From positions 1 to 55,606 of IMG/VR virus record IMGVR_UViG_3300030106_005674: DNA of 55,606 nucleotides. One strand, 5' to 3'. The notes beneath the pieces are model-generated. The model was given only the letters and a program-made list of their open reading frames with translations. It was not told where the DNA came from and searched no databases. This stretch comes from a virus. Positions 1-55,606 of the stretch are shown one piece after another. The position numbers were made by a program, and so were the translations under genes. How positions within the stretch are numbered: the stretch's first letter is position 1; each line of letters starts with the position of its first letter.

Positions 1-260
1 CTATCGTAGCCCATCAGCTCATTAATGCTGTCGGCAGCAAACCCAGAGGCGTTGCCGATTCGAGGTGCCCAGTTTGCGGCTGAACCGCCTGTCCGAACAA
101 TGTGGAACGCTTCTAGGTGCCAGTACCTCTTTCCAAGGCCTGAAGGCAGCTCAATGGTCGTCTCTTGGGCTGCTGCAATGTCAGTATACGTAATCCGAAC
201 ACGGAAGTAGTTCCGACCGTTCTTAGTTCCCTGAGAAGAATATGTAATAACTTCAGCCAC
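1..260 (-). CDS. Partial phage protein, cut at left edge
   Basis: Only the N-terminal 86 residues are inside the window; the gene runs off the left edge. It begins with GTG, chosen because a strong AGGAGG lies at about 267-272 with good spacing and no ATG is near. The visible part is mixed beta-rich sequence (for example YFRVRITYTDIAAA and an IELPSGLGKRYLEAFHIVR-like stretch) without a recognised domain. It follows the 132-aa gene in the late minus-strand operon, so a virion or fibre-associated role is the best guess from context. The fragment at 55496-55606 may be its C-terminus if the genome is circular. Confidence 0.7.
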   Translation of the reverse strand, partial: MAEVITYSSQGTKNGRNYFRVRITYTDIAAAQETTIELPSGLGKRYWHLEAFHIVRTGGSAANWAPRIGNASGFAADSINELMGYD

Positions 261-270
261 TTAGGGCCTC

Positions 271-669
271 CTAGTATTGGCCTTGAGGGGCGATGAGGGC
301 CATCAGTTCGTTTTCTCTGCTTTTGAGAACCTTTCCAACAGGCTTAGCTGTCTTCGTCTTTTTAGTTCCCCATTTGCCGTTCTTAGTCAGGTACAAAGTG
401 TCTCCAGCTTCACCATCACCGTAAAAAGGAACGACCAAGAAGGGGACAAACTCTGCCCCTTGGCCTTGGTTAGACTTCTGGTGAGCAACAAAAAGTAGGC
501 CTGTACTTTTCTTAGCATACTGAGCATCTGCCGGGGAGACATACACACGGTGGGGAAGAGCTTCCGAGATGTAGACAATAGTGCCTTTTTCTACAGGCTC
601 TGTAGCTACGGCCCGGATGCAGCCCGAAAGGCCTGCTGTCGTATTTTGAAAATGATTCTGACGAGGCAT
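271..669 (-). CDS. Small hypothetical virion-associated protein (132 aa)
   Basis: This 132-aa protein is not one I recognise. It is globular with alternating beta segments, one cysteine near residue 17 and a basic lysine-rich patch (GKWGTKKTKTAKPVGKV) near the C-terminus. It has neither a signal peptide nor a membrane segment. An AAGGA Shine-Dalgarno precedes the ATG, and a sigma70-like promoter lies just upstream at 693-722, so it probably heads a transcription unit with the GTG-started gene to its left. Its position after the giant internal protein and before the fibre region suggests a minor structural or fibre-associated protein. That is context only. Confidence 0.75.
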   Translation of the reverse strand: MPRQNHFQNTTAGLSGCIRAVATEPVEKGTIVYISEALPHRVYVSPADAQYAKKSTGLLFVAHQKSNQGQGAEFVPFLVVPFYGDGEAGDTLYLTKNGKWGTKKTKTAKPVGKVLKSRENELMALIAPQGQY

Positions 670-692
670 ATTAAATCCTTAATTCTTGTCCA

Positions 693-722
693 AAGATACT
701 GTTTTAGGGGGTCTTCTGTCAA
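693..722 (-). promoter_or_regulatory. Sigma70-like promoter before the 132-aa gene
   Basis: On the minus strand TTGACA (722-717) is followed after 18 bases by TATCTT (698-693), immediately after the stop of the 2535-aa gene. It would drive the 132-aa gene and the genes beyond the left edge. The -35 is perfect and the -10 matches 4 of 6. It is inferred from sequence only. Confidence 0.5.
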
Positions 723-724
723 AC

Positions 725-3700
725 CTAGTCGATGGTTCTTTTCTTGATTGGCTTATCGACTTTCTGCTCTTCCTGGAGTTCTTGCAGTGCTGCCTCTCCC
801 GCCCTGACCTTGGCCTGGTTTCTCCACATAATTGTAGTTTCAGGAGAGAATGAGTAACGGCTTTGGCCCATAAATGTTCCAAACCCGAATTTTGCTGCTT
901 GAAATATAAGTTTCTGCTTCTCTTCAGCAGACTCATACTCCAGCCTTGACAGCTTTTGGGCGTAAGGGTTTTCTGCGTAAAGGTTGAAGAAATTTGCCAA
1001 CTCACCACCGAACAGAGGCATAAGCTCAAGGGCTGCTACTCGGTTTCTATCTCCAACATAGATTTCTCGATCATTAACAGTAGTGCCCTTACCTGTGATG
1101 TAGGCTCCCAAACCCGCTCCAATGAGTCCGCCTACACCCGCTTTTTTGAGGCTCGCATTTTTTCCGCCCAAAGAGCCAGTCATCATAGCTCCGGTGGCCC
1201 CCATTGCAGCGATCATGTAAGGCTGGGCGCTTTTGTCCATAAACGCTCTCTGGTAACCATTAAGCCTAATCTGGTCGCCACGCTTGTAGCTGCCAGTCTC
1301 CACACCCCGTTGAGTGAGAAAAGCCTCGAACGGGGCGGACACAGTCGGAGTTAGTAGATCCAAGGTAGTCCGGGTGAAATACTTAGACTGTAGTTCTGGT
1401 CCTGCGGCGAGATTGGGGCTGATTCCCATCTCATTGAGCATCGATAGGCCGGCGCCCGCAAGGCCCATCATCAAAGAAGAACCAATCTCAAGAGTATCGA
1501 TTGTCGTATCTGGAGGCATGATGCCGAAAGTGTGAGTTACTTCTTGGCCGCGTGTTCTCCAGTAGTGGTCAATTGTCGCAGTATCTGCTGGGCTAATGTA
1601 GCTTAGGAATTTGTTTTGGGCCCAGGAGGGTCTGTAGTACTTGGCTGCGTGATCATACACCTCCTGTTCTGTCATGTGCTCATGCGCCAGCTCAGGGTCA
1701 GTCAAGTGAGGAATAGACTCTAGGGCAGCATACTTTTGCCGCAATCGAGAGGGGGCGCTCTCTCCCATCATCGATCTGCGGAAAGCTTCCTGCGGAGGAA
1801 GAGTTATCGGCTCCATGAACCTCCGAGCAGTTTGCCCGAAGCCTAGCCTCCAGAATCGGTAGAACGGAGAGAGCTTACCGATGGTCAGCGTCTCCCATCG
1901 AGTCATTGCGTGCTTCCAGTCGTACAGCGCGTTCTTTACGAGTCGACCTGCGTCTTGTGGCTTGTACCCTCTACGGAGCATCTCCATGAACAAGTTTCCG
2001 CGTTGACGCTGCTGAACGTGCATCGCTAACCAGGAGATGTTGTATCTCTGGTCATCAAGAGCAGATGCCGCTTTTCCGAGCCACGGAGTCTTTGTCCAAC
2101 TGTCAGGAACATATCGGTCAAAGGTGCTGAGAAGCTCCTCATGAACCATCGTATCCAAGACGCCCTCTTCTTGTAGCATCTTGCGGACTTCGCTGTACTT
2201 GTACTCTGCACCGTATCGAGTACGCAACACGCCCTCTTCGCCCCGCCAAATCTTGTTGGCGTGAGGGTTCATAAATGCGTTCCAAGTACTACCAAGCGTG
2301 TTTTCCGCCCCGTACTTCTTGGTCATCTCCGCTTGGAATCGTCGGAGGTACTTCGCCCCTGGAACGACGTTGCCCAGCATGTTGTAAGTTTCTCTCCCAA
2401 CAAGCTGGGCACTAATACCCGCCGCTGTGCCGAAGCCCTGCTCAAACCAGATCTGGCCCCAGTCTCCAATAAAGTTGTTCCAGAAGTACTTAGGGCGGGG
2501 AACAAATAGGCCAGTAACTACTGAGGTCTTCCACAGACGGTTGTAGTCAAAGTCTGGAAGAGTTCGCAGCAGTTCAAGCGGTGTGTCCGACCTTCTCAGT
2601 GTCTTTTCGAGATCCTTCGTGACCGAAGGCATGGCGTCATCGATGGTCTGGGCCAACGTTTGTGGCATGAAGAATGTGCGGCCCTCTTTGTCCAGACCAG
2701 TAGCAACTAGTTCTTTAGTGGCTTTCTGCCCCTGAACTGAGAGAATCCCCATACCCGTTGCACGTTGGATGTAGTTCTGAGTAAATGGGAGGCCCATCTT
2801 GTTCATTGTGGCGAGCATCGCATCAAAGTCTTCAACTTTATGGAGGTTGCCCGCAAAGAAATTGGCTGTGTCTTTGACGCCCTTCGGATCTACGTACCCA
2901 GTCATTCGAGCCATCATAAGGTTGGCTCGGTGTTGAATGGCTGCATGGCTCATCGCATAAGCGAGGTGCTGCGTAGACTTTACTTGGAGAGGTTTTCCCC
3001 CAAACACCTTGAAGTTCATATCTTCAATTCGTTTGATGAACTCAGAGAAACTGAGGCTGTCCTCAAGAATATCGTATGCCTGGTTATAGGCTCTGGCAGC
3101 TTGAGTTAAGTTCGCTCCACCGAAGCCCCACTCAGGGATGAAAGACCTTGAGACGGCCCGTAGGGGGAGGCCAGCAACAGTGCCATAGCCCTCTAGGTCT
3201 GACTTAAAGTTCAACTCCATGAAGTCAGAAACTGCTTTGTCCGCCTGCTTTTCAAGTTCTTTTGTTAGAGCTTTTCCGGAAGCAACTTGTTCATCGAGCC
3301 ACTTCTGTCGGTAGTCGTCTGCGCGTTTACCAAGCTGCCTCAAGCCCATTCCTCTCGGGTCATTGAGCATCTGCCACTTAGATTGCGTAAAGAGGTTTTC
3401 GGAACCTTCGTTAAAGAAGGTTGTTCGAGCCCGCATTACTGGCATCCCAGTGGTCGTTGTGAAGTACTCAGTGTATGAATCGATGAGCTTTTGAGCCTTT
3501 CGGGCTTCTGACCATCCCTGCTTTTTTGCTTCTTTCTCGATGTGCCGAGCAAGAGCTTCAAGCTCATCTCTGACATGCCCTGTTGCATGCTCTGCATACT
3601 TAGCAACATCGATAAGGTCGTCAGACATCAGACCAGTCCGCGAACGGACGGGGTCAAATGAGGGTCCAATCTTTTTTGAGAATGTAGCTAAGGTAGACCC

Positions 3701-6700
3701 AAAAGACATGTCAGGGTCTTTTCGAGCAGTCTCTAGAGCTTCTACTACGCCAATAGAATGTGCGTGCTCGTGAGTGTCTCTCCAAGTCTTACGGAGCAGC
3801 TTGGCCATTTCATATAAGGCCCGTGTTTGATTTCCGTCCAGAGCAGCATCGATTCCCTTGAGAGCAGCTTCATTTAACTGGTTCAAGACTTTCGCTACTT
3901 GTCCTCCGCCTTCAAGCGCCTTCTCTACAACTTCTCTGCCCACCTCGTTGTTGAGTATCGACATGAACATTGAGGCGTCGATTATGCGCTTTCCACCGAC
4001 CTGCTTATCGATTTGCTTTGTGGCTACTTCAAGGGCGTCGTCAACCGCTTCCTCAAGGTGGGCCATACTAGAAATGGACCTGTTGCCTTCCCGAATCTGC
4101 TGCGCTCTTTTCCTGAGAACTCCATTAAGGACGTTCGCTCTCTGCCCAGCCACGCTTGCCTGAAACTCTTTAGCGGTTGCCCTCTTAATCGCCAGCGCCT
4201 CTCTTGCAGCACTGACGCGAGCGGCTCCCGGACCTCGGAGGTCTTTTGCCTGGTTGTTGATTTCAGACTTGAGCTTTTTCCTCGCTGAGGTCGCTGCCTT
4301 CTCTAGCTTCAGAGCACGATTTTCTAGGAAGTCGGCTTCCTCTTGGAGGAGCTTAGTTTCTCCCTCTCGTGAGACTCCTCGTACTCCACGGGCTTCTCTA
4401 ACTCCTCGAGAGATTTTATTGGTCTCCAACATCTCTAGGAAGGGGTCATCCCAGGTCCGGTAAGCATCATCGAGAGAAGAGCGAAGAACGCGCATCTCTG
4501 CGACTGCTTTACTCATTTCAGTGTGGAGCTTCTGGTACTCTTTCTGCTTAGCAGCAATCGGCTTACCGGCTTCTTCAAGCTCTGCAGCCAAACGGTTGAA
4601 CCGCTCTCGCGCTTTGTTCCTGAGTTTGCGTAGCCTCTTCCGCTTGTTCTTTGCTTCCTTGAGAGACACTGGAGGCAGGTCAGAACCTGGAAGACGATCC
4701 TTGAGAAGCGGCTGGTCGAACCTCTGTTCTGCACGCCTAAGCGTTGCTTCAGCAGCCTCAGTCTTGCTTTTTAGTTGTGACCAAGATTTGAACGCTTCAG
4801 TACCAGAGATGTCGGCATCGTTTACCTTCTGGATAAGCTCTTCGACTTCCTGCTTACGCTGAGCATGGAGAGAATGGAGAGCTTGGAGGTCCTTAAACTC
4901 ATCCATTTCTCCTGCTTTCAGGAGTTCAAACTCTCTTCGAGCTTCTAGAGCACGAAGCTCGGCTGCAGCCAACTCGGCTCGCAGAGCCTCAACTTTCTTT
5001 TCTGCGGCTTTCCCCGCAGGGCCTACTACTGTAGAACCAGTGACGATACTGGTTCCGTCTTCAATTATTTCTGTTGGAATGGTTATGGGGTTTCGAACAT
5101 TTACCGCTGTCGCTCCACGTAAAGCAGAGTTCGGTAGAATTTTTCCTTCATCCAAAGCGACATCAAGAACATCGTCAATATATGTATCGCTACGAAGCTC
5201 AGCACGACCTGGAAGCTCATCGAATTTGACCTCCGCATCAAGGGCACCAGATGAATCACGCGGCTGTTGGCGCAAAGAGCGTTCCCTGTACTTGACGCCC
5301 TCTAGGTACTCTTCTTCTACTGGTTTTCCGCCCTTCATCCGGACTCGGGTAGAGTAGATGGGCTCTGCAATGTGGAACGTCTCTGGGTGATAAGCATCAC
5401 TGAGAATCGTGTTTGATCGTAACGCTACAATCTCGTCTGCACTGTTTACTTCCATCCAGCCGTATCGAGTTTTTATGTACATCTGGTCATCGAGACGGTA
5501 CACATCGCCAATGGCTGTATTGCGCTCAATTCTAGCGATGTTCTCAGCTTCCAGTTGCTCCAACCTCTTGAGGGCAAGCTCGGATGTCTCAAGGGGGTCT
5601 ACCTCGATACCGCGAATCTTAGCCTCACGCTGGATTGAGGCTGATTCCATATCCAACCATCGGTCTCGATAGACGCGGTTGGTGAGACGGCCACCCGGAA
5701 GAACAGCAGGACTCGCGTGCATCCCGGCTGCTTCTCCGAGAATCCAAGCCTCTCGGGCTGTCTTCTCTGCGGCCCGTTCTGCACCATTGACTACCGTACC
5801 TACCGCACGGTTTGTGCCCATAGTGACCAGGACTTCCTTCTCGATTGACTCTCCGAGAACACGGTCCTTTCTTTTGATGTCTTGAATCTTAGATTCTGGA
5901 ATGGCGTCAGACTCAGCCAGCTTGTCCAGCATCTTAGGTTCTTGCTTTCTGGATGCGATGAACCGTCGAGTAGAACGGTAGCCGCCTGCCATAGAGGTAA
6001 CGACTGGACTAATGAAATCGGAGCCGGTTCCGGGCGTAACCAAAGAGCTTATGCCCACGAGGATTGCCGCCCTACGAAGAGCTTTCTCTTCGTCTTTTGT
6101 GGCTCCCATCGACTTTGCATACCGAGATGCAAGGCTGTCGTAGGTAAGAGGTAGGAGTTGTCCTCGCCTCAAGTTGTGTAGATACCTTTCGGTAATCTCA
6201 TCGTCTCCAAGACCACGCTTAATCTCGTTGATGTCTGCTACAGACTGCCCAAGAAGGCGGAAAGTCTTAACGGCTGACTCTACTTGCTCTGCACCAACTT
6301 CAGGGAAGACTGATCCAGGACTAGTCAGCATAGTCAATAGGCCAAAACCTGCTCCCTTTTCGCCACCTGCAGACTTAGAGACCTCAGCTAGAGTCTGACT
6401 TCCAGTAGCTTCGAGGATATCGTTCTCTGTGAGGTATCGCATCGATACCCTTTTCTCTTTGTCCTCAGAGACATCTTCCCCGGCTTGAGGAGCATCGATA
6501 CCGCCCCTCCCTGGTACACGCTCTCCTTCTGTGTCAGTGTACCCAAAGACAAGCTCTTCTTTTGTCTTGAGTGCAGCCGCCAACCAGTTTGACGGATCCA
6601 TCCCTATAAGAAGATCCATTGCCCTATGAGAAGTAAAGTCTGCGTGTGTATCACTGAGGTGGACGGAGTACCTCGGAGCACCAAACGCAGAGTAGGCTGG

Positions 6701-8332
6701 GATTGCCAAATCGTAGAGACTCAGAACAGGATTAGCTCTGATTGACGATAGCGCGAGCTTGTCCATGTTTTCTTGGCCTATGTCGAAACCAAGAACTTTT
6801 CCGGACTTAAATTCTTCTACTAGCCTGTTCTGTTTCTCAACAGCACGGTCGATGTCTGGGTGGTAGAAGGTGACACCGCTGCCCGCTTTTGTGATGTAGT
6901 TCTCAAAGATGTCGTAGCGTCGGTTTACTTCCATCTCGACTTCGTTTTCCGAAGCATCAGTAAACTGCGGGTCGGCAAGAACCTGTGCCCTGAAGTGGTG
7001 TCTGTGTGCTTGTTCGACTTTCTGGAGGTCGACATACAGGTTTGCATCAACGTATTCGAGAATGTTGAGATCCCTGACAGCAACAGGAAAACCGCGCGCC
7101 CGCCCTGTAACGAGGTCTCTGCCGAAAGCAGCATCCTTTACTGCTTGTCTGTTCCTCTCGTTTAGCCACTTATCGAATGAGAGCTTGAACTGGTTGACCT
7201 GCGCTACAGCCTTCTTTTCTTGTTCTCGGCGCTCCTCAAACTCTTGGTCAATGCCCAAGATTTGTTGGCGCTCTTGTCGAGATACTTTTTTCTCCCAGGC
7301 CTCGTCTGGAATCTTAGCGGCTCGCTTCTTCCACTCCTCTTCCCACATCCGATAATCCCAGGTTCCATCGAGCTTATCGGTAGCGTAGTCAACTGGCCCT
7401 GCCCTAAAAGTAATCGGAGAAGCTGTTGCTCGCCGCTCTCGCTCCTTTCGTTCTGCAGATGGGTCGTAAGGAACCTTGGGTGGAAGCAAGATGTCGCGAC
7501 TTAGGTAGAAGGGCGCAGAGTTACCGTCGTCAACGGCCTCCTTTTCTTGGCGCTCATACCACTCCTGCTCAAGAGATATTCTGTTAATCTCTTCCGGAGT
7601 CAGGTCGTATGGACCTGTAGTTTCTGCCCGGAGTTTGCGGGTAACTTCTTTCGGGGAGTTTTCTTTGAGCCACTTCCTGTCTTCGTCAGACAGAGAGCTA
7701 AACCCAGTCTCGTGTGCCTTCTTATATATCTCAGAGCTTCTCTGGGACTCATTCCACCAGTCCCTCAAAGCTGCATAGGTCAGACCACCAACCGCACCGA
7801 CAGCCACGCCTTTTGGCCCAGCGACTGCACCTACTGAAGCTGCTGCCGTCGCTTCTGGACCAAGCGCATCAGCCACATCAGCAATGCCAATGTCGAGGGG
7901 CATGTCTGGACCCTCAACCTCGTCACCATAAAAAACGCGCTGAGAAAATTCTTCTTTGAGTCGGCGTACTGGAGATTCGGTCCAGGAGTACTGTTCACGC
8001 TGCCTTTTCAGGTGTGCTTTACGACCAGCTTCTGTTGCCCGTGCCCTGTTTATGAAGTGGCTAGTGGGGTGGCGTTCAAAGTCTGCACCATCAGATAACT
8101 CAAAAAGCTCTTTCTCTTTCGACTTGTCCTGGTCTACTGAGGACAGGTCTCCAAATCCAGGGTCGTCTGGCTTTGTTTGAATCTCCGCAATGGTTTGCCT
8201 ATACGGGTTTTCCTTAGGCTCATCTTTCGGAAGCGGAGGTGTGCTGGGGAGGGCAGTGGGAGAAGGCGCTGCGGAGCCTTTTTCTAGGATTTCTCCAATG
8301 CTCTGCCTGAATGGATTCTTTGGTGCTGACAC
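725..8332 (-). CDS. Giant 2535-aa internal virion / ejection-type protein
   Basis: This single ORF fills 14 percent of the window. I see no catalytic signature. The N-terminus carries two copies of a short motif, NPFRQSIGEIL (about residues 6-16) and NPYRQTIAEIQ (about 42-52). A Gly/Ala-rich stretch lies near 155-185. A long charged coiled-coil region spans roughly 1100-1400. Near the C-terminus there are Gly/Ala-rich hydrophobic stretches (about 2370-2415, including GVGGLIGAGLGAYITG) that could insert into a membrane. Such very long proteins next to a second large internal protein are typical of podovirus ejection proteins that form a conduit through the cell envelope. It sits four bases after the 734-aa gene in the late operon. 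The role is inferred from size, layout and position. Confidence 0.8.
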   Translation of the reverse strand: MSAPKNPFRQSIGEILEKGSAAPSPTALPSTPPLPKDEPKENPYRQTIAEIQTKPDDPGFGDLSSVDQDKSKEKELFELSDGADFERHPTSHFINRARATEAGRKAHLKRQREQYSWTESPVRRLKEEFSQRVFYGDEVEGPDMPLDIGIADVADALGPEATAAASVGAVAGPKGVAVGAVGGLTYAALRDWWNESQRSSEIYKKAHETGFSSLSDEDRKWLKENSPKEVTRKLRAETTGPYDLTPEEINRISLEQEWYERQEKEAVDDGNSAPFYLSRDILLPPKVPYDPSAERKERERRATASPITFRAGPVDYATDKLDGTWDYRMWEEEWKKRAAKIPDEAWEKKVSRQERQQILGIDQEFEERREQEKKAVAQVNQFKLSFDKWLNERNRQAVKDAAFGRDLVTGRARGFPVAVRDLNILEYVDANLYVDLQKVEQAHRHHFRAQVLADPQFTDASENEVEMEVNRRYDIFENYITKAGSGVTFYHPDIDRAVEKQNRLVEEFKSGKVLGFDIGQENMDKLALSSIRANPVLSLYDLAIPAYSAFGAPRYSVHLSDTHADFTSHRAMDLLIGMDPSNWLAAALKTKEELVFGYTDTEGERVPGRGGIDAPQAGEDVSEDKEKRVSMRYLTENDILEATGSQTLAEVSKSAGGEKGAGFGLLTMLTSPGSVFPEVGAEQVESAVKTFRLLGQSVADINEIKRGLGDDEITERYLHNLRRGQLLPLTYDSLASRYAKSMGATKDEEKALRRAAILVGISSLVTPGTGSDFISPVVTSMAGGYRSTRRFIASRKQEPKMLDKLAESDAIPESKIQDIKRKDRVLGESIEKEVLVTMGTNRAVGTVVNGAERAAEKTAREAWILGEAAGMHASPAVLPGGRLTNRVYRDRWLDMESASIQREAKIRGIEVDPLETSELALKRLEQLEAENIARIERNTAIGDVYRLDDQMYIKTRYGWMEVNSADEIVALRSNTILSDAYHPETFHIAEPIYSTRVRMKGGKPVEEEYLEGVKYRERSLRQQPRDSSGALDAEVKFDELPGRAELRSDTYIDDVLDVALDEGKILPNSALRGATAVNVRNPITIPTEIIEDGTSIVTGSTVVGPAGKAAEKKVEALRAELAAAELRALEARREFELLKAGEMDEFKDLQALHSLHAQRKQEVEELIQKVNDADISGTEAFKSWSQLKSKTEAAEATLRRAEQRFDQPLLKDRLPGSDLPPVSLKEAKNKRKRLRKLRNKARERFNRLAAELEEAGKPIAAKQKEYQKLHTEMSKAVAEMRVLRSSLDDAYRTWDDPFLEMLETNKISRGVREARGVRGVSREGETKLLQEEADFLENRALKLEKAATSARKKLKSEINNQAKDLRGPGAARVSAAREALAIKRATAKEFQASVAGQRANVLNGVLRKRAQQIREGNRSISSMAHLEEAVDDALEVATKQIDKQVGGKRIIDASMFMSILNNEVGREVVEKALEGGGQVAKVLNQLNEAALKGIDAALDGNQTRALYEMAKLLRKTWRDTHEHAHSIGVVEALETARKDPDMSFGSTLATFSKKIGPSFDPVRSRTGLMSDDLIDVAKYAEHATGHVRDELEALARHIEKEAKKQGWSEARKAQKLIDSYTEYFTTTTGMPVMRARTTFFNEGSENLFTQSKWQMLNDPRGMGLRQLGKRADDYRQKWLDEQVASGKALTKELEKQADKAVSDFMELNFKSDLEGYGTVAGLPLRAVSRSFIPEWGFGGANLTQAARAYNQAYDILEDSLSFSEFIKRIEDMNFKVFGGKPLQVKSTQHLAYAMSHAAIQHRANLMMARMTGYVDPKGVKDTANFFAGNLHKVEDFDAMLATMNKMGLPFTQNYIQRATGMGILSVQGQKATKELVATGLDKEGRTFFMPQTLAQTIDDAMPSVTKDLEKTLRRSDTPLELLRTLPDFDYNRLWKTSVVTGLFVPRPKYFWNNFIGDWGQIWFEQGFGTAAGISAQLVGRETYNMLGNVVPGAKYLRRFQAEMTKKYGAENTLGSTWNAFMNPHANKIWRGEEGVLRTRYGAEYKYSEVRKMLQEEGVLDTMVHEELLSTFDRYVPDSWTKTPWLGKAASALDDQRYNISWLAMHVQQRQRGNLFMEMLRRGYKPQDAGRLVKNALYDWKHAMTRWETLTIGKLSPFYRFWRLGFGQTARRFMEPITLPPQEAFRRSMMGESAPSRLRQKYAALESIPHLTDPELAHEHMTEQEVYDHAAKYYRPSWAQNKFLSYISPADTATIDHYWRTRGQEVTHTFGIMPPDTTIDTLEIGSSLMMGLAGAGLSMLNEMGISPNLAAGPELQSKYFTRTTLDLLTPTVSAPFEAFLTQRGVETGSYKRGDQIRLNGYQRAFMDKSAQPYMIAAMGATGAMMTGSLGGKNASLKKAGVGGLIGAGLGAYITGKGTTVNDREIYVGDRNRVAALELMPLFGGELANFFNLYAENPYAQKLSRLEYESAEEKQKLIFQAAKFGFGTFMGQSRYSFSPETTIMWRNQAKVRAGEAALQELQEEQKVDKPIKKRTID

Positions 8333-8335
8333 TTT

Positions 8336-10540
8336 TTAGTTTCCAGGCTGTTTTTGTTCGTCTCGTTTCGCCTGCTCTTCTGGGAGATTGTTGTCCGTAG
8401 GAGTCTCCGAAGCGGCTACAGCGGAAGGATTCGGTTTAGACTCAAAACTACGTTCCCAGCGTGATGTGACGTTGCCCGCAGCGTCCTTTGGTGCGAATAG
8501 CTGACGGAACCCTGTCCGGAGACGGGCACCCATAACTTCTGAGCCCTTGTACTTTTTTGGGTCTTGGATGATGTCCTCATCCAGTTTCCGACGATCCATA
8601 CGCTTCTGCTGACTAGAGCGGTACCTGAACTCGCTTGTAAACGCTTTCCAGCCCAGTTGAGGGTCCGTGATTCCCTTGTCTCTCATGAACTTCTCAAACA
8701 TGGGCGAAGCCATTGTTTCCCGTTGGAACTGCTTGCCCTGGTTGCCGCCATCGTTGAGTAGACGCAGAGCCACGTCTTGTGGAGAGTCTCCTTCCCGAGC
8801 TACAGCGATTCTTCCTACAGAATCGCCCGGTGGACGATCTTTCGGAGCAGTCGGAGAGGGTTGAGGGGGGTCTCCCTCTCCGACTGCTGGTGCGGGTGGT
8901 GGGGATGGAGCAGGTTCGGGTTCGGCTGGTGCAGGCTGTGCGTCAATGACTTTCTTAGCGTTGTCGTAAGCCTCAGTACCGGGCTTCGCGCCTCCTGGAA
9001 TAAGAGACTCGGACTGTCCGGCTTTGAATACGTCAATACTACCGTCTGGGCGTTGTTGATATTCATAGCCCCCATCGAGCACTCTTTGTGCTTCAGGGGG
9101 GGCGGCTTCTGCTTCAGGTTCAGCCTGCGGCGGAGGAGGTTCAGCAGCTTCAGCAGGAGCCGGGGAGGTGGGAGGAGGTGCCGCAGTGGTGGGAGGCTGA
9201 GTAACACTAGTCATCGCTTCTTGCGTTGCTTGTGTCCAGTTCTGTTCAGTGATGGGTTGGCCCTGCATAGCGCCTGAACCATGTACAAGCCGATAAGAAA
9301 TCGCTTTAGACTCATCTTCAAGATTTCGCAGGTCTGTTTGCGTCTGCTCAATTGTGTCTAGTGCTTTTTGGTACTCGACATTGTCTTTCAGAAGGACCTC
9401 AACTCGACCACGCTGCTTGGCTCTGAGTTCGTCGATTGTTTTCTCATACCTCTCATCCGTTCTCTCTCTTTGCTTTTTTTCAATCCTCGCATCCCTAAAC
9501 AGCTCACGGATTTCGGGTCCAGCTCTTCTGTAGAATTTATCGGTGTCGCCAATGATTATTTCGTCAGTTAGGACGATTCCGCTATCGGTAGCGGTTGCTT
9601 CGAGTTCGTCTATGAAAAAAGCTCTTTCGGCTGGGTCTTTTATACCTTTCAGTGCCTCGTGCAGGATTTGGTAAAACTTTCCTTCTTGTCCTGGTATGAT
9701 TTCATCGATCGATTCTCCTCTCGCACCTGTTTTGGTTTGGAAGGCTCCAGATCCTTCAATCACCGCCGCAACTTTGGCAGAAGTATTCGTTCGGAGCCGT
9801 ATATCTGTGCTCCACAGACTCCAGCCTTCTGCCTCCTGACGTTTGGACAAATCCGCAATACTGTCACGGAGGTCTCGTCCCTGCTCTTTCAGCTCCTCCT
9901 CTGCTCTACGGTATTCTCGATCCCGAATGTTGGATGCGGTTCCTTCGGCGCCCTTTAGAATCGATGTCAGTGCTTCAAGCTGTGATTGATTCAGTTGTCC
10001 GGCAGCACGAAGGTTTGCGTTGACCGTTGAGTCCTGGTCGTTCAGCAGCTTTAGCAACTGCATGCGATAGGCTTGTTCTTGGGCGGGAGTCATAATTCCC
10101 GAAGATTTTCCTTGCAGAGACCGGCCAACGCCAGCGATCCCTTGAAAGAAACCACGTAGCGGCCGTTTAATCTTATCGGCCTGGTACTGCCGCATGCTCG
10201 TGATGAACTCAGGCGAGAACTCCCCGAGAGGCTGAGATGGGTCAGGTGTTCCTGCTGCAACCTGCTGAGGCTGGGAAGGGGGGAGTGCAAGTCCAGCTTC
10301 TCCGGGCCTAACGCCGCCAGCAAACTCTTGGTCTTCAGCTTGCAGAGGTTGTGTCGTAGGCTGAGTAGGCTCTAAGCGCGTCTCTTCGCCTGAAATTCGA
10401 ACAGCGCCTTCGGGCGGGGCTGAATCAACAGTCGAAGCAACAACACGATCACCTTGCTGATAGAAAGCGTAGTTGTTTGGGTCTTGCCCAGCATCAACAA
10501 TCTGCCGCTTGACTGCGGCAACATCTTCACCAGAAAACAT
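8336..10540 (-). CDS. 734-aa internal virion protein with proline-rich linkers
   Basis: This is a large structural-type protein without a recognised family. The N-terminal part contains helical, charged segments (residues about 125-400, including coiled-coil-like stretches rich in E, R and Q). The middle has two low-complexity Pro/Ala/Glu linkers (about 450-500 and 545-600), which separate it from a compact C-terminal domain. Domain-plus-flexible-linker layout is common in virion proteins that are packed inside the head and leave through the portal. The gene lies directly upstream of the 2535-aa gene with a 3-base gap, so the two are probably co-translated and work together in DNA ejection. 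Function is inferred from context. Confidence 0.75.
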   Translation of the reverse strand: MFSGEDVAAVKRQIVDAGQDPNNYAFYQQGDRVVASTVDSAPPEGAVRISGEETRLEPTQPTTQPLQAEDQEFAGGVRPGEAGLALPPSQPQQVAAGTPDPSQPLGEFSPEFITSMRQYQADKIKRPLRGFFQGIAGVGRSLQGKSSGIMTPAQEQAYRMQLLKLLNDQDSTVNANLRAAGQLNQSQLEALTSILKGAEGTASNIRDREYRRAEEELKEQGRDLRDSIADLSKRQEAEGWSLWSTDIRLRTNTSAKVAAVIEGSGAFQTKTGARGESIDEIIPGQEGKFYQILHEALKGIKDPAERAFFIDELEATATDSGIVLTDEIIIGDTDKFYRRAGPEIRELFRDARIEKKQRERTDERYEKTIDELRAKQRGRVEVLLKDNVEYQKALDTIEQTQTDLRNLEDESKAISYRLVHGSGAMQGQPITEQNWTQATQEAMTSVTQPPTTAAPPPTSPAPAEAAEPPPPQAEPEAEAAPPEAQRVLDGGYEYQQRPDGSIDVFKAGQSESLIPGGAKPGTEAYDNAKKVIDAQPAPAEPEPAPSPPPAPAVGEGDPPQPSPTAPKDRPPGDSVGRIAVAREGDSPQDVALRLLNDGGNQGKQFQRETMASPMFEKFMRDKGITDPQLGWKAFTSEFRYRSSQQKRMDRRKLDEDIIQDPKKYKGSEVMGARLRTGFRQLFAPKDAAGNVTSRWERSFESKPNPSAVAASETPTDNNLPEEQAKRDEQKQPGN

Positions 10541-10547
10541 TTTTTAC

Positions 10548-11009
10548 CTACCCGAACATTGATCCAAGACCGGCTCCAACGCCTTCCATGATTGCACCAA
10601 GACCCTTGGTACCCGCATCTCTTTCGTTGGCAGCTTGAGCCATTGCAGACTCGCCTGTCGTTGTGAAGAAGGAGTATTGACGATTCAGAGCGTCTCTTCG
10701 GCCCTGTCTGACAGCATCCAGTACAGCTTTAGCGCCAGCAGCACCAGCACCAGAACCAACCTCACCCAGAGCACGAGCCTGGTTCGGGTCGAACTGATTG
10801 CCCGTGAGCATTGCTTGAGAAGTAGCTTGACCGGCTTCTTTTGAGACATTGACAGCATCCTGCATCTGCCCCTTGTCTACGTCTTTTTGACTCTCAAGCT
10901 CATCAATCCTCTTATCGGTTTTTTTAGCTCGCTTGAGTTGAAGGTCTCGTACTTTTGCCGGGTTTTGGTCTCCTGTTGCCCCGAAGAAGCGGCCAATTTT
11001 TCCTAGCAT
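10548..11009 (-). CDS. 153-aa Ala/Gly-rich virion protein
   Basis: This small protein has a basic helical N-terminus (residues 1-60, rich in K, R and Q) followed by an Ala/Gly-rich part that ends in GVGAGLGSMFG. It lacks a signal peptide; the Gly/Ala end could contact a membrane. The order, a small Ala/Gly-rich protein followed by two much larger proteins (734 and 2535 aa), resembles the internal core-protein series of podoviruses such as the T7 group. I therefore propose it is a third ejected core protein. That assignment is by analogy of order and composition, not by recognised sequence similarity. Confidence 0.65.
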   Translation of the reverse strand: MLGKIGRFFGATGDQNPAKVRDLQLKRAKKTDKRIDELESQKDVDKGQMQDAVNVSKEAGQATSQAMLTGNQFDPNQARALGEVGSGAGAAGAKAVLDAVRQGRRDALNRQYSFFTTTGESAMAQAANERDAGTKGLGAIMEGVGAGLGSMFG

Positions 11010-11010
11010 T

Positions 11011-11763
11011 TTACTCTCCTGCCTGGGGGAACCAGATTGCTTTCATATTCCGTGTACGAAATTTAAGCCTAAAGTGCGTCTGCATACAGACAATACCTGC
11101 GCTGTGCCATCCGGCCTCAAGTGTAACAAAATAGTGCCCAGACCACACGCGGTCTCTGTGGGGTCTTTGGATGTTATTTCTTTTTGGCTCACCACTAGCA
11201 ACACTGTGCGTAGATCTTGTGATGTTTCTGTAGCCCGTGTGTGCTGTGTTCTCTCCGTCTATCTGCAGTGCCATGGCTGCATGCTCGTAGGGCTCGTCAC
11301 CGCCAACACCGAACAGCGTGTCATTTGCGCCTCCAATCATCCAGGTCAAAATAACCGTGCTTTTTTTGGGTAGATAGAACTCGATACATGCGCCTGGTAT
11401 TGGGCGATAGCTTTCGATAGAGTCATGGTCATTAGCGAAGAAATGGTCACACCGATAGTCTGCGTTCCCAGTCAATCCAACCATGTGAGCGTCAGCCAGA
11501 CTTTTAGGCTGAATATGCCTCGCTTCCAGGTTTGAAAGGTCTCCTGCATCAGGAATAATCTGCCCATTGATGCCCTCAAACGTCAGAAGGCTCGAACTTT
11601 TTATGGGCTTGTAAAGCTGCTCTGCAAAAGAATCCGCATCAGCAATTCCACCAGTAGCAGCATCTGACGAGGTTATTCCAGAAAAATTACCAATAGTAGA
11701 GGTTGCCCCCGAAGGAGGGGGCGTTTCTGGTGCTCCATATTCAGGAATTATTGGATCTGGCAT
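11011..11763 (-). CDS. 250-aa hypothetical virion protein
   Basis: I do not recognise this protein. After a Pro/Ser/Thr-rich N-terminus (residues 1-50) it is a predominantly beta-type sequence with many aromatic residues towards the C-terminus. It is the last of three consecutive mid-size proteins (276, 339 and 250 aa) that share a layout: a short, helical or low-complexity N-terminus and a large beta-rich body. They lie between the long tail protein and the internal proteins, the position where tail-tip or receptor-binding components are often encoded. There is one base between it and the next gene. Confidence 0.65.
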   Translation of the reverse strand: MPDPIIPEYGAPETPPPSGATSTIGNFSGITSSDAATGGIADADSFAEQLYKPIKSSSLLTFEGINGQIIPDAGDLSNLEARHIQPKSLADAHMVGLTGNADYRCDHFFANDHDSIESYRPIPGACIEFYLPKKSTVILTWMIGGANDTLFGVGGDEPYEHAAMALQIDGENTAHTGYRNITRSTHSVASGEPKRNNIQRPHRDRVWSGHYFVTLEAGWHSAGIVCMQTHFRLKFRTRNMKAIWFPQAGE

Positions 11764-11770
11764 TTCTCAC

Positions 11771-12790
11771 CTATGGGTAATTGTAGTCAGTAGAGTTTCG
11801 TGTCTTGTTTCGGCTGTCCAAGTATATTGCAGACACGAGACTTTCTCTGACTGTAGCGAAAGCCCGGTCTGAGCGGGGTCCGTAGTAACTGTGCCCAGAT
11901 CCTGTCTTTACGCTTCCATACAAGGTAAAGCCCTCAATTCTCTTCTTGTGGTTGGGTGTCGCCAACCAGGGAACCCGCCGTGCTGCACCTACAGGAGTGT
12001 CGCCTAAGAAGCACATGCTGTTTACGTCGTCAAAAGTAACGAGAGTTCTTACAGGCATGTTCTTTCTCACGTCCCGTAGTCCAGTGACGTTCCTTCCTCT
12101 GGCACCAATTCCGACTTCAGAAATCCAACCAGAATTACTATCGGCACTATTGTTTGTGTTGGTGTCCCCATCAATAAACCTCAATGTCGATGGTAGAGGT
12201 ATGGCGTAAATCTTGTTGTCAGAATCTCTGATGTTGGCGCAGAGGATAGTAAAAAAGAGCGCATGAGGAGTAGCTGCTGTCTTTGTCTTCACAGAACTCT
12301 GTGAAGCTGGTTTTACTTTTTCCTGGATGTGAAGCTCTGTACAATGGGCTTCAGCCATTACCAAGATGGAATTAGAATTGTCCCCCATAAGGTCAATGTG
12401 GGTGTCGAAAGAAATCTGATTGATGAGTTTCCAACCGTTCTTGTCAGCAGTGTACGTGGTTATTTGGTCCCGTTGGGGAGGTGGGTCTGCAGAGGATGTG
12501 TCCCGAACAGACCACTTGGGGTCTCGGCAATCTTCTTCTTCATTACTAGATGGATTCCCTCTCCAGCCGTTGAGTTGCTCATCAAATCTGTGTGGACCTG
12601 GGTCATATCGCTGCTTTTGTTGGACTTCGGTATGGCCGGGAGCAAAAGAATCAATCCCAAACGCTCGGTCAGCCACATTTTCAGAGCTGATGCTGTTTAG
12701 GGTTGATGCAATATCAGAAGCGACTTCAGAAATCTTGTTCCCCGAAATCTCTTCTCCAGCCAAGATTGGATTCCATTTAATAGTCGACAT
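11771..12790 (-). CDS. 339-aa hypothetical virion protein
   Basis: This unrecognised protein has an N-terminal segment with a serine/asparagine-rich amphipathic helix (residues about 15-45), then a mainly beta body with many polar loops. The N-terminal part resembles that of the neighbouring 276-aa product in style (both begin MST and carry N/S/E-rich helices), consistent with a shared docking segment on the virion. Its start overlaps the stop of the 276-aa gene in a TGATG junction, so the two are translationally coupled. A tail or receptor-contact protein is plausible, from context only. Confidence 0.65.
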   Translation of the reverse strand: MSTIKWNPILAGEEISGNKISEVASDIASTLNSISSENVADRAFGIDSFAPGHTEVQQKQRYDPGPHRFDEQLNGWRGNPSSNEEEDCRDPKWSVRDTSSADPPPQRDQITTYTADKNGWKLINQISFDTHIDLMGDNSNSILVMAEAHCTELHIQEKVKPASQSSVKTKTAATPHALFFTILCANIRDSDNKIYAIPLPSTLRFIDGDTNTNNSADSNSGWISEVGIGARGRNVTGLRDVRKNMPVRTLVTFDDVNSMCFLGDTPVGAARRVPWLATPNHKKRIEGFTLYGSVKTGSGHSYYGPRSDRAFATVRESLVSAIYLDSRNKTRNSTDYNYP

Positions 12791-13620
12791 CAGGTCAACT
12801 CCAAGGCAATCAATTCTCTAGAGGAAACGACATAACTAGAGTGGTTAGGATCGAACGCGGGGTAGCTCCTGTTTGCTTTTGGAACTCTCGCCTTCAATTC
12901 GATGACATGTTTTCCAGCAGAGATGGGAAAGACCAGGTCAGTGACGAAAGGATGAGACCAGACGCCATACGAAGCACCATATTTGTCATTAGAGATTTCT
13001 TGACCTCCAATTGTTGTTTCGGCAACTCTTGCCCCATCTAGGGCTATGCAGTACTGAACTCCAGGAAAAAACCTATACCTTCCAGGTGTTTCAAGAGTCT
13101 CTTCTTTGCTCGAAGAAGCCTGAGAGCCTGATCCTCCGGGTGAGTACTCTCCCCCATCCACGTAGTAGGTCTGCTGTAGAGATCCCAGAACCCAAATGAG
13201 CCCCTCTCGTGTCGTTACATCTAATGTACAAACCGAAATCCACTCATTCGTTAAAGGGACAATGACATTGCCATCAAGGGGTGTAGGCTTTTCGCTTCCC
13301 TTGACAAAAGGGAATCTAACGGGTCGTGGGAGGAGACCCCTCTTATAGGTCATCTCTTCTATGGGTGCAGACACGGGAGCGTAGGCTGGTCCAATAGTGG
13401 AATCGAAGCAATTAAGTTTGCCAACCTCAAAATTCTTGTGTGTCCTACAGAGAGCACCTTCTACAAAGTTTTTTTCTGAAGTTAGGCTCCCCCTCTTAAT
13501 GTTCGTCTCATTCAAGTTGCCGTTTACTTCTTGAATGATTTCTCGGTAGTTGTCGTTGAGACGGTCTGGGTCAAGAGGAGAACCGTTCTCTATCTTATGC
13601 TTCGGGTAGACAGTAGACAT
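12790..13620 (-). CDS. 276-aa hypothetical virion protein
   Basis: The N-terminus (about residues 1-45) is polar and helical (LNDNYREIIQEVNGNLNE), the kind of sequence that precedes beta-rich domains in tail proteins. Residues 60-276 are beta-rich and include an LDGARVAETTIGG-like segment and several aromatic loop residues, suggestive of a jelly-roll or lectin-like fold. I cannot name the family. It is coupled to the 754-aa gene by a TAATG overlap and to the 339-aa gene by TGATG. Likely a component of the tail machine. Confidence 0.65.
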   Translation of the reverse strand: MSTVYPKHKIENGSPLDPDRLNDNYREIIQEVNGNLNETNIKRGSLTSEKNFVEGALCRTHKNFEVGKLNCFDSTIGPAYAPVSAPIEEMTYKRGLLPRPVRFPFVKGSEKPTPLDGNVIVPLTNEWISVCTLDVTTREGLIWVLGSLQQTYYVDGGEYSPGGSGSQASSSKEETLETPGRYRFFPGVQYCIALDGARVAETTIGGQEISNDKYGASYGVWSHPFVTDLVFPISAGKHVIELKARVPKANRSYPAFDPNHSSYVVSSRELIALELT

Positions 13621-15884
13621 TATGGAATCCGAGTTTTCGGGTTTTGCTTCATCTCTTCTTCTGTCACGAGTCCGATAAACTCAAATGGTATTCGACTCTT
13701 TATTCTGACCTTGTAGACTTCACAGGAAGGAACACTGATGTCTATTGATGTCCAGTAGGGTCTTTTAGATTGGAATGATGGAGCATCTTCTTTGCCTGTC
13801 GGTTCAATCGGAAGTGGCAGAGTCCCCCAAAAGTTTGGTGGATCTCCGTCGCTTCTGAGAGAAACGGTTGAGGTGTAGACTGGCTTATCTTTTCTCCAGT
13901 CTCGATAAACCTCAATATCAGCGTCGTTAATGTTTGACTCAACTAGAGACAGGTAAACTGTTTTGGCTGACACACGGTCAATAGACCTTCCCCAATCCAT
14001 CCATGGAGTCTCAATCACGTATTCTCGACGAAGCGGATCTTCCGACCAGTCGTAGTTGTTTGATCGGTCGAGGATGAAAAAGCCCTCATAAATCTTGGTG
14101 TCAGAGTTCTTAGAGCTGAGTGTGTCAGTAAAGCCTTCTCCGTCGTACACAGAACCACCAGCAATGACATACTTACGGTGATCTTGAGTGACACAAGCAC
14201 AGGATACGTGCTCGTTTGTTCTGCGCCGCCATCCTGCTCCATCAAAGATTAGGCACAGCGAGTTCTCGTGACCCCCATCCATTGGAACCCAGCATCGGTA
14301 CTCCTCGCTCTCAGGAGAATAGATAGCTACAGCCTGCTTTTCTCTAGACTTCGTGATTCGCTTGACCAGATGGTCAATCTTACCGCTGATATTCTCAATT
14401 TTATTGCCTTCCAAACGGTAGAACGCATTCTGTCCAAGCCAGCAGACTGACCCGTCGGGTAAAGCAACAATGGACGATGGAGCAACGCAACCGACTGTTG
14501 AGCTTATCGGTACGGTCTTAAATCCTGTTCCATTATCATTGGCTACAACCAGGAAAGTAGAGCCTTGAGTGAACGCAAGAAGTCCTGTATCTCGAGCCAT
14601 CAGGCCCGTAATCTCACTTGAACTTGTGTCTGGAAAGATTTTATCTGAAGCCTGGAAAGTTCCGTACCGGCCAGGAAGAGAGGGAACAACCATTCCGGGG
14701 TCATCGGAAGTGTTTCCAATCCAGAGTCTGCCCAAGCAGAAAGCTGCGAGCTTAAAGGCCGGAACAGGCATGATGTCTGAAAATGCTGGTACGCTGAGGT
14801 ACCCATCCGGGAAGTTGTCAGCGAAATGGGTGCTGAGGTTGTCAGGAATAGACATCAGAGCAGAGGTTGTCGTGTATCCAACATTGCCCGAGAGGAAATA
14901 GAGTTTTCCATCTCCCGAGTTGAGTAGATCCTTTGTTCGATACAGGCGACGGCCCATCGTCCCTGTTGGACCCTTGTCAATGTTGTCCCATAGCAGCGCC
15001 TTCTTTAGTTGACCCGAGGCTGTGTCATGTTCTCCTGCAACGTAGCTATCGATAAACACTTCTGCTGAGCGGTCTGAGATGGGCGAAAAATTACCGAAGT
15101 AGTCCATCCACTGGACAGCACACCGCCACGAACCCTCTTTAAGTCTAAGGCCCAGCTCATCATTGCTCGTTGAGCCTATTCGGCCCTGGCCAAGGCTAAA
15201 AGTAGCAGGTCGGCTCGCTTCACTTCCATGATAGACATAGCCGTCGTAGCTGTTGTTTCCTTTCATTCCCGTTTGTTGTGGTCCGAGGCCAAGAGGGGGG
15301 GAAGGAATGGTGTCGTATCCCAGCGGCAGAACGACTGTGCCATCGTACATGTACGCTCTTTGGTACGACTGGGGGACAATGACAATGCCCTTGTCTGTGG
15401 TCACAAACTGAGTTGGAAACTGAGGAGAGTTGCTGACAATCCCTTCTGTTTTTTGGAGGAAGGGGTCAGACTCCTTGAGAGTAAAGCTCTCCGATACAAT
15501 CCGGCTGTCGTCTCCGATGATGTTTTTTAGACAAGACTTAGAGGAAAGACGATTTTGCGGCTTAAACTCTTGGATACCCGAATCTGTGTGTAGGAGTAGG
15601 ATGTCTCTACCGCTGGGAAGAGTAGAGTGGTAAACACCATACTTTCTCGACTTCAAGAACCGATCGTGAAAGTTTTCCCCGATGCCTGTGTCTTCGTAGT
15701 CCTCATTGCTTGTGCCCCGGTAGGACAGCAGCTTTGTCGGCCCGAGTACTGGCTCTAGCGTGCCTCGCTTACTAGAGACGAAGTTCTTAATTTCGCCTGC
15801 ATCGTCAGCCTCAAGAACGACCTTCCCGCCCTCGGTGCGGTACAGGAAAGGCCCATTCTGAGTTCTTTTGAGGCTATTGGCCAT
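13620..15884 (-). CDS. Large beta-rich tail protein (754 aa), propeller-like
   Basis: This 754-aa protein is almost entirely beta-type sequence with repeated short blades separated by Gly/Asp turns, for example ITGLMARDTGLLAFTQGSTF and IVALPDGSVCWLGQNAFYRL at roughly residues 440-515. This pattern resembles a beta-propeller, as in tail nozzle or stabilising proteins that cap the adaptor in podoviruses. It follows the 508-aa adaptor-type protein and the 190-aa zinc-finger protein, which is where a nozzle gene is expected. A CCGGAGAAG Shine-Dalgarno precedes the ATG. The family is not certain, but a structural tail role is likely. Confidence 0.7.
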   Translation of the reverse strand: MANSLKRTQNGPFLYRTEGGKVVLEADDAGEIKNFVSSKRGTLEPVLGPTKLLSYRGTSNEDYEDTGIGENFHDRFLKSRKYGVYHSTLPSGRDILLLHTDSGIQEFKPQNRLSSKSCLKNIIGDDSRIVSESFTLKESDPFLQKTEGIVSNSPQFPTQFVTTDKGIVIVPQSYQRAYMYDGTVVLPLGYDTIPSPPLGLGPQQTGMKGNNSYDGYVYHGSEASRPATFSLGQGRIGSTSNDELGLRLKEGSWRCAVQWMDYFGNFSPISDRSAEVFIDSYVAGEHDTASGQLKKALLWDNIDKGPTGTMGRRLYRTKDLLNSGDGKLYFLSGNVGYTTTSALMSIPDNLSTHFADNFPDGYLSVPAFSDIMPVPAFKLAAFCLGRLWIGNTSDDPGMVVPSLPGRYGTFQASDKIFPDTSSSEITGLMARDTGLLAFTQGSTFLVVANDNGTGFKTVPISSTVGCVAPSSIVALPDGSVCWLGQNAFYRLEGNKIENISGKIDHLVKRITKSREKQAVAIYSPESEEYRCWVPMDGGHENSLCLIFDGAGWRRRTNEHVSCACVTQDHRKYVIAGGSVYDGEGFTDTLSSKNSDTKIYEGFFILDRSNNYDWSEDPLRREYVIETPWMDWGRSIDRVSAKTVYLSLVESNINDADIEVYRDWRKDKPVYTSTVSLRSDGDPPNFWGTLPLPIEPTGKEDAPSFQSKRPYWTSIDISVPSCEVYKVRIKSRIPFEFIGLVTEEEMKQNPKTRIP

Positions 15885-15896
15885 GCTTCTCCGGAC

Positions 15897-16469
15897 CTAC
15901 TGTACATGCTTGAGGATTTCATCCGGCTGAAGGCTGTGCTCCTTTTCCAGATGCTTACGCAGAGACTTCTCGTAGGCATACTTCTTACCGCAGACACCGC
16001 AAACAAACTTCTTTTTTTGCTTCTGGTAGGAAGAGTCAACGTAGTAATCCGGATCTTCTGGATCCGTCATTGCCTCATCCTCTGTATCGTAGTCTGCTGT
16101 AGCCTCTACAGCCGCCTCTACCGCTTCTTCTACGTTGTCTGAGTATGCAACGTTCATCGCTGCGGGAACGATGTCAGAAGCATCTACACCCTTATCAGTG
16201 AGAATCTCTGTCACCCGCTGAGCAATCTTCTCAATGACCATAAGCAGGTTGTCGTCTGTGAGCGCATAGACAGGCTCCCAGTTGCGTAGGTCATTGTTGT
16301 TTTGGTTGATGTAGTAGGGTGCTTGTCCAGGGATAAGAAAAAGCGCCTTCCAGTTCCCATTGTCGTCTTTGACCATGGATTGGATAGTTGCGTACTCGTA
16401 CTTTCCGTTCTCTTTCTCCCTTCGCCAGTAAACAGCCGAGGGGTTTGGGGCAGGGTAAAGTGTCGCCAT
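15897..16469 (-). CDS. 190-aa protein with C-terminal C2H2 zinc finger
   Basis: Residues 1-90 form a compact domain (motif PNPSAVYWRREKENGKYEYA near the start). Residues 105-145 are a very acidic linker. The C-terminus carries a perfect classical zinc finger: C157-x2-C160-x12-H173-x4-H178, with an aromatic two residues before the first cysteine (F155) and a leucine (L170) at the usual core position. Such fingers are common in eukaryotes and rare in phage virion operons. Zinc binding is expected; the partner could be DNA, RNA or protein. The gene lies between the adaptor (TAA directly followed by ATG) and the tail protein, so it may be a virion component or a chaperone of tail assembly. Confidence 0.75.
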   Translation of the reverse strand: MATLYPAPNPSAVYWRREKENGKYEYATIQSMVKDDNGNWKALFLIPGQAPYYINQNNNDLRNWEPVYALTDDNLLMVIEKIAQRVTEILTDKGVDASDIVPAAMNVAYSDNVEEAVEAAVEATADYDTEDEAMTDPEDPDYYVDSSYQKQKKKFVCGVCGKKYAYEKSLRKHLEKEHSLQPDEILKHVQ

Positions 16470-17996
16470 TTAGCTCTCCGTATAGCGGACTCGGACATCT
16501 CTGATAGGCCTGCGGGCCCGAGCCATTTTCTTTTTGGGGCGGGCACGAGCAATAAGCCCATACCTCTTTGTGAGTGTTCTCAGCATACTCTGGTAGCCTT
16601 GCTCTGCCAAAGAGGCACTATCTGTGGCCCCTTCCATCATATGGATGAAAACAATCGTCTTTTGTATCAGTGCTCCAATTGCTTCAGCATGTACACGAGG
16701 TGCATCCTGGTCACTGATTAGCTTCTGTGGTTTACGCAGAACACGGCAGTCTACTTCATACCGAGCGTCGGGCATCGGATGGAATCGGAGTGTCTGGTAT
16801 CCATGAACTTCTTTTAGCCTACGCTTGTACTCTGGCATCTTTGAGCCATCGTGCGTGTACTGGACAAGACCATCTACTGCTGAGCCTTCGATCTCATCAA
16901 GTAGATAAAACACACCATCATTCATTGGGTGATTTGGAATCTTACCTGAGTTCTGGTGAGCAGAGCGGCGAACGTAGATTCGAATCTTGAGGGCTGAGTT
17001 TGTTGCTCTACCGGGCCGTGTGCTAAGAGAGCCAGAGTCGAGGAAGTAGTAATCGTCTAAGCCCTGGTCGATGAACGGGAATGTGAGCTTAATCGCCTTA
17101 CCCGTTGTGCTCACTTTCTCGGTAATAATCGAAGGAGAGCTTTCCCAACGAGGCTCATATAGGCCATTGGGGGCCTGAAGTTCCTTGTCCCGTTTGCCCC
17201 ACACGTACGTGAAGCAGTACTCAAACGTGCCGTGAGTATCTGGCCCCTGCCAAGCAGGAAAAGTCGGGTCCTGGTCGTCCGTCTCTGTTGTAGCTGGAAC
17301 AGTTGGAGCATCAATTTGGTGATGCCGACCACGGAACACACTTGAGGGTCGACCGCTGTACTGCCCTTGGTAGTCAACGTAGTCGTACCTTTCCATGTCA
17401 TGCTGATTACGGACGCTCAATTCGTAGTGCGTATCGCCATAAAGGCGTGCAGAACGAAGCTCAATCACATCAGCCGGAAGGTTGTATTCGGGAGTAAAGA
17501 TTCGATACGTCAGATCAGGAGTATACGCCCCTGTAGAGGTTGCATCGTCCCAGGGTGTATCCAAGACAATCGTATCGGTCCTGTAGGTGACGCCATCTAC
17601 GACGGCGGTGCTTCCTGAAATGATGTGACGAATCTGGCGTCTACGAGTCTCGCCAGTCGAAAGCTCGACTTCAATCAGCCGACCATCCCAGGTTCCGTCG
17701 GATACAAACGCATCAATATTTCCTGCCGTAATCTCGCTGTCGACTGCAGTCCTTTTCAGCACTCGACTGTCGTCAGCTACTCGATACAGCTTATCGGAAG
17801 CATGAGAACGGGTCTTTACGTCTTTCTGTGTGATGACGCGACACTCATCCTCAAAAAAGAGAAAAGGGGCCTCCAACGACAAAAGGTTGTAGGCCCGATT
17901 GATCATATGATCAACCTTGTCCTTGAACGAGGTGGACTGGTCAGGTTGCCAGTCCACCTGTTCAAGTACTCGGGTGCGGATTTCACCCTTGTTCAT
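16470..17996 (-). CDS. Head-tail adaptor / tail tube-type protein (508 aa)
   Basis: The N-terminus (MNKGEIRTRVLEQVDW followed by an INRAYNLLSLEAPFLFFED-like helix) has the layout seen in podovirus adaptor proteins: an early helical segment that meets the portal, then a large beta-rich insertion (about residues 80-390) and a C-terminal helical part (residues about 430-480) ending in a basic tail rich in R and K. Its place after the capsid and decoration-type genes and before the tail protein supports this. The start lies 4 bases after the upstream stop with only a weak SD, so it is probably translated by coupling. The family assignment is moderate. Confidence 0.65.
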   Translation of the reverse strand: MNKGEIRTRVLEQVDWQPDQSTSFKDKVDHMINRAYNLLSLEAPFLFFEDECRVITQKDVKTRSHASDKLYRVADDSRVLKRTAVDSEITAGNIDAFVSDGTWDGRLIEVELSTGETRRRQIRHIISGSTAVVDGVTYRTDTIVLDTPWDDATSTGAYTPDLTYRIFTPEYNLPADVIELRSARLYGDTHYELSVRNQHDMERYDYVDYQGQYSGRPSSVFRGRHHQIDAPTVPATTETDDQDPTFPAWQGPDTHGTFEYCFTYVWGKRDKELQAPNGLYEPRWESSPSIITEKVSTTGKAIKLTFPFIDQGLDDYYFLDSGSLSTRPGRATNSALKIRIYVRRSAHQNSGKIPNHPMNDGVFYLLDEIEGSAVDGLVQYTHDGSKMPEYKRRLKEVHGYQTLRFHPMPDARYEVDCRVLRKPQKLISDQDAPRVHAEAIGALIQKTIVFIHMMEGATDSASLAEQGYQSMLRTLTKRYGLIARARPKKKMARARRPIRDVRVRYTES

Positions 17997-17999
17997 TTA

Positions 18000-18518
18000 T
18001 CACGCGCCTGGGCAGTTGATGTACGCGGTGAATGTAGAGTTATCAGAAGCCTGTGCTTCCAGAGAGTGTCCGATAACACATTCTTCCGCTCCATCAGCAA
18101 AGTCGATAGCATCCCCAGCACTGCTTCCACCAGAGGTGATTGCAGTGTCTGCAGTGATATCGGCAGTGCCGCACTGAACCGTAGCCCGGCCCTTGCTCTG
18201 AACGAAGCCATATGAGCCCTGTGCAATAGCATGCTGGGCAACACCGACAACGAGCATCGCAGGAGTAGGACTACTGGCATCAGCAACCTCACAACCATAC
18301 ATCGTCCCGTTTGGAGAAGATGCGGTTGCTGCGCTTGGGTCACGAATTACAATTGATCCAGCAGCAAAATCTGCTGAGCCATCATTGAAGACATAAACCC
18401 AGTGCTTCTCCCCAAAGTCATCGCTAGAGGCAGGTTGCCGATAGCAAAAACCCAGGGGCAGTTTTTGTTCGGTATCAACATCAGTGACGCTGATACCCAT
18501 AGTACGAGTTGCAGACAT
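18000..18518 (-). CDS. Capsid decoration / head fibre-like protein (172 aa)
   Basis: This 172-aa protein is Ala/Gly/Ser/Thr-rich and beta-type throughout, with short strands such as GMYGCEVADAS and TPAMLVVGVAQ. Small proteins of this composition encoded next to the major capsid gene are often decoration or head-stabilising proteins that trimerise on the shell. A good AAGGAGA Shine-Dalgarno precedes the ATG, as expected for a high-copy protein. It is downstream of the capsid gene in the same operon (21-base gap). It could also be a head-closure accessory protein. No membrane segment or enzyme motif is visible. Confidence 0.65.
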   Translation of the reverse strand: MSATRTMGISVTDVDTEQKLPLGFCYRQPASSDDFGEKHWVYVFNDGSADFAAGSIVIRDPSAATASSPNGTMYGCEVADASSPTPAMLVVGVAQHAIAQGSYGFVQSKGRATVQCGTADITADTAITSGGSSAGDAIDFADGAEECVIGHSLEAQASDNSTFTAYINCPGA

Positions 18519-18539
18519 TTCTGTCTCCTTTTCCTTAGA

Positions 18540-19679
18540 TTAGGAAGTTACAGCAGTACCAGTGACTACGAAGTTTGAGTTGAGACGGTCGCAGTAAAGC
18601 TGCATACCAAGAACGATTTCCCATTCCCAAGCATCTTGGCCAGGAACCTTAACAGGACCGCGCAGAGCGAAGTCACCCTTAGTTTCGAACTGAGCGTTCT
18701 CACCTTGAGTGTACATATGCCAGCTATCGGTCTTGAGGCCGTAGATAAGGCCACGAGAAGTTGCATCAGCGCGTGGAGAGAATGCACTTTCTGAGCCCGT
18801 TCCGGAGTTTGTAGTACCGAAGACAGACAAGCTCGTGTCGAGTTGTGGCTCAACGTAGAACTCAGCCTCTTGGAACAACAGACCTTGACGGACGGGACGG
18901 CCCTTCTCGCCTTGGAATGAGGTTGCGTAGCGGACTTGCTCGTCAAGGTCGTCGTAGTAGTTGTTGAACGAAATGATATCGCCCAGCATGCAGTCTACGG
19001 GACCGCCAGCCTTTCCTTGCATCGACGCTTCCCAGTAAGCCTCACGCATCATCCGACGGCCGATACCGTTGGTAGCGAAAGCTGTACCATCGAGAGTACG
19101 GTATTGGTTGTGCCAACCAGTGACCGAACTGCTGCTCAGGTTGAATCGAGTCTTGGTTTGAGAGTCACGAGCGGTGTACTCGAAGACACCATCCTCAGTC
19201 AGGCCGCTACCAGTGTCATAGGTTGTGTCACCGTTAAGAGTAACGAAACCTTGGACGTTGTCGCTGGAACCGTTTCCGTTGACGAACTGGTTGACGATCA
19301 TCTCGTGGAACTCCATCATCGCTGCTTCGGGGTAAACCTTGAGCAGACGCGCGATGGCAGTCTCGCCAGATGCCTCAGCAAGATCCTTGCCGGGAATGAC
19401 GTAGGAGTAGATCATCCGAGGGCAGTACAGGCGACCACGAGTACCGATAGTCCGGCGAGTTGAGGAGTAGACCTCAGAGCCAGTCTCGATACGAGTGACA
19501 GCACCTGGACCGTTCGTGACGACGGGGAACTCAAGGTAAGGAGCACCTGTGTGCGACTTATCTACGTTTCCGCGAAGGACGATCTTGTCCAAGACAGGGT
19601 GATATTGGTAGAACTGCTCGGTGTACTTGGGTACGAGCTTCTGTGTTGCAAAGTTCAGTACGTCTGCACTGGTAGGCAT
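18540..19679 (-). CDS. Major capsid protein (HK97-fold type)
   Basis: This 379-aa protein has the right size, position and sequence style for an HK97-fold major capsid protein: N-terminal helical arm, a central part with a long spine-like helix (residues about 105-135, AIARLLKVYPEAAMMEFHE), and a beta-rich periphery with Gly/Ser/Thr loops. It follows the scaffold gene and has the best ribosome site of the left half, TAGGAGG 5 bases before the ATG, matching a protein needed in hundreds of copies. The scaffold is a separate gene, so there is no internal protease domain here. I am confident of the role, less so of the exact family. Confidence 0.85.
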   Translation of the reverse strand: MPTSADVLNFATQKLVPKYTEQFYQYHPVLDKIVLRGNVDKSHTGAPYLEFPVVTNGPGAVTRIETGSEVYSSTRRTIGTRGRLYCPRMIYSYVIPGKDLAEASGETAIARLLKVYPEAAMMEFHEMIVNQFVNGNGSSDNVQGFVTLNGDTTYDTGSGLTEDGVFEYTARDSQTKTRFNLSSSSVTGWHNQYRTLDGTAFATNGIGRRMMREAYWEASMQGKAGGPVDCMLGDIISFNNYYDDLDEQVRYATSFQGEKGRPVRQGLLFQEAEFYVEPQLDTSLSVFGTTNSGTGSESAFSPRADATSRGLIYGLKTDSWHMYTQGENAQFETKGDFALRGPVKVPGQDAWEWEIVLGMQLYCDRLNSNFVVTGTAVTS

Positions 19680-19691
19680 TTAAGCCTCCTA

Positions 19692-20618
19692 CTATTTTGT
19701 GTTTTGTCGCCTCTGCCAATTTACAGCAGCTTGTGCTGCTGCAAACCGAGCGTCGGTTGAGTTGGTTCCAAAGTCAATGTAGCTTCGGCTACTTGCTGGG
19801 TTGTTCGCTGACTCTGCACCCGCAGTGAGCTTTGCGGCCGGACGAGGAGCACGCTTCTTCTCACCATGCTTCAGTAAAGCATGTTCGACAGCGATTTCCT
19901 GTGGCGTACCTTTTTCGCGCAAGCTGTTCGCCAAAGCGAGAGCTTCTTCAGACTGATGTACGAGCTTAACGCTAAGTTCGGGATCCCAACCATTGTCAAG
20001 AAGGCCATTCAGAATCTGCGACGTTTCCTCATTATCAATGAGTTCTTTATGCTCAGCATAAAACTTTTCCGCATACTCATTGGCTTGGGCATCAATATCC
20101 TGCTCTACCAGGGCCTGAAACTCTTCATACTGAGCCTTCAACGAATCAAGCTCAGCTTGAGTAGTCTCGTACTTAGTAGTGAATTCAGCCAAACGAGGGT
20201 CTTCTCCCCCGTCCATCATCTGCTTCAATAGGTCCCGCTCAGCGATAATGTCATCTTTCGACGACTCCCACTTTTCACGCTCTTCGTTCCATGCAGTCTG
20301 ACTTGACTCAAACTCCTTTCGCTGGTCTGCGAGAGTCTGGAACTTCTTAGTGTATCCGCCTTCCAGGTTCTTCTGGATAGAACGGACAGGCCCTTGAAGG
20401 TGTTCTGGCAGGGAATCAATGTTCCCATCCCACGCTTCTACATCAAAAACGCTATCAGGTGCGCTCTCCGGGGTTTCAGTTTCAGTCGAATCCGCAGCAG
20501 TTTCCACGGCTTCATTGGTTTCCGTCTCAATCCCTGACGGCTCGGGAGACTCCACCGATGCCGAATCGCCTACATCTACAGACTCAACGGGTTCGGGGCT
20601 GGTCACTTCATCGCTCAT
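19692..20618 (-). CDS. Capsid scaffolding protein (308 aa)
   Basis: The protein is typical of a scaffold: an acidic, disordered N-terminus (residues 1-65, rich in S, E, T and V), a central coiled coil (about 90-195, highly charged with E, K and Q heptads such as LLKQMMDGGEDPRLAEF), and a C-terminal basic tail (about 255-308, rich in K, R and A) that would bind the inner face of the capsid. It lies directly upstream of the major capsid gene. Its start overlaps the stop of the 125-aa gene (ATGA). I infer it directs procapsid assembly and leaves the shell before or during packaging. Confidence 0.8.
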   Translation of the reverse strand: MSDEVTSPEPVESVDVGDSASVESPEPSGIETETNEAVETAADSTETETPESAPDSVFDVEAWDGNIDSLPEHLQGPVRSIQKNLEGGYTKKFQTLADQRKEFESSQTAWNEEREKWESSKDDIIAERDLLKQMMDGGEDPRLAEFTTKYETTQAELDSLKAQYEEFQALVEQDIDAQANEYAEKFYAEHKELIDNEETSQILNGLLDNGWDPELSVKLVHQSEEALALANSLREKGTPQEIAVEHALLKHGEKKRAPRPAAKLTAGAESANNPASSRSYIDFGTNSTDARFAAAQAAVNWQRRQNTK

Positions 20619-20992
20619 TCAAGCTCCTTCTTGTCCTGCTCTTTGTTTTTCTTGTCTTTATCAATAGCAAAACGAACGGCCTGGATACGCATGTCGCGCA
20701 TGCCACCATCGTCACCACTCTTCGGCTCAGGACCGAATCCGAGGTCACGCATTGGTGGAGGCTCTTCCATCTCTCCAAGAGGAGCCTCATCCATGTCTTC
20801 GTCTTTTGGCATTGATTCGTCATCCATGGGAGACTCTTCGGAGTCTTCCTTGGCGTAAATGCGGAGTCCAGAGCCCTCAAGCATCTCGATAATGTCTTGC
20901 CCAGACTTGTTCTCTGAGATTGCATCATCAATCATTCCAGCAGCCTTAGAGGTGCTAGAGTCGGACATATATTCTTCGCGAGTTCCTGGCAT
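20615..20992 (-). CDS. 125-aa acidic hypothetical protein
   Basis: This small protein is acidic in the middle (residues 50-85, rich in E, D and M) and basic at the C-terminus (IDKDKKNKEQDKKELE). It has a short helical N-terminus with a candidate amphipathic helix at residues 15-45. No family is recognised. The ATG at 20992 is preferred over the Met at codon 9 because a GGAAGGAG precedes it. It overlaps both neighbours by 1-4 bases (TGATG and ATGA), so it is translated with the scaffold. A role in head assembly is inferred from its position between portal and scaffold. Confidence 0.65.
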   Translation of the reverse strand: MPGTREEYMSDSSTSKAAGMIDDAISENKSGQDIIEMLEGSGLRIYAKEDSEESPMDDESMPKDEDMDEAPLGEMEEPPPMRDLGFGPEPKSGDDGGMRDMRIQAVRFAIDKDKKNKEQDKKELE

Positions 20993-21264
20993 CAGGCTAC
21001 TCCTTCCATGGCGTCAGCCGCATTTCTTGTATTTTGGATTCGACTCAAAACCGCTTTTCTGCGGCGGTCTGCAAGATTAATTCCTGTATCAACAGCCATA
21101 TCCTCTTGAGGAGGAACCATGTTGGCTGAGGCATCAGAGATTGTACCCTCTTCCGTCATACCAGGAGCAGTCTCTGTATTAGGCACAAGAGAAATAGAGC
21201 GATTGAGTATAAATCGCTCTAGTTGTTCAGTCGGCAGAGCCGAAAGTTCGTCAATTGTGGCCAT
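20992..21264 (-). CDS. 90-aa hypothetical protein
   Basis: A short protein with a helical N-terminus (MATIDELSALPTEQLERFIL), an unstructured, methionine- and acid-rich centre and a basic helical C-terminus (LADRRRKAVLSRIQNTRN). It is unrecognised. It shares this helix-linker-helix style with other small genes of the portal-scaffold interval. Its stop overlaps the next start (TGATG), indicating coupling. A minor head-assembly or head-packed protein is possible. Confidence 0.6.
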   Translation of the reverse strand: MATIDELSALPTEQLERFILNRSISLVPNTETAPGMTEEGTISDASANMVPPQEDMAVDTGINLADRRRKAVLSRIQNTRNAADAMEGVA

Positions 21265-21306
21265 CGTTTTCTCTATGAAATTTGTACCTATTTACAGCTA
21301 CTTGTG

Positions 21307-21720
21307 TCAAGTAACACAAATCTTTTTCTCTGCTTTTCCAGACTTCAAATCTCGTTCACGTTTTTCTTCTCGACACCCTTGCTTATGCTCATCGAGAGTA
21401 AGGCCACCTTTCTTCAGAGCAGCGTGCATCTGCTGCTTAGCTCTCCAATTAAAGTCTTGCTCTTCTCGGCTCCCTTTTTCCATAGCATGGACGTTAGGAT
21501 GAGCCTTCATGTAAGCCCTTTTCTGTGCGTTTGTTTCCCACCTAGTTCCAAGCTGCTTACTCACTTCTACATTCGAGAAGACGATTCCGATGGTTCTCAC
21601 CGGGTAGAGGAGAACTTCACACGGACCACCACACTTAGAACATGTTTTGTAGTCTTTAGATGAACAAATAACGTCGGGAATGTCACCGCACTTGGGACAA
21701 TCTTGGTGATAAATCGGCAT
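21307..21720 (-). CDS. FmdB-type zinc-ribbon protein (137 aa)
   Basis: The start MPIYHQDCPKCGD and the second pair CSKCGGPC at about residues 27-34 form a four-cysteine zinc ribbon of the FmdB/CxxC type, a small domain often seen in phage and bacterial proteins of unclear role. The rest (residues 60-137) is a charged helical tail, rich in K, E, R and Q with HPNVHAMEKGSREEQ. In many phages similar zinc-ribbon proteins are encoded among head genes; they may bind nucleic acid or act as assembly factors. The ATG follows the preceding gene's TAG without a gap. Confidence 0.7.
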   Translation of the reverse strand: MPIYHQDCPKCGDIPDVICSSKDYKTCSKCGGPCEVLLYPVRTIGIVFSNVEVSKQLGTRWETNAQKRAYMKAHPNVHAMEKGSREEQDFNWRAKQQMHAALKKGGLTLDEHKQGCREEKRERDLKSGKAEKKICVT

Positions 21721-21861
21721 CTACTCTTCTTTGTCTCCTGAAAACTTTTTTTCCATTTCAGAGAGGTCTTTGGGTTCTACTGGTGTTGGCTTTTCTTCTT
21801 CGTCTTTGCCCATCATGCCTTTTATTTTCTTGGCAGCAGCAATTATAACAAGCGGATTCAT
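21721..21861 (-). CDS. 46-aa small protein with hydrophobic N-terminus
   Basis: This 46-aa reading frame begins with a hydrophobic stretch (MNPLVIIAAAKKIKGMMG) and ends in a highly charged tail (KPTPVEPKDLSEMEKKF...). It overlaps the upstream 74-aa gene by four bases (ATGA) and its TAG directly abuts the next ATG, so it fits the coupled operon exactly, which supports it being real. It could be membrane-associated or fold as a short amphipathic helix. No function can be assigned. Confidence 0.6.
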   Translation of the reverse strand: MNPLVIIAAAKKIKGMMGKDEEEKPTPVEPKDLSEMEKKFSGDKEE

Positions 21862-22082
21862 GAGTCTCCCCGGTTGATGCTTTCGCCATAACCAGTCATC
21901 CCAGCCCCCAAAGCCTTTCCAATTTTAAGAAGATTAAATCGGTCTTTCTTCTTCTTTTCCTCTGTTTCCAGAGCAGAAGAAGCTGCTTCTTTTCTGTCGT
22001 CTGATGGAGACTTTTCTTCTTCTTTCTTCTTAGATCCAGAGAGGGATTGGCCCATTGCTGATAGAGCTTTTCCGAAAGACAT
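21858..22082 (-). CDS. 74-aa charged hypothetical protein
   Basis: A small, lysine/serine-rich protein. Both ends carry a short Gly/Ser-containing amphipathic segment: MSFGKALSAMGQSLSGSKK at the start and IGKALGAGMTGYGESINRG at the end, so the protein contains an approximate repeat (GKALSAMGQSLS against GKALGAGMTGYGES) separated by a charged linker. It lies between the 168-aa and 46-aa genes with one- and four-base overlaps. It is unrecognised; a minor head-packed protein is possible. Confidence 0.6.
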   Translation of the reverse strand: MSFGKALSAMGQSLSGSKKKEEEKSPSDDRKEAASSALETEEKKKKDRFNLLKIGKALGAGMTGYGESINRGDS

Positions 22083-22588
22083 TACTCTTCTCCACCAGAC
22101 TTACCCAAAGCACGCTCAATGCGGTTTAGGAGGACTACAAAAGCGTCTCGCTGTGTTCCCGGACCTTCGTTCCGTAGTTGGGCCATGAGACGGTTGCGAG
22201 CCTCTTGAAGCTCTTCTCGACCCATGCTGGGGAAGTCTTCCATTCCCTCACGATCGCGAGTTAGGAATTCAGCATTTTCAGTCCGCTGAGTGTCCATCAC
22301 ATCGCCCGTGTCCACGTCCATTTCAGGGGGACCTGTTACGCCCCGAGAATCTGGATCGAAATCAGCTTGCTTTGCGTTAATCGGAGGAACACTTTGTGTG
22401 TCTGATTGCTGCTGATCCAGCTCTACAGCAGTGTCCATCGCTTCTGTACGCTGAGTGTCCATATCGGGTGGCGAACCGGGCTTGACCGTGCCACCGAACA
22501 ATGTTGAATCTGCATTTCTCTCTGCCTCTCCAACCTGTGCAGCTTCTCGCGCTGCTTTTTGTGCATCAGTCATTTGGTAACGGGACAT
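22082..22588 (-). CDS. 168-aa hypothetical protein next to the portal
   Basis: Mostly polar, disordered sequence with an internal repeat: MDTQRTE occurs at about residues 44-50 and again near 97-103, within D/Q/T-rich surroundings. The C-terminal third (residues 118-168) is helical (REELQEARNRLMAQLRNEG and a final RIERALGK). It begins one base after the portal stop and overlaps the next gene. Position next to the portal suggests a head component, for example a portal-associated or ejected protein, but no family is recognised. Confidence 0.6.
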   Translation of the reverse strand: MSRYQMTDAQKAAREAAQVGEAERNADSTLFGGTVKPGSPPDMDTQRTEAMDTAVELDQQQSDTQSVPPINAKQADFDPDSRGVTGPPEMDVDTGDVMDTQRTENAEFLTRDREGMEDFPSMGREELQEARNRLMAQLRNEGPGTQRDAFVVLLNRIERALGKSGGEE

Positions 22589-22589
22589 T

Positions 22590-24419
22590 TTATCTCTCCA
22601 GCATTGGGCCGATTGGTTGTGAGCGTCCAGCGCCGCCAGACATGCCGCTCAAAGCATCAGTGGGAATATCAGAAGCGCCTTCCGGCATACCGCCTGTAGC
22701 GATTGTGTCGCCCTCACCAGGCATTGGCATCTGATCCATAGGCGGACCTTGCGGCGGCTGTGGTGGTCCGCCTGCCTGAGCTTGCTGCATCTGCATAGAC
22801 TGCTCCGGGCTTGCCATTACGTCTTTGCCCAAGTCCAGCAAATCAACAATATGGGTGACCAAGTTGCGTTTGTCGACATCCGGAGACTGCAGAAGAACAT
22901 CCAAGAAGTTCTGAATCTTCTTAATTTGAGCCGTCTTCGAGTTCTCTGTCGGACTGTAGGGGACAATCTCGTAATCAATCTCGAGAGGCTCTTCGATGAC
23001 TTCACCGCGAGCCTTCATCTGGTCTGCCAGCATAGGATTGCGGGCGTTGAGATGACGACGGGCAACATTCATTGCCTCGCTTGTTCCTGATGTGCGGACA
23101 GGAATGTCTCGCTCAGACTCGAGGAACTCTTCATACAGACCAATCGTACTAGTCGCCATGTGCTTGATGGCACGATTGATGAGCTTTGTTCTACGGCCAA
23201 GACGTGTACGCATTGCAGCATCTACGAGAGCAAGCTCCGTAGCCACTTCCGATGTTCCGGCAACACCACGAGCATATTCTGGTATGCCGAGAACAAACTG
23301 TATCGTATTCTCAATCCGGTCACGAATCGTATTGAATTCGGGAATGACCGAAGCTGTTGGCGTTTGGCCCAGGATGTCTGCCAAAGGTGCCGCGTTCTTG
23401 CCCATGAGCCTGACGACATCTCCGGGGCTTGTCGCCGTGGAGACCTGATCCATAAAGTCTTCGGGGTTGTCGACGAGCGCTTCGTTGACGATCGTGACCG
23501 GAATAGACGCTTGAGCATGACGAAGCTCCAGAGTGTCAAGCTCATTGAGCCGACGCTGTTGCCGCTCGACAAGCTGACTGTCTGCCATTCCGCCAATGTC
23601 AGCGAGGTTATCGTTGAAGATCAAACGGAAGAATGGGTTTCGCACAAATGTGTAAGGCAAGTCACCCGTAAACAAGGGTTCTTTCTGCCCTTCAAGCATG
23701 TGGTAGTAGCGGTCATTTGTGAAGTCGTAGACCTCGTAGACCACAATCCACTCAAACGTCTTTCGCATCTCCTCGGAGAGCTTCGCAGAAGTGTCTTCGC
23801 GATCGGTCAACCACTTCGGAAACGAGCCGAACTTAGCCTTCTGTGCAACTGCAGGGTCGTACTGCATTGCACCACGCTTCTTTTGTCGCGTGTTGGTGCG
23901 AGCGTAGAACTCTGCTTTTGTCAGCGTAGTGACTTCGATGGCGTAACGAATGTCTTGCCAGCGACTGACAGTCATGTCGTAGAAGAAGTACCGGGGGTCA
24001 ATAACGACAAAGTCCGGACGCTTCAGAGAGAAGTTCCAGACACTCTTGACGATTGACCGGCCATACACCGACGCCATAGTCGACATTCGCCACAAGATTT
24101 CGTGGGCGTCTGCTCGATACAGAACATCGTTAATCAGCGCCTCTCGATACTTTGCCGCAAGCTCAGCTTGCTCGCCTTTTTGTCTTGAGACGCAGGTGAC
24201 GCGCGGAGTAGGAGGGCACACGCTCGCGACCATAGTGTCCGTGAACGCATACAGATAGTTGTTCTCGACCAGGAGACCATCGTTCTCCGGGTCTTGCATC
24301 TCACCCCAAAACTCTGAACGATACCAAGCACGCCACTTGTCGAAGCACTTGTGCTCCTTGTTGGCCTTAGTGACGTGAGCTTCAATCAGAGATTTGATTG
24401 TTTTGGGGTCAAGAGCCAC
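22590..24419 (-). CDS. Portal protein (609 aa)
   Basis: Size, place two to five genes after the large terminase, and sequence style match podovirus-type portals: a helical N-terminus (residues 1-45), a mixed wing domain with aromatic beta strands (FVVIDPRYFFYDMTVSRW at about 130-150), a long C-terminal stem/crown with helices, and a disordered Pro/Gly/Met-rich tail (about 540-609). The start codon is GTG, overlapping the previous gene's stop as TAGTG; translation is reading MALDPKTIK. Portals form the dodecameric ring through which DNA enters and leaves and dock the terminase. I am confident of the role. Confidence 0.85.
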   Translation of the reverse strand: MALDPKTIKSLIEAHVTKANKEHKCFDKWRAWYRSEFWGEMQDPENDGLLVENNYLYAFTDTMVASVCPPTPRVTCVSRQKGEQAELAAKYREALINDVLYRADAHEILWRMSTMASVYGRSIVKSVWNFSLKRPDFVVIDPRYFFYDMTVSRWQDIRYAIEVTTLTKAEFYARTNTRQKKRGAMQYDPAVAQKAKFGSFPKWLTDREDTSAKLSEEMRKTFEWIVVYEVYDFTNDRYYHMLEGQKEPLFTGDLPYTFVRNPFFRLIFNDNLADIGGMADSQLVERQQRRLNELDTLELRHAQASIPVTIVNEALVDNPEDFMDQVSTATSPGDVVRLMGKNAAPLADILGQTPTASVIPEFNTIRDRIENTIQFVLGIPEYARGVAGTSEVATELALVDAAMRTRLGRRTKLINRAIKHMATSTIGLYEEFLESERDIPVRTSGTSEAMNVARRHLNARNPMLADQMKARGEVIEEPLEIDYEIVPYSPTENSKTAQIKKIQNFLDVLLQSPDVDKRNLVTHIVDLLDLGKDVMASPEQSMQMQQAQAGGPPQPPQGPPMDQMPMPGEGDTIATGGMPEGASDIPTDALSGMSGGAGRSQPIGPMLER

Positions 24420-24619
24420 TACCCTTCACCCTCTTCCTTCTTCTTCTTGCTGTATTCAGAAGCAGCCTTCGCAGCATCTTCACGGTCTTGCTTAGATTTG
24501 CTTTTTCCTGGTGCCTTATTTTTCTTAGCTCTTACAAGACCGCCTTTACCGAAAAGATTCTTAGTCTTTTCGTCCATCTCTTCTTTGGTGATCTCGTCTT
24601 CTTGTTCTTCTTCAAACAT
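24419..24619 (-). CDS. 66-aa highly charged protein
   Basis: A small protein with an acidic N-terminal half (MFEEEQEDEITKEEMDEKTK) and a basic C-terminal half (KKNKAPGKSKSKQDREDAAK). It is likely helical or disordered. Its TAG overlaps the portal GTG, so it may serve to couple portal translation. It belongs to a run of small lysine-rich proteins between terminase and portal; highly basic or charged small proteins here are common in phages of this layout and may be packed with DNA. Confidence 0.6.
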   Translation of the reverse strand: MFEEEQEDEITKEEMDEKTKNLFGKGGLVRAKKNKAPGKSKSKQDREDAAKAASEYSKKKKEEGEG

Positions 24620-24652
24620 GGCTTCTCCAAATTTGTGGTGAGTGTAACATAG

Positions 24653-24892
24653 TTACGCTTTCTTAGTTTTTGACTTAACTGCTTTGCCCTTGGCGCGGAT
24701 CTTAGCCGCTTCTCGCTTACCAAAAGCACTATTGACTCGAGCCATAGCCCATGCGTGTTGAGAGGTCTTGGGGCGATTGCCAGAACTCATGTATGCAGCG
24801 AGTCCTCGTCGGTAGACTTCTTTCTCGGCTGCGTCCAAATCCTTAAAGCTGCGACCCTTCTTCTTCTTCTCTTTTCCTTTCTTCACGCTCAT
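24653..24892 (-). CDS. 79-aa basic conserved-type phage protein
   Basis: A basic protein rich in K and R. Central sequence SSGNRPKTSQHAWAMARVNS resembles a motif I associate with a family of small uncharacterised phage proteins (basic, HAWAMARVN-type core). It has no catalytic motif. The ATG overlaps the stop of the 55-aa gene as ATGA. A DNA-binding head protein is a reasonable guess, without proof. Confidence 0.65.
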   Translation of the reverse strand: MSVKKGKEKKKKGRSFKDLDAAEKEVYRRGLAAYMSSGNRPKTSQHAWAMARVNSAFGKREAAKIRAKGKAVKSKTKKA

Positions 24893-25056
24893 GTGGCGTC
24901 CCTCTCTTTCATCTTAGCGTCGAGCCACTTCTTCTGGCCCTTGGTATACGTCTTACCTTTGTTCTTTTTGTAGAAAGCAGCAATCTGCCTAATGAGCTTG
25001 CCTCTTTTCTTTGGCTGCTTTGAGCCCGACAAATACTTCGGGTTGATTTTTTTCAT
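24889..25056 (-). CDS. 55-aa basic protein (NPKYLSG-type)
   Basis: This short frame starts at 25056 within an ATGA overlap with the terminase stop and ends in an ATGA overlap with the next start, so both ends are set by coupling. The product begins MKKINPKYLSGSKQPKKRGK and continues as a lysine-rich helix. The NPKYLSG opening is shared by a family of small basic proteins in marine tailed phages (from memory, related to proteins annotated DUF5872). The function is unknown. Confidence 0.7.
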   Translation of the reverse strand: MKKINPKYLSGSKQPKKRGKLIRQIAAFYKKNKGKTYTKGQKKWLDAKMKERDAT

Positions 25057-26729
25057 AACCAGTACTTGTCCCTAGTCTTACGTTTCTTGCGGTCCTTTTC
25101 CTTGTGGTGAGCAATACGCTCATCATAAGTCATTGGACGAAATTCAATAACATTGTTGTCGCCGGCCTGAATAGGGCGACGACGGGTAGGAGCCCAACGA
25201 GCACCTACGATTGCCATTATTAGAGCAGAAACTTTATCCCAGTGGTGCCTATCTCGGCGTTTTCTGTTCGGCTGCCCCCGGACAAGCTCAGAGTTCGCGC
25301 CTTCCTCGACTCTTTTGTCATTCTTGTACGACATCAACTGCTCGACAGTGTTTCGGTCGTTGAGGACCAACTCATCGAGCAGACCGTCAATAAGCCAGCC
25401 CAAGGCCTCATCTACAGACTTCGAAGTACTGGTAAATCCGGGCTTCCGGTGCTTTTCGTAGAATACATTCGGGTAGCTCCAGTCACGGAGCAGCGAAAGA
25501 ACACCCTGACCAACACCGTTCGACTCAACGATAATATTAGCCTTGTTGTAGCGCATACCGACCTCAACCAGCTTCTTCGAGAAGGCCAATGGGTCTGAGT
25601 GCTCGGCATAGCAGGCAACTTGTGTCCACTCACCCTCGTAGCACTTTAATACTTGGAAAGATGCGTGATCTCGGGCTGCATGACCGCAGGGGTCCGCCCC
25701 AATGACGTAGTAGGCGCCGTATTCAGGCGGCTCGTACTCCATGTAGGGCCCAGTCCAGTTTTTCATCTCTGCTTTCTGGTGTTTTTCGAGTGCATGAGCC
25801 GGAACAGCAGCATTTGCGGACGAAATCCAACATTCGAGGTCATCTGAGGGGTAGAAAACCTTAAAAAGCTCTGGTTTCCGCCTCAGATACTGGTCAGTCG
25901 ACATCATGAAGCGTCTGAAAGCCAAATTCTCTTTTGTGAGGCCCAGATGCCCAAATTTATTGAGCATATCGATCTCTTCATTCTCCAGAGACCAGCTTTT
26001 GTCCCAGGGACGACGGTTTAGCTTGCCATCCCAGTAGGGAAAGAACTTATAGAGGTGTCGACCCTCTCCTGCTTTGGCCGTAAGGCAGTGCTCATGCCAA
26101 TCTGAGCGGGCCTCCCAGGGTGTACACTCAAAAATTACCAGAGCGTCGTCTCGGTTGGCCAGAGACGGCCAAATCAAGAACATTGAGCCAGAGAAGTCCG
26201 CCCAGAACGCGCACTCAGATGCGTGGAAAGAGTCTGGTGACTGTCCGATACCTACCGCACCAGCTTCCGCGGACAAGATCCGCATTTTTCCGCCCATTTC
26301 GTGTTTGAACGTAAGCTGTCTACTCTCTCGAGAGTGGACTGTGGGTGACCGAATGTCTTCTGGCCACTTTCCATGGAGGTGGTGGACACGTTTGTGCAGA
26401 TATTCTGCCCGGTCAGAGTTGTCCGCGATGCAAACGTGGTCCCAACCGGGAGAATAGGCTGCTTTTGGGTAGCACCCGTACTCAACAGACAGCGATTTAC
26501 CCATCTGACGGGCAGTAAGGATGGTCAAAAACTTGGTTTGGCCATTTTCTGTCCGAGGCGTATTGCTCAGATAGTCCAAAACCTCATTCTGCATCGTGTA
26601 GGTGATGCGGTTTGGGTCATATTTGACGAATTTACTCGTCTTCTGGTCGTGTACCTTGCCAAAAGCAGGGAGCGCCTTCCCCGGATTACGGAGAAACTGC
26701 AACATCTGCTGAGGATTTGGCGCAGCCAT
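25053..26729 (-). CDS. terL: Terminase large subunit
   Basis: This is the ATP-driven DNA packaging motor with a headful nuclease. The ATPase domain shows a Walker A of the terminase type, ARQMGKS (about residues 73-79), a Walker B-like FHASECAFW (about 168-176, with the conserved acidic residue after Ser), and a coupling motif FECTPW (about 200-205). The C-terminal RNase H-like nuclease shows YVIGADP (metal Asp), IIVESNGVG and a late HWDKVSALIMAI with the third acidic residue. Length (558 aa) is normal. It is flanked by tiny coupled genes. It acts at the portal vertex on concatemeric DNA. Confidence 0.93.
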   Translation of the reverse strand: MAAPNPQQMLQFLRNPGKALPAFGKVHDQKTSKFVKYDPNRITYTMQNEVLDYLSNTPRTENGQTKFLTILTARQMGKSLSVEYGCYPKAAYSPGWDHVCIADNSDRAEYLHKRVHHLHGKWPEDIRSPTVHSRESRQLTFKHEMGGKMRILSAEAGAVGIGQSPDSFHASECAFWADFSGSMFLIWPSLANRDDALVIFECTPWEARSDWHEHCLTAKAGEGRHLYKFFPYWDGKLNRRPWDKSWSLENEEIDMLNKFGHLGLTKENLAFRRFMMSTDQYLRRKPELFKVFYPSDDLECWISSANAAVPAHALEKHQKAEMKNWTGPYMEYEPPEYGAYYVIGADPCGHAARDHASFQVLKCYEGEWTQVACYAEHSDPLAFSKKLVEVGMRYNKANIIVESNGVGQGVLSLLRDWSYPNVFYEKHRKPGFTSTSKSVDEALGWLIDGLLDELVLNDRNTVEQLMSYKNDKRVEEGANSELVRGQPNRKRRDRHHWDKVSALIMAIVGARWAPTRRRPIQAGDNNVIEFRPMTYDERIAHHKEKDRKKRKTRDKYWL

Positions 26730-26732
26730 ACC

Positions 26733-26942
26733 TTAGTACGACCCCTTCTTGACCTTGTAGTGCGGATTTCCGCCGCCTTCCATGCTGTCGACGACCTTGG
26801 AAACTACCTTAGAATCTTTTTTGTGCTTGGTCGAAGCAGCTTTCAGGTTGTCTGACACTTCTGCCAGTGCAGCCTTGGCATCCTTCTTTTTCTTGCTGTC
26901 CTCAACAGCTTCCTTAGCTGCCTTGATTCTGTACTCTTTCAT
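26733..26942 (-). CDS. 69-aa basic helical protein
   Basis: A lysine/alanine-rich, probably all-helical protein (KAAKEAVEDSKKKKDAKAAL) lying between the 122-aa gene and the terminase. The start overlaps the preceding stop as TAATG. No family is recognised. Its composition is histone-like and would suit DNA binding or packing in the head. Confidence 0.6.
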   Translation of the reverse strand: MKEYRIKAAKEAVEDSKKKKDAKAALAEVSDNLKAASTKHKKDSKVVSKVVDSMEGGGNPHYKVKKGSY

Positions 26943-27310
26943 TACTTGCTCACTTGTTCGACAATCTCTGTAAATAAGTCTGAAGCATCAAGCTCAGGCT
27001 CTGGAAGTTGCTTTTGTGGCTGAGCTTCAATCACTTGCTTTGGCGGCTCACCGCTCATTTGAACAAGCTGACCGATGATGTTGACGCTGGAGTCTCCTCC
27101 AGTGAGTCCTTCCATAGAGATGAGAGAGTACACCAGTTCTGCCCACTGCCTCATTTCTCGGGCGGCGGACACTGTGACTTCCTTACGCGCGATAGCGCCC
27201 ATCATCTCAGCACCGAAATCTTTTAGGTCATTCGAAGAACGAATTTTTCCAGCCTGAGCCATCTCAAGAATGGCCTCCGGAGTCACCTCATCAGAATCAT
27301 CATCAAACAT
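26942..27310 (-). CDS. 122-aa protein, candidate small terminase subunit
   Basis: I start this gene at the ATG at 27310, which overlaps the TAA of the 103-aa gene (TAATG), rather than at the GTG six bases upstream. The product is acidic and helical (about residues 1-80: EAILEMAQAGKIRSSNDLKD, then AAREMRQWAELVYSLIS), with a polar linker and a short helical C-terminus ending FTEIVEQVSK. Small, helical proteins two genes before the large subunit are often the DNA-recognition (small) terminase subunit, and I offer this as the best candidate. No sequence signature confirms it. Confidence 0.6.
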   Translation of the reverse strand: MFDDDSDEVTPEAILEMAQAGKIRSSNDLKDFGAEMMGAIARKEVTVSAAREMRQWAELVYSLISMEGLTGGDSSVNIIGQLVQMSGEPPKQVIEAQPQKQLPEPELDASDLFTEIVEQVSK

Positions 27311-27621
27311 TACCACTTCACCTTGTTTGCCCAGTAGGCTGCGCTGAGTTTGCCCTTAGCAATGTTCTTGCCATGTCGGGCCTTGAAGCTCGCACGCTTC
27401 TTCTTCATCTTGTCAGATTCACCCTGCTTGGGCTTGCCTGCGGTGCTGGCACCTTGCTCACCGAATCGAATTAGTTTTGTCCGGTCGCCTTCTTTCGCCA
27501 TAACTACGTGACTCTTCTTTGGGTGGTCAGGAGTTCTTTTTGGTTGGTTGAACCCTTTTAGGCCCAGCCTCTTCATCACAGCCCGTGCCCGTGCATGCTT
27601 CTTCTTAGCGGTAATCGACAC
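27310..27621 (-). CDS. 103-aa conserved basic phage protein
   Basis: A strongly basic protein. Its C-terminal half, with TKLIRFGEQGASTAGKP and SFKARHGKNIAKGK then SAAYWANKVKW, matches a family of small uncharacterised proteins that I know from many marine tailed phages. The function is unknown; the conserved KARH...AAYWA.KVKW end suggests a defined fold rather than disorder. It is coupled to the next gene by TAATG. Presence of this protein is one hint that the phage is from an aquatic environment. Confidence 0.75.
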   Translation of the reverse strand: MSITAKKKHARARAVMKRLGLKGFNQPKRTPDHPKKSHVVMAKEGDRTKLIRFGEQGASTAGKPKQGESDKMKKKRASFKARHGKNIAKGKLSAAYWANKVKW

Positions 27622-27629
27622 AACTATTC

Positions 27630-28541
27630 CTATACGTGAGTCATCTTGAGCCAGGAGGGGTGCTGGTCCTTGTACTGCATAAGTATTTTACGACCACCAA
27701 TCACTCGTTCTCCACCGAGTTTATTCTCTCTCAGCCATAATAGCTTTGATTCCAGTGTAGGCCAAACGACGCCATCTTTGTAGAGGGGCCTATCGATTCT
27801 TGTATGACGCGCGCCACTTTTCAGTTGACCATCTATGTACGGATGTTCGACTAATTTTTTTAGTGCAGCCTTGTCGGCATACGAACTTCCGCCATTTACG
27901 CCGCCAGCCCTACGCATCGACTTGCCTTCCAGGAGCGCAAGTGCTACACGAGATACGTGCCGAGACGTACAGGCAGGGCGAAGATCACAGCCCAAGGCCC
28001 ACACCGCGAACCTCTTCTTCGTCATGGCATGCCGAATGAAATTAGACATAAGGCCATACAAGCCTTTTGATACCAGGGCCTGACTCCCGCCCAATAGTTG
28101 TCTTATAGAAGGCTCGCTCAGCCCAGCAAGCCACCAGTAGGTTACCGACATCTCCAATCGGTTAGCGCCTTTCGCCAATTGCCAGAACCCCCTGCTTGGT
28201 TCTATGAGCATCGCGCACGCTGCCTCGTACGGCGTCGGCGGCTCCTTTAAGCCCCACGCTGCCCGTACTTGCTCGGGCCATTCTTTCGGCGCAACCAGAA
28301 ATCCATCGTGAAAAACTCCGTGGCAGAAGTTCCGGTCTTGCCAGACTACCCACCGGATTCCCTCCAGAGTTTTTCTGAACGCAGAATTACTGCACATCGT
28401 CCACTTCTTCTCCCTTTCTATCAGCGGAGTGTAGTAGCCGTTGGCTAATGCCCAGTGGTAGAGCGTCGTGTTTGACTTCGCGAACTGCGTGGCTGGTATT
28501 TCTGGCGACCTATAAAGAAGCGCCATCCAAGGGTCTTGCAT
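27630..28541 (-). CDS. 303-aa first gene of the late operon, unknown
   Basis: This is the first minus-strand gene after the divergence point. The sequence is helical with many Trp, Arg and His residues. A helix-turn-helix-like stretch (LSEPSIRQLLGGSQALVSKG) occurs near residues 145-165. I do not recognise the family; a DNA-recognition role (late regulator or terminase partner) is possible. No Shine-Dalgarno precedes the ATG: a TAATAT -10 ends only six bases upstream, which suggests a leaderless transcript. The next in-frame ATG (codon 6) has no better site. Confidence 0.7.
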   Translation of the reverse strand: MQDPWMALLYRSPEIPATQFAKSNTTLYHWALANGYYTPLIEREKKWTMCSNSAFRKTLEGIRWVVWQDRNFCHGVFHDGFLVAPKEWPEQVRAAWGLKEPPTPYEAACAMLIEPSRGFWQLAKGANRLEMSVTYWWLAGLSEPSIRQLLGGSQALVSKGLYGLMSNFIRHAMTKKRFAVWALGCDLRPACTSRHVSRVALALLEGKSMRRAGGVNGGSSYADKAALKKLVEHPYIDGQLKSGARHTRIDRPLYKDGVVWPTLESKLLWLRENKLGGERVIGGRKILMQYKDQHPSWLKMTHV

Positions 28542-28547
28542 TAGTAC

Positions 28548-28576
28548 ATATTAGTCAGCAGGAATATTTTGTGCAA
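28548..28576 (-). promoter_or_regulatory. Late-operon promoter, minus strand
   Basis: TTGCAC (28576-28571) and TAATAT (28553-28548) are separated by exactly 17 bases on the minus strand. The predicted start of transcription falls on or next to the ATG of the 303-aa gene at 28541, giving a leaderless or near-leaderless mRNA for the whole packaging and structural operon. Both hexamers match the sigma70 consensus at 4 of 6 positions. Confidence 0.5.
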
Positions 28577-29153
28577 CATAGGCGGGTCCCTATTGGAACG
28601 GTCATATATGCAATTCTGCCGAGAAAAATGGCGTTGGGTATACGTGTGAGAGAGGAGTCCCAAAGAAAAATGGCAAGCGCGGTGAGGGGGGGATGGCCTC
28701 GCGCGCCTGCGAAATAATACTGCTCGCCTGCGCGCACGCGCTTCCTCTTTTTGTTTCGGCAAGCCTCGGGCTCTGGTGGTGCCCCGTGTCCTCTGGGTTT
28801 CAGGGGGGAGGGGAACCCGAAAGGCGCGACCAGGCAGCGAGAAAAGCGCGACCGTGCCGCGAGTGGTACCACCTTTCTGGTGTTGCCATGTCAATAGCAA
28901 CAGGCTCGACGTACAGCGTTTAGCGAAATTAAATCGAAAAAAGTTTGCTCTGGGTTTCTTCAACAATTCCGCACACTTAGCAATGTCAAGGGCGAGACGT
29001 ACAGCGAATAGACATGTGGTACCAGAGAGAGCAAGTTCAGAGGGCGAGACGGGAACAGCCGAGGAGGCACCAACCCACAGCGAGGGCACCCGTCACCCTC
29101 CCCACCCTGATGCACTGCCCGCAGCTACGATGCCGCAGTGACGCGAATCAGAG
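28577..29153. other. Divergent control region, GC-rich, with repeats
   Basis: About 580 bases without a credible gene lie between the divergent operons. The part from about 28680 to 29110 is GC-richer than its surroundings with CpG-dense tracts (GCGCGCCTGCG, then CTGCGCGCACGCGC). Imperfect direct repeats share GACGTACAGCG (about 28908 and 28997), preceded by ATGTCAA in both copies; GGGCGAGACG recurs near 29043. GTGGTACCAC is a perfect palindrome at about 28864, echoed by TGTGGTACCA near 29015. This may be a replication origin or an operator region for early/late switching. No function is proven. Confidence 0.5.
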
Positions 29154-29234
29154 ACCATCCTTCGGGTGGTGAGGCAACCGGGTAGCCGGGGCATTCAGTC
29201 CCGACGCCCTTAACCTCACCAAACACAGGATGGT
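29154..29234 (+). promoter_or_regulatory. Leader able to sequester the first early ribosome site
   Basis: ACCATCC (29154-29160) is a perfect complement of GGATGGT (29228-29234), which contains the AGGA Shine-Dalgarno of the 153-aa gene. Inside, GGTGAGG (29168-29174) pairs with CCTCACC (29214-29220), and CGGG with CCCG inside that. ACCATCC can also pair with nearby GGGTGGT (29164-29170, one wobble, TTC loop), which would break the inner GGTGAGG helix and free the SD. The two states are exclusive, as in translational switches. Confidence 0.5.
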
Positions 29235-29239
29235 GAACC

Positions 29240-29701
29240 ATGGCACGAATCAACGCCATGAACAAGACAGCAGAGACAGCAACCCAAGCCAGCGAGGTGT
29301 TCAAGGCAGTAGCCCACAACATCACGCGAAACGGCAAGCCGGTCGACAACGCGTTCGCCGCGGTCCTCATGGACAGCACGGGCGCAATCGTTGACCAGCT
29401 CTCATTCGAGATCTTCTCGAGTGCCGCCAAGGCGGAAGCCGCTGGGCTCGAGCACTGGCCGCAAGCCGCCATCGACATCGACACTCTGACCGCTCAATTC
29501 GAAGAGCGGCTCAAGGCGAAGATCCCGAAGATGGTAGCGGCTGAGCGCAAACGGCTCCAGCTTCTTCAGGCTGCTCGTCAGCTGGTCGCGGACGGCGAGG
29601 CCGACAACATCGAGGACGCTACCAAGCGACTCAAGTCGGAGGCCAAGGCCAACAAGACTGGAGATGACGACAACGTCCTCGCTGACTTGACCGCCGAGTA
29701 A
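29240..29701 (+). CDS. 153-aa early protein, unknown
   Basis: First gene of the plus-strand early block, begun at ATG 29240 after AGGA. It is helical, Ala- and Lys-rich, with a compact N-terminal domain (VFKAVAHNITRNGKPVDNAF, then a beta-like VLMDSTGAIVDQLSFEIF) and a charged C-terminal helix (about residues 90-153). GC and codon use (many GCC, CTC and CGA/GAC) are higher in GC than the replication genes. I do not recognise it. As the first early gene it may target host functions. Confidence 0.7.
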   Translation: MARINAMNKTAETATQASEVFKAVAHNITRNGKPVDNAFAAVLMDSTGAIVDQLSFEIFSSAAKAEAAGLEHWPQAAIDIDTLTAQFEERLKAKIPKMVAAERKRLQLLQAARQLVADGEADNIEDATKRLKSEAKANKTGDDDNVLADLTAE

Positions 29702-29713
29702 TCGGCACCCCAG

Positions 29714-29739
29714 GGGGGCCCGGATGGGCCGGGCTCCCC
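29714..29739 (+). terminator. GC-rich hairpin after the 153-aa gene
   Basis: GCCCGG (29718-29723) pairs with CCGGGC (29729-29734); GGGG (29714-29717) and CCCC (29736-29739) extend the helix across a bulged T. A ten-pair stem follows 13 bases after the stop. There is only a short T-poor tail (TCCTT), so it could be an attenuator or mRNA-stabilising hairpin rather than a full terminator. Confidence 0.5.
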
Positions 29740-29768
29740 TCCTTCATCCCATACCAGCAGGAGAAAAC

Positions 29769-29987
29769 ATGGGAACCAACAACGGAGTTCAAGTGAAGTG
29801 CTCACGCATTGAAGACACCGTCTTCATTGAGTTTCACATTGACGGGCTACTCGCCAAGGTCCATGAAGACCACGACGCCATCGACGCTGACCACATCAGC
29901 GCACGGGCCGAGTACCTTCAGGATGCACTGGACAAGCTCACCCGAGATCAAGTGCTCGAGCTGCTCTGGCCGCGCCGAGTACGCTGA
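29769..29987 (+). CDS. 72-aa acidic early protein
   Basis: I start at ATG 29769 because CAGGAG lies 6 bases upstream; an upstream in-frame ATG at 29724 lies within the hairpin and lacks an SD. The protein is small and acidic, rich in Asp, His and Glu (KVHEDHDAIDADHISARAEY), with a beta-like N-terminus (IEDTVFIEFHIDGLL) and helical C-terminus. Unrecognised. Small acidic early phage proteins often bind and inhibit host enzymes, a possibility only. Confidence 0.65.
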   Translation: MGTNNGVQVKCSRIEDTVFIEFHIDGLLAKVHEDHDAIDADHISARAEYLQDALDKLTRDQVLELLWPRRVR

Positions 29988-29994
29988 CCCCCCT

Positions 29995-30019
29995 GCCTCC
30001 GCCCGCTGTGGGCGGGGGC
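29995..30019 (+). terminator. GC-rich hairpin after the 72-aa gene
   Basis: GCCTCCGCCC (29995-30004) pairs with GGGCGGGGGC (30010-30019) over ten pairs with one wobble and a five-base loop, starting seven bases after the stop. The downstream sequence TTCACC is not T-rich, so termination would be partial at best. Confidence 0.5.
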
Positions 30020-30043
30020 TTCACCCCAACAACAGGAAAGACA

Positions 30044-30229
30044 ATGACAGAAAGAAACAACAACATCAACTGGCTAAAAAACTGGGCGGAATACAAGAAA
30101 AGAAGAGCTGAAGAGATAGAGCGGGAGCGGGAGGAAAAGGTCCGAGAAATGGTTCGGAAGTGGCAAGCCGCGTGCCGCCACGCCGCTGCTACTGGCTCGA
30201 GCCTCTACCCCAAGGGGGAGGACGAGTGA
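30044..30229 (+). CDS. 61-aa charged helical early protein
   Basis: Start at ATG 30044, seven bases after an ACAGGAAAG ribosome site that resembles the sites of the MoxR and DUF6744-like genes downstream. The protein is almost wholly a charged helix (RRAEEIEREREEKVREMVRK, about residues 20-39), ending in CRHAAATGSSLYPKGEDE. It probably forms a coiled coil. No family or function is recognised. Confidence 0.6.
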   Translation: MTERNNNINWLKNWAEYKKRRAEEIEREREEKVREMVRKWQAACRHAAATGSSLYPKGEDE

Positions 30230-30234
30230 GCCTC

Positions 30235-30260
30235 AGGCTCCACCCTCCGGGGTGGGGCCT
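30235..30260 (+). terminator. Strong hairpin after the 61-aa gene
   Basis: AGGCTCCACCC (30235-30245) and GGGTGGGGCCT (30250-30260) form an 11-pair stem with one wobble and a TCCG loop, beginning 6 bases past the stop. No T-run follows. It opens the structured stretch that continues to 30357. Confidence 0.55.
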
Positions 30261-30357
30261 ATGACTGTCCCAGTGCAGGCTTCGCTGCGGGTAACGTAGC
30301 GGACGGTCATCAAGTTGGACTGCGGAAGTGGCGCAGCCGCTGACGCTATGACCGTCC
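30261..30357 (+). ncRNA. Structured segment with two mutually exclusive helices
   Basis: GGACGGTCAT (30301-30310) can pair with ATGACTGTCC (30261-30270, one wobble) on one side or ATGACCGTCC (30348-30357, perfect) on the other. Each alternative encloses a small hairpin: GCAG/CTGC (30275-30288) and CTGCG/CGCAG (30320-30336). It follows a strong hairpin and has no reading frame of note. It looks like a conformational switch, attenuator or small RNA domain in the leader between the early genes and the MoxR/VWA operon; the function is unknown. Confidence 0.45.
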
Positions 30358-30407
30358 TGGTCTGCTGGGTTAGTGTAAATCCTGAGACGAGCCGAGAATC
30401 CTCCGGG

Positions 30408-30520
30408 GAAAAGCCAAGCCGGAGGAAAAGCCACGGCCGAAAAGCCACGGGAGAAAAGCGCTCGTCTCGCGCGGGGGAAAAGCCAAAGCCCTCAGCTTTT
30501 TTTGTGGATTGAAAAGCCAA
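30408..30520 (+). repeat. Six iteron-like GAAAAGC repeats
   Basis: GAAAAGC occurs at 30408, 30425, 30439, 30453, 30477 and 30511, five of the six extended as GAAAAGCCA. The first four are spaced 17, 14 and 14 bases apart. Such a short, same-orientation cluster in a non-coding stretch resembles binding iterons for an initiator or a regulator. They sit between the early genes and the promoter-like motifs of the MoxR operon. Confidence 0.6.
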
Positions 30521-30915
30521 GCCAGTTTTATCCGTGCGAGTTTTCTTCGAAGTAAAACAGAAGCTGGGTTTCTTTGGCTCCAGTTTTTTTGAGCGCTTTT
30601 CTGGCGTCCGTTCTTGTCTCGGAGGGTGGCTCGGAGGGGTCCGCGATATGGCAGGTTGAACCTGGGTTATCGGCGGATACGTCATATGCGCCACCTGTGG
30701 TATCAGAGGGACTCCGCGAAAAGGTAGGTTTAACCTACCATATGGAGCAATCGATTCTATTCTGGCGTCAGATATGGTATTATAGGGCGTGCTTCAGCAC
30801 AGGGGGAGAGGTGCGTTTTTTGCGCCTCATAAAAGCGAGCCCCAAAATCCCGGCAATTTCGCCAACAAAAAAACCCGCAGAAATTCTCTGCACTTTCCCA
30901 ACAGGAAAAACAATC
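30521..30915 (+). promoter_or_regulatory. Control region of the MoxR/VWA operon
   Basis: No credible gene is present in these 395 bases. They hold one copy of CAGAAGCTGGGTTTC (30558-30572), two palindromes with the core AGGTTKAACCT (30652-30664 and 30723-30739, the second extended to GGTAGGTTTAACCTACC), and two copies of TRTGGTATYAKRGGG (30696-30710 and 30773-30787). The palindrome-to-TATGGTAT spacing is 43-47 bases in both pairs. The same three motif types recur before the replication operon at 36442-36711. I infer phage promoters or operators. A small hairpin (AGGTGCG/TGCGCCT, near 30810-30828) lies in the leader. Confidence 0.6.
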
Positions 30916-32055
30916 ATGTCAGCAAACATTCATTTCGAACTTCTTTCCCTGGCAATTCAAGCCCAACTAAACTGCGACACCGCTCCGCCGGTGCGCCTCG
31001 TCGGACGCGCGGGCGTCGGCAAAAACAAAGGCGGTGTCGAACTGGCCGCTAAACTTCTGGACCTGAATTACGTCTACATTCCTGTGCCCCGTCACGACCC
31101 TGCAGAATTCAACGGCTACCCGTACATCTGCAGCGAAACTCAATCGATGCGTTTCTACCCACCGCACTGGGCCAAGCAAGTAGAAGAACACGGACCCGAA
31201 AAGTTCATCCTGTTTTTCGATGAGGCTTCAGACGGTACGCGGATGACGCAAGCTGCAATGCACGGAGTTTTGACCGACGGCGTAATCGGAGAAGTTTCCG
31301 TCAAGGGTGCCCCGATGGTCATGGCGATGAACCCTTCAAACATCGCGACGACCGGCGGAACAATTAGCCATCCTTTCTGTACTCGTACTTTCACCATCGA
31401 ATGGGAGCCCAGTAAGCACGATTGGATTCGTCAGATTCGCCAAGGTTCTTGGGATTCTCCAGAGCAAGTGAGATTGCCCAAGGGTTGGCAATCCACGATT
31501 GCTACGTCGCAAGCTATGGTCGGTAACTTCCTGTCCAAGTTTCCACAGCACGTGGAGATCTCAGAAAAAGAGCTAATGGAACGGGGAGAAGATACTGACA
31601 AGCCCGCGCACACTCGTCGTACATGGGAACATTTCTGGACCCTTCGCGCTGCTGCCCATGCTTCTGGTCAAACGCATCTCATGCATATGATTGCCGAAGG
31701 TACTGTGGGTGCTCCCGGTATTGAATATCTTTCTTGGGAGAAAGACCTGGAGTTCGGTGACCCAGAATTGTGGCTCAACAATCCACGTCAGCAAACATTC
31801 CCAGAGGATGACGACCGCGTTTTTGCTGTCATCAATGCTGTTCTTTCCTCTGTTCTTGCCAACAATACTCCCGCACGTTGGGCCAAAGGTTGGGAATTTC
31901 TGGAGTACTGCTATGACATGGAATTCGGAGACCTCGCCGCACTCGGCGCTCCGATGCTCGCTCGTAACCGTGGAGCCGCCAAGGGTATCCCTTCTGCTGC
32001 TCGTAAATTCTTCCCTATTCTCAAGGCTGCTGGTCTTGTCGGAGGTGAGGCATGA
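30916..32055 (+). CDS. MoxR-like AAA+ ATPase
   Basis: I start at ATG 30916, preceded by ACAGGAAAAA; an open frame extends upstream through the control region and is rejected. The 379-aa product is a MoxR-family AAA+ ATPase: P-loop GRAGVGKNK (about residues 30-38, K36), Walker B FILFFDEASD (about 96-105), sensor 1 MVMAMNPSN (about 135-143) and an arginine-containing HPFCTRTF after it. The residue after the P-loop lysine is Asn37 rather than Ser or Thr. MoxR proteins remodel partner proteins together with a VWA protein; the VWA partner here is two genes downstream. Confidence 0.85.
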   Translation: MSANIHFELLSLAIQAQLNCDTAPPVRLVGRAGVGKNKGGVELAAKLLDLNYVYIPVPRHDPAEFNGYPYICSETQSMRFYPPHWAKQVEEHGPEKFILFFDEASDGTRMTQAAMHGVLTDGVIGEVSVKGAPMVMAMNPSNIATTGGTISHPFCTRTFTIEWEPSKHDWIRQIRQGSWDSPEQVRLPKGWQSTIATSQAMVGNFLSKFPQHVEISEKELMERGEDTDKPAHTRRTWEHFWTLRAAAHASGQTHLMHMIAEGTVGAPGIEYLSWEKDLEFGDPELWLNNPRQQTFPEDDDRVFAVINAVLSSVLANNTPARWAKGWEFLEYCYDMEFGDLAALGAPMLARNRGAAKGIPSAARKFFPILKAAGLVGGEA

Positions 32056-32993
32056 TTAGTCCTAACGAACAAAAGTACTGGCATCTTTTCCCGTACATGA
32101 CAGATCACAATCACAATACTTGTGGGCACACTTTCGAGGAACACAAGCAGCGTAGATATAGCGCTGTTTTCCCCAGCAAGTTGGTCAACGTAGTTACGGC
32201 CCGTCGTTTTGTGCCGTCCGGGAATTTCCCTCGGACGGTCACTACCAGCGTGGTGTGCTGTAAACAGCGTCACGCAATTACCTTTGGTATTGACGGCTCA
32301 ATTATTCTCCATGGTCCTGACACCATAGAAGAGCTTAAAACTATGGCCATGTTCTCTGGCGAGAAACCGCGGCGTCTCCAAGTTTATGAGGCTTGGATGG
32401 CTTGCACTTCTTTCGAGGAAGCTAAATCGAATTGGGGTGACCATGTTCTGAGCCAGTACCGCAAAGACATTCCACAGGTTGCGCGGCAAACTCTGAATTG
32501 GGCATACAAAACTAATTCGGGTCATTACACCGGGGATAATCCTAAGATTGTGAATCGTGAGATTCAGTTATGCCGTTCGCAGTATCGGCGTTCTTGGGAG
32601 GGAGGTCGCAAGCCCTCTCTTCAGGAGAAACTTCAGGAGCACCGATACAATCTTGCCAAAGAATACTTCGGACATCTTTGGTCATTGTTCAATGACATGT
32701 ACCGACCGTACATTTGCACCTGGAAACACAGAATCGACAAGCAATTGAAGTGGTTTCACACTGTCAGAAAACTTCGCCTTCACCAGGTGAAGTATGTCCG
32801 GACAGCAGACGACTACTCAAATGTTGGAAAAGTATTCGACTGCTTTTCCTTCCCTGGTCGGTCCATAAAAACTGATGTCATTGCGACCGTGGTTTTCCGT
32901 GACCGCAAAGATGAGAACAAAAAAGAATTCTGTCATGCACATCTTGTGTCTGACTACAACCAACGCAACTGGAGAATAGCAGAATGGCTCTAA
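32052..32993 (+). CDS. 313-aa protein of the MoxR/VWA operon, unknown
   Basis: It overlaps the ATPase gene (ATGA) and the VWA gene (10 bases), so it is tightly co-expressed and probably part of the same complex. The sequence is rich in His, Arg, Tyr, Trp and Cys: N-terminal YMTDHNHNTCGHTFEEHK and SVVCCKQRH suggest possible metal binding; the middle (about residues 150-250) is helical and basic. No family is recognised. It may be the adaptor or the substrate of the MoxR-VWA pair. Confidence 0.7.
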   Translation: MISPNEQKYWHLFPYMTDHNHNTCGHTFEEHKQRRYSAVFPSKLVNVVTARRFVPSGNFPRTVTTSVVCCKQRHAITFGIDGSIILHGPDTIEELKTMAMFSGEKPRRLQVYEAWMACTSFEEAKSNWGDHVLSQYRKDIPQVARQTLNWAYKTNSGHYTGDNPKIVNREIQLCRSQYRRSWEGGRKPSLQEKLQEHRYNLAKEYFGHLWSLFNDMYRPYICTWKHRIDKQLKWFHTVRKLRLHQVKYVRTADDYSNVGKVFDCFSFPGRSIKTDVIATVVFRDRKDENKKEFCHAHLVSDYNQRNWRIAEWL

Positions 32994-34228
32994 AAAAATT
33001 CAGACGTATGCAATCGGAGAGGCTTCGCGCTTTCAACGATTTCCCCTACTTTTCAGCAGTGCTTTCTAAGCTCTCATTCTTTGAGTGCGATGACGTGGAG
33101 ACTCTGGCAATCGACAAGCACGGGCGTGTTTATGTCAATGTTTCTTTCTGGGATTCAATGACACTCAAACAACGTGTCGGAGTTCTTGTCCACGAATTGC
33201 AGCATGTTCTTCGCAAGCATTTCATCCGTGGAGAATTCTTGTCGCTTAGCCCTCAAGAACTAAACATCATCGGTGACATGGAAATCAATGACAGCGCAAA
33301 AATGCGTGACTATCTGTCGGGTATTCCTGCAGTGTTTCCAGAGATGTTCGGCTTGCCCACGGGTCTCATGTTCGAGGAATATGCTGCCCTGTGGAAAAAG
33401 CAGAAGAAAGACTGCAAAGACAAGAACGGCGGAGAATCTTCCGACGGTGGACAGAGCGGTAACGGTGAGCCCAGTGTGGCTAACGGAAACTGTGGGTCCG
33501 CTGCGGATGGTCAGCCCAAGGACTATGAATTGCCAGCACCAAAAGATGGTGGCCCAGGTATGGACGAGTCCGACCTGGAAATTGCAGCGAAGCAGGTTGC
33601 GAATGACATTCGTGAGGCTGCTAAAACTCGCGGCGATATTCCTGGCAATCTCATCCAGTGGTCTGCGGATGTCCTTTCTCCGCCCAAGGTGAATTGGCAA
33701 TCAAAGCTACGCGCTTATGCTCGCAATGCTGCGGCATGGGTTCGTGGTCAGGGAGATTATTCCTATTCTCGTTTGTCCCGTTTTCCTGTCGGTGGGTCGG
33801 TCATTGTACCTGGCAGCATTTCCCCAGTGCCCGAAATTGCACTGATGGTAGATACTTCCGGTTCTATGGGTTCGGCAGACCTGCAGGATATTCTTCCGGA
33901 GGCACAATCCTGTCTCCGTATGTCTGCTGGTTCTTCCGGCAAAGTTTGCGTCGTAGATGCTGAGGTCCATTCTCTCAAACCCATCACCGATGTCCGCAAG
34001 ATTGAGTTTGCTGGCAGAGGCGGTACGGATTTGCGCGTAGGATTCGAAGCTATTTCTTCGCTCAGCCCGCGTCCTGATATTCTCGTCGTTTTTACCGACG
34101 GGTATACACCGTGGCCTACCTCATCCCCACGTGGGGTGAAAACAATTGTGGCTCTTATGGGTCGCCATTGCTCTCCTGACCGGGTTCCCGGTTGGGCTAA
34201 AACAATCGTCATTCCTCAATCAAAGTAA
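32984..34228 (+). CDS. Metallopeptidase-VWA protein (414 aa)
   Basis: This protein has two domains. The N-terminal part has VHELQHVLRKH with an HExxH zinc-protease motif (H70-E-L-Q-H74), followed by LNIIGDMEIND (about residues 90-100), which probably supplies the third ligand. Residues 140-200 are a polar linker. The C-terminus is a von Willebrand factor A domain with a complete MIDAS: DTSGSMG (D290), GGTDLRVGF and FTDGYT. This metallopeptidase-plus-VWA architecture matches proteins I know as DUF2201/VWA-like, which typically pair with MoxR ATPases. A cytoplasmic protein-remodelling or cleavage complex is inferred; the substrate is unknown. Confidence 0.85.
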   Translation: MALKKFRRMQSERLRAFNDFPYFSAVLSKLSFFECDDVETLAIDKHGRVYVNVSFWDSMTLKQRVGVLVHELQHVLRKHFIRGEFLSLSPQELNIIGDMEINDSAKMRDYLSGIPAVFPEMFGLPTGLMFEEYAALWKKQKKDCKDKNGGESSDGGQSGNGEPSVANGNCGSAADGQPKDYELPAPKDGGPGMDESDLEIAAKQVANDIREAAKTRGDIPGNLIQWSADVLSPPKVNWQSKLRAYARNAAAWVRGQGDYSYSRLSRFPVGGSVIVPGSISPVPEIALMVDTSGSMGSADLQDILPEAQSCLRMSAGSSGKVCVVDAEVHSLKPITDVRKIEFAGRGGTDLRVGFEAISSLSPRPDILVVFTDGYTPWPTSSPRGVKTIVALMGRHCSPDRVPGWAKTIVIPQSK

Positions 34229-34255
34229 ATCTCTTTTCTCAACAGGAAAAATATC

Positions 34256-35110
34256 ATGTCAAACACAACTGAAATTAGCGTCCGCGGTCAAGTAGTCTTC
34301 TGGACCCTCTCAAACAAAACCGATGCCGAGTACCTCAAGAATGAACTTGAACTCCAAAACATGGGTGGCTTTGCTCCCGACAAGAACACTAATAAATCTT
34401 CGCTGAAGATTGCCCTGACTGCGGTGTGTGCAAACCGTCGCCGTTTGGTTCGGTCACTTGTCGGTGAGCGTGGTTACGCCGTCGTTTCTGAGCACAAAGA
34501 TTCTACGGGTGTGAGCCTCGGCCACACTGTAGATTTCGACGCTCTTCTGCCCGATGGGGCTGGCTCTCCGGTATTCCGTAGGCCAGATACTGGTGAGATT
34601 TTCAACCCTCCAGAAGAGAACGCTATTCTCCATCGCTACCAGATTGAGCAGCAAAGGTGCTCGTCTCACAAGCTGGGAATAGCGATGGTCAAAATGGTGG
34701 ACCGTTTGCACGGAGTATCTTTGCGTCCGACTGGTGGGTTCTACTGGATTCCTGAGCCTGCGGTTCCTCGCTGGAATGCGCTCGCAAAAGCTATCCAGGA
34801 TTCTTCACCCGATGGTTCCAACGTTGTTTACGCTCTGAAAACTGCGATGGATGACGAGCTTAGAAGAACTGTAATCGATGGGCTCACCCATTCTTTGGAG
34901 TCAGAAGTTGGGACCATGGAAGAAGACGTAATGTCCATGGAGCTTGGAAAGCGTGCGCTCAAGACAAAGAAAGAAAGGTGCGCCCGTCTTCGCCAGCGTG
35001 TTGAGGGCTACAGAAAAATGTTCTCTGTTGCGCTGTCTGATTTGGACCACCATCTCGACCGCGTAGAATCTGCCGTGTCTGTCTGCGTTCTTTCTCAGAT
35101 GGGGAGCTAA
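34256..35110 (+). CDS. 284-aa DUF6744-like protein of the operon
   Basis: A good ribosome site (CAACAGGAAAAA) precedes ATG 34256. The N-terminal half is compact (VFWTLSNKTDAEYLKNELEL; DVFDALLPD-like region), the centre has GFYWIPEPAVPRWNALAKAI at about residues 158-180, and the C-terminus (about 200-284) is a long helical coiled coil. It resembles proteins I associate with DUF6744 that sit beside MoxR and VWA genes in actinobacterial and phage genomes; this is from memory and not certain. It is probably a structural or recognition partner of the ATPase-VWA system. Confidence 0.65.
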   Translation: MSNTTEISVRGQVVFWTLSNKTDAEYLKNELELQNMGGFAPDKNTNKSSLKIALTAVCANRRRLVRSLVGERGYAVVSEHKDSTGVSLGHTVDFDALLPDGAGSPVFRRPDTGEIFNPPEENAILHRYQIEQQRCSSHKLGIAMVKMVDRLHGVSLRPTGGFYWIPEPAVPRWNALAKAIQDSSPDGSNVVYALKTAMDDELRRTVIDGLTHSLESEVGTMEEDVMSMELGKRALKTKKERCARLRQRVEGYRKMFSVALSDLDHHLDRVESAVSVCVLSQMGS

Positions 35111-35111
35111 A

Positions 35112-35573
35112 ATGTCAAATCCAGTTCTACCAGAATACTTTTCTCCTCCTGAACCTCCAGCCGACATGGAGCTTACTGACGATAATATTTGTAAGCTCCA
35201 TGATGAGCTGAAAGAATGGTACATAAAAAAGACACCGGAAAATTTGGACCGGCACGGGAACGTCCCTTCTTTTGTGCTTGGGGAATTGAACCAACTTCGG
35301 GCGCTTTACGACCTTCACTTTGGAATCAATTACAAGTGTACATCGTACAAGTGTAAAGACAAAAGAGGGTTTTCTGAAGCGGTTGCTGCCTATCATGCTG
35401 GTCGATATATCAGTCCGATTATCTACCAACAGGGCGTGCAATTCACAAAAGAGGCTTTCCCGAAAATCTGTGAGGATAAAAAGTATTGCTGCCCTCGGTG
35501 CAAGAGGCCCGTCAAACTGATGATGGGACTCCCAAGCCCTTACGGGCTTTATGCTGCTGTTCCAATAGAATAG
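35112..35573 (+). CDS. 153-aa protein with C-terminal cysteine cluster
   Basis: Begins one base after the 284-aa gene's stop. It has a Pro-rich N-terminus, a helical middle (DDNICKLHDELKEWYIKKT at about residues 24-42) and two cysteine pairs: YKCTSYKCKDKRG and CEDKKYCCPRCKRPVK. The latter looks like a small zinc ribbon (CCPRC). It is not recognised. Possible role: a nucleic-acid-binding or bridging component of the MoxR/VWA operon. Confidence 0.65.
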   Translation: MSNPVLPEYFSPPEPPADMELTDDNICKLHDELKEWYIKKTPENLDRHGNVPSFVLGELNQLRALYDLHFGINYKCTSYKCKDKRGFSEAVAAYHAGRYISPIIYQQGVQFTKEAFPKICEDKKYCCPRCKRPVKLMMGLPSPYGLYAAVPIE

Positions 35574-35586
35574 AGGGGCTCGTAAT

Positions 35587-35883
35587 ATGCATCCAGATAA
35601 TTTCCCCCGGAGAAATCCGGGGCTTTATCCGACAAAAGAATTGAACGATAAGGCTGACAATCTTCCGTCTAATACTTTTCTAATCTTCTCCCGGAGGCGA
35701 ATGTCTCTGGGAGTCTTTTGTTACCGAACTTTTGTAGTCGACCCCAATCCAGGGGAATCAATGGTGCTGGCTTTTTACCGTCTCCACGGTGATGAGTTTG
35801 AGCTTGGTTATCGGTACGAATGGAACCATCGTATCCGGCAGAGAGAATCGCTCTGCTGGAGATTCTTCAAAGGAACTCTATAA
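35587..35883 (+). CDS. 98-aa hypothetical protein
   Basis: A basic, aromatic-rich small protein with beta-type segments (FLIFSRRRMSLGVFCYRTF and MVLAFYRLHGDEFELGYRY). It begins ATG 35587 with a GAGGGG ribosome site upstream. No family is recognised. It belongs to the operon by spacing (14 bases after the preceding gene, 4 bases before the next). Confidence 0.6.
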   Translation: MHPDNFPRRNPGLYPTKELNDKADNLPSNTFLIFSRRRMSLGVFCYRTFVVDPNPGESMVLAFYRLHGDEFELGYRYEWNHRIRQRESLCWRFFKGTL

Positions 35884-35886
35884 ATT

Positions 35887-36129
35887 ATGGAATCACTTTT
35901 CTATTTCCGAAAGCAATTCTTTTTCACCCTCTCCCGAGAAATCTGGAATCTCTACTACAGAATAAAATTCAGTATTGGAGACACCGTTTATCAGCAAACC
36001 TGCTTCAATGGTCCTAAGCCGCCTGGGTTTATTTCAGCAATAAAGCGCAGCGGATGTGGTCACCTCGGAGCCACGGTGAACTGTGGCAAAGAAGTTTACT
36101 GGGTTAATTTCAGCGCTCTCACTAAATAA
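35887..36129 (+). CDS. 80-aa hypothetical protein, last in operon
   Basis: This small protein begins with an aromatic, hydrophobic stretch (MESLFYFRKQFFFTLSREIW) and is otherwise basic with three cysteines. It is followed within 17 bases by two strong terminators, so it ends the MoxR/VWA transcription unit. Ribosome site is poor (TATAAATT), so it is perhaps translated by reinitiation. No function is recognised. Confidence 0.55.
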   Translation: MESLFYFRKQFFFTLSREIWNLYYRIKFSIGDTVYQQTCFNGPKPPGFISAIKRSGCGHLGATVNCGKEVYWVNFSALTK

Positions 36130-36145
36130 ATCTCTTTGTCTTTTT

Positions 36146-36174
36146 AGCCTCGTCTTCGGACGGGGCTTTTTTTT
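36146..36174 (+). terminator. Rho-independent terminator of the MoxR/VWA operon
   Basis: AGCCTCGTC (36146-36154) and GACGGGGCT (36159-36167) form a nine-pair stem with one wobble, closed by a stable C(TTCG)G tetraloop and followed by a run of eight Ts. This is the clearest terminator in the window. Confidence 0.9.
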
Positions 36175-36184
36175 GTCTGGAAAT

Positions 36185-36209
36185 CCTGGCTGGTTGGCCG
36201 GGTTTTTTT
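36185..36209 (+). terminator. Second tandem terminator
   Basis: CCTGGC (36185-36190) pairs with GCCGGG (36197-36202) with one wobble and a six-base loop, followed by seven Ts. Together with the terminator just upstream it insulates the replication operon from the MoxR/VWA operon. Confidence 0.75.
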
Positions 36210-36754
36210 GTGCCTAAAAATCCTGGCTTTGGATTCAGGCTAAAGCAAACTTCTGTACCTGCTGAGTAGATTCCATTTATGCAACGGGAGTTACTTTTTT
36301 TAATCAGATCTGATCGTAGGATGGAACGGGAGTTTGGAATAGGTCTGACCAGAACTCGGCTCACCTTTGCCCTAATGTGGACTCTCAGAGGTGAGCTTTC
36401 AGGAAAACTTATTTGGCGCACCTGATGACAGTCCCTAACCCCAGAAGCTGGGTCTCTTCGCAAAACGCTCTTTTGTCACACATAATCGTAAGGCACTTAT
36501 TAGTACATGCATGACACCAGACTTTCCACCATACAAATCAACCACTTACAAGACTCGAGGTACCTGACCGGAAATTTTTCCTGAGTATCCTTTTAGGAAA
36601 GCCAACCTATAACCCTATGGTATCAGGGGGTAGTAGGTTCGGGAGGGGTGGAGGAATGAGTAACCCCAGAAGCTGGGTTTCGTTAGCTCTCCGCTTGTCC
36701 AGGTTGAACCTACATTATCTCTAAGGCTAACGTGTACTTACAAGCGTCAAACAA
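36210..36754 (+). promoter_or_regulatory. Control region before the replication operon
   Basis: There is no credible gene here. Elements seen: a perfect 8-pair inverted repeat GCTCACCT/AGGTGAGC (36359-36396); palindrome TCAGATCTGA (about 36303-36312); AACGGGAGTT twice (about 36284 and 36325); two copies of the CAGAAGCTGGGTYTC motif (36442-36456, 36667-36681), whose CCCAG/CTGGG core can form a hairpin; TATGGTATCAGGGGG (36616-36630); and AGGTTGAACCT (36701-36711) followed by ACATTATC. The last three motif types are shared with 30558-30787. I infer middle-type promoters or operators. Confidence 0.55.
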
Positions 36755-36819
36755 TTATGCTTGACGGGGGTGTGCAACCACATAGTTTATGCTTGACACC
36801 ACATCCCGCATACTATAGA
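36755..36819 (+). promoter_or_regulatory. Tandem -35-like repeats and promoter of the replication operon
   Basis: TTATGCTTGAC occurs twice, at 36755-36765 and 36787-36797, 32 bases (three helical turns) apart. The second copy contains TTGACA (36793-36798), with TATAGA at 36814-36819 after 15 bases. The start codon at 36828 lies only 8 bases beyond the -10, with no SD, so the mRNA is probably leaderless. The first copy (TTGACG, then TAGTTT after 16 bases) may be a second promoter or a control site. Confidence 0.55.
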
Positions 36820-36827
36820 CTGACTTC

Positions 36828-37190
36828 ATGACTTCAAAGAACGAACTCGTGACCCTGGCTAACGACGCCTCATTGCTCTTGGGTATCCCTCGGAACGATG
36901 CGATTGCGTATGCCCTCAAGCTGGTGCTCTCAATGAGCCCTCCGTCTGGCCCAGACTCTCGTGGTCCTGACGACATCCTGTCCGCGGCCTCTCGGCTCAT
37001 GGACACCATGGGTAGCTTCACCATGGATGACCTCTTGGATGAGGTCTACGGAGAAGCTCCTATCTTTTCACCTCACAAGGTGAAGATCTTTGCCTCGAAG
37101 CTGCTCGTGGCTTCCGGGTACACTCGGCGTCAGTTTCGACGTGGGAACCGTCGCCCTCTTCTCTGGTACAAACACAGCATGGAGCAATAA
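36828..37190 (+). CDS. 120-aa first gene of the replication operon
   Basis: The N-terminus (about residues 1-35) is a helical segment (LVTLANDASLLLGIPRNDAI) that could be a ribbon- or helix-turn-helix element; the C-terminus (about 85-120) is basic (ASGYTRRQFRRGNRRPLLWY). The overall size and style suit a DNA-binding regulator or replication accessory factor. No SD is visible and a promoter -10 lies eight bases upstream, so translation is probably leaderless. No family is recognised. Confidence 0.65.
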   Translation: MTSKNELVTLANDASLLLGIPRNDAIAYALKLVLSMSPPSGPDSRGPDDILSAASRLMDTMGSFTMDDLLDEVYGEAPIFSPHKVKIFASKLLVASGYTRRQFRRGNRRPLLWYKHSMEQ

Positions 37191-37465
37191 TGCTAAACAT
37201 TGACCTCATCCGTCTCGCTCAAGACTCTCCCATTTTGGATGCTGCTCGTAACGGCAGCGAAGGAAAAAGAGATAGACGTGCAGCCTCTCTCCGTCTGCCC
37301 CCAGAACTCTGGGACGAACTCAAGCGCGCTGCCAGTCTTCTTAGTGCCATGTTCCCCGAAAAATACGTTACAAACAATTCCACAATCGAGTTTCTTCTCG
37401 AAGAATCGCTGCAGGCTTTCTGGTCAGCACACTCTCCCACCCCCGTACTCGTCGAAGAAGAGTAG
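37190..37465 (+). CDS. 91-aa hypothetical protein, possible RHH-like regulator
   Basis: Its ATG overlaps the preceding TAA (TAATG). The middle, KRDRRAASLRLPPELWDELK followed by a second helix, resembles a ribbon-helix-helix DNA-binding segment: a basic strand, then PPELWDEL and another helix ending in LLEESLQAFW. I infer a small transcription regulator of this operon with moderate confidence. A strong inverted repeat lies directly downstream. Confidence 0.6.
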   Translation: MLNIDLIRLAQDSPILDAARNGSEGKRDRRAASLRLPPELWDELKRAASLLSAMFPEKYVTNNSTIEFLLEESLQAFWSAHSPTPVLVEEE

Positions 37466-37473
37466 AATAAAAA

Positions 37474-37510
37474 ACCCCGGTTGCACCTGACAGTGGAGCG
37501 CAACCGGGGT
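37474..37510 (-). terminator. 11-bp inverted repeat, minus-oriented terminator shape
   Basis: ACCCCGGTTGC (37474-37484) and GCAACCGGGGT (37500-37510) are perfect complements with a 15-base loop. A run of As precedes it on the plus strand, so it is a canonical terminator when read on the minus strand, where no gene is present. On the plus strand it is a hairpin 8 bases before the primase ribosome site. Confidence 0.6.
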
Positions 37511-37528
37511 CAGCTATGGAGCTTTTAG

Positions 37529-39742
37529 ATGTCGAACCTCTTCCCTCTCAACATCACCTTCTTCAAAGAAGGCTTTACCAGCGTATCGCCTGTGGCTGTT
37601 ACTGTCAAGGATGCTGCAAATCTCAGCCGCATCTTTACGAACCCGCCCAAGCGTTCAACTCAGTTCCCAAAGAAGCGTCTTCCCTGCTGGTCTCCAGCAA
37701 ACTACGTGCCCGGAACCAAGCGTGCGAATGACAACGTAGAAGAAGTGACAGTCCTGGTCTATGACTTTGACCACGGCAAAGACTCGCCCGACTTCGTGTC
37801 TAAGCTACTCCGCAAGAAGAACTTAGCCTTCCTTCTGCACACGACTTGGAGTCACCGCCCAAGTGAGCCTCGGTACCGTGTGCTCGTGTTCTTGGACAGA
37901 CCACTGACGCCTCAAGAATATCCCATCGCATGGGCCAAGGGACTGAGGGTTATGGGTTATGATGCAGGGGTTGACCGGCAAGCGCGTAACATCTCCCGGC
38001 ACTACGCTTTGCCTGCCCACGTCGACGGAGAAGAATACGTTGTCGAAATGAACCTGGCGGGTGCTCCTTTGAACTCAGACGAGATTAGCAAGCAAGAGAA
38101 AAAAGAGAAGCGCAAAGCGGGTGAGCCCGTTCTGAAGTTGGATACCCAACTGATTCTCGACACCGGAGAGGTGACAACGGTTGCTGCCCTGATGAAGGGT
38201 GGCGAGGGGAAGTACAAGTGTACTTGCCCATTCCAAGAAGACGCTTCTCCTGGTTCTGCTTTTCTCAGGGTCATGGCTGATGGCCGAACTTTCCTGCAAT
38301 GCACCAGTGACCGGCACGACCATGAAGGTAAGCAGTTCTGGCTGAAGAATAAGACGAGAGGTAACAGAGCAGCCCGAAGTGTTGAGGACCGTGAGCATCG
38401 TCTGTCTGAGATTCCTGAAGACTTGAAGAACTACGCTGAGCGTCGGCTCGCGTACAACGCAGTACAGGGAGTGTTCTACCGTCATGCTGAGGGAGCATGG
38501 CAGATTAGCCAGCCCATCCGCAAAGACCCCCTGACTGACCACTTCATTGGTCTACTGCCCAAGGGGTGTGACAAGAACCACGCCACCGCAATCATCGACC
38601 ACATTCTTTCGCGACAAGTGTATGGCTTTGATTGTCAGAGCAGCCGTGCTCCAGTCGTCAGAAAGAACGAAGTGCCCATGCTCAACCTTTATGCGTGGCC
38701 AGACCTGAGAGCTAAATCAGGACCATACCCACGGGTATCTCAGATTGTGGAGCTTCTGTGTGCTGGCGATGCCCAGGCTGTGAAGTGGCTGATGCACTGG
38801 AGTGCTGCCCTCATCCAGCACCCAGAGCGCAGAGCCATGGTCGCTGTCCTTGTCCTCTCACCACAGCAGGGAATCGGGAAAAGTTTGTATGGCCGAATCA
38901 TGGCTGAGATTATCGGCAAGGGAAACTCTGTAGTCGTGAGCAACAAGGCTCTCCGCGATAACTTCAATGCACACTACGTCACCAGTCTTCTCGTCTTGGC
39001 TGACGAGGTTGGCATCGACAAGAAATCAGCGGACATCATCGCAGAGATTAAAGCTGCAATTACAGACGACCGGGTTCACTGCTCTACTCCCTACGCAGCC
39101 CGGACTACAGTTACGAACAGGATGACCTGGTGGCTTACGTCAAACAAGAGGCGTCCTTTCCTCGTCGAGCAGGATGACCGCCGATTCACCATCCTGTCTC
39201 CAGGACAAGCCGAAACCAAGTACCGGAAGATGCTTCAGAAGTGCTTCGACTCGAAGACCTCTAAGTTTGCTACGGACTTCTACGAGGAGATTCAAGGCTA
39301 CGCAGACTACCTGAAGAACCTCCAGATTGACTGGAACCTCATCGCTCGTCCCTACAACACTGCAGCCAAGGTGGAGATTCAAGGCGCGAGTATGGGGAGC
39401 ATGGAGTCTTTCACTCTGGAACTTACGTCTAATGGTGCAGCGGAAGTGCTGAGCAACTATCCTCCTGGACCTTCGTACCTGAGAATCTCAGAGCAGGCTG
39501 CTGGCAGCGTTGTTCCATGTGAGACTCTGTATGGTTCGTACCGAGAGTACTGCACCAAGAACGGTAAGACAGACATGTACAGCGAGAACATGCTGCGCCT
39601 TGTCATCCGAGACATTCCAGGTGTGTCTGTTGTTCCTGCCCGTGTTGGTGGGAGAAAAGTACAGGTTTACCGAGGCCTGCCCAAGCAGAAGAAGGAGACT
39701 GCAGGCAAGGTTGTAAGCATCTCTCCCCAACAAGGAGTTTAG
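37529..39742 (+). CDS. Primase-polymerase / superfamily 3-type helicase fusion
   Basis: This 737-aa replication protein has an N-terminal archaeo-eukaryotic-type primase domain: VYDFDHG with the catalytic D79-x-D81 pair and, after it, LLHTTWSHRPSEPRYRVLVF with the usual histidine and arginines. A cysteine-rich patch (CTCPF...C, about residues 230-260) may bind zinc. The C-terminal part is a D5/SF3-like helicase ATPase: SPQQGIGKS (K451), then LLVLADEVG as Walker B and later WWLTSNKRRPF as sensor. It would unwind and prime the phage DNA. SD TGGAG at 37518 supports the start. Confidence in the fusion is high, family naming moderate. Confidence 0.88.
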   Translation: MSNLFPLNITFFKEGFTSVSPVAVTVKDAANLSRIFTNPPKRSTQFPKKRLPCWSPANYVPGTKRANDNVEEVTVLVYDFDHGKDSPDFVSKLLRKKNLAFLLHTTWSHRPSEPRYRVLVFLDRPLTPQEYPIAWAKGLRVMGYDAGVDRQARNISRHYALPAHVDGEEYVVEMNLAGAPLNSDEISKQEKKEKRKAGEPVLKLDTQLILDTGEVTTVAALMKGGEGKYKCTCPFQEDASPGSAFLRVMADGRTFLQCTSDRHDHEGKQFWLKNKTRGNRAARSVEDREHRLSEIPEDLKNYAERRLAYNAVQGVFYRHAEGAWQISQPIRKDPLTDHFIGLLPKGCDKNHATAIIDHILSRQVYGFDCQSSRAPVVRKNEVPMLNLYAWPDLRAKSGPYPRVSQIVELLCAGDAQAVKWLMHWSAALIQHPERRAMVAVLVLSPQQGIGKSLYGRIMAEIIGKGNSVVVSNKALRDNFNAHYVTSLLVLADEVGIDKKSADIIAEIKAAITDDRVHCSTPYAARTTVTNRMTWWLTSNKRRPFLVEQDDRRFTILSPGQAETKYRKMLQKCFDSKTSKFATDFYEEIQGYADYLKNLQIDWNLIARPYNTAAKVEIQGASMGSMESFTLELTSNGAAEVLSNYPPGPSYLRISEQAAGSVVPCETLYGSYREYCTKNGKTDMYSENMLRLVIRDIPGVSVVPARVGGRKVQVYRGLPKQKKETAGKVVSISPQQGV

Positions 39743-39744
39743 TC

Positions 39745-39924
39745 ATGGACTTGACTGATGAGCGGTTCCACCGTCGTATCATTCCGTGGGCGAAGCTGGA
39801 GTTGGAAGGCGTAGACGCACGCACGGTAATGAAAGAAGCCCAAAAACAGAAGATGTGGATGCTCTCCAGAAAAGCTGAGCATCGATGGCACAACCAGCGA
39901 CTACTGAAAGAGAAAGCTGGCTAA
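39745..39924 (+). CDS. 59-aa basic helical protein
   Basis: A 59-codon frame opens two bases after the primase stop with AAGGAG 8 bases before the ATG, so it is well supported. The product is basic and helical, rich in K, R, W and H (KEAQKQKMWMLSRKAEHRWH). It is not recognised. It may be a helicase accessory or simply a small DNA-binding protein. Confidence 0.65.
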   Translation: MDLTDERFHRRIIPWAKLELEGVDARTVMKEAQKQKMWMLSRKAEHRWHNQRLLKEKAG

Positions 39925-39954
39925 CGTCTCACATCAAACATCAAGGGGTGAACC

Positions 39955-41526
39955 ATGTTTCGCCGTATGAACTCTGTTCCTTCTTTCGTGGAGGAACTCC
40001 CAGGCGTTTGGAAAAACAAACGTAGACCTGGATTCCGTGTACCCATCAACTGTCTTCCCATCTTGGGTAAGCCACTTCCGGAAACAGCAAACAAGCTGAG
40101 CTTGGCTTTGTCGAACGTGAACCTGCACGTTTGGGTTCGCGGGTTCATGATGGAGCACCAGAAGACCATCGTAAACAAAGCCCTAAACAGAGAGGGGTTC
40201 CATGCCTGGTCTCCTCCCGGCTCGGGCAAAACCCTGTGCGGTATCGTGTGGCTCGCTGCCCACCGTGGGCCCAAGGTGGTGATTACAAAAGCCGCCGCCC
40301 GTGGGACGTGGAAAGAAGAGATACGAAAGTACTCTACTTTTGAGCCCGTGCTGCTGACAGGACACAACGCTTCGGCTGTGTCGGACAGAGACGATGTCAT
40401 CTACATCACAGCGTGGGAAACCCTCATCCACTGGAAAGAAGTGCTGACTTCGTTGAACATCGAAGCTCTTGTCATGGATGAGATTCACTGGGCGAAGCAA
40501 CACAAAAGAGTAAAGGCAATCGTGGGCAAGGACGGGAAGACCCGTTGGAAGCCTCTGCCCAACACGGCTGCGGCTGCTATGGCTGTGGCACACTCAGCCC
40601 AAAGAAGATTAGGCCTCACTGCTACCCCCATTCCAAACAGGCCTCGAGACCTGTGGGCACAACTCGACTTGGTTGAGCCCTGGCAGTGGGGGACTTTTCA
40701 CGAATTCGGTGTCCGCTACTGCGGTGGATACCAAGACACCTATGGTTGGAAGTATGAAGAACTCAGTAATGGCGAAGAGCTACAACAAAGACTTCGCTAT
40801 TCAAAACACAACACAAGCCAAAAAGCAATCAACGCTCGTTTGCCTGCCAAGCGGCGTCAAGTGGTTTACCTCGAACAGTCCGAGCAGAATCGACCATCGG
40901 CTTTTCGGCAAGACATCAAACGTGTATCAAGGGCTGGTGACCGGGAGAGCATGTTTGAAGTAATGCTCCAAGAAGCTGCTTCAAGGAAGAGGAAGTACAT
41001 CATTGACCGCGTCTGTGATGCCGTGAAATCCGGACAGAAAGTGGTCGTGTTCACTGGACGAAGAAAAGACTGCGACCAACTCGGACAAGAACTGACCGAC
41101 AAACTTGGTGACAGTCCGGTATGGTGCGCCCATGGTGGCACTACTTCTGAGGGCCGAGACCTAATCCGGGCGGAATACATGTCTACCCAATGCGGCTGTG
41201 TTCTTGTGGGTACAGGAGACGCATGGGGAGAGTCAGTCAACCTGCAGGATACAGACTTAGCCCTCTTTGTAATGCTGCCCTGGACCCCCCGCTCCATCGG
41301 ACAGTGGGAAGGCCGGTTCGCCCGGTTGGGACAGAAGAGACCTGTACTCATCACCTATGTCATCGCCTCGGGAACAGTTGATGAACACGTAGCAGAGCTA
41401 CTTGTAGACAAACTTCCTGCGGTTGGAGAGGTGGCTGACGATGCGGTGATTCAGGAGGTTGAAGCTGCCTTTTCGGGTAGTCAGGAGGACCTCTTGGGTA
41501 GAATTTCTTCACTTTTTCCATCTTAG
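39955..41526 (+). CDS. SNF2-like superfamily 2 helicase (523 aa)
   Basis: This DNA-dependent ATPase has all main SF2 motifs: Walker A SPPGSGKT (K92), motif II DEIH (D175), motif III GLTATPIPN (about residues 221-229), a second RecA domain with VVFTGRR (about 355-365), and motif VI SIGQWEGRFARLGQKR with two arginines. It is closest in style to phage SNF2/UvsW-like helicases that remodel branched replication intermediates. The start is the ATG after GGGGTGA; the next Met (codon 5) is possible but less likely. It lies in the replication operon after the primase. Confidence 0.88.
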   Translation: MFRRMNSVPSFVEELPGVWKNKRRPGFRVPINCLPILGKPLPETANKLSLALSNVNLHVWVRGFMMEHQKTIVNKALNREGFHAWSPPGSGKTLCGIVWLAAHRGPKVVITKAAARGTWKEEIRKYSTFEPVLLTGHNASAVSDRDDVIYITAWETLIHWKEVLTSLNIEALVMDEIHWAKQHKRVKAIVGKDGKTRWKPLPNTAAAAMAVAHSAQRRLGLTATPIPNRPRDLWAQLDLVEPWQWGTFHEFGVRYCGGYQDTYGWKYEELSNGEELQQRLRYSKHNTSQKAINARLPAKRRQVVYLEQSEQNRPSAFRQDIKRVSRAGDRESMFEVMLQEAASRKRKYIIDRVCDAVKSGQKVVVFTGRRKDCDQLGQELTDKLGDSPVWCAHGGTTSEGRDLIRAEYMSTQCGCVLVGTGDAWGESVNLQDTDLALFVMLPWTPRSIGQWEGRFARLGQKRPVLITYVIASGTVDEHVAELLVDKLPAVGEVADDAVIQEVEAAFSGSQEDLLGRISSLFPS

Positions 41527-41530
41527 CGCC

Positions 41531-41559
41531 TTGACACCTGTCGGACACCTGGGATAGCC
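41531..41559 (+). promoter_or_regulatory. Possible promoter before the 156-aa gene
   Basis: TTGACA (41531-41536) is followed after 17 bases by ATAGCC at 41554 (or TAGCCT one base further). The -35 is perfect but the -10 is weak. It lies in the 60-base gap after the helicase stop, the only larger gap in this part of the operon, and the downstream gene has its own strong ribosome site. Confidence 0.4.
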
Positions 41560-41586
41560 TCAATACACCTCGCAACAGGAGTACCC

Positions 41587-42057
41587 ATGAACATCTTCTT
41601 CCTCGACAACGACCCTAAGGTTGCAGCGCAGTCGCTCTGCGACAAGCATGTGCCCAAGATGGCCCTGGAGACCGCTCAGATGCTCTGTACTGCCGTCAAT
41701 GAGCACGGCGGCACCTCGGCATACAAGAGCGCCTACAAGAACCACCCAAGCACCGTGTGGGCCCGTCGCAGCAAGGAGACCTTCTCCTGGCTCTTCGAGC
41801 ATGGACTGGCCATCTGCGCTGAGTACACCAAGCGGTTCGGCAAGGTACACAAGTGTGAGGCTGTCATCGTAGACTGCTACTCACAGGTTAGTCTTCTTCC
41901 TGAAGGCGGTGTCCACACTCCCCCTCAGTGCATGCCTGACCAGTACCGATGCGAGTCTCTCGTCGATGCATACCGTGCGTACTACATCAACGAGAAGGCC
42001 TACTTCGCTAAGTGGGAGAAGGGTACCTCTGCACCAAGCTGGTGGCCCAGTGTCTAA
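41587..42057 (+). CDS. 156-aa conserved phage protein (DKHV-KM type)
   Basis: The start MNIFFLDNDPKVAAQSLCDKH, then the H-V-x-K-M pattern and EYTKRFGKVHKCE, match a family of phage and bacterial proteins I recall as conserved but of unknown function. The conserved His, Asp, Lys and Tyr residues make an enzyme likely (nuclease or nucleotide-handling). A TTGACA-type promoter and an AACAGGAG ribosome site precede it. The gene overlaps the next one by 8 bases. It is in the recombination/replication block. Confidence 0.75.
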   Translation: MNIFFLDNDPKVAAQSLCDKHVPKMALETAQMLCTAVNEHGGTSAYKSAYKNHPSTVWARRSKETFSWLFEHGLAICAEYTKRFGKVHKCEAVIVDCYSQVSLLPEGGVHTPPQCMPDQYRCESLVDAYRAYYINEKAYFAKWEKGTSAPSWWPSV

Positions 42058-42907
42058 GATTCTACTTAACGCTGGTCCGTCCGAGCGTGGATGGCATCGA
42101 ATCGAGGGCGCTTCCCGCTGCTTACGTCTATTCGCATGGAGAGAAGCAGGAGCCGTAAAGTGGAAGACAAGTGCTCCACTCGTGAAGGGTAGCCTTCTCC
42201 ACATTGGGCTTGCACATCTTTACGCCCGTAAGCGGTGTGAACTAAACGGAGAAGACCCAGACCAGTACTACACTCCAATCGAAGCAGTAAAAGAACTCGC
42301 AGAGATTGAAGCCCAAAATGCTGAGACTGCTCACGATACCGCACTCTGGCGAATCCATGTTCCCGACATTCTTATGGCTCTTTCTCAGTACGAGGGTCGG
42401 TGGCAGTTTTGCCAGTGGGAGCCCATCATGGTTGAGGAAGAACTGAGGGCTCACATACCTAAGATTAACCAAGACGGTACGTTTTTATTCACGCAGCGTG
42501 CAGATTTGGCAGTAAAAGATGAGAACGGCACGTACTGGATTGTTGACCACAAGTCCTGCTACCGCATCGAGAGTAAGACTCTTCGGCAGCATATTCTCTC
42601 TGGCCAGTTTCTTGGCTACCAACTTTTCGGAAGAAAGATGTGGGGAGAAAAGTTCGGCGGAGTTGTCGTCAACCGAGTGAAGTTGTCTGAGCCCTACGCT
42701 TTCGACCGCGCAATTCTTGAACCCGCACCCAACGCCATCCGAGTCTTCGCAAAGAACTTAGCCCTACAAGAGCACATGGTTGATATGTTTGAAGGCAAGC
42801 CACCTATTGAGTGGCCCGCCGTCTACAGCGACCAGACCTGCTGGGGTAAGTACGGCAAGTGTGATGCCTTTGAACTCTGCCAATGGGGACAAGAAAATGC
42901 CGTATAA
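42050..42907 (+). CDS. PD-(D/E)XK nuclease, RecB/Cas4-like (285 aa)
   Basis: I start at GTG 42050 (VSKILLNAG), which overlaps the stop of the previous gene; the frame upstream is shadow of that gene. The core nuclease motif is RADLAV (D152) and WIVDHKS (D166-H-K168), the D...D-x-K pattern of RecB-family exonucleases. Earlier, ASRCLRLFAW corresponds to the N-terminal part of such enzymes. The C-terminus has a cysteine-bearing end (CWGKYGKCDAFELC) that resembles the iron-sulphur motif of Cas4/AddB relatives. It would provide a DNA end-resecting exonuclease to the Sak4-like recombinase encoded downstream. Confidence 0.8.
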   Translation: MSKILLNAGPSERGWHRIEGASRCLRLFAWREAGAVKWKTSAPLVKGSLLHIGLAHLYARKRCELNGEDPDQYYTPIEAVKELAEIEAQNAETAHDTALWRIHVPDILMALSQYEGRWQFCQWEPIMVEEELRAHIPKINQDGTFLFTQRADLAVKDENGTYWIVDHKSCYRIESKTLRQHILSGQFLGYQLFGRKMWGEKFGGVVVNRVKLSEPYAFDRAILEPAPNAIRVFAKNLALQEHMVDMFEGKPPIEWPAVYSDQTCWGKYGKCDAFELCQWGQENAV

Positions 42908-43157
42908 GAACAAAGAAGACAAGAAAGCCCACGATAGGAAGTGGGGTAAGCTGACGGTCTCCCTCCGAGTCAAAAGAAATAAGGCTCGACGAGAGGCCAT
43001 CAGAGAAGGCCGCGCCAAGAAAGGTGACGGCACCCACGTTGACCACAAGGTTCCGCTTTCCAAGGGTGGCGGCAACGGAGACGGGAACACCCGTGTGGTT
43101 AGCGCAGAAGTAAACCTCACAAAATACGATAAAACTCCAGAGACGAAAAAAGCATGA
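42897..43157 (+). CDS. Small HNH-type nuclease-like protein (86 aa)
   Basis: A basic 86-aa protein. Its C-terminal half has VDHKVPLSKGGGNGDGNTR followed by VVSAEVNLTKYDK, fitting the D-H-x-x-P-L...G-G...N core of HNH endonucleases. It is short and lacks an obvious zinc-cysteine set. It overlaps the PD-(D/E)XK gene by 11 bases and the next gene by ATGA. Small HNH proteins in phages often help packaging or recombination; here recombination is suggested by the neighbours. Confidence 0.7.
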   Translation: MPYKNKEDKKAHDRKWGKLTVSLRVKRNKARREAIREGRAKKGDGTHVDHKVPLSKGGGNGDGNTRVVSAEVNLTKYDKTPETKKA

Positions 43158-44038
43158 GCGACGGAATCTTTGCCGTAATCTACGGCCCCTCAAAAACTGG
43201 TAAGAGCACAGCCACTGGTGCGGCTGGTGCCAACGGACTCTTCATCGCACAGACAGGCGGTCTGCTCCCCCTCAAGAACTTCTTGGGTCTGGAGAACATT
43301 AAGACTGCGGGTGCCAAGGATGTCGAGGCTGCGGGTACTCTTGTTGCCCAGAGTGCTGGAAAGACTCCGACAATTGTTGTCGATGACTTTTCTCTGCTGG
43401 TTGAGAGCACTGTGACTGAACTCGAAAAGAAGCACTCTTTCGGGGACATGTGGCGCAAGCTGCGGCAACAGGTTCTTTTCATGCGTGACTCTGCACGCTA
43501 CGCCACGTCAAAAGGAACGCACGTATTCTTCAACTGCCACCAAGTTCCGCCCAAGGTTTCTTCTGGCAAGAGAGTACGTGGTGGACCAAAGCTGCCTGGC
43601 CAACTTCCTGAGCAATTCTCAGCATTTGCAGATGTTGTTGCCCGTGCAGAATATGAGGAGACTGCCGCGCCCTGGAAGTATCTTCTCCGGACTGGGCCGC
43701 ACCCAGATTACATCGCAGGCGACCGGCTCGGTGTCCTGCCTGACCCGGCTCCGATGAACCTCAGAGAAGCACTAATCGCTGCCGGATATGATTTGCCCCG
43801 CCCCAAGGGATTCGAGTGGATGGACAAGACAGCAGACAAGCTCTGCGAACTTGTGCTCAAGAATGGGCTCGAAGACTGGAGAACAACTCTCCAGAAGGCG
43901 GGAAAAGAACTCGCAGGTAAGTACGACTTGCGACACGTCCGTTGGGTACTGCAGGATTCTCTGCACCGAGCGGTAATTCAAAACGCGGGCGAGAATATTC
44001 TCGACCAAATGTTCATCGATGAACAGGAGCAATGGTAA
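43154..44038 (+). CDS. Sak4-like RecA-type single-strand annealing ATPase (294 aa)
   Basis: An early P-loop, YGPSKTGKSTATG (about residues 10-22), and PTIVVDDFSLL as Walker B (about 75-85), with a further FFNCHQVPP (about 123-131) that is the sensor-like Q/H motif, identify a compact RecA-like ATPase of the Sak4 type, used in phage recombination. The C-terminus (about 200-294) is helical. Neighbouring SSB-like, RecB-like nuclease and HNH genes complete a recombination module. Start ATG overlaps the HNH stop. Confidence 0.8.
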   Translation: MSDGIFAVIYGPSKTGKSTATGAAGANGLFIAQTGGLLPLKNFLGLENIKTAGAKDVEAAGTLVAQSAGKTPTIVVDDFSLLVESTVTELEKKHSFGDMWRKLRQQVLFMRDSARYATSKGTHVFFNCHQVPPKVSSGKRVRGGPKLPGQLPEQFSAFADVVARAEYEETAAPWKYLLRTGPHPDYIAGDRLGVLPDPAPMNLREALIAAGYDLPRPKGFEWMDKTADKLCELVLKNGLEDWRTTLQKAGKELAGKYDLRHVRWVLQDSLHRAVIQNAGENILDQMFIDEQEQW

Positions 44039-44040
44039 TC

Positions 44041-44574
44041 ATGAGCGATCTTAATATTGAACTCGACTTCACTGGTATTCAAGCAGCTTCGGGTGGCCTC
44101 GGCTACCTCAAGACTGGCCTTCACACAGGAACAATCCTTGAGTTTACTCACTTCGAGGACTCTGGGCGCTTGTATGCCTACTACATGACAAACGGTGTCC
44201 GTCACCGGGACTCATTCAATCTTACTTCCCCCAATGCACTACCTTTCCTGAAGGCTATGCTTGAGAGTGCAGGTGTTCCCGCATCTAAGCTCGGTGGGAA
44301 GGGAAACATTCCGTTCCATAAGCTGGCCGGAAAGACCGTGTACTTCAACTATGTTGCACCAGAGATGGACAGCACCGGGAAGGCTGTTCAGGGTTCGTAC
44401 CCTAAGTACACCTACTACACCAAGGACCGCTACACACAAATGGCTGAGGTCTCCTCTCTTCAGCCCCAGGATGTGGACGTAGCCCAAACGAATGGGGGCG
44501 GCGCTCCGGTTTCGCAAGCATCCGGCGCAGCGTCTAACGACGACTTCGATTTCCTCCTTGGCTCTGACGACTAG
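44041..44574 (+). CDS. Single-stranded DNA-binding-like protein (177 aa)
   Basis: I prefer ATG 44041 to the ATG at 44032, because AGGAG (44025-44029) is only two bases from the latter and eleven from the former. The product is a beta-rich protein (LHTGTILEFTHFEDSGRLYA), with a flexible linker rich in Q, G, A and S and an acidic end (NDDFDFLLGSDD), which is the usual tail of SSB-type proteins that recruits partners. It sits directly after the Sak4-like ATPase. The family resembles DUF669-type SSB proteins, by pattern only. Confidence 0.75.
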   Translation: MSDLNIELDFTGIQAASGGLGYLKTGLHTGTILEFTHFEDSGRLYAYYMTNGVRHRDSFNLTSPNALPFLKAMLESAGVPASKLGGKGNIPFHKLAGKTVYFNYVAPEMDSTGKAVQGSYPKYTYYTKDRYTQMAEVSSLQPQDVDVAQTNGGGAPVSQASGAASNDDFDFLLGSDD

Positions 44575-44586
44575 CAGTTTGGAACA

Positions 44587-44806
44587 CCACCATGGCAGAC
44601 GGTGGAAATAGTCTGCCTTCCTGTTGCGACCGCTGGCGGGTCGGTCGAAAAAATACCCGCCCCATTTTGCCATCGTTGCGCCGCTAAAGTCGGTTCTGCC
44701 AGGGGCTAAGCATCCCCGTTGAGTGACGATGGCAACCATACCAAAAAAGTGCCAACCTTTTGCCGGTCCTGAAAGCACTCTAATCTAGGAAGGTCAAGGA
44801 CCGGCA
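44587..44806 (+). ncRNA. Candidate structured RNA with two tandem H-type pseudoknots
   Basis: In the gap between the SSB-like and polymerase genes the plus strand can form two pseudoknots of one design. PK1: CCACC 44587-44591 with GGTGG 44601-44605, and GGCAGAC 44594-44600 with GTCTGCC 44611-44617. PK2: CGACCG 44627-44632 with CGGTCG 44642-44647, and GGCGGGT 44635-44641 with ACCCGCC 44655-44661. In each, loop 1 is 2 bases, the stems abut, and the last loop is A-rich (AAATA; AAAAAAT). Two perfect 10-bp helices follow: TTGCCATCGT 44667-44676 with ACGATGGCAA 44726-44735, and TGCCGGTCCT 44761-44770 with AGGACCGGCA 44797-44806; a T7 run begins at 44813. No reading frame fits. Function is unknown: cis-regulator of the polymerase or a free RNA. 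Confidence 0.75.
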
Positions 44807-44836
44807 CCCACCTTTTTTTCTTGGAATTAGCTCTCC

Positions 44837-47380
44837 ATGTCTATCTCCTGTGCCAAATGCAATTCTTGCTCACTCGGAATCAAGCTCCGCAAAAGCGACG
44901 AGCAGGTTCCTGTGTTGGGTGAGTCCCACAAGAATGGGCGCATAGCTATAGTTGGAGACTTTCCGGGTACCCACGAGACCTCTGAGGGTCGCCCTTTTGT
45001 TGGCCCAAGTGGTCATGAACTTCAAGCTGCTTTGGACGAGGCTGGGTTGAAACGCTCAGACTGTCTCATCACTAATGCCATCGCATGCCGTCCCCCCGCC
45101 AACAGGCTCGACACTTTCATGGTTCAACATTCGCGAGCAAACAAGAAGCGTAAGAGTGAGAAGAAAGAACTCCTCCTCTCTCCCGCTGAGGCCTGCTCTG
45201 GAAGACTCATGTCTGAGCTTGAGGGATACACCCAAATCATCTGCCTGGGTACAGAAGCTGCCCGCGCAGTTCGGGGCGGTAACGCTTCTATCATGTCTAT
45301 GCGTGGTGCTTGTGAAGAGATTGAGATGCCCTGGGGTCAGGTCCAGATTGGCTACACTCTTCACCCCTCGTTTGTTCTTAGGTCTCCAAAGTGGCAACCC
45401 GTTTTTCGTCGGGACATCCGCAAGGCTCTCCGTTTCTTTTCTGGTGACCTGAAGTGGAAAGACCCTGAAATCTATCTACCCAAGACCGTGGGAGAAATAC
45501 TTCAAGGATTTCAACGACTTATACGTGATGACAGTCCGATTGCCTATGATGTTGAGACAGACGCAAAGAACCCTATGGCCGCTCGACTTCGTTGCATCGG
45601 GTTCGCAAACACCAAGTTTAGTATGGTCGTTCCCCTACTGAGTATCGACGGTCGAACCAACTTCTTCCACGGCGCTGACGAACGGGTGGTCAAGAAGATG
45701 CTTAGGGACTTTCTCAAGGACTGCCCTCTGCCCCTCATGGGCCACAATGCTGGTCAGTACGACCGCCTCGTCTGTGAGGAGCAGCTTGGTATTACGCCTC
45801 GACTGGATGTGGATACCATCCTCCTCCACTTGCTCGCCGACAACGAGATGCCCCACAACCTGGGCTTTGTCACAAGTTTTTATTCAGACTTCACTGAGGC
45901 ATGGAAAGCTGACCATACAGCCGTCGATGCCCGTAGTGACGTTGAATTGCATACCTACTGCGCGAAGGACTGCGCGGTGACAGCAAAGGTTTCCAAGCCC
46001 CTTGCCCGCCAAGTTAAGTCTCATTCTCAGTGGGGCCTGGTTTCTACGGAGCACCAGCTTCAGTGGGTGGGAACAGGAATGCAGCGTCTCGGCATGTTCG
46101 TCGACAATGACAAGCTGCAGGAACACAAGCTCAACTTCCAGCAGAAGCTGACCGAGAACCGGAAGCTGACTGAGAACCTTGGGCCAGTAGACTTCAACCC
46201 TAATTCTACACATCAACTCCGCCGTCTCATCTTCAGTGATTGGGGCCTGCCTCCTGCCAAGTACAACGAGAAGACAGGAGACCCAAGCACCGATGACGAT
46301 ACGCTCCGTAAGATTATTACTACGTATGACATCGATGAGGAGAAGAAAGAATTTATCCAAGCAATTCGCATGGTTAGGAGATACACAAAGCTCCTGAGCA
46401 CCTACATCCGCCCTCTTGAGAGTGGCGAGCTTGTGCTCAGTGACGGGCGTGTACACCCCTCGTACAACCGTCTTCCAGCGACGGGTCGGTACTCATCGAG
46501 TTCGCCCAATGCCCAGAACATCCCATTTTTCCTTAGAGACATTTTCGTGCCTGAACCCGGCCATGTCTTTGTAGGGGCCGACGCAGACCAACTTGAGCTT
46601 CGGTATATCGCAGAAGAGTCAGGCGCTGACCGGCTCATCGAAATCATCAACAACGGGCTCGACCCGCACAACGAGACAATGGAGATTGTATATGGCAAAG
46701 GCATCTGGGAGCTTGAGGGAGCGCCGAAGGAAAGGACGCAGAAAGGCAAAGGAACATTCAAGTCTACTCGCGGCGTTACCAAGAATGTCCGATATGCTTG
46801 GCAGTACGCAGCCAGTGTCCCAACCATCCACGAGCAGGTCATCAGTGTCGAAGACGAGGCGGGTAGTCTCATTTATGCACACCTGACTCACCGAGACATC
46901 CGTGATGTTGTGCATGGCCTCAAGCGCGCCGACCCTGAGATTCCGAAGTGGTGGGACTCAGTAAGAAACCGCTACAGAAGAGAGGGCTACGTTGCCGACT
47001 CTCTTTGGGGTCGCCGTCGTTATTTCCGCGACGAAGAAAAGATTAACGAGCTTGTGAACCACCCGATTCAGACAGGTGGGGCTTCCATTATCCATGAAGC
47101 CATGCTCGAATTAGTTCTGGGTACCCCCGGCAAGGGGACCGTTTCCAACCACATATCAGATGTGTCCAGCCTTCTGCGGGGTGCCCTCCCTTTTAACTTT
47201 GAGGCCAGAACTGGCCTCGTCAACCAATGCCACGACTCACTCATGTTTGAGGTTCCCGAAGAGAAGGGGGAAGAAGTGGCTGAACTACTGCAAGCAGCAA
47301 TGACCCGCAAACGTCGTAAGGGAGCAAGACTCGTTTACACGGCTGAAGCTGAAGTTGGTCAAAGCTGGCTGGAGGTATGA
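44837..47380 (+). CDS. Uracil-DNA glycosylase / family A DNA polymerase fusion (847 aa)
   Basis: Residues 1 to about 200 form a family-4-like uracil-DNA glycosylase: cysteines C5, C8, C84 and C120 as an iron-sulphur set (C11 extra), motif A GDFPGTHETSEGRPFVG, NAIACRPPANR and motif B LHPSF. The exonuclease domain follows (D238-x-E240 in DVETD, GHNAGQYDRL, YCAKD), then polymerase motifs A (D582 in DADQLELR), B (R645-x3-K649-x3-Y653) and C (H799-D800-S801). It would be the replicative polymerase with a built-in uracil sensor. SPO1-type phage polymerases also carry an N-terminal UDG-like domain. SD is weak (GGA 12 bases before ATG), and a structured RNA lies upstream. Confidence 0.9.
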   Translation: MSISCAKCNSCSLGIKLRKSDEQVPVLGESHKNGRIAIVGDFPGTHETSEGRPFVGPSGHELQAALDEAGLKRSDCLITNAIACRPPANRLDTFMVQHSRANKKRKSEKKELLLSPAEACSGRLMSELEGYTQIICLGTEAARAVRGGNASIMSMRGACEEIEMPWGQVQIGYTLHPSFVLRSPKWQPVFRRDIRKALRFFSGDLKWKDPEIYLPKTVGEILQGFQRLIRDDSPIAYDVETDAKNPMAARLRCIGFANTKFSMVVPLLSIDGRTNFFHGADERVVKKMLRDFLKDCPLPLMGHNAGQYDRLVCEEQLGITPRLDVDTILLHLLADNEMPHNLGFVTSFYSDFTEAWKADHTAVDARSDVELHTYCAKDCAVTAKVSKPLARQVKSHSQWGLVSTEHQLQWVGTGMQRLGMFVDNDKLQEHKLNFQQKLTENRKLTENLGPVDFNPNSTHQLRRLIFSDWGLPPAKYNEKTGDPSTDDDTLRKIITTYDIDEEKKEFIQAIRMVRRYTKLLSTYIRPLESGELVLSDGRVHPSYNRLPATGRYSSSSPNAQNIPFFLRDIFVPEPGHVFVGADADQLELRYIAEESGADRLIEIINNGLDPHNETMEIVYGKGIWELEGAPKERTQKGKGTFKSTRGVTKNVRYAWQYAASVPTIHEQVISVEDEAGSLIYAHLTHRDIRDVVHGLKRADPEIPKWWDSVRNRYRREGYVADSLWGRRRYFRDEEKINELVNHPIQTGGASIIHEAMLELVLGTPGKGTVSNHISDVSSLLRGALPFNFEARTGLVNQCHDSLMFEVPEEKGEEVAELLQAAMTRKRRKGARLVYTAEAEVGQSWLEV

Positions 47381-47835
47381 TGAGAGTTTTTTACGCGCAT
47401 AGCGCACAATCCAGTCCTCAGCAGGTCAACTATGAGGCCAAACTGCTGTCGGATACTATGTCCAAGAAGTTTGGTCGAAATGCTTCCGTCCGCCCAGGAC
47501 GCTCGGACTACGAGAGGCGTTTCTCAGGCAACTGGGAAGAGTGGCAGAGGGGTGTTGTCACACGAACAAATGCCACTACCGGACAAAAGGCTTATGACCT
47601 GTTTGTCGTCACGGGAGTGGGTTGTGGAAGGGCTACTGCTAACATATTGCGTCTTGCGTTGGAACATGGTCGACCAGTTTACTGGTGGAACGGCCGAGAA
47701 GAAGCAGAGTTCAAAAAAGTGGCCAAGATTGAAGTCTTGGATGAAGAAGATTGGTCGAACGGGTGGGTGATTGTCTGCAAAGAGCGCAAGCCTAAGCAGT
47801 TGCCTCTCCCGTTTAGCCCAGGAGAAGCAAAATGA
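47377..47835 (+). CDS. 152-aa protein, possible nucleotide-handling enzyme
   Basis: The start overlaps the polymerase stop (ATGATGA); codons 1 and 2 are both Met. N-terminal MRVFYAHS and the later DLFVVTGVGCGRATANILRL and GRPVYWW have the alternating beta-alpha style of a small Rossmann-like fold, reminiscent of nucleoside deoxyribosyltransferase-type proteins, but key residues are not clear. I do not recognise the family. As a partner of the polymerase in the operon, a role in nucleotide supply or in a signalling step is possible. Confidence 0.6.
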   Translation: MMRVFYAHSAQSSPQQVNYEAKLLSDTMSKKFGRNASVRPGRSDYERRFSGNWEEWQRGVVTRTNATTGQKAYDLFVVTGVGCGRATANILRLALEHGRPVYWWNGREEAEFKKVAKIEVLDEEDWSNGWVIVCKERKPKQLPLPFSPGEAK

Positions 47836-48068
47836 GTCACCAACTTCAACTTCAGATTCTTCGGTTGAACGGATGGAGCGATGAGCGCCTTTCAGTAGCG
47901 ATTGGCGACCTAATTGGGGGAGAAGGCCCAAGTACTCAGAGCATTTACCGTTGGAGAACCGGGAAAACGCACCCCGCAAGGGTTTACCAAGGTCCTCTCG
48001 ACAAGTTGTACGAGAGCCACAGTCCAGAAGGAGCAGGAAATGGACAAAATCATCCGAGTGAAGAGTAA
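47832..48068 (+). CDS. Small helix-turn-helix protein (78 aa)
   Basis: This 78-aa protein has a helix-turn-helix at about residues 15-55: LSVAIGDLIGG, turn, STQSIYRWRTGKTHPARVY, where the second helix contains SIYRWRTGK typical of Cro/XRE-type recognition helices. It overlaps both neighbours (ATGA with the previous gene; 29 bases with the next). It could repress or activate a phage operon, perhaps acting at the palindromes in the control regions. The DNA target is unknown. Confidence 0.7.
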   Translation: MSHQLQLQILRLNGWSDERLSVAIGDLIGGEGPSTQSIYRWRTGKTHPARVYQGPLDKLYESHSPEGAGNGQNHPSEE

Positions 48069-49449
48069 TATCAAGAGCCCAAAGGGAGAGGAGTGGAGCT
48101 ACGAGCTTGACGACCTAAACCTGCTGATTGGGCCCAACGAAAGCGGAAAGAGCGCAGTGGCTGAGGCTGTTCAGCTTGCGGCTACAGGCAGTGCCTATGG
48201 TCTCTTCTTCCGCGACTCTCAGGTTAAGAGCGGTCCCCAACTTGGGAAGCTGGCTACCACAGAGGAAGACATCTACGCAGAAGTAGAGTATTCCGATGGT
48301 ACAAGTAGCCGTTGGGAGATGGTCAAGGGCGGTAGGCCCAAGCGCACGGGGGAGAAGATTACAGCTCTTCCGATTGCAGAGCTTAGAGATGCGCTGAGCG
48401 GCTCGGCCACACGGGCCAGACACTTCTTTGCGCCCCTACTTCTTCCGGACACTTTTTCTCGTGAGAGTCTGGAGAAGCTGCTTCCCAACAAAGAAATAGA
48501 CCTGTCTGTTCCTTTGGAGAAGTTGTTGCCTGACTACGGTGACCCACTGTCTGTTCAAGACATCATCCTTGCATACAAGAACTGCGGCTCTTGGAAGCGT
48601 TCTGCGAACAGCAAGGCAAAGGCAGTGACCAACATGTTGCCATTCTTCGACCATCCTGACCCCGTTGCAGCCCTGAAGCTGAGCACGGAGTTGGCTTGGG
48701 ATATGCAACTGGCCATCAAGTTTGAGTGGCTCAAAAAGCTGTACAAGTCTCAGGACTTCGAAGAAGATGACAAAGTTGTACTGGGTAAGCTCGCCCTTGA
48801 GATTGGTGACCAAGAAACTCTGAGAAGCCTCCGAGGCTCAGCAGAGTATTTCGACGACCTTTCTAAGGTATGGAAGACTACAGTCACTGCCGAGATTGCC
48901 CATAAGAGCCGCAAGAAAATCAAGGCGTTTGAGGAAGAGGCTAAGAGCTTTGAGACTCTTGAGAAGGCCCTCGATGTTGCTCTTACGATGCTTCTTGCCC
49001 CAGAGATTACGAAGTACTGCCGTCGGGTCAACAAGTTCTTGCCCAAGGGAGACAAGTTCGGAGTCAAGCACGACCTGAAGAACTTCTCGGTCTTTCTTAG
49101 CCGTAATGGAGAGGAGCACTTCGCACTATCGGGCAGCACCGAGGCCCGTGTATTGGCCGCTATGGGTGCCGCTCTCGCAACTGGGGGTAAACCCACCATG
49201 CTTGTAGTGGATGACCGTATGTGGGATTCTAAGACGCTGGCTAAGACAATGGAGAGACTTGAGACCTCCAAAGAGACCATGCCCTTCCAAGCCATCCTTA
49301 TGTCTACGCTCAAGCCCCGTGGACGAGCACGAGCAAAGTGGAACTATGTCGAAATCAAGCCGAAAGGGTATGATGCAGAGGATGAAGAACCTCAAGAGCA
49401 AGCTCAAGATGCACCTCCGGAAAACCCACTTGAAGAGGCAGGTAAGTAA
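48040..49449 (+). CDS. RecF/SMC-like ATPase (469 aa)
   Basis: I start at ATG 48040 (MDKIIRVKSN), after AAGGAGCAGGAA; the longer frame upstream lies inside the HTH gene. The N-terminus has LNLLIGPNESGKSAVAEA (Walker A, K37). The C-terminal half has ALSGSTEARVLAAMGAAL, an ABC signature like LSGGQ, and PTMLVVDDRMWDS as Walker B with Asp where a Glu is usual. The central region (about 180-330) is helical but too short for the long coiled coil of Rad50. A RecF/Rad50-type recombination ATPase is likely, possibly as a nuclease partner. Confidence 0.78.
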   Translation: MDKIIRVKSNIKSPKGEEWSYELDDLNLLIGPNESGKSAVAEAVQLAATGSAYGLFFRDSQVKSGPQLGKLATTEEDIYAEVEYSDGTSSRWEMVKGGRPKRTGEKITALPIAELRDALSGSATRARHFFAPLLLPDTFSRESLEKLLPNKEIDLSVPLEKLLPDYGDPLSVQDIILAYKNCGSWKRSANSKAKAVTNMLPFFDHPDPVAALKLSTELAWDMQLAIKFEWLKKLYKSQDFEEDDKVVLGKLALEIGDQETLRSLRGSAEYFDDLSKVWKTTVTAEIAHKSRKKIKAFEEEAKSFETLEKALDVALTMLLAPEITKYCRRVNKFLPKGDKFGVKHDLKNFSVFLSRNGEEHFALSGSTEARVLAAMGAALATGGKPTMLVVDDRMWDSKTLAKTMERLETSKETMPFQAILMSTLKPRGRARAKWNYVEIKPKGYDAEDEEPQEQAQDAPPENPLEEAGK

Positions 49450-49450
49450 G

Positions 49451-49678
49451 ATGGCCGACATTTTGCGTGAACAAGCGTTCGAAGAAGTCAGTGAAGACAT
49501 CAACACTTCAGTTGGACTTCAGATTGTTTCTGAGCCTGGGTTCCTGAGTCTCTGCTCGCCTGATGGGCAAGTGGTGACGAAGGTTCCCCACTCTACAGAC
49601 CCCATGGATGACATCGACCTCATCCGACAGGTCTGGTTCGCCTCTTCCCGTCTTATGTCTAATAATAGTTGGGATTGA
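49451..49678 (+). CDS. 75-aa last gene of the plus operon
   Basis: The ATG is one base after the previous TAA. The protein has an acidic, helical N-terminus (MADILREQAFEEVSEDINTS), a beta-like central part (GLQIVSEPGFLSLCSPDGQV) and a short helical end. I do not recognise it. It closes the replication operon before the convergent terminator region. Confidence 0.6.
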   Translation: MADILREQAFEEVSEDINTSVGLQIVSEPGFLSLCSPDGQVVTKVPHSTDPMDDIDLIRQVWFASSRLMSNNSWD

Positions 49679-49680
49679 AT

Positions 49681-49899
49681 AACGTCAAGCGAATAAGCGG
49701 ACAGAACCTGTCCGACACGCTCAGAGAGCCGACGTTAAGTAAGAGTACCATTCTGGCGAATGGAACCACAAAATCCTTGGGTAGGTTTTTTTACTTATTA
49801 TTCCCCTGCCCAAGGTGCGGTAGTCACAACGTAAAGACATGCATAGATGTCCTCCTACCTCCCCTAGCCTGTGGGAGCAGAAGTATTGTGGCAACAGGC
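49681..49899 (+). ncRNA. Structured convergent intergenic region
   Basis: Nested helices: AACGTC 49681-49686/GACGTT 49731-49736 enclose AGCG/CGCT (49688-49721) and CGGACAG/CTGTCCG (49698-49714, AAC loop). A hairpin CCATTC/GAATGG follows (49748-49763). TAAGTAA (49736-49742) pairs with TTACTTA (49791-49797), and CCTTGGG (49775-49781) with CCCAAGG (49809-49815); these two interleave, so they would form a pseudoknot. Further on, GACAT/ATGTC (49836-49851) and GCCTGT/ACAGGC (49867-49899). No gene is seen. It may be an RNA 3-prime end, a small RNA or several processing signals. Confidence 0.45.
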
Positions 49900-49900
49900 G

Positions 49901-49939
49901 CCCCGACCTTTGTTTTTGTTGAATGGACAAGGGTTGGGG
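49901..49939. terminator. Bidirectional terminator between convergent operons
   Basis: CCCCGACCTTTG (49901-49912) and CAAGGGTTGGGG (49928-49939) form a 12-pair stem with two wobbles; T-rich CTTTCTTACTT follows on the plus strand. On the minus strand the hairpin lies 5 bases after the stop of the 102-aa gene, so it can end both operons. Confidence 0.7.
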
Positions 49940-49944
49940 CTTTC

Positions 49945-50253
49945 TTACTTGTCGCGATCTAAAATGCGGTCGAGTCGCGACACGATGTCGTTATGGACTT
50001 TGGTGCGTGCGATGAGGAACTCTTTGGACTGACTGTCGTTGTTGTCCCGATACTCTTGAATCACTCGATCGTACCGCTCACGCATCTTTTCTGTTCTATT
50101 GTCGTAGTCTTTACGGATCTCATCTATCTGCTCTTGGAAACCCTCTACGAGCTTGTCCAAGCGCTTCTGCATCGTGATGAACTGGAACACAAGAAAAGCT
50201 GCGAAGATACCGAGATGACCGTCCGCAAGCAGAGAATCGACCAAGGCTTCCAT
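49945..50253 (-). CDS. Holin-like protein with one membrane segment (102 aa)
   Basis: A hydrophobic N-terminal segment (about residues 12-28, HLGIFAAFLVFQFITM) is followed by a long charged coiled coil (QKRLDKLVEGFQEQIDEIRK onward). This single-helix-plus-coiled-coil layout is common in holin-like or BhlA/UviB-type proteins that permeabilise the inner membrane. It is the last gene of the lysis cassette, overlapping the stop of the L,D-transpeptidase-like gene as TAATG. Other membrane proteins in the cassette could be the holin instead. Confidence 0.65.
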   Translation of the reverse strand: MEALVDSLLADGHLGIFAAFLVFQFITMQKRLDKLVEGFQEQIDEIRKDYDNRTEKMRERYDRVIQEYRDNNDSQSKEFLIARTKVHNDIVSRLDRILDRDK

Positions 50254-50828
50254 TAGAACTCCGGTTCTTCAATCAGGGTATACGTGAACCCGTTCCCCCA
50301 CTTCTCCCTCGCTGCATAGCAGATGCTCATGAATTCCTCAAAATCATCTGCATTTGCGAACACTTGGCATCCAGCCGACCAGCGGTCTATTTGCGTTGAT
50401 GCTGACCCCGCCTTGTGAATATTGATGCCGTAGTAGCCCTCAGTAATAGAGTCCACATCACAATCAATGATGTCGTCTTTATTGCTGTCACGATAAGTCT
50501 TGACCGTACCGTTCCTCTGACAGAGCGCGTCATACTTCCCCTGGTGCTTGTCGATCTTCCAGACAGATCGGTATTGCCCAGGGACAAGGATAGCAGTCCC
50601 GTTGACGTTGCTGGGATTCTCAAGCCAGTACTTTCCGGGCTCCGTAGTACATTTCCATGTCCGGGTAATCCAGCCCTGCTCATCCTGGAATACAACACAG
50701 ATGCGGTCGTCGAAGCTATTCGATTTGTGGTCTCGGCTACGAATACCAATGATATTCAGGTTGTAAGTACCGTTTTCAAAGACGGAGTGCCCAAGAGAGG
50801 CCACATAGTCCAGTAGGAGAGGGCGCAT
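50253..50828 (-). CDS. L,D-transpeptidase-like (YkuD-type) lysis enzyme (191 aa)
   Basis: I start at ATG 50828 (MRPLLLDYV); the longer frame upstream is a shadow of the 96-aa gene. The end of the protein has GYYGINIHKAG with H138 and SAGCQVF with S151 and C154, the H...S-x-G-C arrangement of YkuD L,D-transpeptidases. Other segments (TTEPGKYWLENPSNVNGTAI, LVPGQYRSVWKIDKHQGKYD) resemble a family found in tailed phages. It may cut or remodel peptidoglycan as an endolysin. There is no signal peptide, consistent with release by a holin. One base separates it from the upstream gene. Confidence 0.7.
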   Translation of the reverse strand: MRPLLLDYVASLGHSVFENGTYNLNIIGIRSRDHKSNSFDDRICVVFQDEQGWITRTWKCTTEPGKYWLENPSNVNGTAILVPGQYRSVWKIDKHQGKYDALCQRNGTVKTYRDSNKDDIIDCDVDSITEGYYGINIHKAGSASTQIDRWSAGCQVFANADDFEEFMSICYAAREKWGNGFTYTLIEEPEF

Positions 50829-50829
50829 C

Positions 50830-51120
50830 TTAGTTACTGCAGTTGGCGTTGGTGGCCTGACAGATCTGGGCGACGTTGACAGCCTGTTTCTGCTGCATGT
50901 CCAGCATCTTCTGAACAATGTCTTCCATCTTGTCCAGGCGCTGCTCAATGCCTTCAATCTTAACATCGACAACTTCCTGCTTGCCCAAGTTGGACTCGAG
51001 GACAGTTACACGCTTGTCTAGCTCATCAACATCTTGGGCAGACGACTCGAGAGAGGCGAAAGAGATGCCTGCAGCAAAAACGAGAGTAACGCCGGGAACA
51101 ACCAGTTCTTTTCCGTTCAT
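50830..51120 (-). CDS. 96-aa membrane-anchored or secreted coiled-coil protein
   Basis: The N-terminus (ELVVPGVTLVFAAGISFASL, about residues 5-24) is hydrophobic like a signal anchor; residues 28-75 form a heptad coiled coil (DVDELDKRVTVLES...), and the end has two cysteines (QICQATNANCSN). This is the expected design of a spanin subunit or of a holin regulator. It overlaps the preceding gene by 4 bases. The assignment is by topology only. Confidence 0.6.
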   Translation of the reverse strand: MNGKELVVPGVTLVFAAGISFASLESSAQDVDELDKRVTVLESNLGKQEVVDVKIEGIEQRLDKMEDIVQKMLDMQQKQAVNVAQICQATNANCSN

Positions 51121-51563
51121 CTTCCAGCTCCTGAACTGTAATAGTAGGTAGTTCCTAGACCTGCTGTGACAATTCCGACAATGATTATCGTTTCTATCCT
51201 ACCAAGCCAACGTTGTGTTGAGGGTTTTTCAATCCAAGGTTTGGGAGCTGTCTCAATCTCCAAACGTTTTTTGTACCAATCAAGCTCCATTTCTAGGACA
51301 GAGACTTCTAATCGGAATTGTTTTTCCAGCGACTTTCCCCACTCTTCTGTTGCGAGCAAGTCTGCGTAGTCAGAAAGAGGGACAACCAAACCCGAGCAGG
51401 AAGCTATCGACGGAGAGGACGATAACAGAGAAGGAGGGAATGGTTGCCCCTCCCGAATAGGGTATGTTTTTCGGCACTGCCCGTCTACTGGTTTTGGAGC
51501 ATCAGGACGGGCGAGAGGTTCGACAGCGAGAGCAGTGCCCAGCATCGCCATGAAAAAGAGCAC
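51117..51563 (-). CDS. 148-aa envelope protein, signal peptide and C-terminal membrane helix
   Basis: Signal-like start (MLFFMAMLGTALAVEPLARP), a periplasm-like middle with two cysteines, a charged helix (residues about 78-102, SLEKQFRLEVSVLEMELDWY), then a C-terminal hydrophobic segment (IETIIIVGIVTAGLGTTYYY). The order of signal, coiled coil and C-terminal anchor is unusual, and it would place the body in the periplasm tethered to the inner membrane. Together with the neighbouring short membrane proteins it forms the lysis cassette. The exact function is unknown. Confidence 0.6.
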   Translation of the reverse strand: MLFFMAMLGTALAVEPLARPDAPKPVDGQCRKTYPIREGQPFPPSLLSSSPSIASCSGLVVPLSDYADLLATEEWGKSLEKQFRLEVSVLEMELDWYKKRLEIETAPKPWIEKPSTQRWLGRIETIIIVGIVTAGLGTTYYYSSGAGR

Positions 51564-51805
51564 TATCTTTTCCTCGCATTGCCCAGGTCTGCGAGATCAC
51601 CCGCTGGGTCTTCACCCTCTGTAGCCTTTTCTACCTTTCCTACTTCTTCTTCGAAAGTTTGCTGGATATTATCGCGAGAAACATCAGCAGCAGTATTCTT
51701 GGGGGGAGAATTCTGTTCTGGAGCACTCTTCTTTTTTCGAGCAAAAAGCCAAACAAAAGCGCCAGCAAAAAGAGAAGCCAGAAGGGGTAGAATAGTCTCC
51801 GTCAT
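51563..51805 (-). CDS. 80-aa N-terminally anchored protein of the lysis cassette
   Basis: It begins with a membrane helix (MTETILPLLASLFAGAFVWLF) followed by RKKK, so the rest faces the cytoplasm or the periplasm, and a charged, helical tail (about residues 40-80). Such topology fits a holin, pinholin or inner-membrane spanin. Start and stop overlap the neighbours by 1-4 bases. Its small size and location support a lysis role. Confidence 0.6.
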   Translation of the reverse strand: MTETILPLLASLFAGAFVWLFARKKKSAPEQNSPPKNTAADVSRDNIQQTFEEEVGKVEKATEGEDPAGDLADLGNARKR

Positions 51806-52176
51806 GCTGTCACCAGCATTTTCACGATGACATTACCGTCTGGACCCGAAGGAGACGACGTTGCGCTGGTTGTGCTTGCCCAAATGCAGAGTCCTGCAGA
51901 GTATTCGTGTCCCTCTGACCACAGAAGAGTAGATTTGACTCCCCTTGGGATGTTCATCCTAAAATCAGGCACGGTAGTCCCTGCAGTGGCGCTAGAAGCG
52001 TCTGCAATGTTCAAGAAGACAGGAATATCGGAGTTCTCAGTGTTGTCTACTTCTACCAAGTAGAGTTTGCCCGATGTGCTGCCTGTGATGTTGTTCTCCG
52101 ACTGGTTTCCAACACTGACAACGCACACAAGCTCGTCAGCCAGGGAAGAAGGAGTCGTCTTAGTGTACGAAGCCAC
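51802..52176 (-). CDS. 124-aa beta-rich paralogue A
   Basis: First (in map order) of four similar small proteins at 51802-53571. It is beta-rich with the shared pattern: an N-terminal strand, an N/T/S-rich turn (ENNITGSTSGKLYLVEVDNT), a strand with VFLNI, a PDFRMNIPRG segment and a final strand ending in VIVKMLVTA. The PD(F/W)-type position and the AGLCIWAS-like strand recur in the other copies. This looks like a small beta-sandwich, perhaps a virion-decorating or fibre-attached protein. No enzyme motif is seen. Confidence 0.65.
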   Translation of the reverse strand: MASYTKTTPSSLADELVCVVSVGNQSENNITGSTSGKLYLVEVDNTENSDIPVFLNIADASSATAGTTVPDFRMNIPRGVKSTLLWSEGHEYSAGLCIWASTTSATSSPSGPDGNVIVKMLVTA

Positions 52177-52177
52177 C

Positions 52178-52591
52178 TCAATACCCCACTGAGTTTACGT
52201 TGATTCTTTCTGAGGTCTGATGGACTACGAAAGTGACCTTAACAGTGCCATTCTGGTTTACTGCGGGTGCCGTATTGTTGCCCACAGTGGCCAAACGAGT
52301 AGCCCAGAACGATAATCCTGCAGAGAAGTGCCCACATTCTTGAAAAGAGATGGTCTCGACCTCTCCAGAGCCTACGCGAAAGAGCCAGTCGGGCTCATCG
52401 TTGACTGATGCAGTGAGCCCGTCCTTCACTTTTAGGAACACAGCCTGACTTCCCTGACTGTTGTCGACTTTGATCTGCTTTATGGTGCCCGTAGAGCCCG
52501 TAGCGTTTGTGTTCGCAGTCGTGCCTGCTGCACTCTCGTACACGATCCGATAATCAACAGCCTGGGGCCAACTGGTAACACTGAGGGACAT
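52178..52591 (-). CDS. 137-aa beta-rich paralogue B
   Basis: Second copy of the small beta-rich family. It shares the order YESAAGTTANTNATGSTGTI, IKQIKVDNSQGSQAVFLKV, EPDWLFRVGSG and AGLSFWATRL with its neighbours. The C-terminus is extended by about 10 residues (SERINVNSVGY). Likely a homologous virion-associated protein with a different surface. One base separates it from paralogue A, so it is part of the same unit. Confidence 0.65.
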   Translation of the reverse strand: MSLSVTSWPQAVDYRIVYESAAGTTANTNATGSTGTIKQIKVDNSQGSQAVFLKVKDGLTASVNDEPDWLFRVGSGEVETISFQECGHFSAGLSFWATRLATVGNNTAPAVNQNGTVKVTFVVHQTSERINVNSVGY

Positions 52592-52594
52592 TCA

Positions 52595-52786
52595 CTACTT
52601 CTTTGAGATTGCGCTCATGGCCTTTTCAGCAGAGTCGCCAGCGATGTAGGCGAGCCCAAGGTACAACCATTCTTGAGAGTTGAGGCGGTCAAGAAGCAAG
52701 AGGGCGGTGCCCAAAGCGAGAACAGCGAGACGACGCCAAGATACACGCTTTTGAGAGTTGAACATCTTATCGAAAAGGTCTTTCAT
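52595..52786 (-). CDS. 63-aa small membrane protein, holin candidate
   Basis: A short protein with basic N-terminus (MKDLFDKMFNSQKRVSWRRL), a hydrophobic stretch (AVLALGTALLLL, about residues 21-32) and a second mildly hydrophobic segment (EWLYLGLAYIAGDSAEK). It fits a holin-like two-segment protein. It is interposed among the beta-rich paralogues rather than at the lysis cassette, so its job is uncertain. Confidence 0.55.
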   Translation of the reverse strand: MKDLFDKMFNSQKRVSWRRLAVLALGTALLLLDRLNSQEWLYLGLAYIAGDSAEKAMSAISKK

Positions 52787-52795
52787 GGTTCTTCC

Positions 52796-53170
52796 TTAGT
52801 TGGCGACGATTCTAACTGTGATTGTGTCAGCAGGGATGCCCTGAGTTGTTGCGTTGGCCTGCGTCGACGTAATCCAGAAAGTGAGAGCAGTGGCTACAGG
52901 CACACCTGCTCCGATGACGTAGGATACCGTGGCATTTGCTGGGGAGTAGAACTTGAAGTCTGGGTTCGCTGCGTCTGCGTTAGCAACAGAGGCCGTTTCT
53001 GCGATCTTCAAGTAAGCAGCAGAGCTTGAGTTGTTCTTAATCACAATGTTGTACACAGTAGGGGCAGTACCTGTGACGTTGTTCTCAATGCTAATTGAAG
53101 ACGTAACCGTACTGTGAGTGATAAGAAACTGCCCAAGAGGGCTCGCTACAGTTCCAAGAGTTGAGGCCAT
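52796..53170 (-). CDS. 124-aa beta-rich paralogue C
   Basis: Third copy of the family: FLITHSTVTSSISIENNVTG, YNIVIKNNSSSAAYLKIAET, NPDFKFYSPANATV and TALTFWITS follow the pattern of the other copies. Diverged beyond simple recent duplication, but the order of turns and strands is the same. It starts in an open stretch after paralogue D with 8 bases between. Confidence 0.65.
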   Translation of the reverse strand: MASTLGTVASPLGQFLITHSTVTSSISIENNVTGTAPTVYNIVIKNNSSSAAYLKIAETASVANADAANPDFKFYSPANATVSYVIGAGVPVATALTFWITSTQANATTQGIPADTITVRIVAN

Positions 53171-53178
53171 TTCAAATC

Positions 53179-53571
53179 CTACGTGGTAATGATGGTTGCG
53201 AGTACGTTACCGCCAGGGGCACCAGTGTTCGCTGCGGTTCCTGGAGTATCCGTACACCACATACTCAACTTAGTGAATGGGATTCCTTCCGGAATAACAA
53301 GTCGTACAGCACTTGAGGCATTGACGGGAATCTGGAGGTCAGGCTCAGAAGCGTTTGTCGGAGCATCCGAAGAGAACGTCATCTGAAAGTAGATTCGACC
53401 GCCTGACCATGCATTATTGATGTCGATGCTTATGAGAGATCCGGAATCTCCCTGAGTAACGTCAGTAAGGACTGTTGCTGCGTTGTTAGAGTTGCTCCCG
53501 CTAAGGACACTCTCATACACAATCGTATGGGGAACAATGCTGTCGTCAAATTTAGCGATTGATGTGGCCAT
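53179..53571 (-). CDS. 130-aa beta-rich paralogue D
   Basis: Fourth copy: VYESVLSGSNSNNAATV, ISIDINNAWSGGRIYFQMTF, EPDLQIPVNASSAVRLVIPE and LSMWCTDTPG. The pattern includes the EPD motif, the IPEG turn and the final strand. Near-tandem arrangement of A, B, C and D suggests ancient duplication and divergence. A virion surface role is inferred. Confidence 0.65.
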   Translation of the reverse strand: MATSIAKFDDSIVPHTIVYESVLSGSNSNNAATVLTDVTQGDSGSLISIDINNAWSGGRIYFQMTFSSDAPTNASEPDLQIPVNASSAVRLVIPEGIPFTKLSMWCTDTPGTAANTGAPGGNVLATIITT

Positions 53572-53589
53572 GCTGGCTCCTTAAAATGA

Positions 53590-54468
53590 TTAGCCGCTTT
53601 CGCCGCCGCCAGGGATGTATGTTGGGTTGAGACCATCGCGCGCTGCACTGAGCCGATACCAGATCTTCCAGGTAGCTTCAGGGTTCTCACCGTTTGAAAG
53701 ACCTGTAGTTGCAGCATAAGTACTACCAACAAATAGATACAGATTATCGGAGCCTGTGTATTCGTGATCCTGAAGGTTAGGCTGGATAGCATCATCGCCG
53801 TTATTTGTGATTCTGTTGTTGGCATCCAAGCACAAAGAGTAGGTGTGCATGGTGTGTGGGTTGCCGTCCGCATCAGTGCCATCGATCGGCGCTGAGATTA
53901 CGCCATATACTTTCTTACAATCGATCATGTGGTCGTTACTGATCCCGCCTGTACCGCCGATTATGCTTTTCAAACCAGTACCGTCAGCCAGGCTGGGAAA
54001 CTGATGCGTTGCTGCTTGGCCCACCCACTTAATACTACTTGTGGCGTTTGTTATGCCATTCCCGCCAATACCAACCATCACCCCATGGTAGTCGCGTACC
54101 ACCCCGGTGTTACCATTGTTTGCAAGTCTTGCGGTACATTCGATCAAGATTTCCATGCTGAAGAAATCAGCCCACGTAAGTGTTTGACCGTCTGGACCAA
54201 TCAATGGCTTATGCCACCGAACTGACCCCTGATTAGTAGCAGTCCATCTATACGACGAATTGTTCTTGTCCTTGTCCACAGCAAAGCGGAACCCGGATGT
54301 CGACGTAGAAGAAGATACAAGTGTGCTGTTGGGGTCATACACCGTCCATGAACCATCAGATGGGTCGACGCTGACCCACTTACTGATACCCTGCGGAACA
54401 CGCTGCTCAGTGTTGCCCAACGCTTGGTCTCTGGCAATCGGTCCTGGTACTCGTGTACGCTTACTCAT
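53590..54468 (-). CDS. 292-aa fibre/lectin-like protein
   Basis: An all-beta sequence with an N-terminal docking segment (MSKRTRVPGPIARDQALGNT) and repeated aromatic strands (SYRWTATNQGSVRW, MEILIECTAR, MHTYSLCLDANNR, LYLFVGSTYA, ATWKIWYRLS). The style resembles a concanavalin-like or carbohydrate-binding domain, suitable for a tail spike or receptor-binding protein. Six or so cysteines lie in the body. The start overlaps the stop of the 120-aa gene (TAATG), so they are coupled. A host-recognition role is inferred. Confidence 0.65.
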   Translation of the reverse strand: MSKRTRVPGPIARDQALGNTEQRVPQGISKWVSVDPSDGSWTVYDPNSTLVSSSTSTSGFRFAVDKDKNNSSYRWTATNQGSVRWHKPLIGPDGQTLTWADFFSMEILIECTARLANNGNTGVVRDYHGVMVGIGGNGITNATSSIKWVGQAATHQFPSLADGTGLKSIIGGTGGISNDHMIDCKKVYGVISAPIDGTDADGNPHTMHTYSLCLDANNRITNNGDDAIQPNLQDHEYTGSDNLYLFVGSTYAATTGLSNGENPEATWKIWYRLSAARDGLNPTYIPGGGESG

Positions 54469-54830
54469 TAGCTAATATCGATTCGGTTAACAAAACCGTG
54501 GCAAGTAATCTTATTACCGGTTCCTGCGAATGCCTTAACTTCGAGCCCTGCCCTGAGGATAAGTCCTGGCACCACCAAGACCGTTGTCTGTGCCGGGATT
54601 TTCGCAAGAATGTGGTCATCAGGACTGTCGGAACCACCGAACTCGATTGTGAGAAGGATCTGTGATGTATCAATATTTGTGGCGTAGATAAAGATTTCGT
54701 CTATGTCAGCATTGCTGCCACCAGTTGTTGCCGTATGAAGCGTGACCGCAGCGCCTGAGTTCGCTCCAGTTACTTCTACGCCTCGACCGTTCGTAGATCC
54801 GCTGAGGATCTCCTTTGCTATTGTTGGCAT
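54468..54830 (-). CDS. 120-aa beta-rich protein, possible fifth member
   Basis: A small all-beta protein with N-terminal MPTIAKEILSGSTNGRGVEV, a central EIFIYATNIDTSQILLTIEF and a late LRAGLEVKAFAGTGNKITCH. Its strand order resembles the A-D family in part (strand, Gly/Thr turn, strand), but no PD motif is seen, so I treat it as a looser relative. It lies between the fibre-like and lectin-like genes. Confidence 0.6.
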   Translation of the reverse strand: MPTIAKEILSGSTNGRGVEVTGANSGAAVTLHTATTGGSNADIDEIFIYATNIDTSQILLTIEFGGSDSPDDHILAKIPAQTTVLVVPGLILRAGLEVKAFAGTGNKITCHGFVNRIDIS

Positions 54831-54839
54831 GATTAAATC

Positions 54840-55493
54840 CTACGAAAAAACTTGGGTGTGAAGAATAAGGTTTAGGTCGTCGGCTGCAGTGCCGCCACCG
54901 CCTGGTGCCTGCCAAGAGATGTCGGTGCCGTCACTGGTGAGCACTGTGTTTGCGTTTCCTGGTGAGAGCTTAGCCGTTTCGGCACTCGCGTTTCCGTAGA
55001 TAATCTGCCCACGGGCGAGGTCTTCGATCTTGGCTACAGTGACTGCATCGTCAGCAATAGCGTTTGTACCCACAGCATCGAGAACGAAGTCGAGTGTTCC
55101 GTCGCTGTCCTCGTAGCTGACCGTGATTCCGGTCTCGGTGTTAGAGCCTACCATCGCTCCGACAACATCTTGAATCACTTCAGATGAAACCGCTGTAGCT
55201 GTGCCCGATGTAATCTGGATGTCGTTACCGGCATCAGTGGTGAAGTACAACTCGTTTGGAGTAGCTGTCTTTACCCACAATTGTCCATACGCAGCAGTGT
55301 CTCCGTCTGCACTGGCCTGCTCCTTGAGAGTAACTGGACCTTCTACGGTAAGACGGGTTCTTGGAGTGGCTGTACCAACACCCAGCCGGTCGTTGGTCTC
55401 ATCCACCACAACCGTGGTTCCGTCTACTTGGAGATCGGAAAAGACTACTGTCCCTGTGGACGAATTATTGGTGCGTGGTGCTTTAAGGCCCAT
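54840..55493 (-). CDS. Tail fibre-type protein (217 aa)
   Basis: Residues 1-60 follow the pattern of phage fibre proteins (SDLQVDGTTVVVDETNDRLG, then VGTATPRTRLTVEG), with a shaft-like Ala/Thr/Gly/Asp-rich stretch in the middle (LWVKTATPNELYFTTDAGND) and a C-terminal APGGGGTAADDLNLILHTQV. This is a short fibre or a fibre-attachment protein; a coiled-coil-poor, beta-helical shaft is likely. GGAG seven bases upstream of the ATG supports the start. It is preceded by the gene truncated at the right edge. Confidence 0.7.
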   Translation of the reverse strand: MGLKAPRTNNSSTGTVVFSDLQVDGTTVVVDETNDRLGVGTATPRTRLTVEGPVTLKEQASADGDTAAYGQLWVKTATPNELYFTTDAGNDIQITSGTATAVSSEVIQDVVGAMVGSNTETGITVSYEDSDGTLDFVLDAVGTNAIADDAVTVAKIEDLARGQIIYGNASAETAKLSPGNANTVLTSDGTDISWQAPGGGGTAADDLNLILHTQVFS

Positions 55494-55495
55494 GT

Positions 55496-55606
55496 CTACT
55501 CCATACTAAAGATGAGGTCTACTTCTGCATCGTTGTCTACACCGGCATCAAAAGCGGGGACAAGGTACAGCTTGAACGCGCTGTCAGACCACATGGGCAG
55601 ACCCGG
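55496..55606 (-). CDS. Partial gene, C-terminal end, cut at right edge
   Basis: The last 36 residues and stop of a minus-strand gene are visible: PGLPMWSDSAFKLYLVPAFD, then an acidic end (DNDAEVDLIFSME). The start is beyond the right edge. The style is similar to the protein fragment at 1-260, and joining the two would give a single small protein if the window closes into a circle with one or more (1, 4, 7...) extra bases at the junction. As presented, the junction is out of frame. Confidence 0.6.
   Translation of the reverse strand, partial: PGLPMWSDSAFKLYLVPAFDAGVDNDAEVDLIFSME

Follow-up and report, generated by a model that had tools for sequence, protein, structure and literature searches.

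The window, that is the whole stretch of viral DNA that was analysed (55,606 nt, IMG/VR record IMGVR_UViG_3300030106_005674), carries on its plus strand a gene for a putative single-stranded-DNA-binding (SSB)-like protein, followed by a gene for a fusion of UDG, 3'-5' exonuclease and family A DNA polymerase whose closest annotated phage relatives are ~20–27% identical. Pfam and PHROG searches with the upstream protein gave no match. Its AlphaFold model (pLDDT 83) had as top structural match PrgE of pCF10 (E 1.4e-5), an ssDNA-binding OB-fold protein, and matched phage DUF669 and SSB proteins in a viral library; by predicted fold, the product is thus an SSB-like, OB-fold protein. The gap between the two genes contains two pseudoknots, PK1 and PK2, each formed by two stems (P1 and P2) and two loops (L1 and L3), and further candidate RNA structures (Table 1). 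PK1 starts 12 nt past the stop codon of the SSB-like gene; its distance to the polymerase gene is about 220 nt.

Table 1. Features of the SSB-polymerase region of the window
Feature	Position	Strand	Details
Upstream gene, SSB-like protein	44032–44574	+	ORF; OB fold, acidic tail DDFDFLLGSDD; TAG stop 44572–44574
PK1	44587–44617	+	P1 44587–44591/44601–44605; L1 44592–44593; P2 44594–44600/44611–44617; L3 44606–44610
Spacer of 9 nt between PK1 and PK2	44618–44626	+	TTCCTGTTG; kept in L002–L006
PK2	44627–44661	+	P1 44627–44632/44642–44647; L1 44633–44634; P2 44635–44641/44655–44661; L3 44648–44654
G-free flank 3' of PK2	44662–44668	+	CCATTTT; weak form of the family 3' U tract
Third structured element	44667–44735	+	10-bp stem TTGCCATCGT/ACGATGGCAA enclosing inner hairpins; L002 differs by two paired changes
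Possible larger pseudoknot	44748–44819	+	From sequence; AGTGC/GCACT and GCCGGTCCT/AGGACCGGC, then T7; absent from L002
Downstream gene, UDG + 3'-5' exonuclease + family A DNA polymerase fusion	44837–47380	+	Pfam

The stem of the third element reads GCTATCGC/GCGATAGC in L002, and the folding z for 44664–44830 was -2.5. Conserved, probably structured RNAs were also seen in the corresponding gap of other phages: one lying some 250 nt ahead of the polymerase gene in L017, L019 and L020, and another, GGAGGYGGTGGGATTCA...CCACCACCTCC, in L028–L055, with a tRNA in addition in L052. The SSB-polymerase gap of related phages looks like a small-RNA cluster.

PK1 (CCACC-at-GGCAGAC-GGTGG-aaata-GTCTGCC; stems of 5 and 7 bp) and PK2 (CGACCG-ct-GGCGGGT-CGGTCG-aaaaaat-ACCCGCC; stems of 6 and 7 bp) both have a 2-nt L1, no spacer between the stems and an A-rich L3. 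Under strict criteria (perfect pairs, P1 of at least 5 and P2 of at least 6, no L2), a scan of the plus strand of the 55.6 kb matched PK1 and PK2 only, while dinucleotide shuffles yielded 0.35 such pseudoknots per strand and two within 30 nt in 0 of 60. Since a looser scan (G-U allowed, P1 of at least 4) returned dozens of candidates, some equal in score, the strength of PK1 and PK2 lies in their strict perfection, their tandem layout and, above all, their conservation. In L003, PK1 has compensatory changes in both stems (P1 CCACC/GGTGG to CCGCT/GGCGG, P2 to GGCAGAT/ATCTGCT), and P2 of PK2 (GGCGGGT/ACCCGCC) is related by three paired changes to the GGCAGAC/GTCTGCC found in L003 and elsewhere. 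A preliminary description of this DNA had proposed two H-type pseudoknots of one design, which the strict scan, the shuffles and the covariation in relatives (see below) bear out. It had also held the plus strand to be the meaningful one and the minus strand to give poorer loops. The first part stands, because copies in other phages sit on the coding strand just 3' of a stop codon, but the second holds only in part, as the strict scan found one perfect minus-strand alternative at 44635–44668, overlapping PK2.

PK1 and PK2 belong, as a tandem pair, to a widespread family of phage pseudoknots, here called class A, of ~33 nt, consisting of P1, an L1 of CU or AU, a 7-bp P2 (mostly GGCAGAC/GUCUGCC), an A-rich L3 and a G-poor U tract. 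Loci of polymerase homologues have the core CCG-CU-GGCAGAC-CGG-L3-GUCUGCC in common, and the same design precedes the polymerase gene in several lineages and follows it in L021–L023. A pattern scan of viral contigs found class A in at least 120 contigs, and a GGCRCCC/GGGYGCC variant of the pattern gave 42 matches in viral contigs. Whole or nearly whole contigs mostly carry one copy, sometimes two or three, and in one marine clade class A occurs at consecutive gene junctions with differing P2 sequences. The family is nearly absent from cultured phages: a BLAST search with the motif gave Xanthomonas phage XAJ2 (P1 AAGCG/CGCUU, near record position 32,487) as the one confirmed cultured carrier, other matches being partial or at most candidates, and a near-identity search of cultured phages with the window junction gave no match. 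The motif is also present in an uncultured gut phage record (L187).

Some matches in bacterial genomes are prophage-like (L205, L212 and L229). Those in Bradyrhizobium (L195–L197, L202, L209, L211, L214, L218, L227, L232 and L235) correspond to a conserved palindromic CCGCTGGCAGACCGGTACGTCTGCC in bacterial chromosomes; they were rejected as family members, since they look like a different palindromic repeat, with a 3-nt loop, that matches the pattern and is probably unrelated.

No Rfam 15 family scored above its gathering threshold for class A, only tRNAs being reported, and permissive E-values gave nothing significant on the window pseudoknots, so that the covariance-model search proposed in the preliminary description matched no family to them. 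A literature search did not find a description of the motif, and class A is apparently an undescribed RNA family. A model (R1) built from pattern-selected copies was too narrow for significant E-values in the window, where it placed PK2 and PK1 at ranks 1 and 3 (E 0.65 and 2.3, respectively).

Since pattern searches force the sequence, covariation was assessed on loci retrieved through homology to the upstream SSB protein. These loci gave 59 distinct junctions, of which a script called 36 class A; one (L614), better read as a plain hairpin, was moved by hand to 'other', leaving 35. In an alignment of these 35 junctions and the two window pseudoknots (A2), 99.7% of the cells were paired. Double-sided changes occurred at 5 of the 7 P2 pairs, and the two stems together had 39 double-sided cells versus 8 in shuffles, none of 500 shuffles being as high; slid controls collapsed. 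The check in related phages put forward in the preliminary description thus came out in favour of the pairing. The fourth P1 pair, which lies beyond CCG/CGG and is not fixed by the pattern, was formed in 76 of 92 non-redundant copies versus 43 expected, as GU, CG, GC, UA or AU, and P1 variants were found in L003, L079, XAJ2 and PK1 of the window. A pattern scan for variant P1 stems was left out of the evidence, since its 13 of 68 matches with at least 4 pairs were little above a rough chance estimate. These sequence comparisons indicate that the class A fold is an H-type pseudoknot of two crossing stems with compensatory changes.

In the 92 non-redundant copies, P1 starts at a median of 13.5 nt (mostly 6–24 nt) past the stop codon, and the next start codon lies at a median of 26 nt (mostly 13–37 nt) past P2. 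At positions +3 to +11, 60% of the copies have T at 5 or more of the 9 positions, as against 5% of segments similarly far past the ends of other ORFs, and the G value is 0.64 versus a background of 2.37; the enrichment is for T, not A. A 3-nt RCY spacer precedes the tract, and a strong U tract is missing in about 40% of the copies. The window has weak tracts, none for PK1 and TTTT only for PK2. A search whose query was pasted from two homologous SSBs serves only to identify their family as SSB. The upstream genes encode SSBs of PHROGs 1192/224, 9002, 112 and 44, major head protein (3437) and virion protein (8455), although a minority of the copies follow a small gene or one without identification, and the downstream genes vary (UvsX, Dam, RecE-like exonuclease, PolA, helicase-like protein and tail tubular protein). 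The 'polymerase leader' of the preliminary description is therefore incidental: the element follows SSB and capsid stop codons, precedes unrelated genes elsewhere and has no fixed link with the polymerase. What recurs is an upstream gene belonging to a type that is usually abundant during infection. Phage SSB and capsid genes are in general highly expressed and, by analogy, the upstream genes are probably highly expressed in these phages too.

Three other roles were considered and set aside. i) A frameshift or readthrough stimulator was discarded, because the 69 junctions examined had only 3 in-frame slippery heptamers and used all three stop codons without preference. ii) A DNA-level element (origin or recombination site) is weakened by the location of the copies on the coding strand right after the stop codon. 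iii) A type III antitoxin-like array was rejected, as the window copies are flanked by SSB and polymerase genes with no toxin-like neighbour.

The junction after the gp32-like SSB gene (n = 59) is occupied by class A in 35 cases, by a second pseudoknot, class B, in 7, by a hairpin followed by T residues in 10 and by other sequences in 7. Switches between these states number at least 9 on the SSB tree, where the pseudoknot clade also includes the eight main rows with hairpin terminators, although several of its forks are not resolved. At the capsid junction, class A lies between the capsid gene and a tail protein gene in all 25 distinct relatives. A naive scan for hairpins with T tracts already labels several class A copies as terminators. 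The interchangeability of the pseudoknot with an ordinary terminator is our main reason for preferring a terminator or 3'-end role to a sensor or a polymerase operator, and it argues against the polymerase autoregulation suggested in the preliminary description.

Class B, found at SSB junctions, consists of a variable P1, an L1 of RCAGG and a P2 of GAGGCAY/RUGCCUC, followed by A and a U tract. It was located at L007:2931, L028:2844, L030:2857, L038:2790, L068 (minus strand), L557, L560, L563, L568, L583, L587 and L606, is sometimes in tandem with class A (L068 and L007), and had no Rfam match in the loci scanned.

We lean towards the view that class A is a pseudoknotted terminator or 3'-end element that raises expression of the upstream gene over that of the downstream gene. 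In phages it would come immediately 3' of the stop codon of genes with high expression, namely SSB in the early phase and major capsid in the late phase. During folding of the nascent RNA, the 7-bp P2 beside the G-free, U-rich tract would act as the stem of a Rho-independent terminator, with P1 locking the P2 loop into a pseudoknot. Judging from these features, RNA polymerase may stop, or the mRNA end may be stabilised, at class A. The outcome would be partial termination and/or an exonuclease-resistant 3' end, with the upstream protein made in excess over the product of the downstream gene (polymerase, recombinase, nuclease, methylase or tail protein). Protection from exonuclease, an idea of the preliminary description, is compatible with this. 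Against a terminator, besides the copies with a weak or missing U tract (those of the window among them) and the RCY spacer ahead of the tract, i) the sequence of P1, L1 and P2 is conserved far beyond the needs of a terminator stem, ii) G009 has a strong hairpin with T residues just upstream of the pseudoknot, iii) some copies lie about 100 nt behind the upstream gene and less than 30 nt from the next start, and iv) strong terminators after consecutive genes, as in the marine clade, would be costly. More tentatively, it is possible that the conserved pseudoknot represents a novel class of cis-acting RNA and is itself a terminator or attenuator, perhaps modulated by SSB or host factors, that has spread through many uncultivated dsDNA phage lineages and sets the ratio of an abundant protein (SSB or capsid) to the product of the following gene; another pseudoknot family, unrelated to it, would have the same task.

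The excess conservation of P1, L1 and P2 means that a protein partner is possible, and T4 gene 32 makes SSB the first candidate. The pseudoknot of T4-type gene 32 is possibly the only viral example in autoregulation of translation, according to a 2010 review (PMC3014915). Like class A, the T4/T2 pseudoknot is of the H type with a 7-bp second stem, a short L1 and no L2 at a phage SSB gene, and the T4 leader can be read with similar geometry (7-bp second stem, one-base L1, no L2). At an operator of this style, excess SSB would bind the knot, spread across the adjoining tract into the next ribosome binding site and repress the downstream replication genes or its own mRNA, as might be expected from the many copies adjoining SSB genes. 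However, whereas the T4/T2 pseudoknot lies 5' of the SSB gene and is followed by A+U repeats, the SSB-associated copies in the set examined are all 3' of the gene and none 5', with a flank that is U-rich rather than A+U-rich. Moreover, the adjacent SSBs belong to different families, class A also lies between major capsid and tail genes, and ordinary terminators take its place at the same junction. SSB autoregulation still competes with the terminator reading, but less strongly, and we consider it unlikely.

The tight spacing to both neighbouring genes could also point to a ribosome-level insulator, with the knot at the front edge of the ribosome on the stop codon blocking run-on or reinitiation into the next gene, but short spacers are expected anyway in compact phage genomes and the U-specific, G-free flank is left unexplained, which makes this quite improbable. 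We rate as similarly improbable an element for mRNA processing or decay only, which would be cleaved or would halt exonucleases in the gap between genes but would not terminate transcription. Intergenic processing of a comparable kind takes place at the intergenic RNase III sites of T7, coaxial stacking of P1 and P2 would give 10–13 bp, and the arrays at consecutive gene junctions would suit such a role; however, the U tract and the exchange with classic terminators point to termination too. Such a role also has a parallel in RydC, which depends on its U-tailed pseudoknot for RNA stability (PMC4337610) and resembles class A in this arrangement; RydC is, however, a trans-acting, Hfq-dependent sRNA, and homology is not claimed. 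Least of all do we expect a ligand sensor, such as a riboswitch, that controls the polymerase gene, as envisaged in the preliminary description: the conserved P1, L1 and P2 and the A-rich L3 may recall compact pseudoknot riboswitches, but the downstream genes share no pathway, no ribosome-binding site lies inside the fold, the P2 pairs swap freely and plain hairpins replace the knot at the same junction.

A terminator or 3'-end role for class A is closest to intrinsic terminators such as Tphi of T7, which lies between genes 10 and 11. Both have a GC-rich stem past the stop codon and a U-rich, G-free tract on the coding strand, both occupy the same location from the capsid to the tail-tubular gene, and related phages have a classic terminator at the class A junction. 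Unlike an intrinsic terminator, class A has its loop locked by a second stem, is strongly conserved in sequence across phages and often has a weak U tract, offset by RCY. STAXI (RF01728) is likewise a simple pseudoknot found in tandem copies close to genes for SSB and other DNA-handling proteins. The tandem repetition (at least 2) holds for the window, whereas most phages have a single copy; class A has no UUCG loops, STAXI was described from Enterobacteriales, and the STAXI covariance model did not match class A even at permissive E-values.

Class A appears to be an RNA family not described before, with strong covariation and a precise genomic position; it is carried by one cultured phage and, among environmental phages, by at least 120 contigs. 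Should it bind SSB, the T4 gene 32 precedent would be extended beyond what was, as of 2010, possibly the sole viral example. If it terminates transcription, it would be a natural pseudoknot standing in for the textbook terminator hairpin, and would mark where SSB and capsid transcripts end in uncultivated phages.
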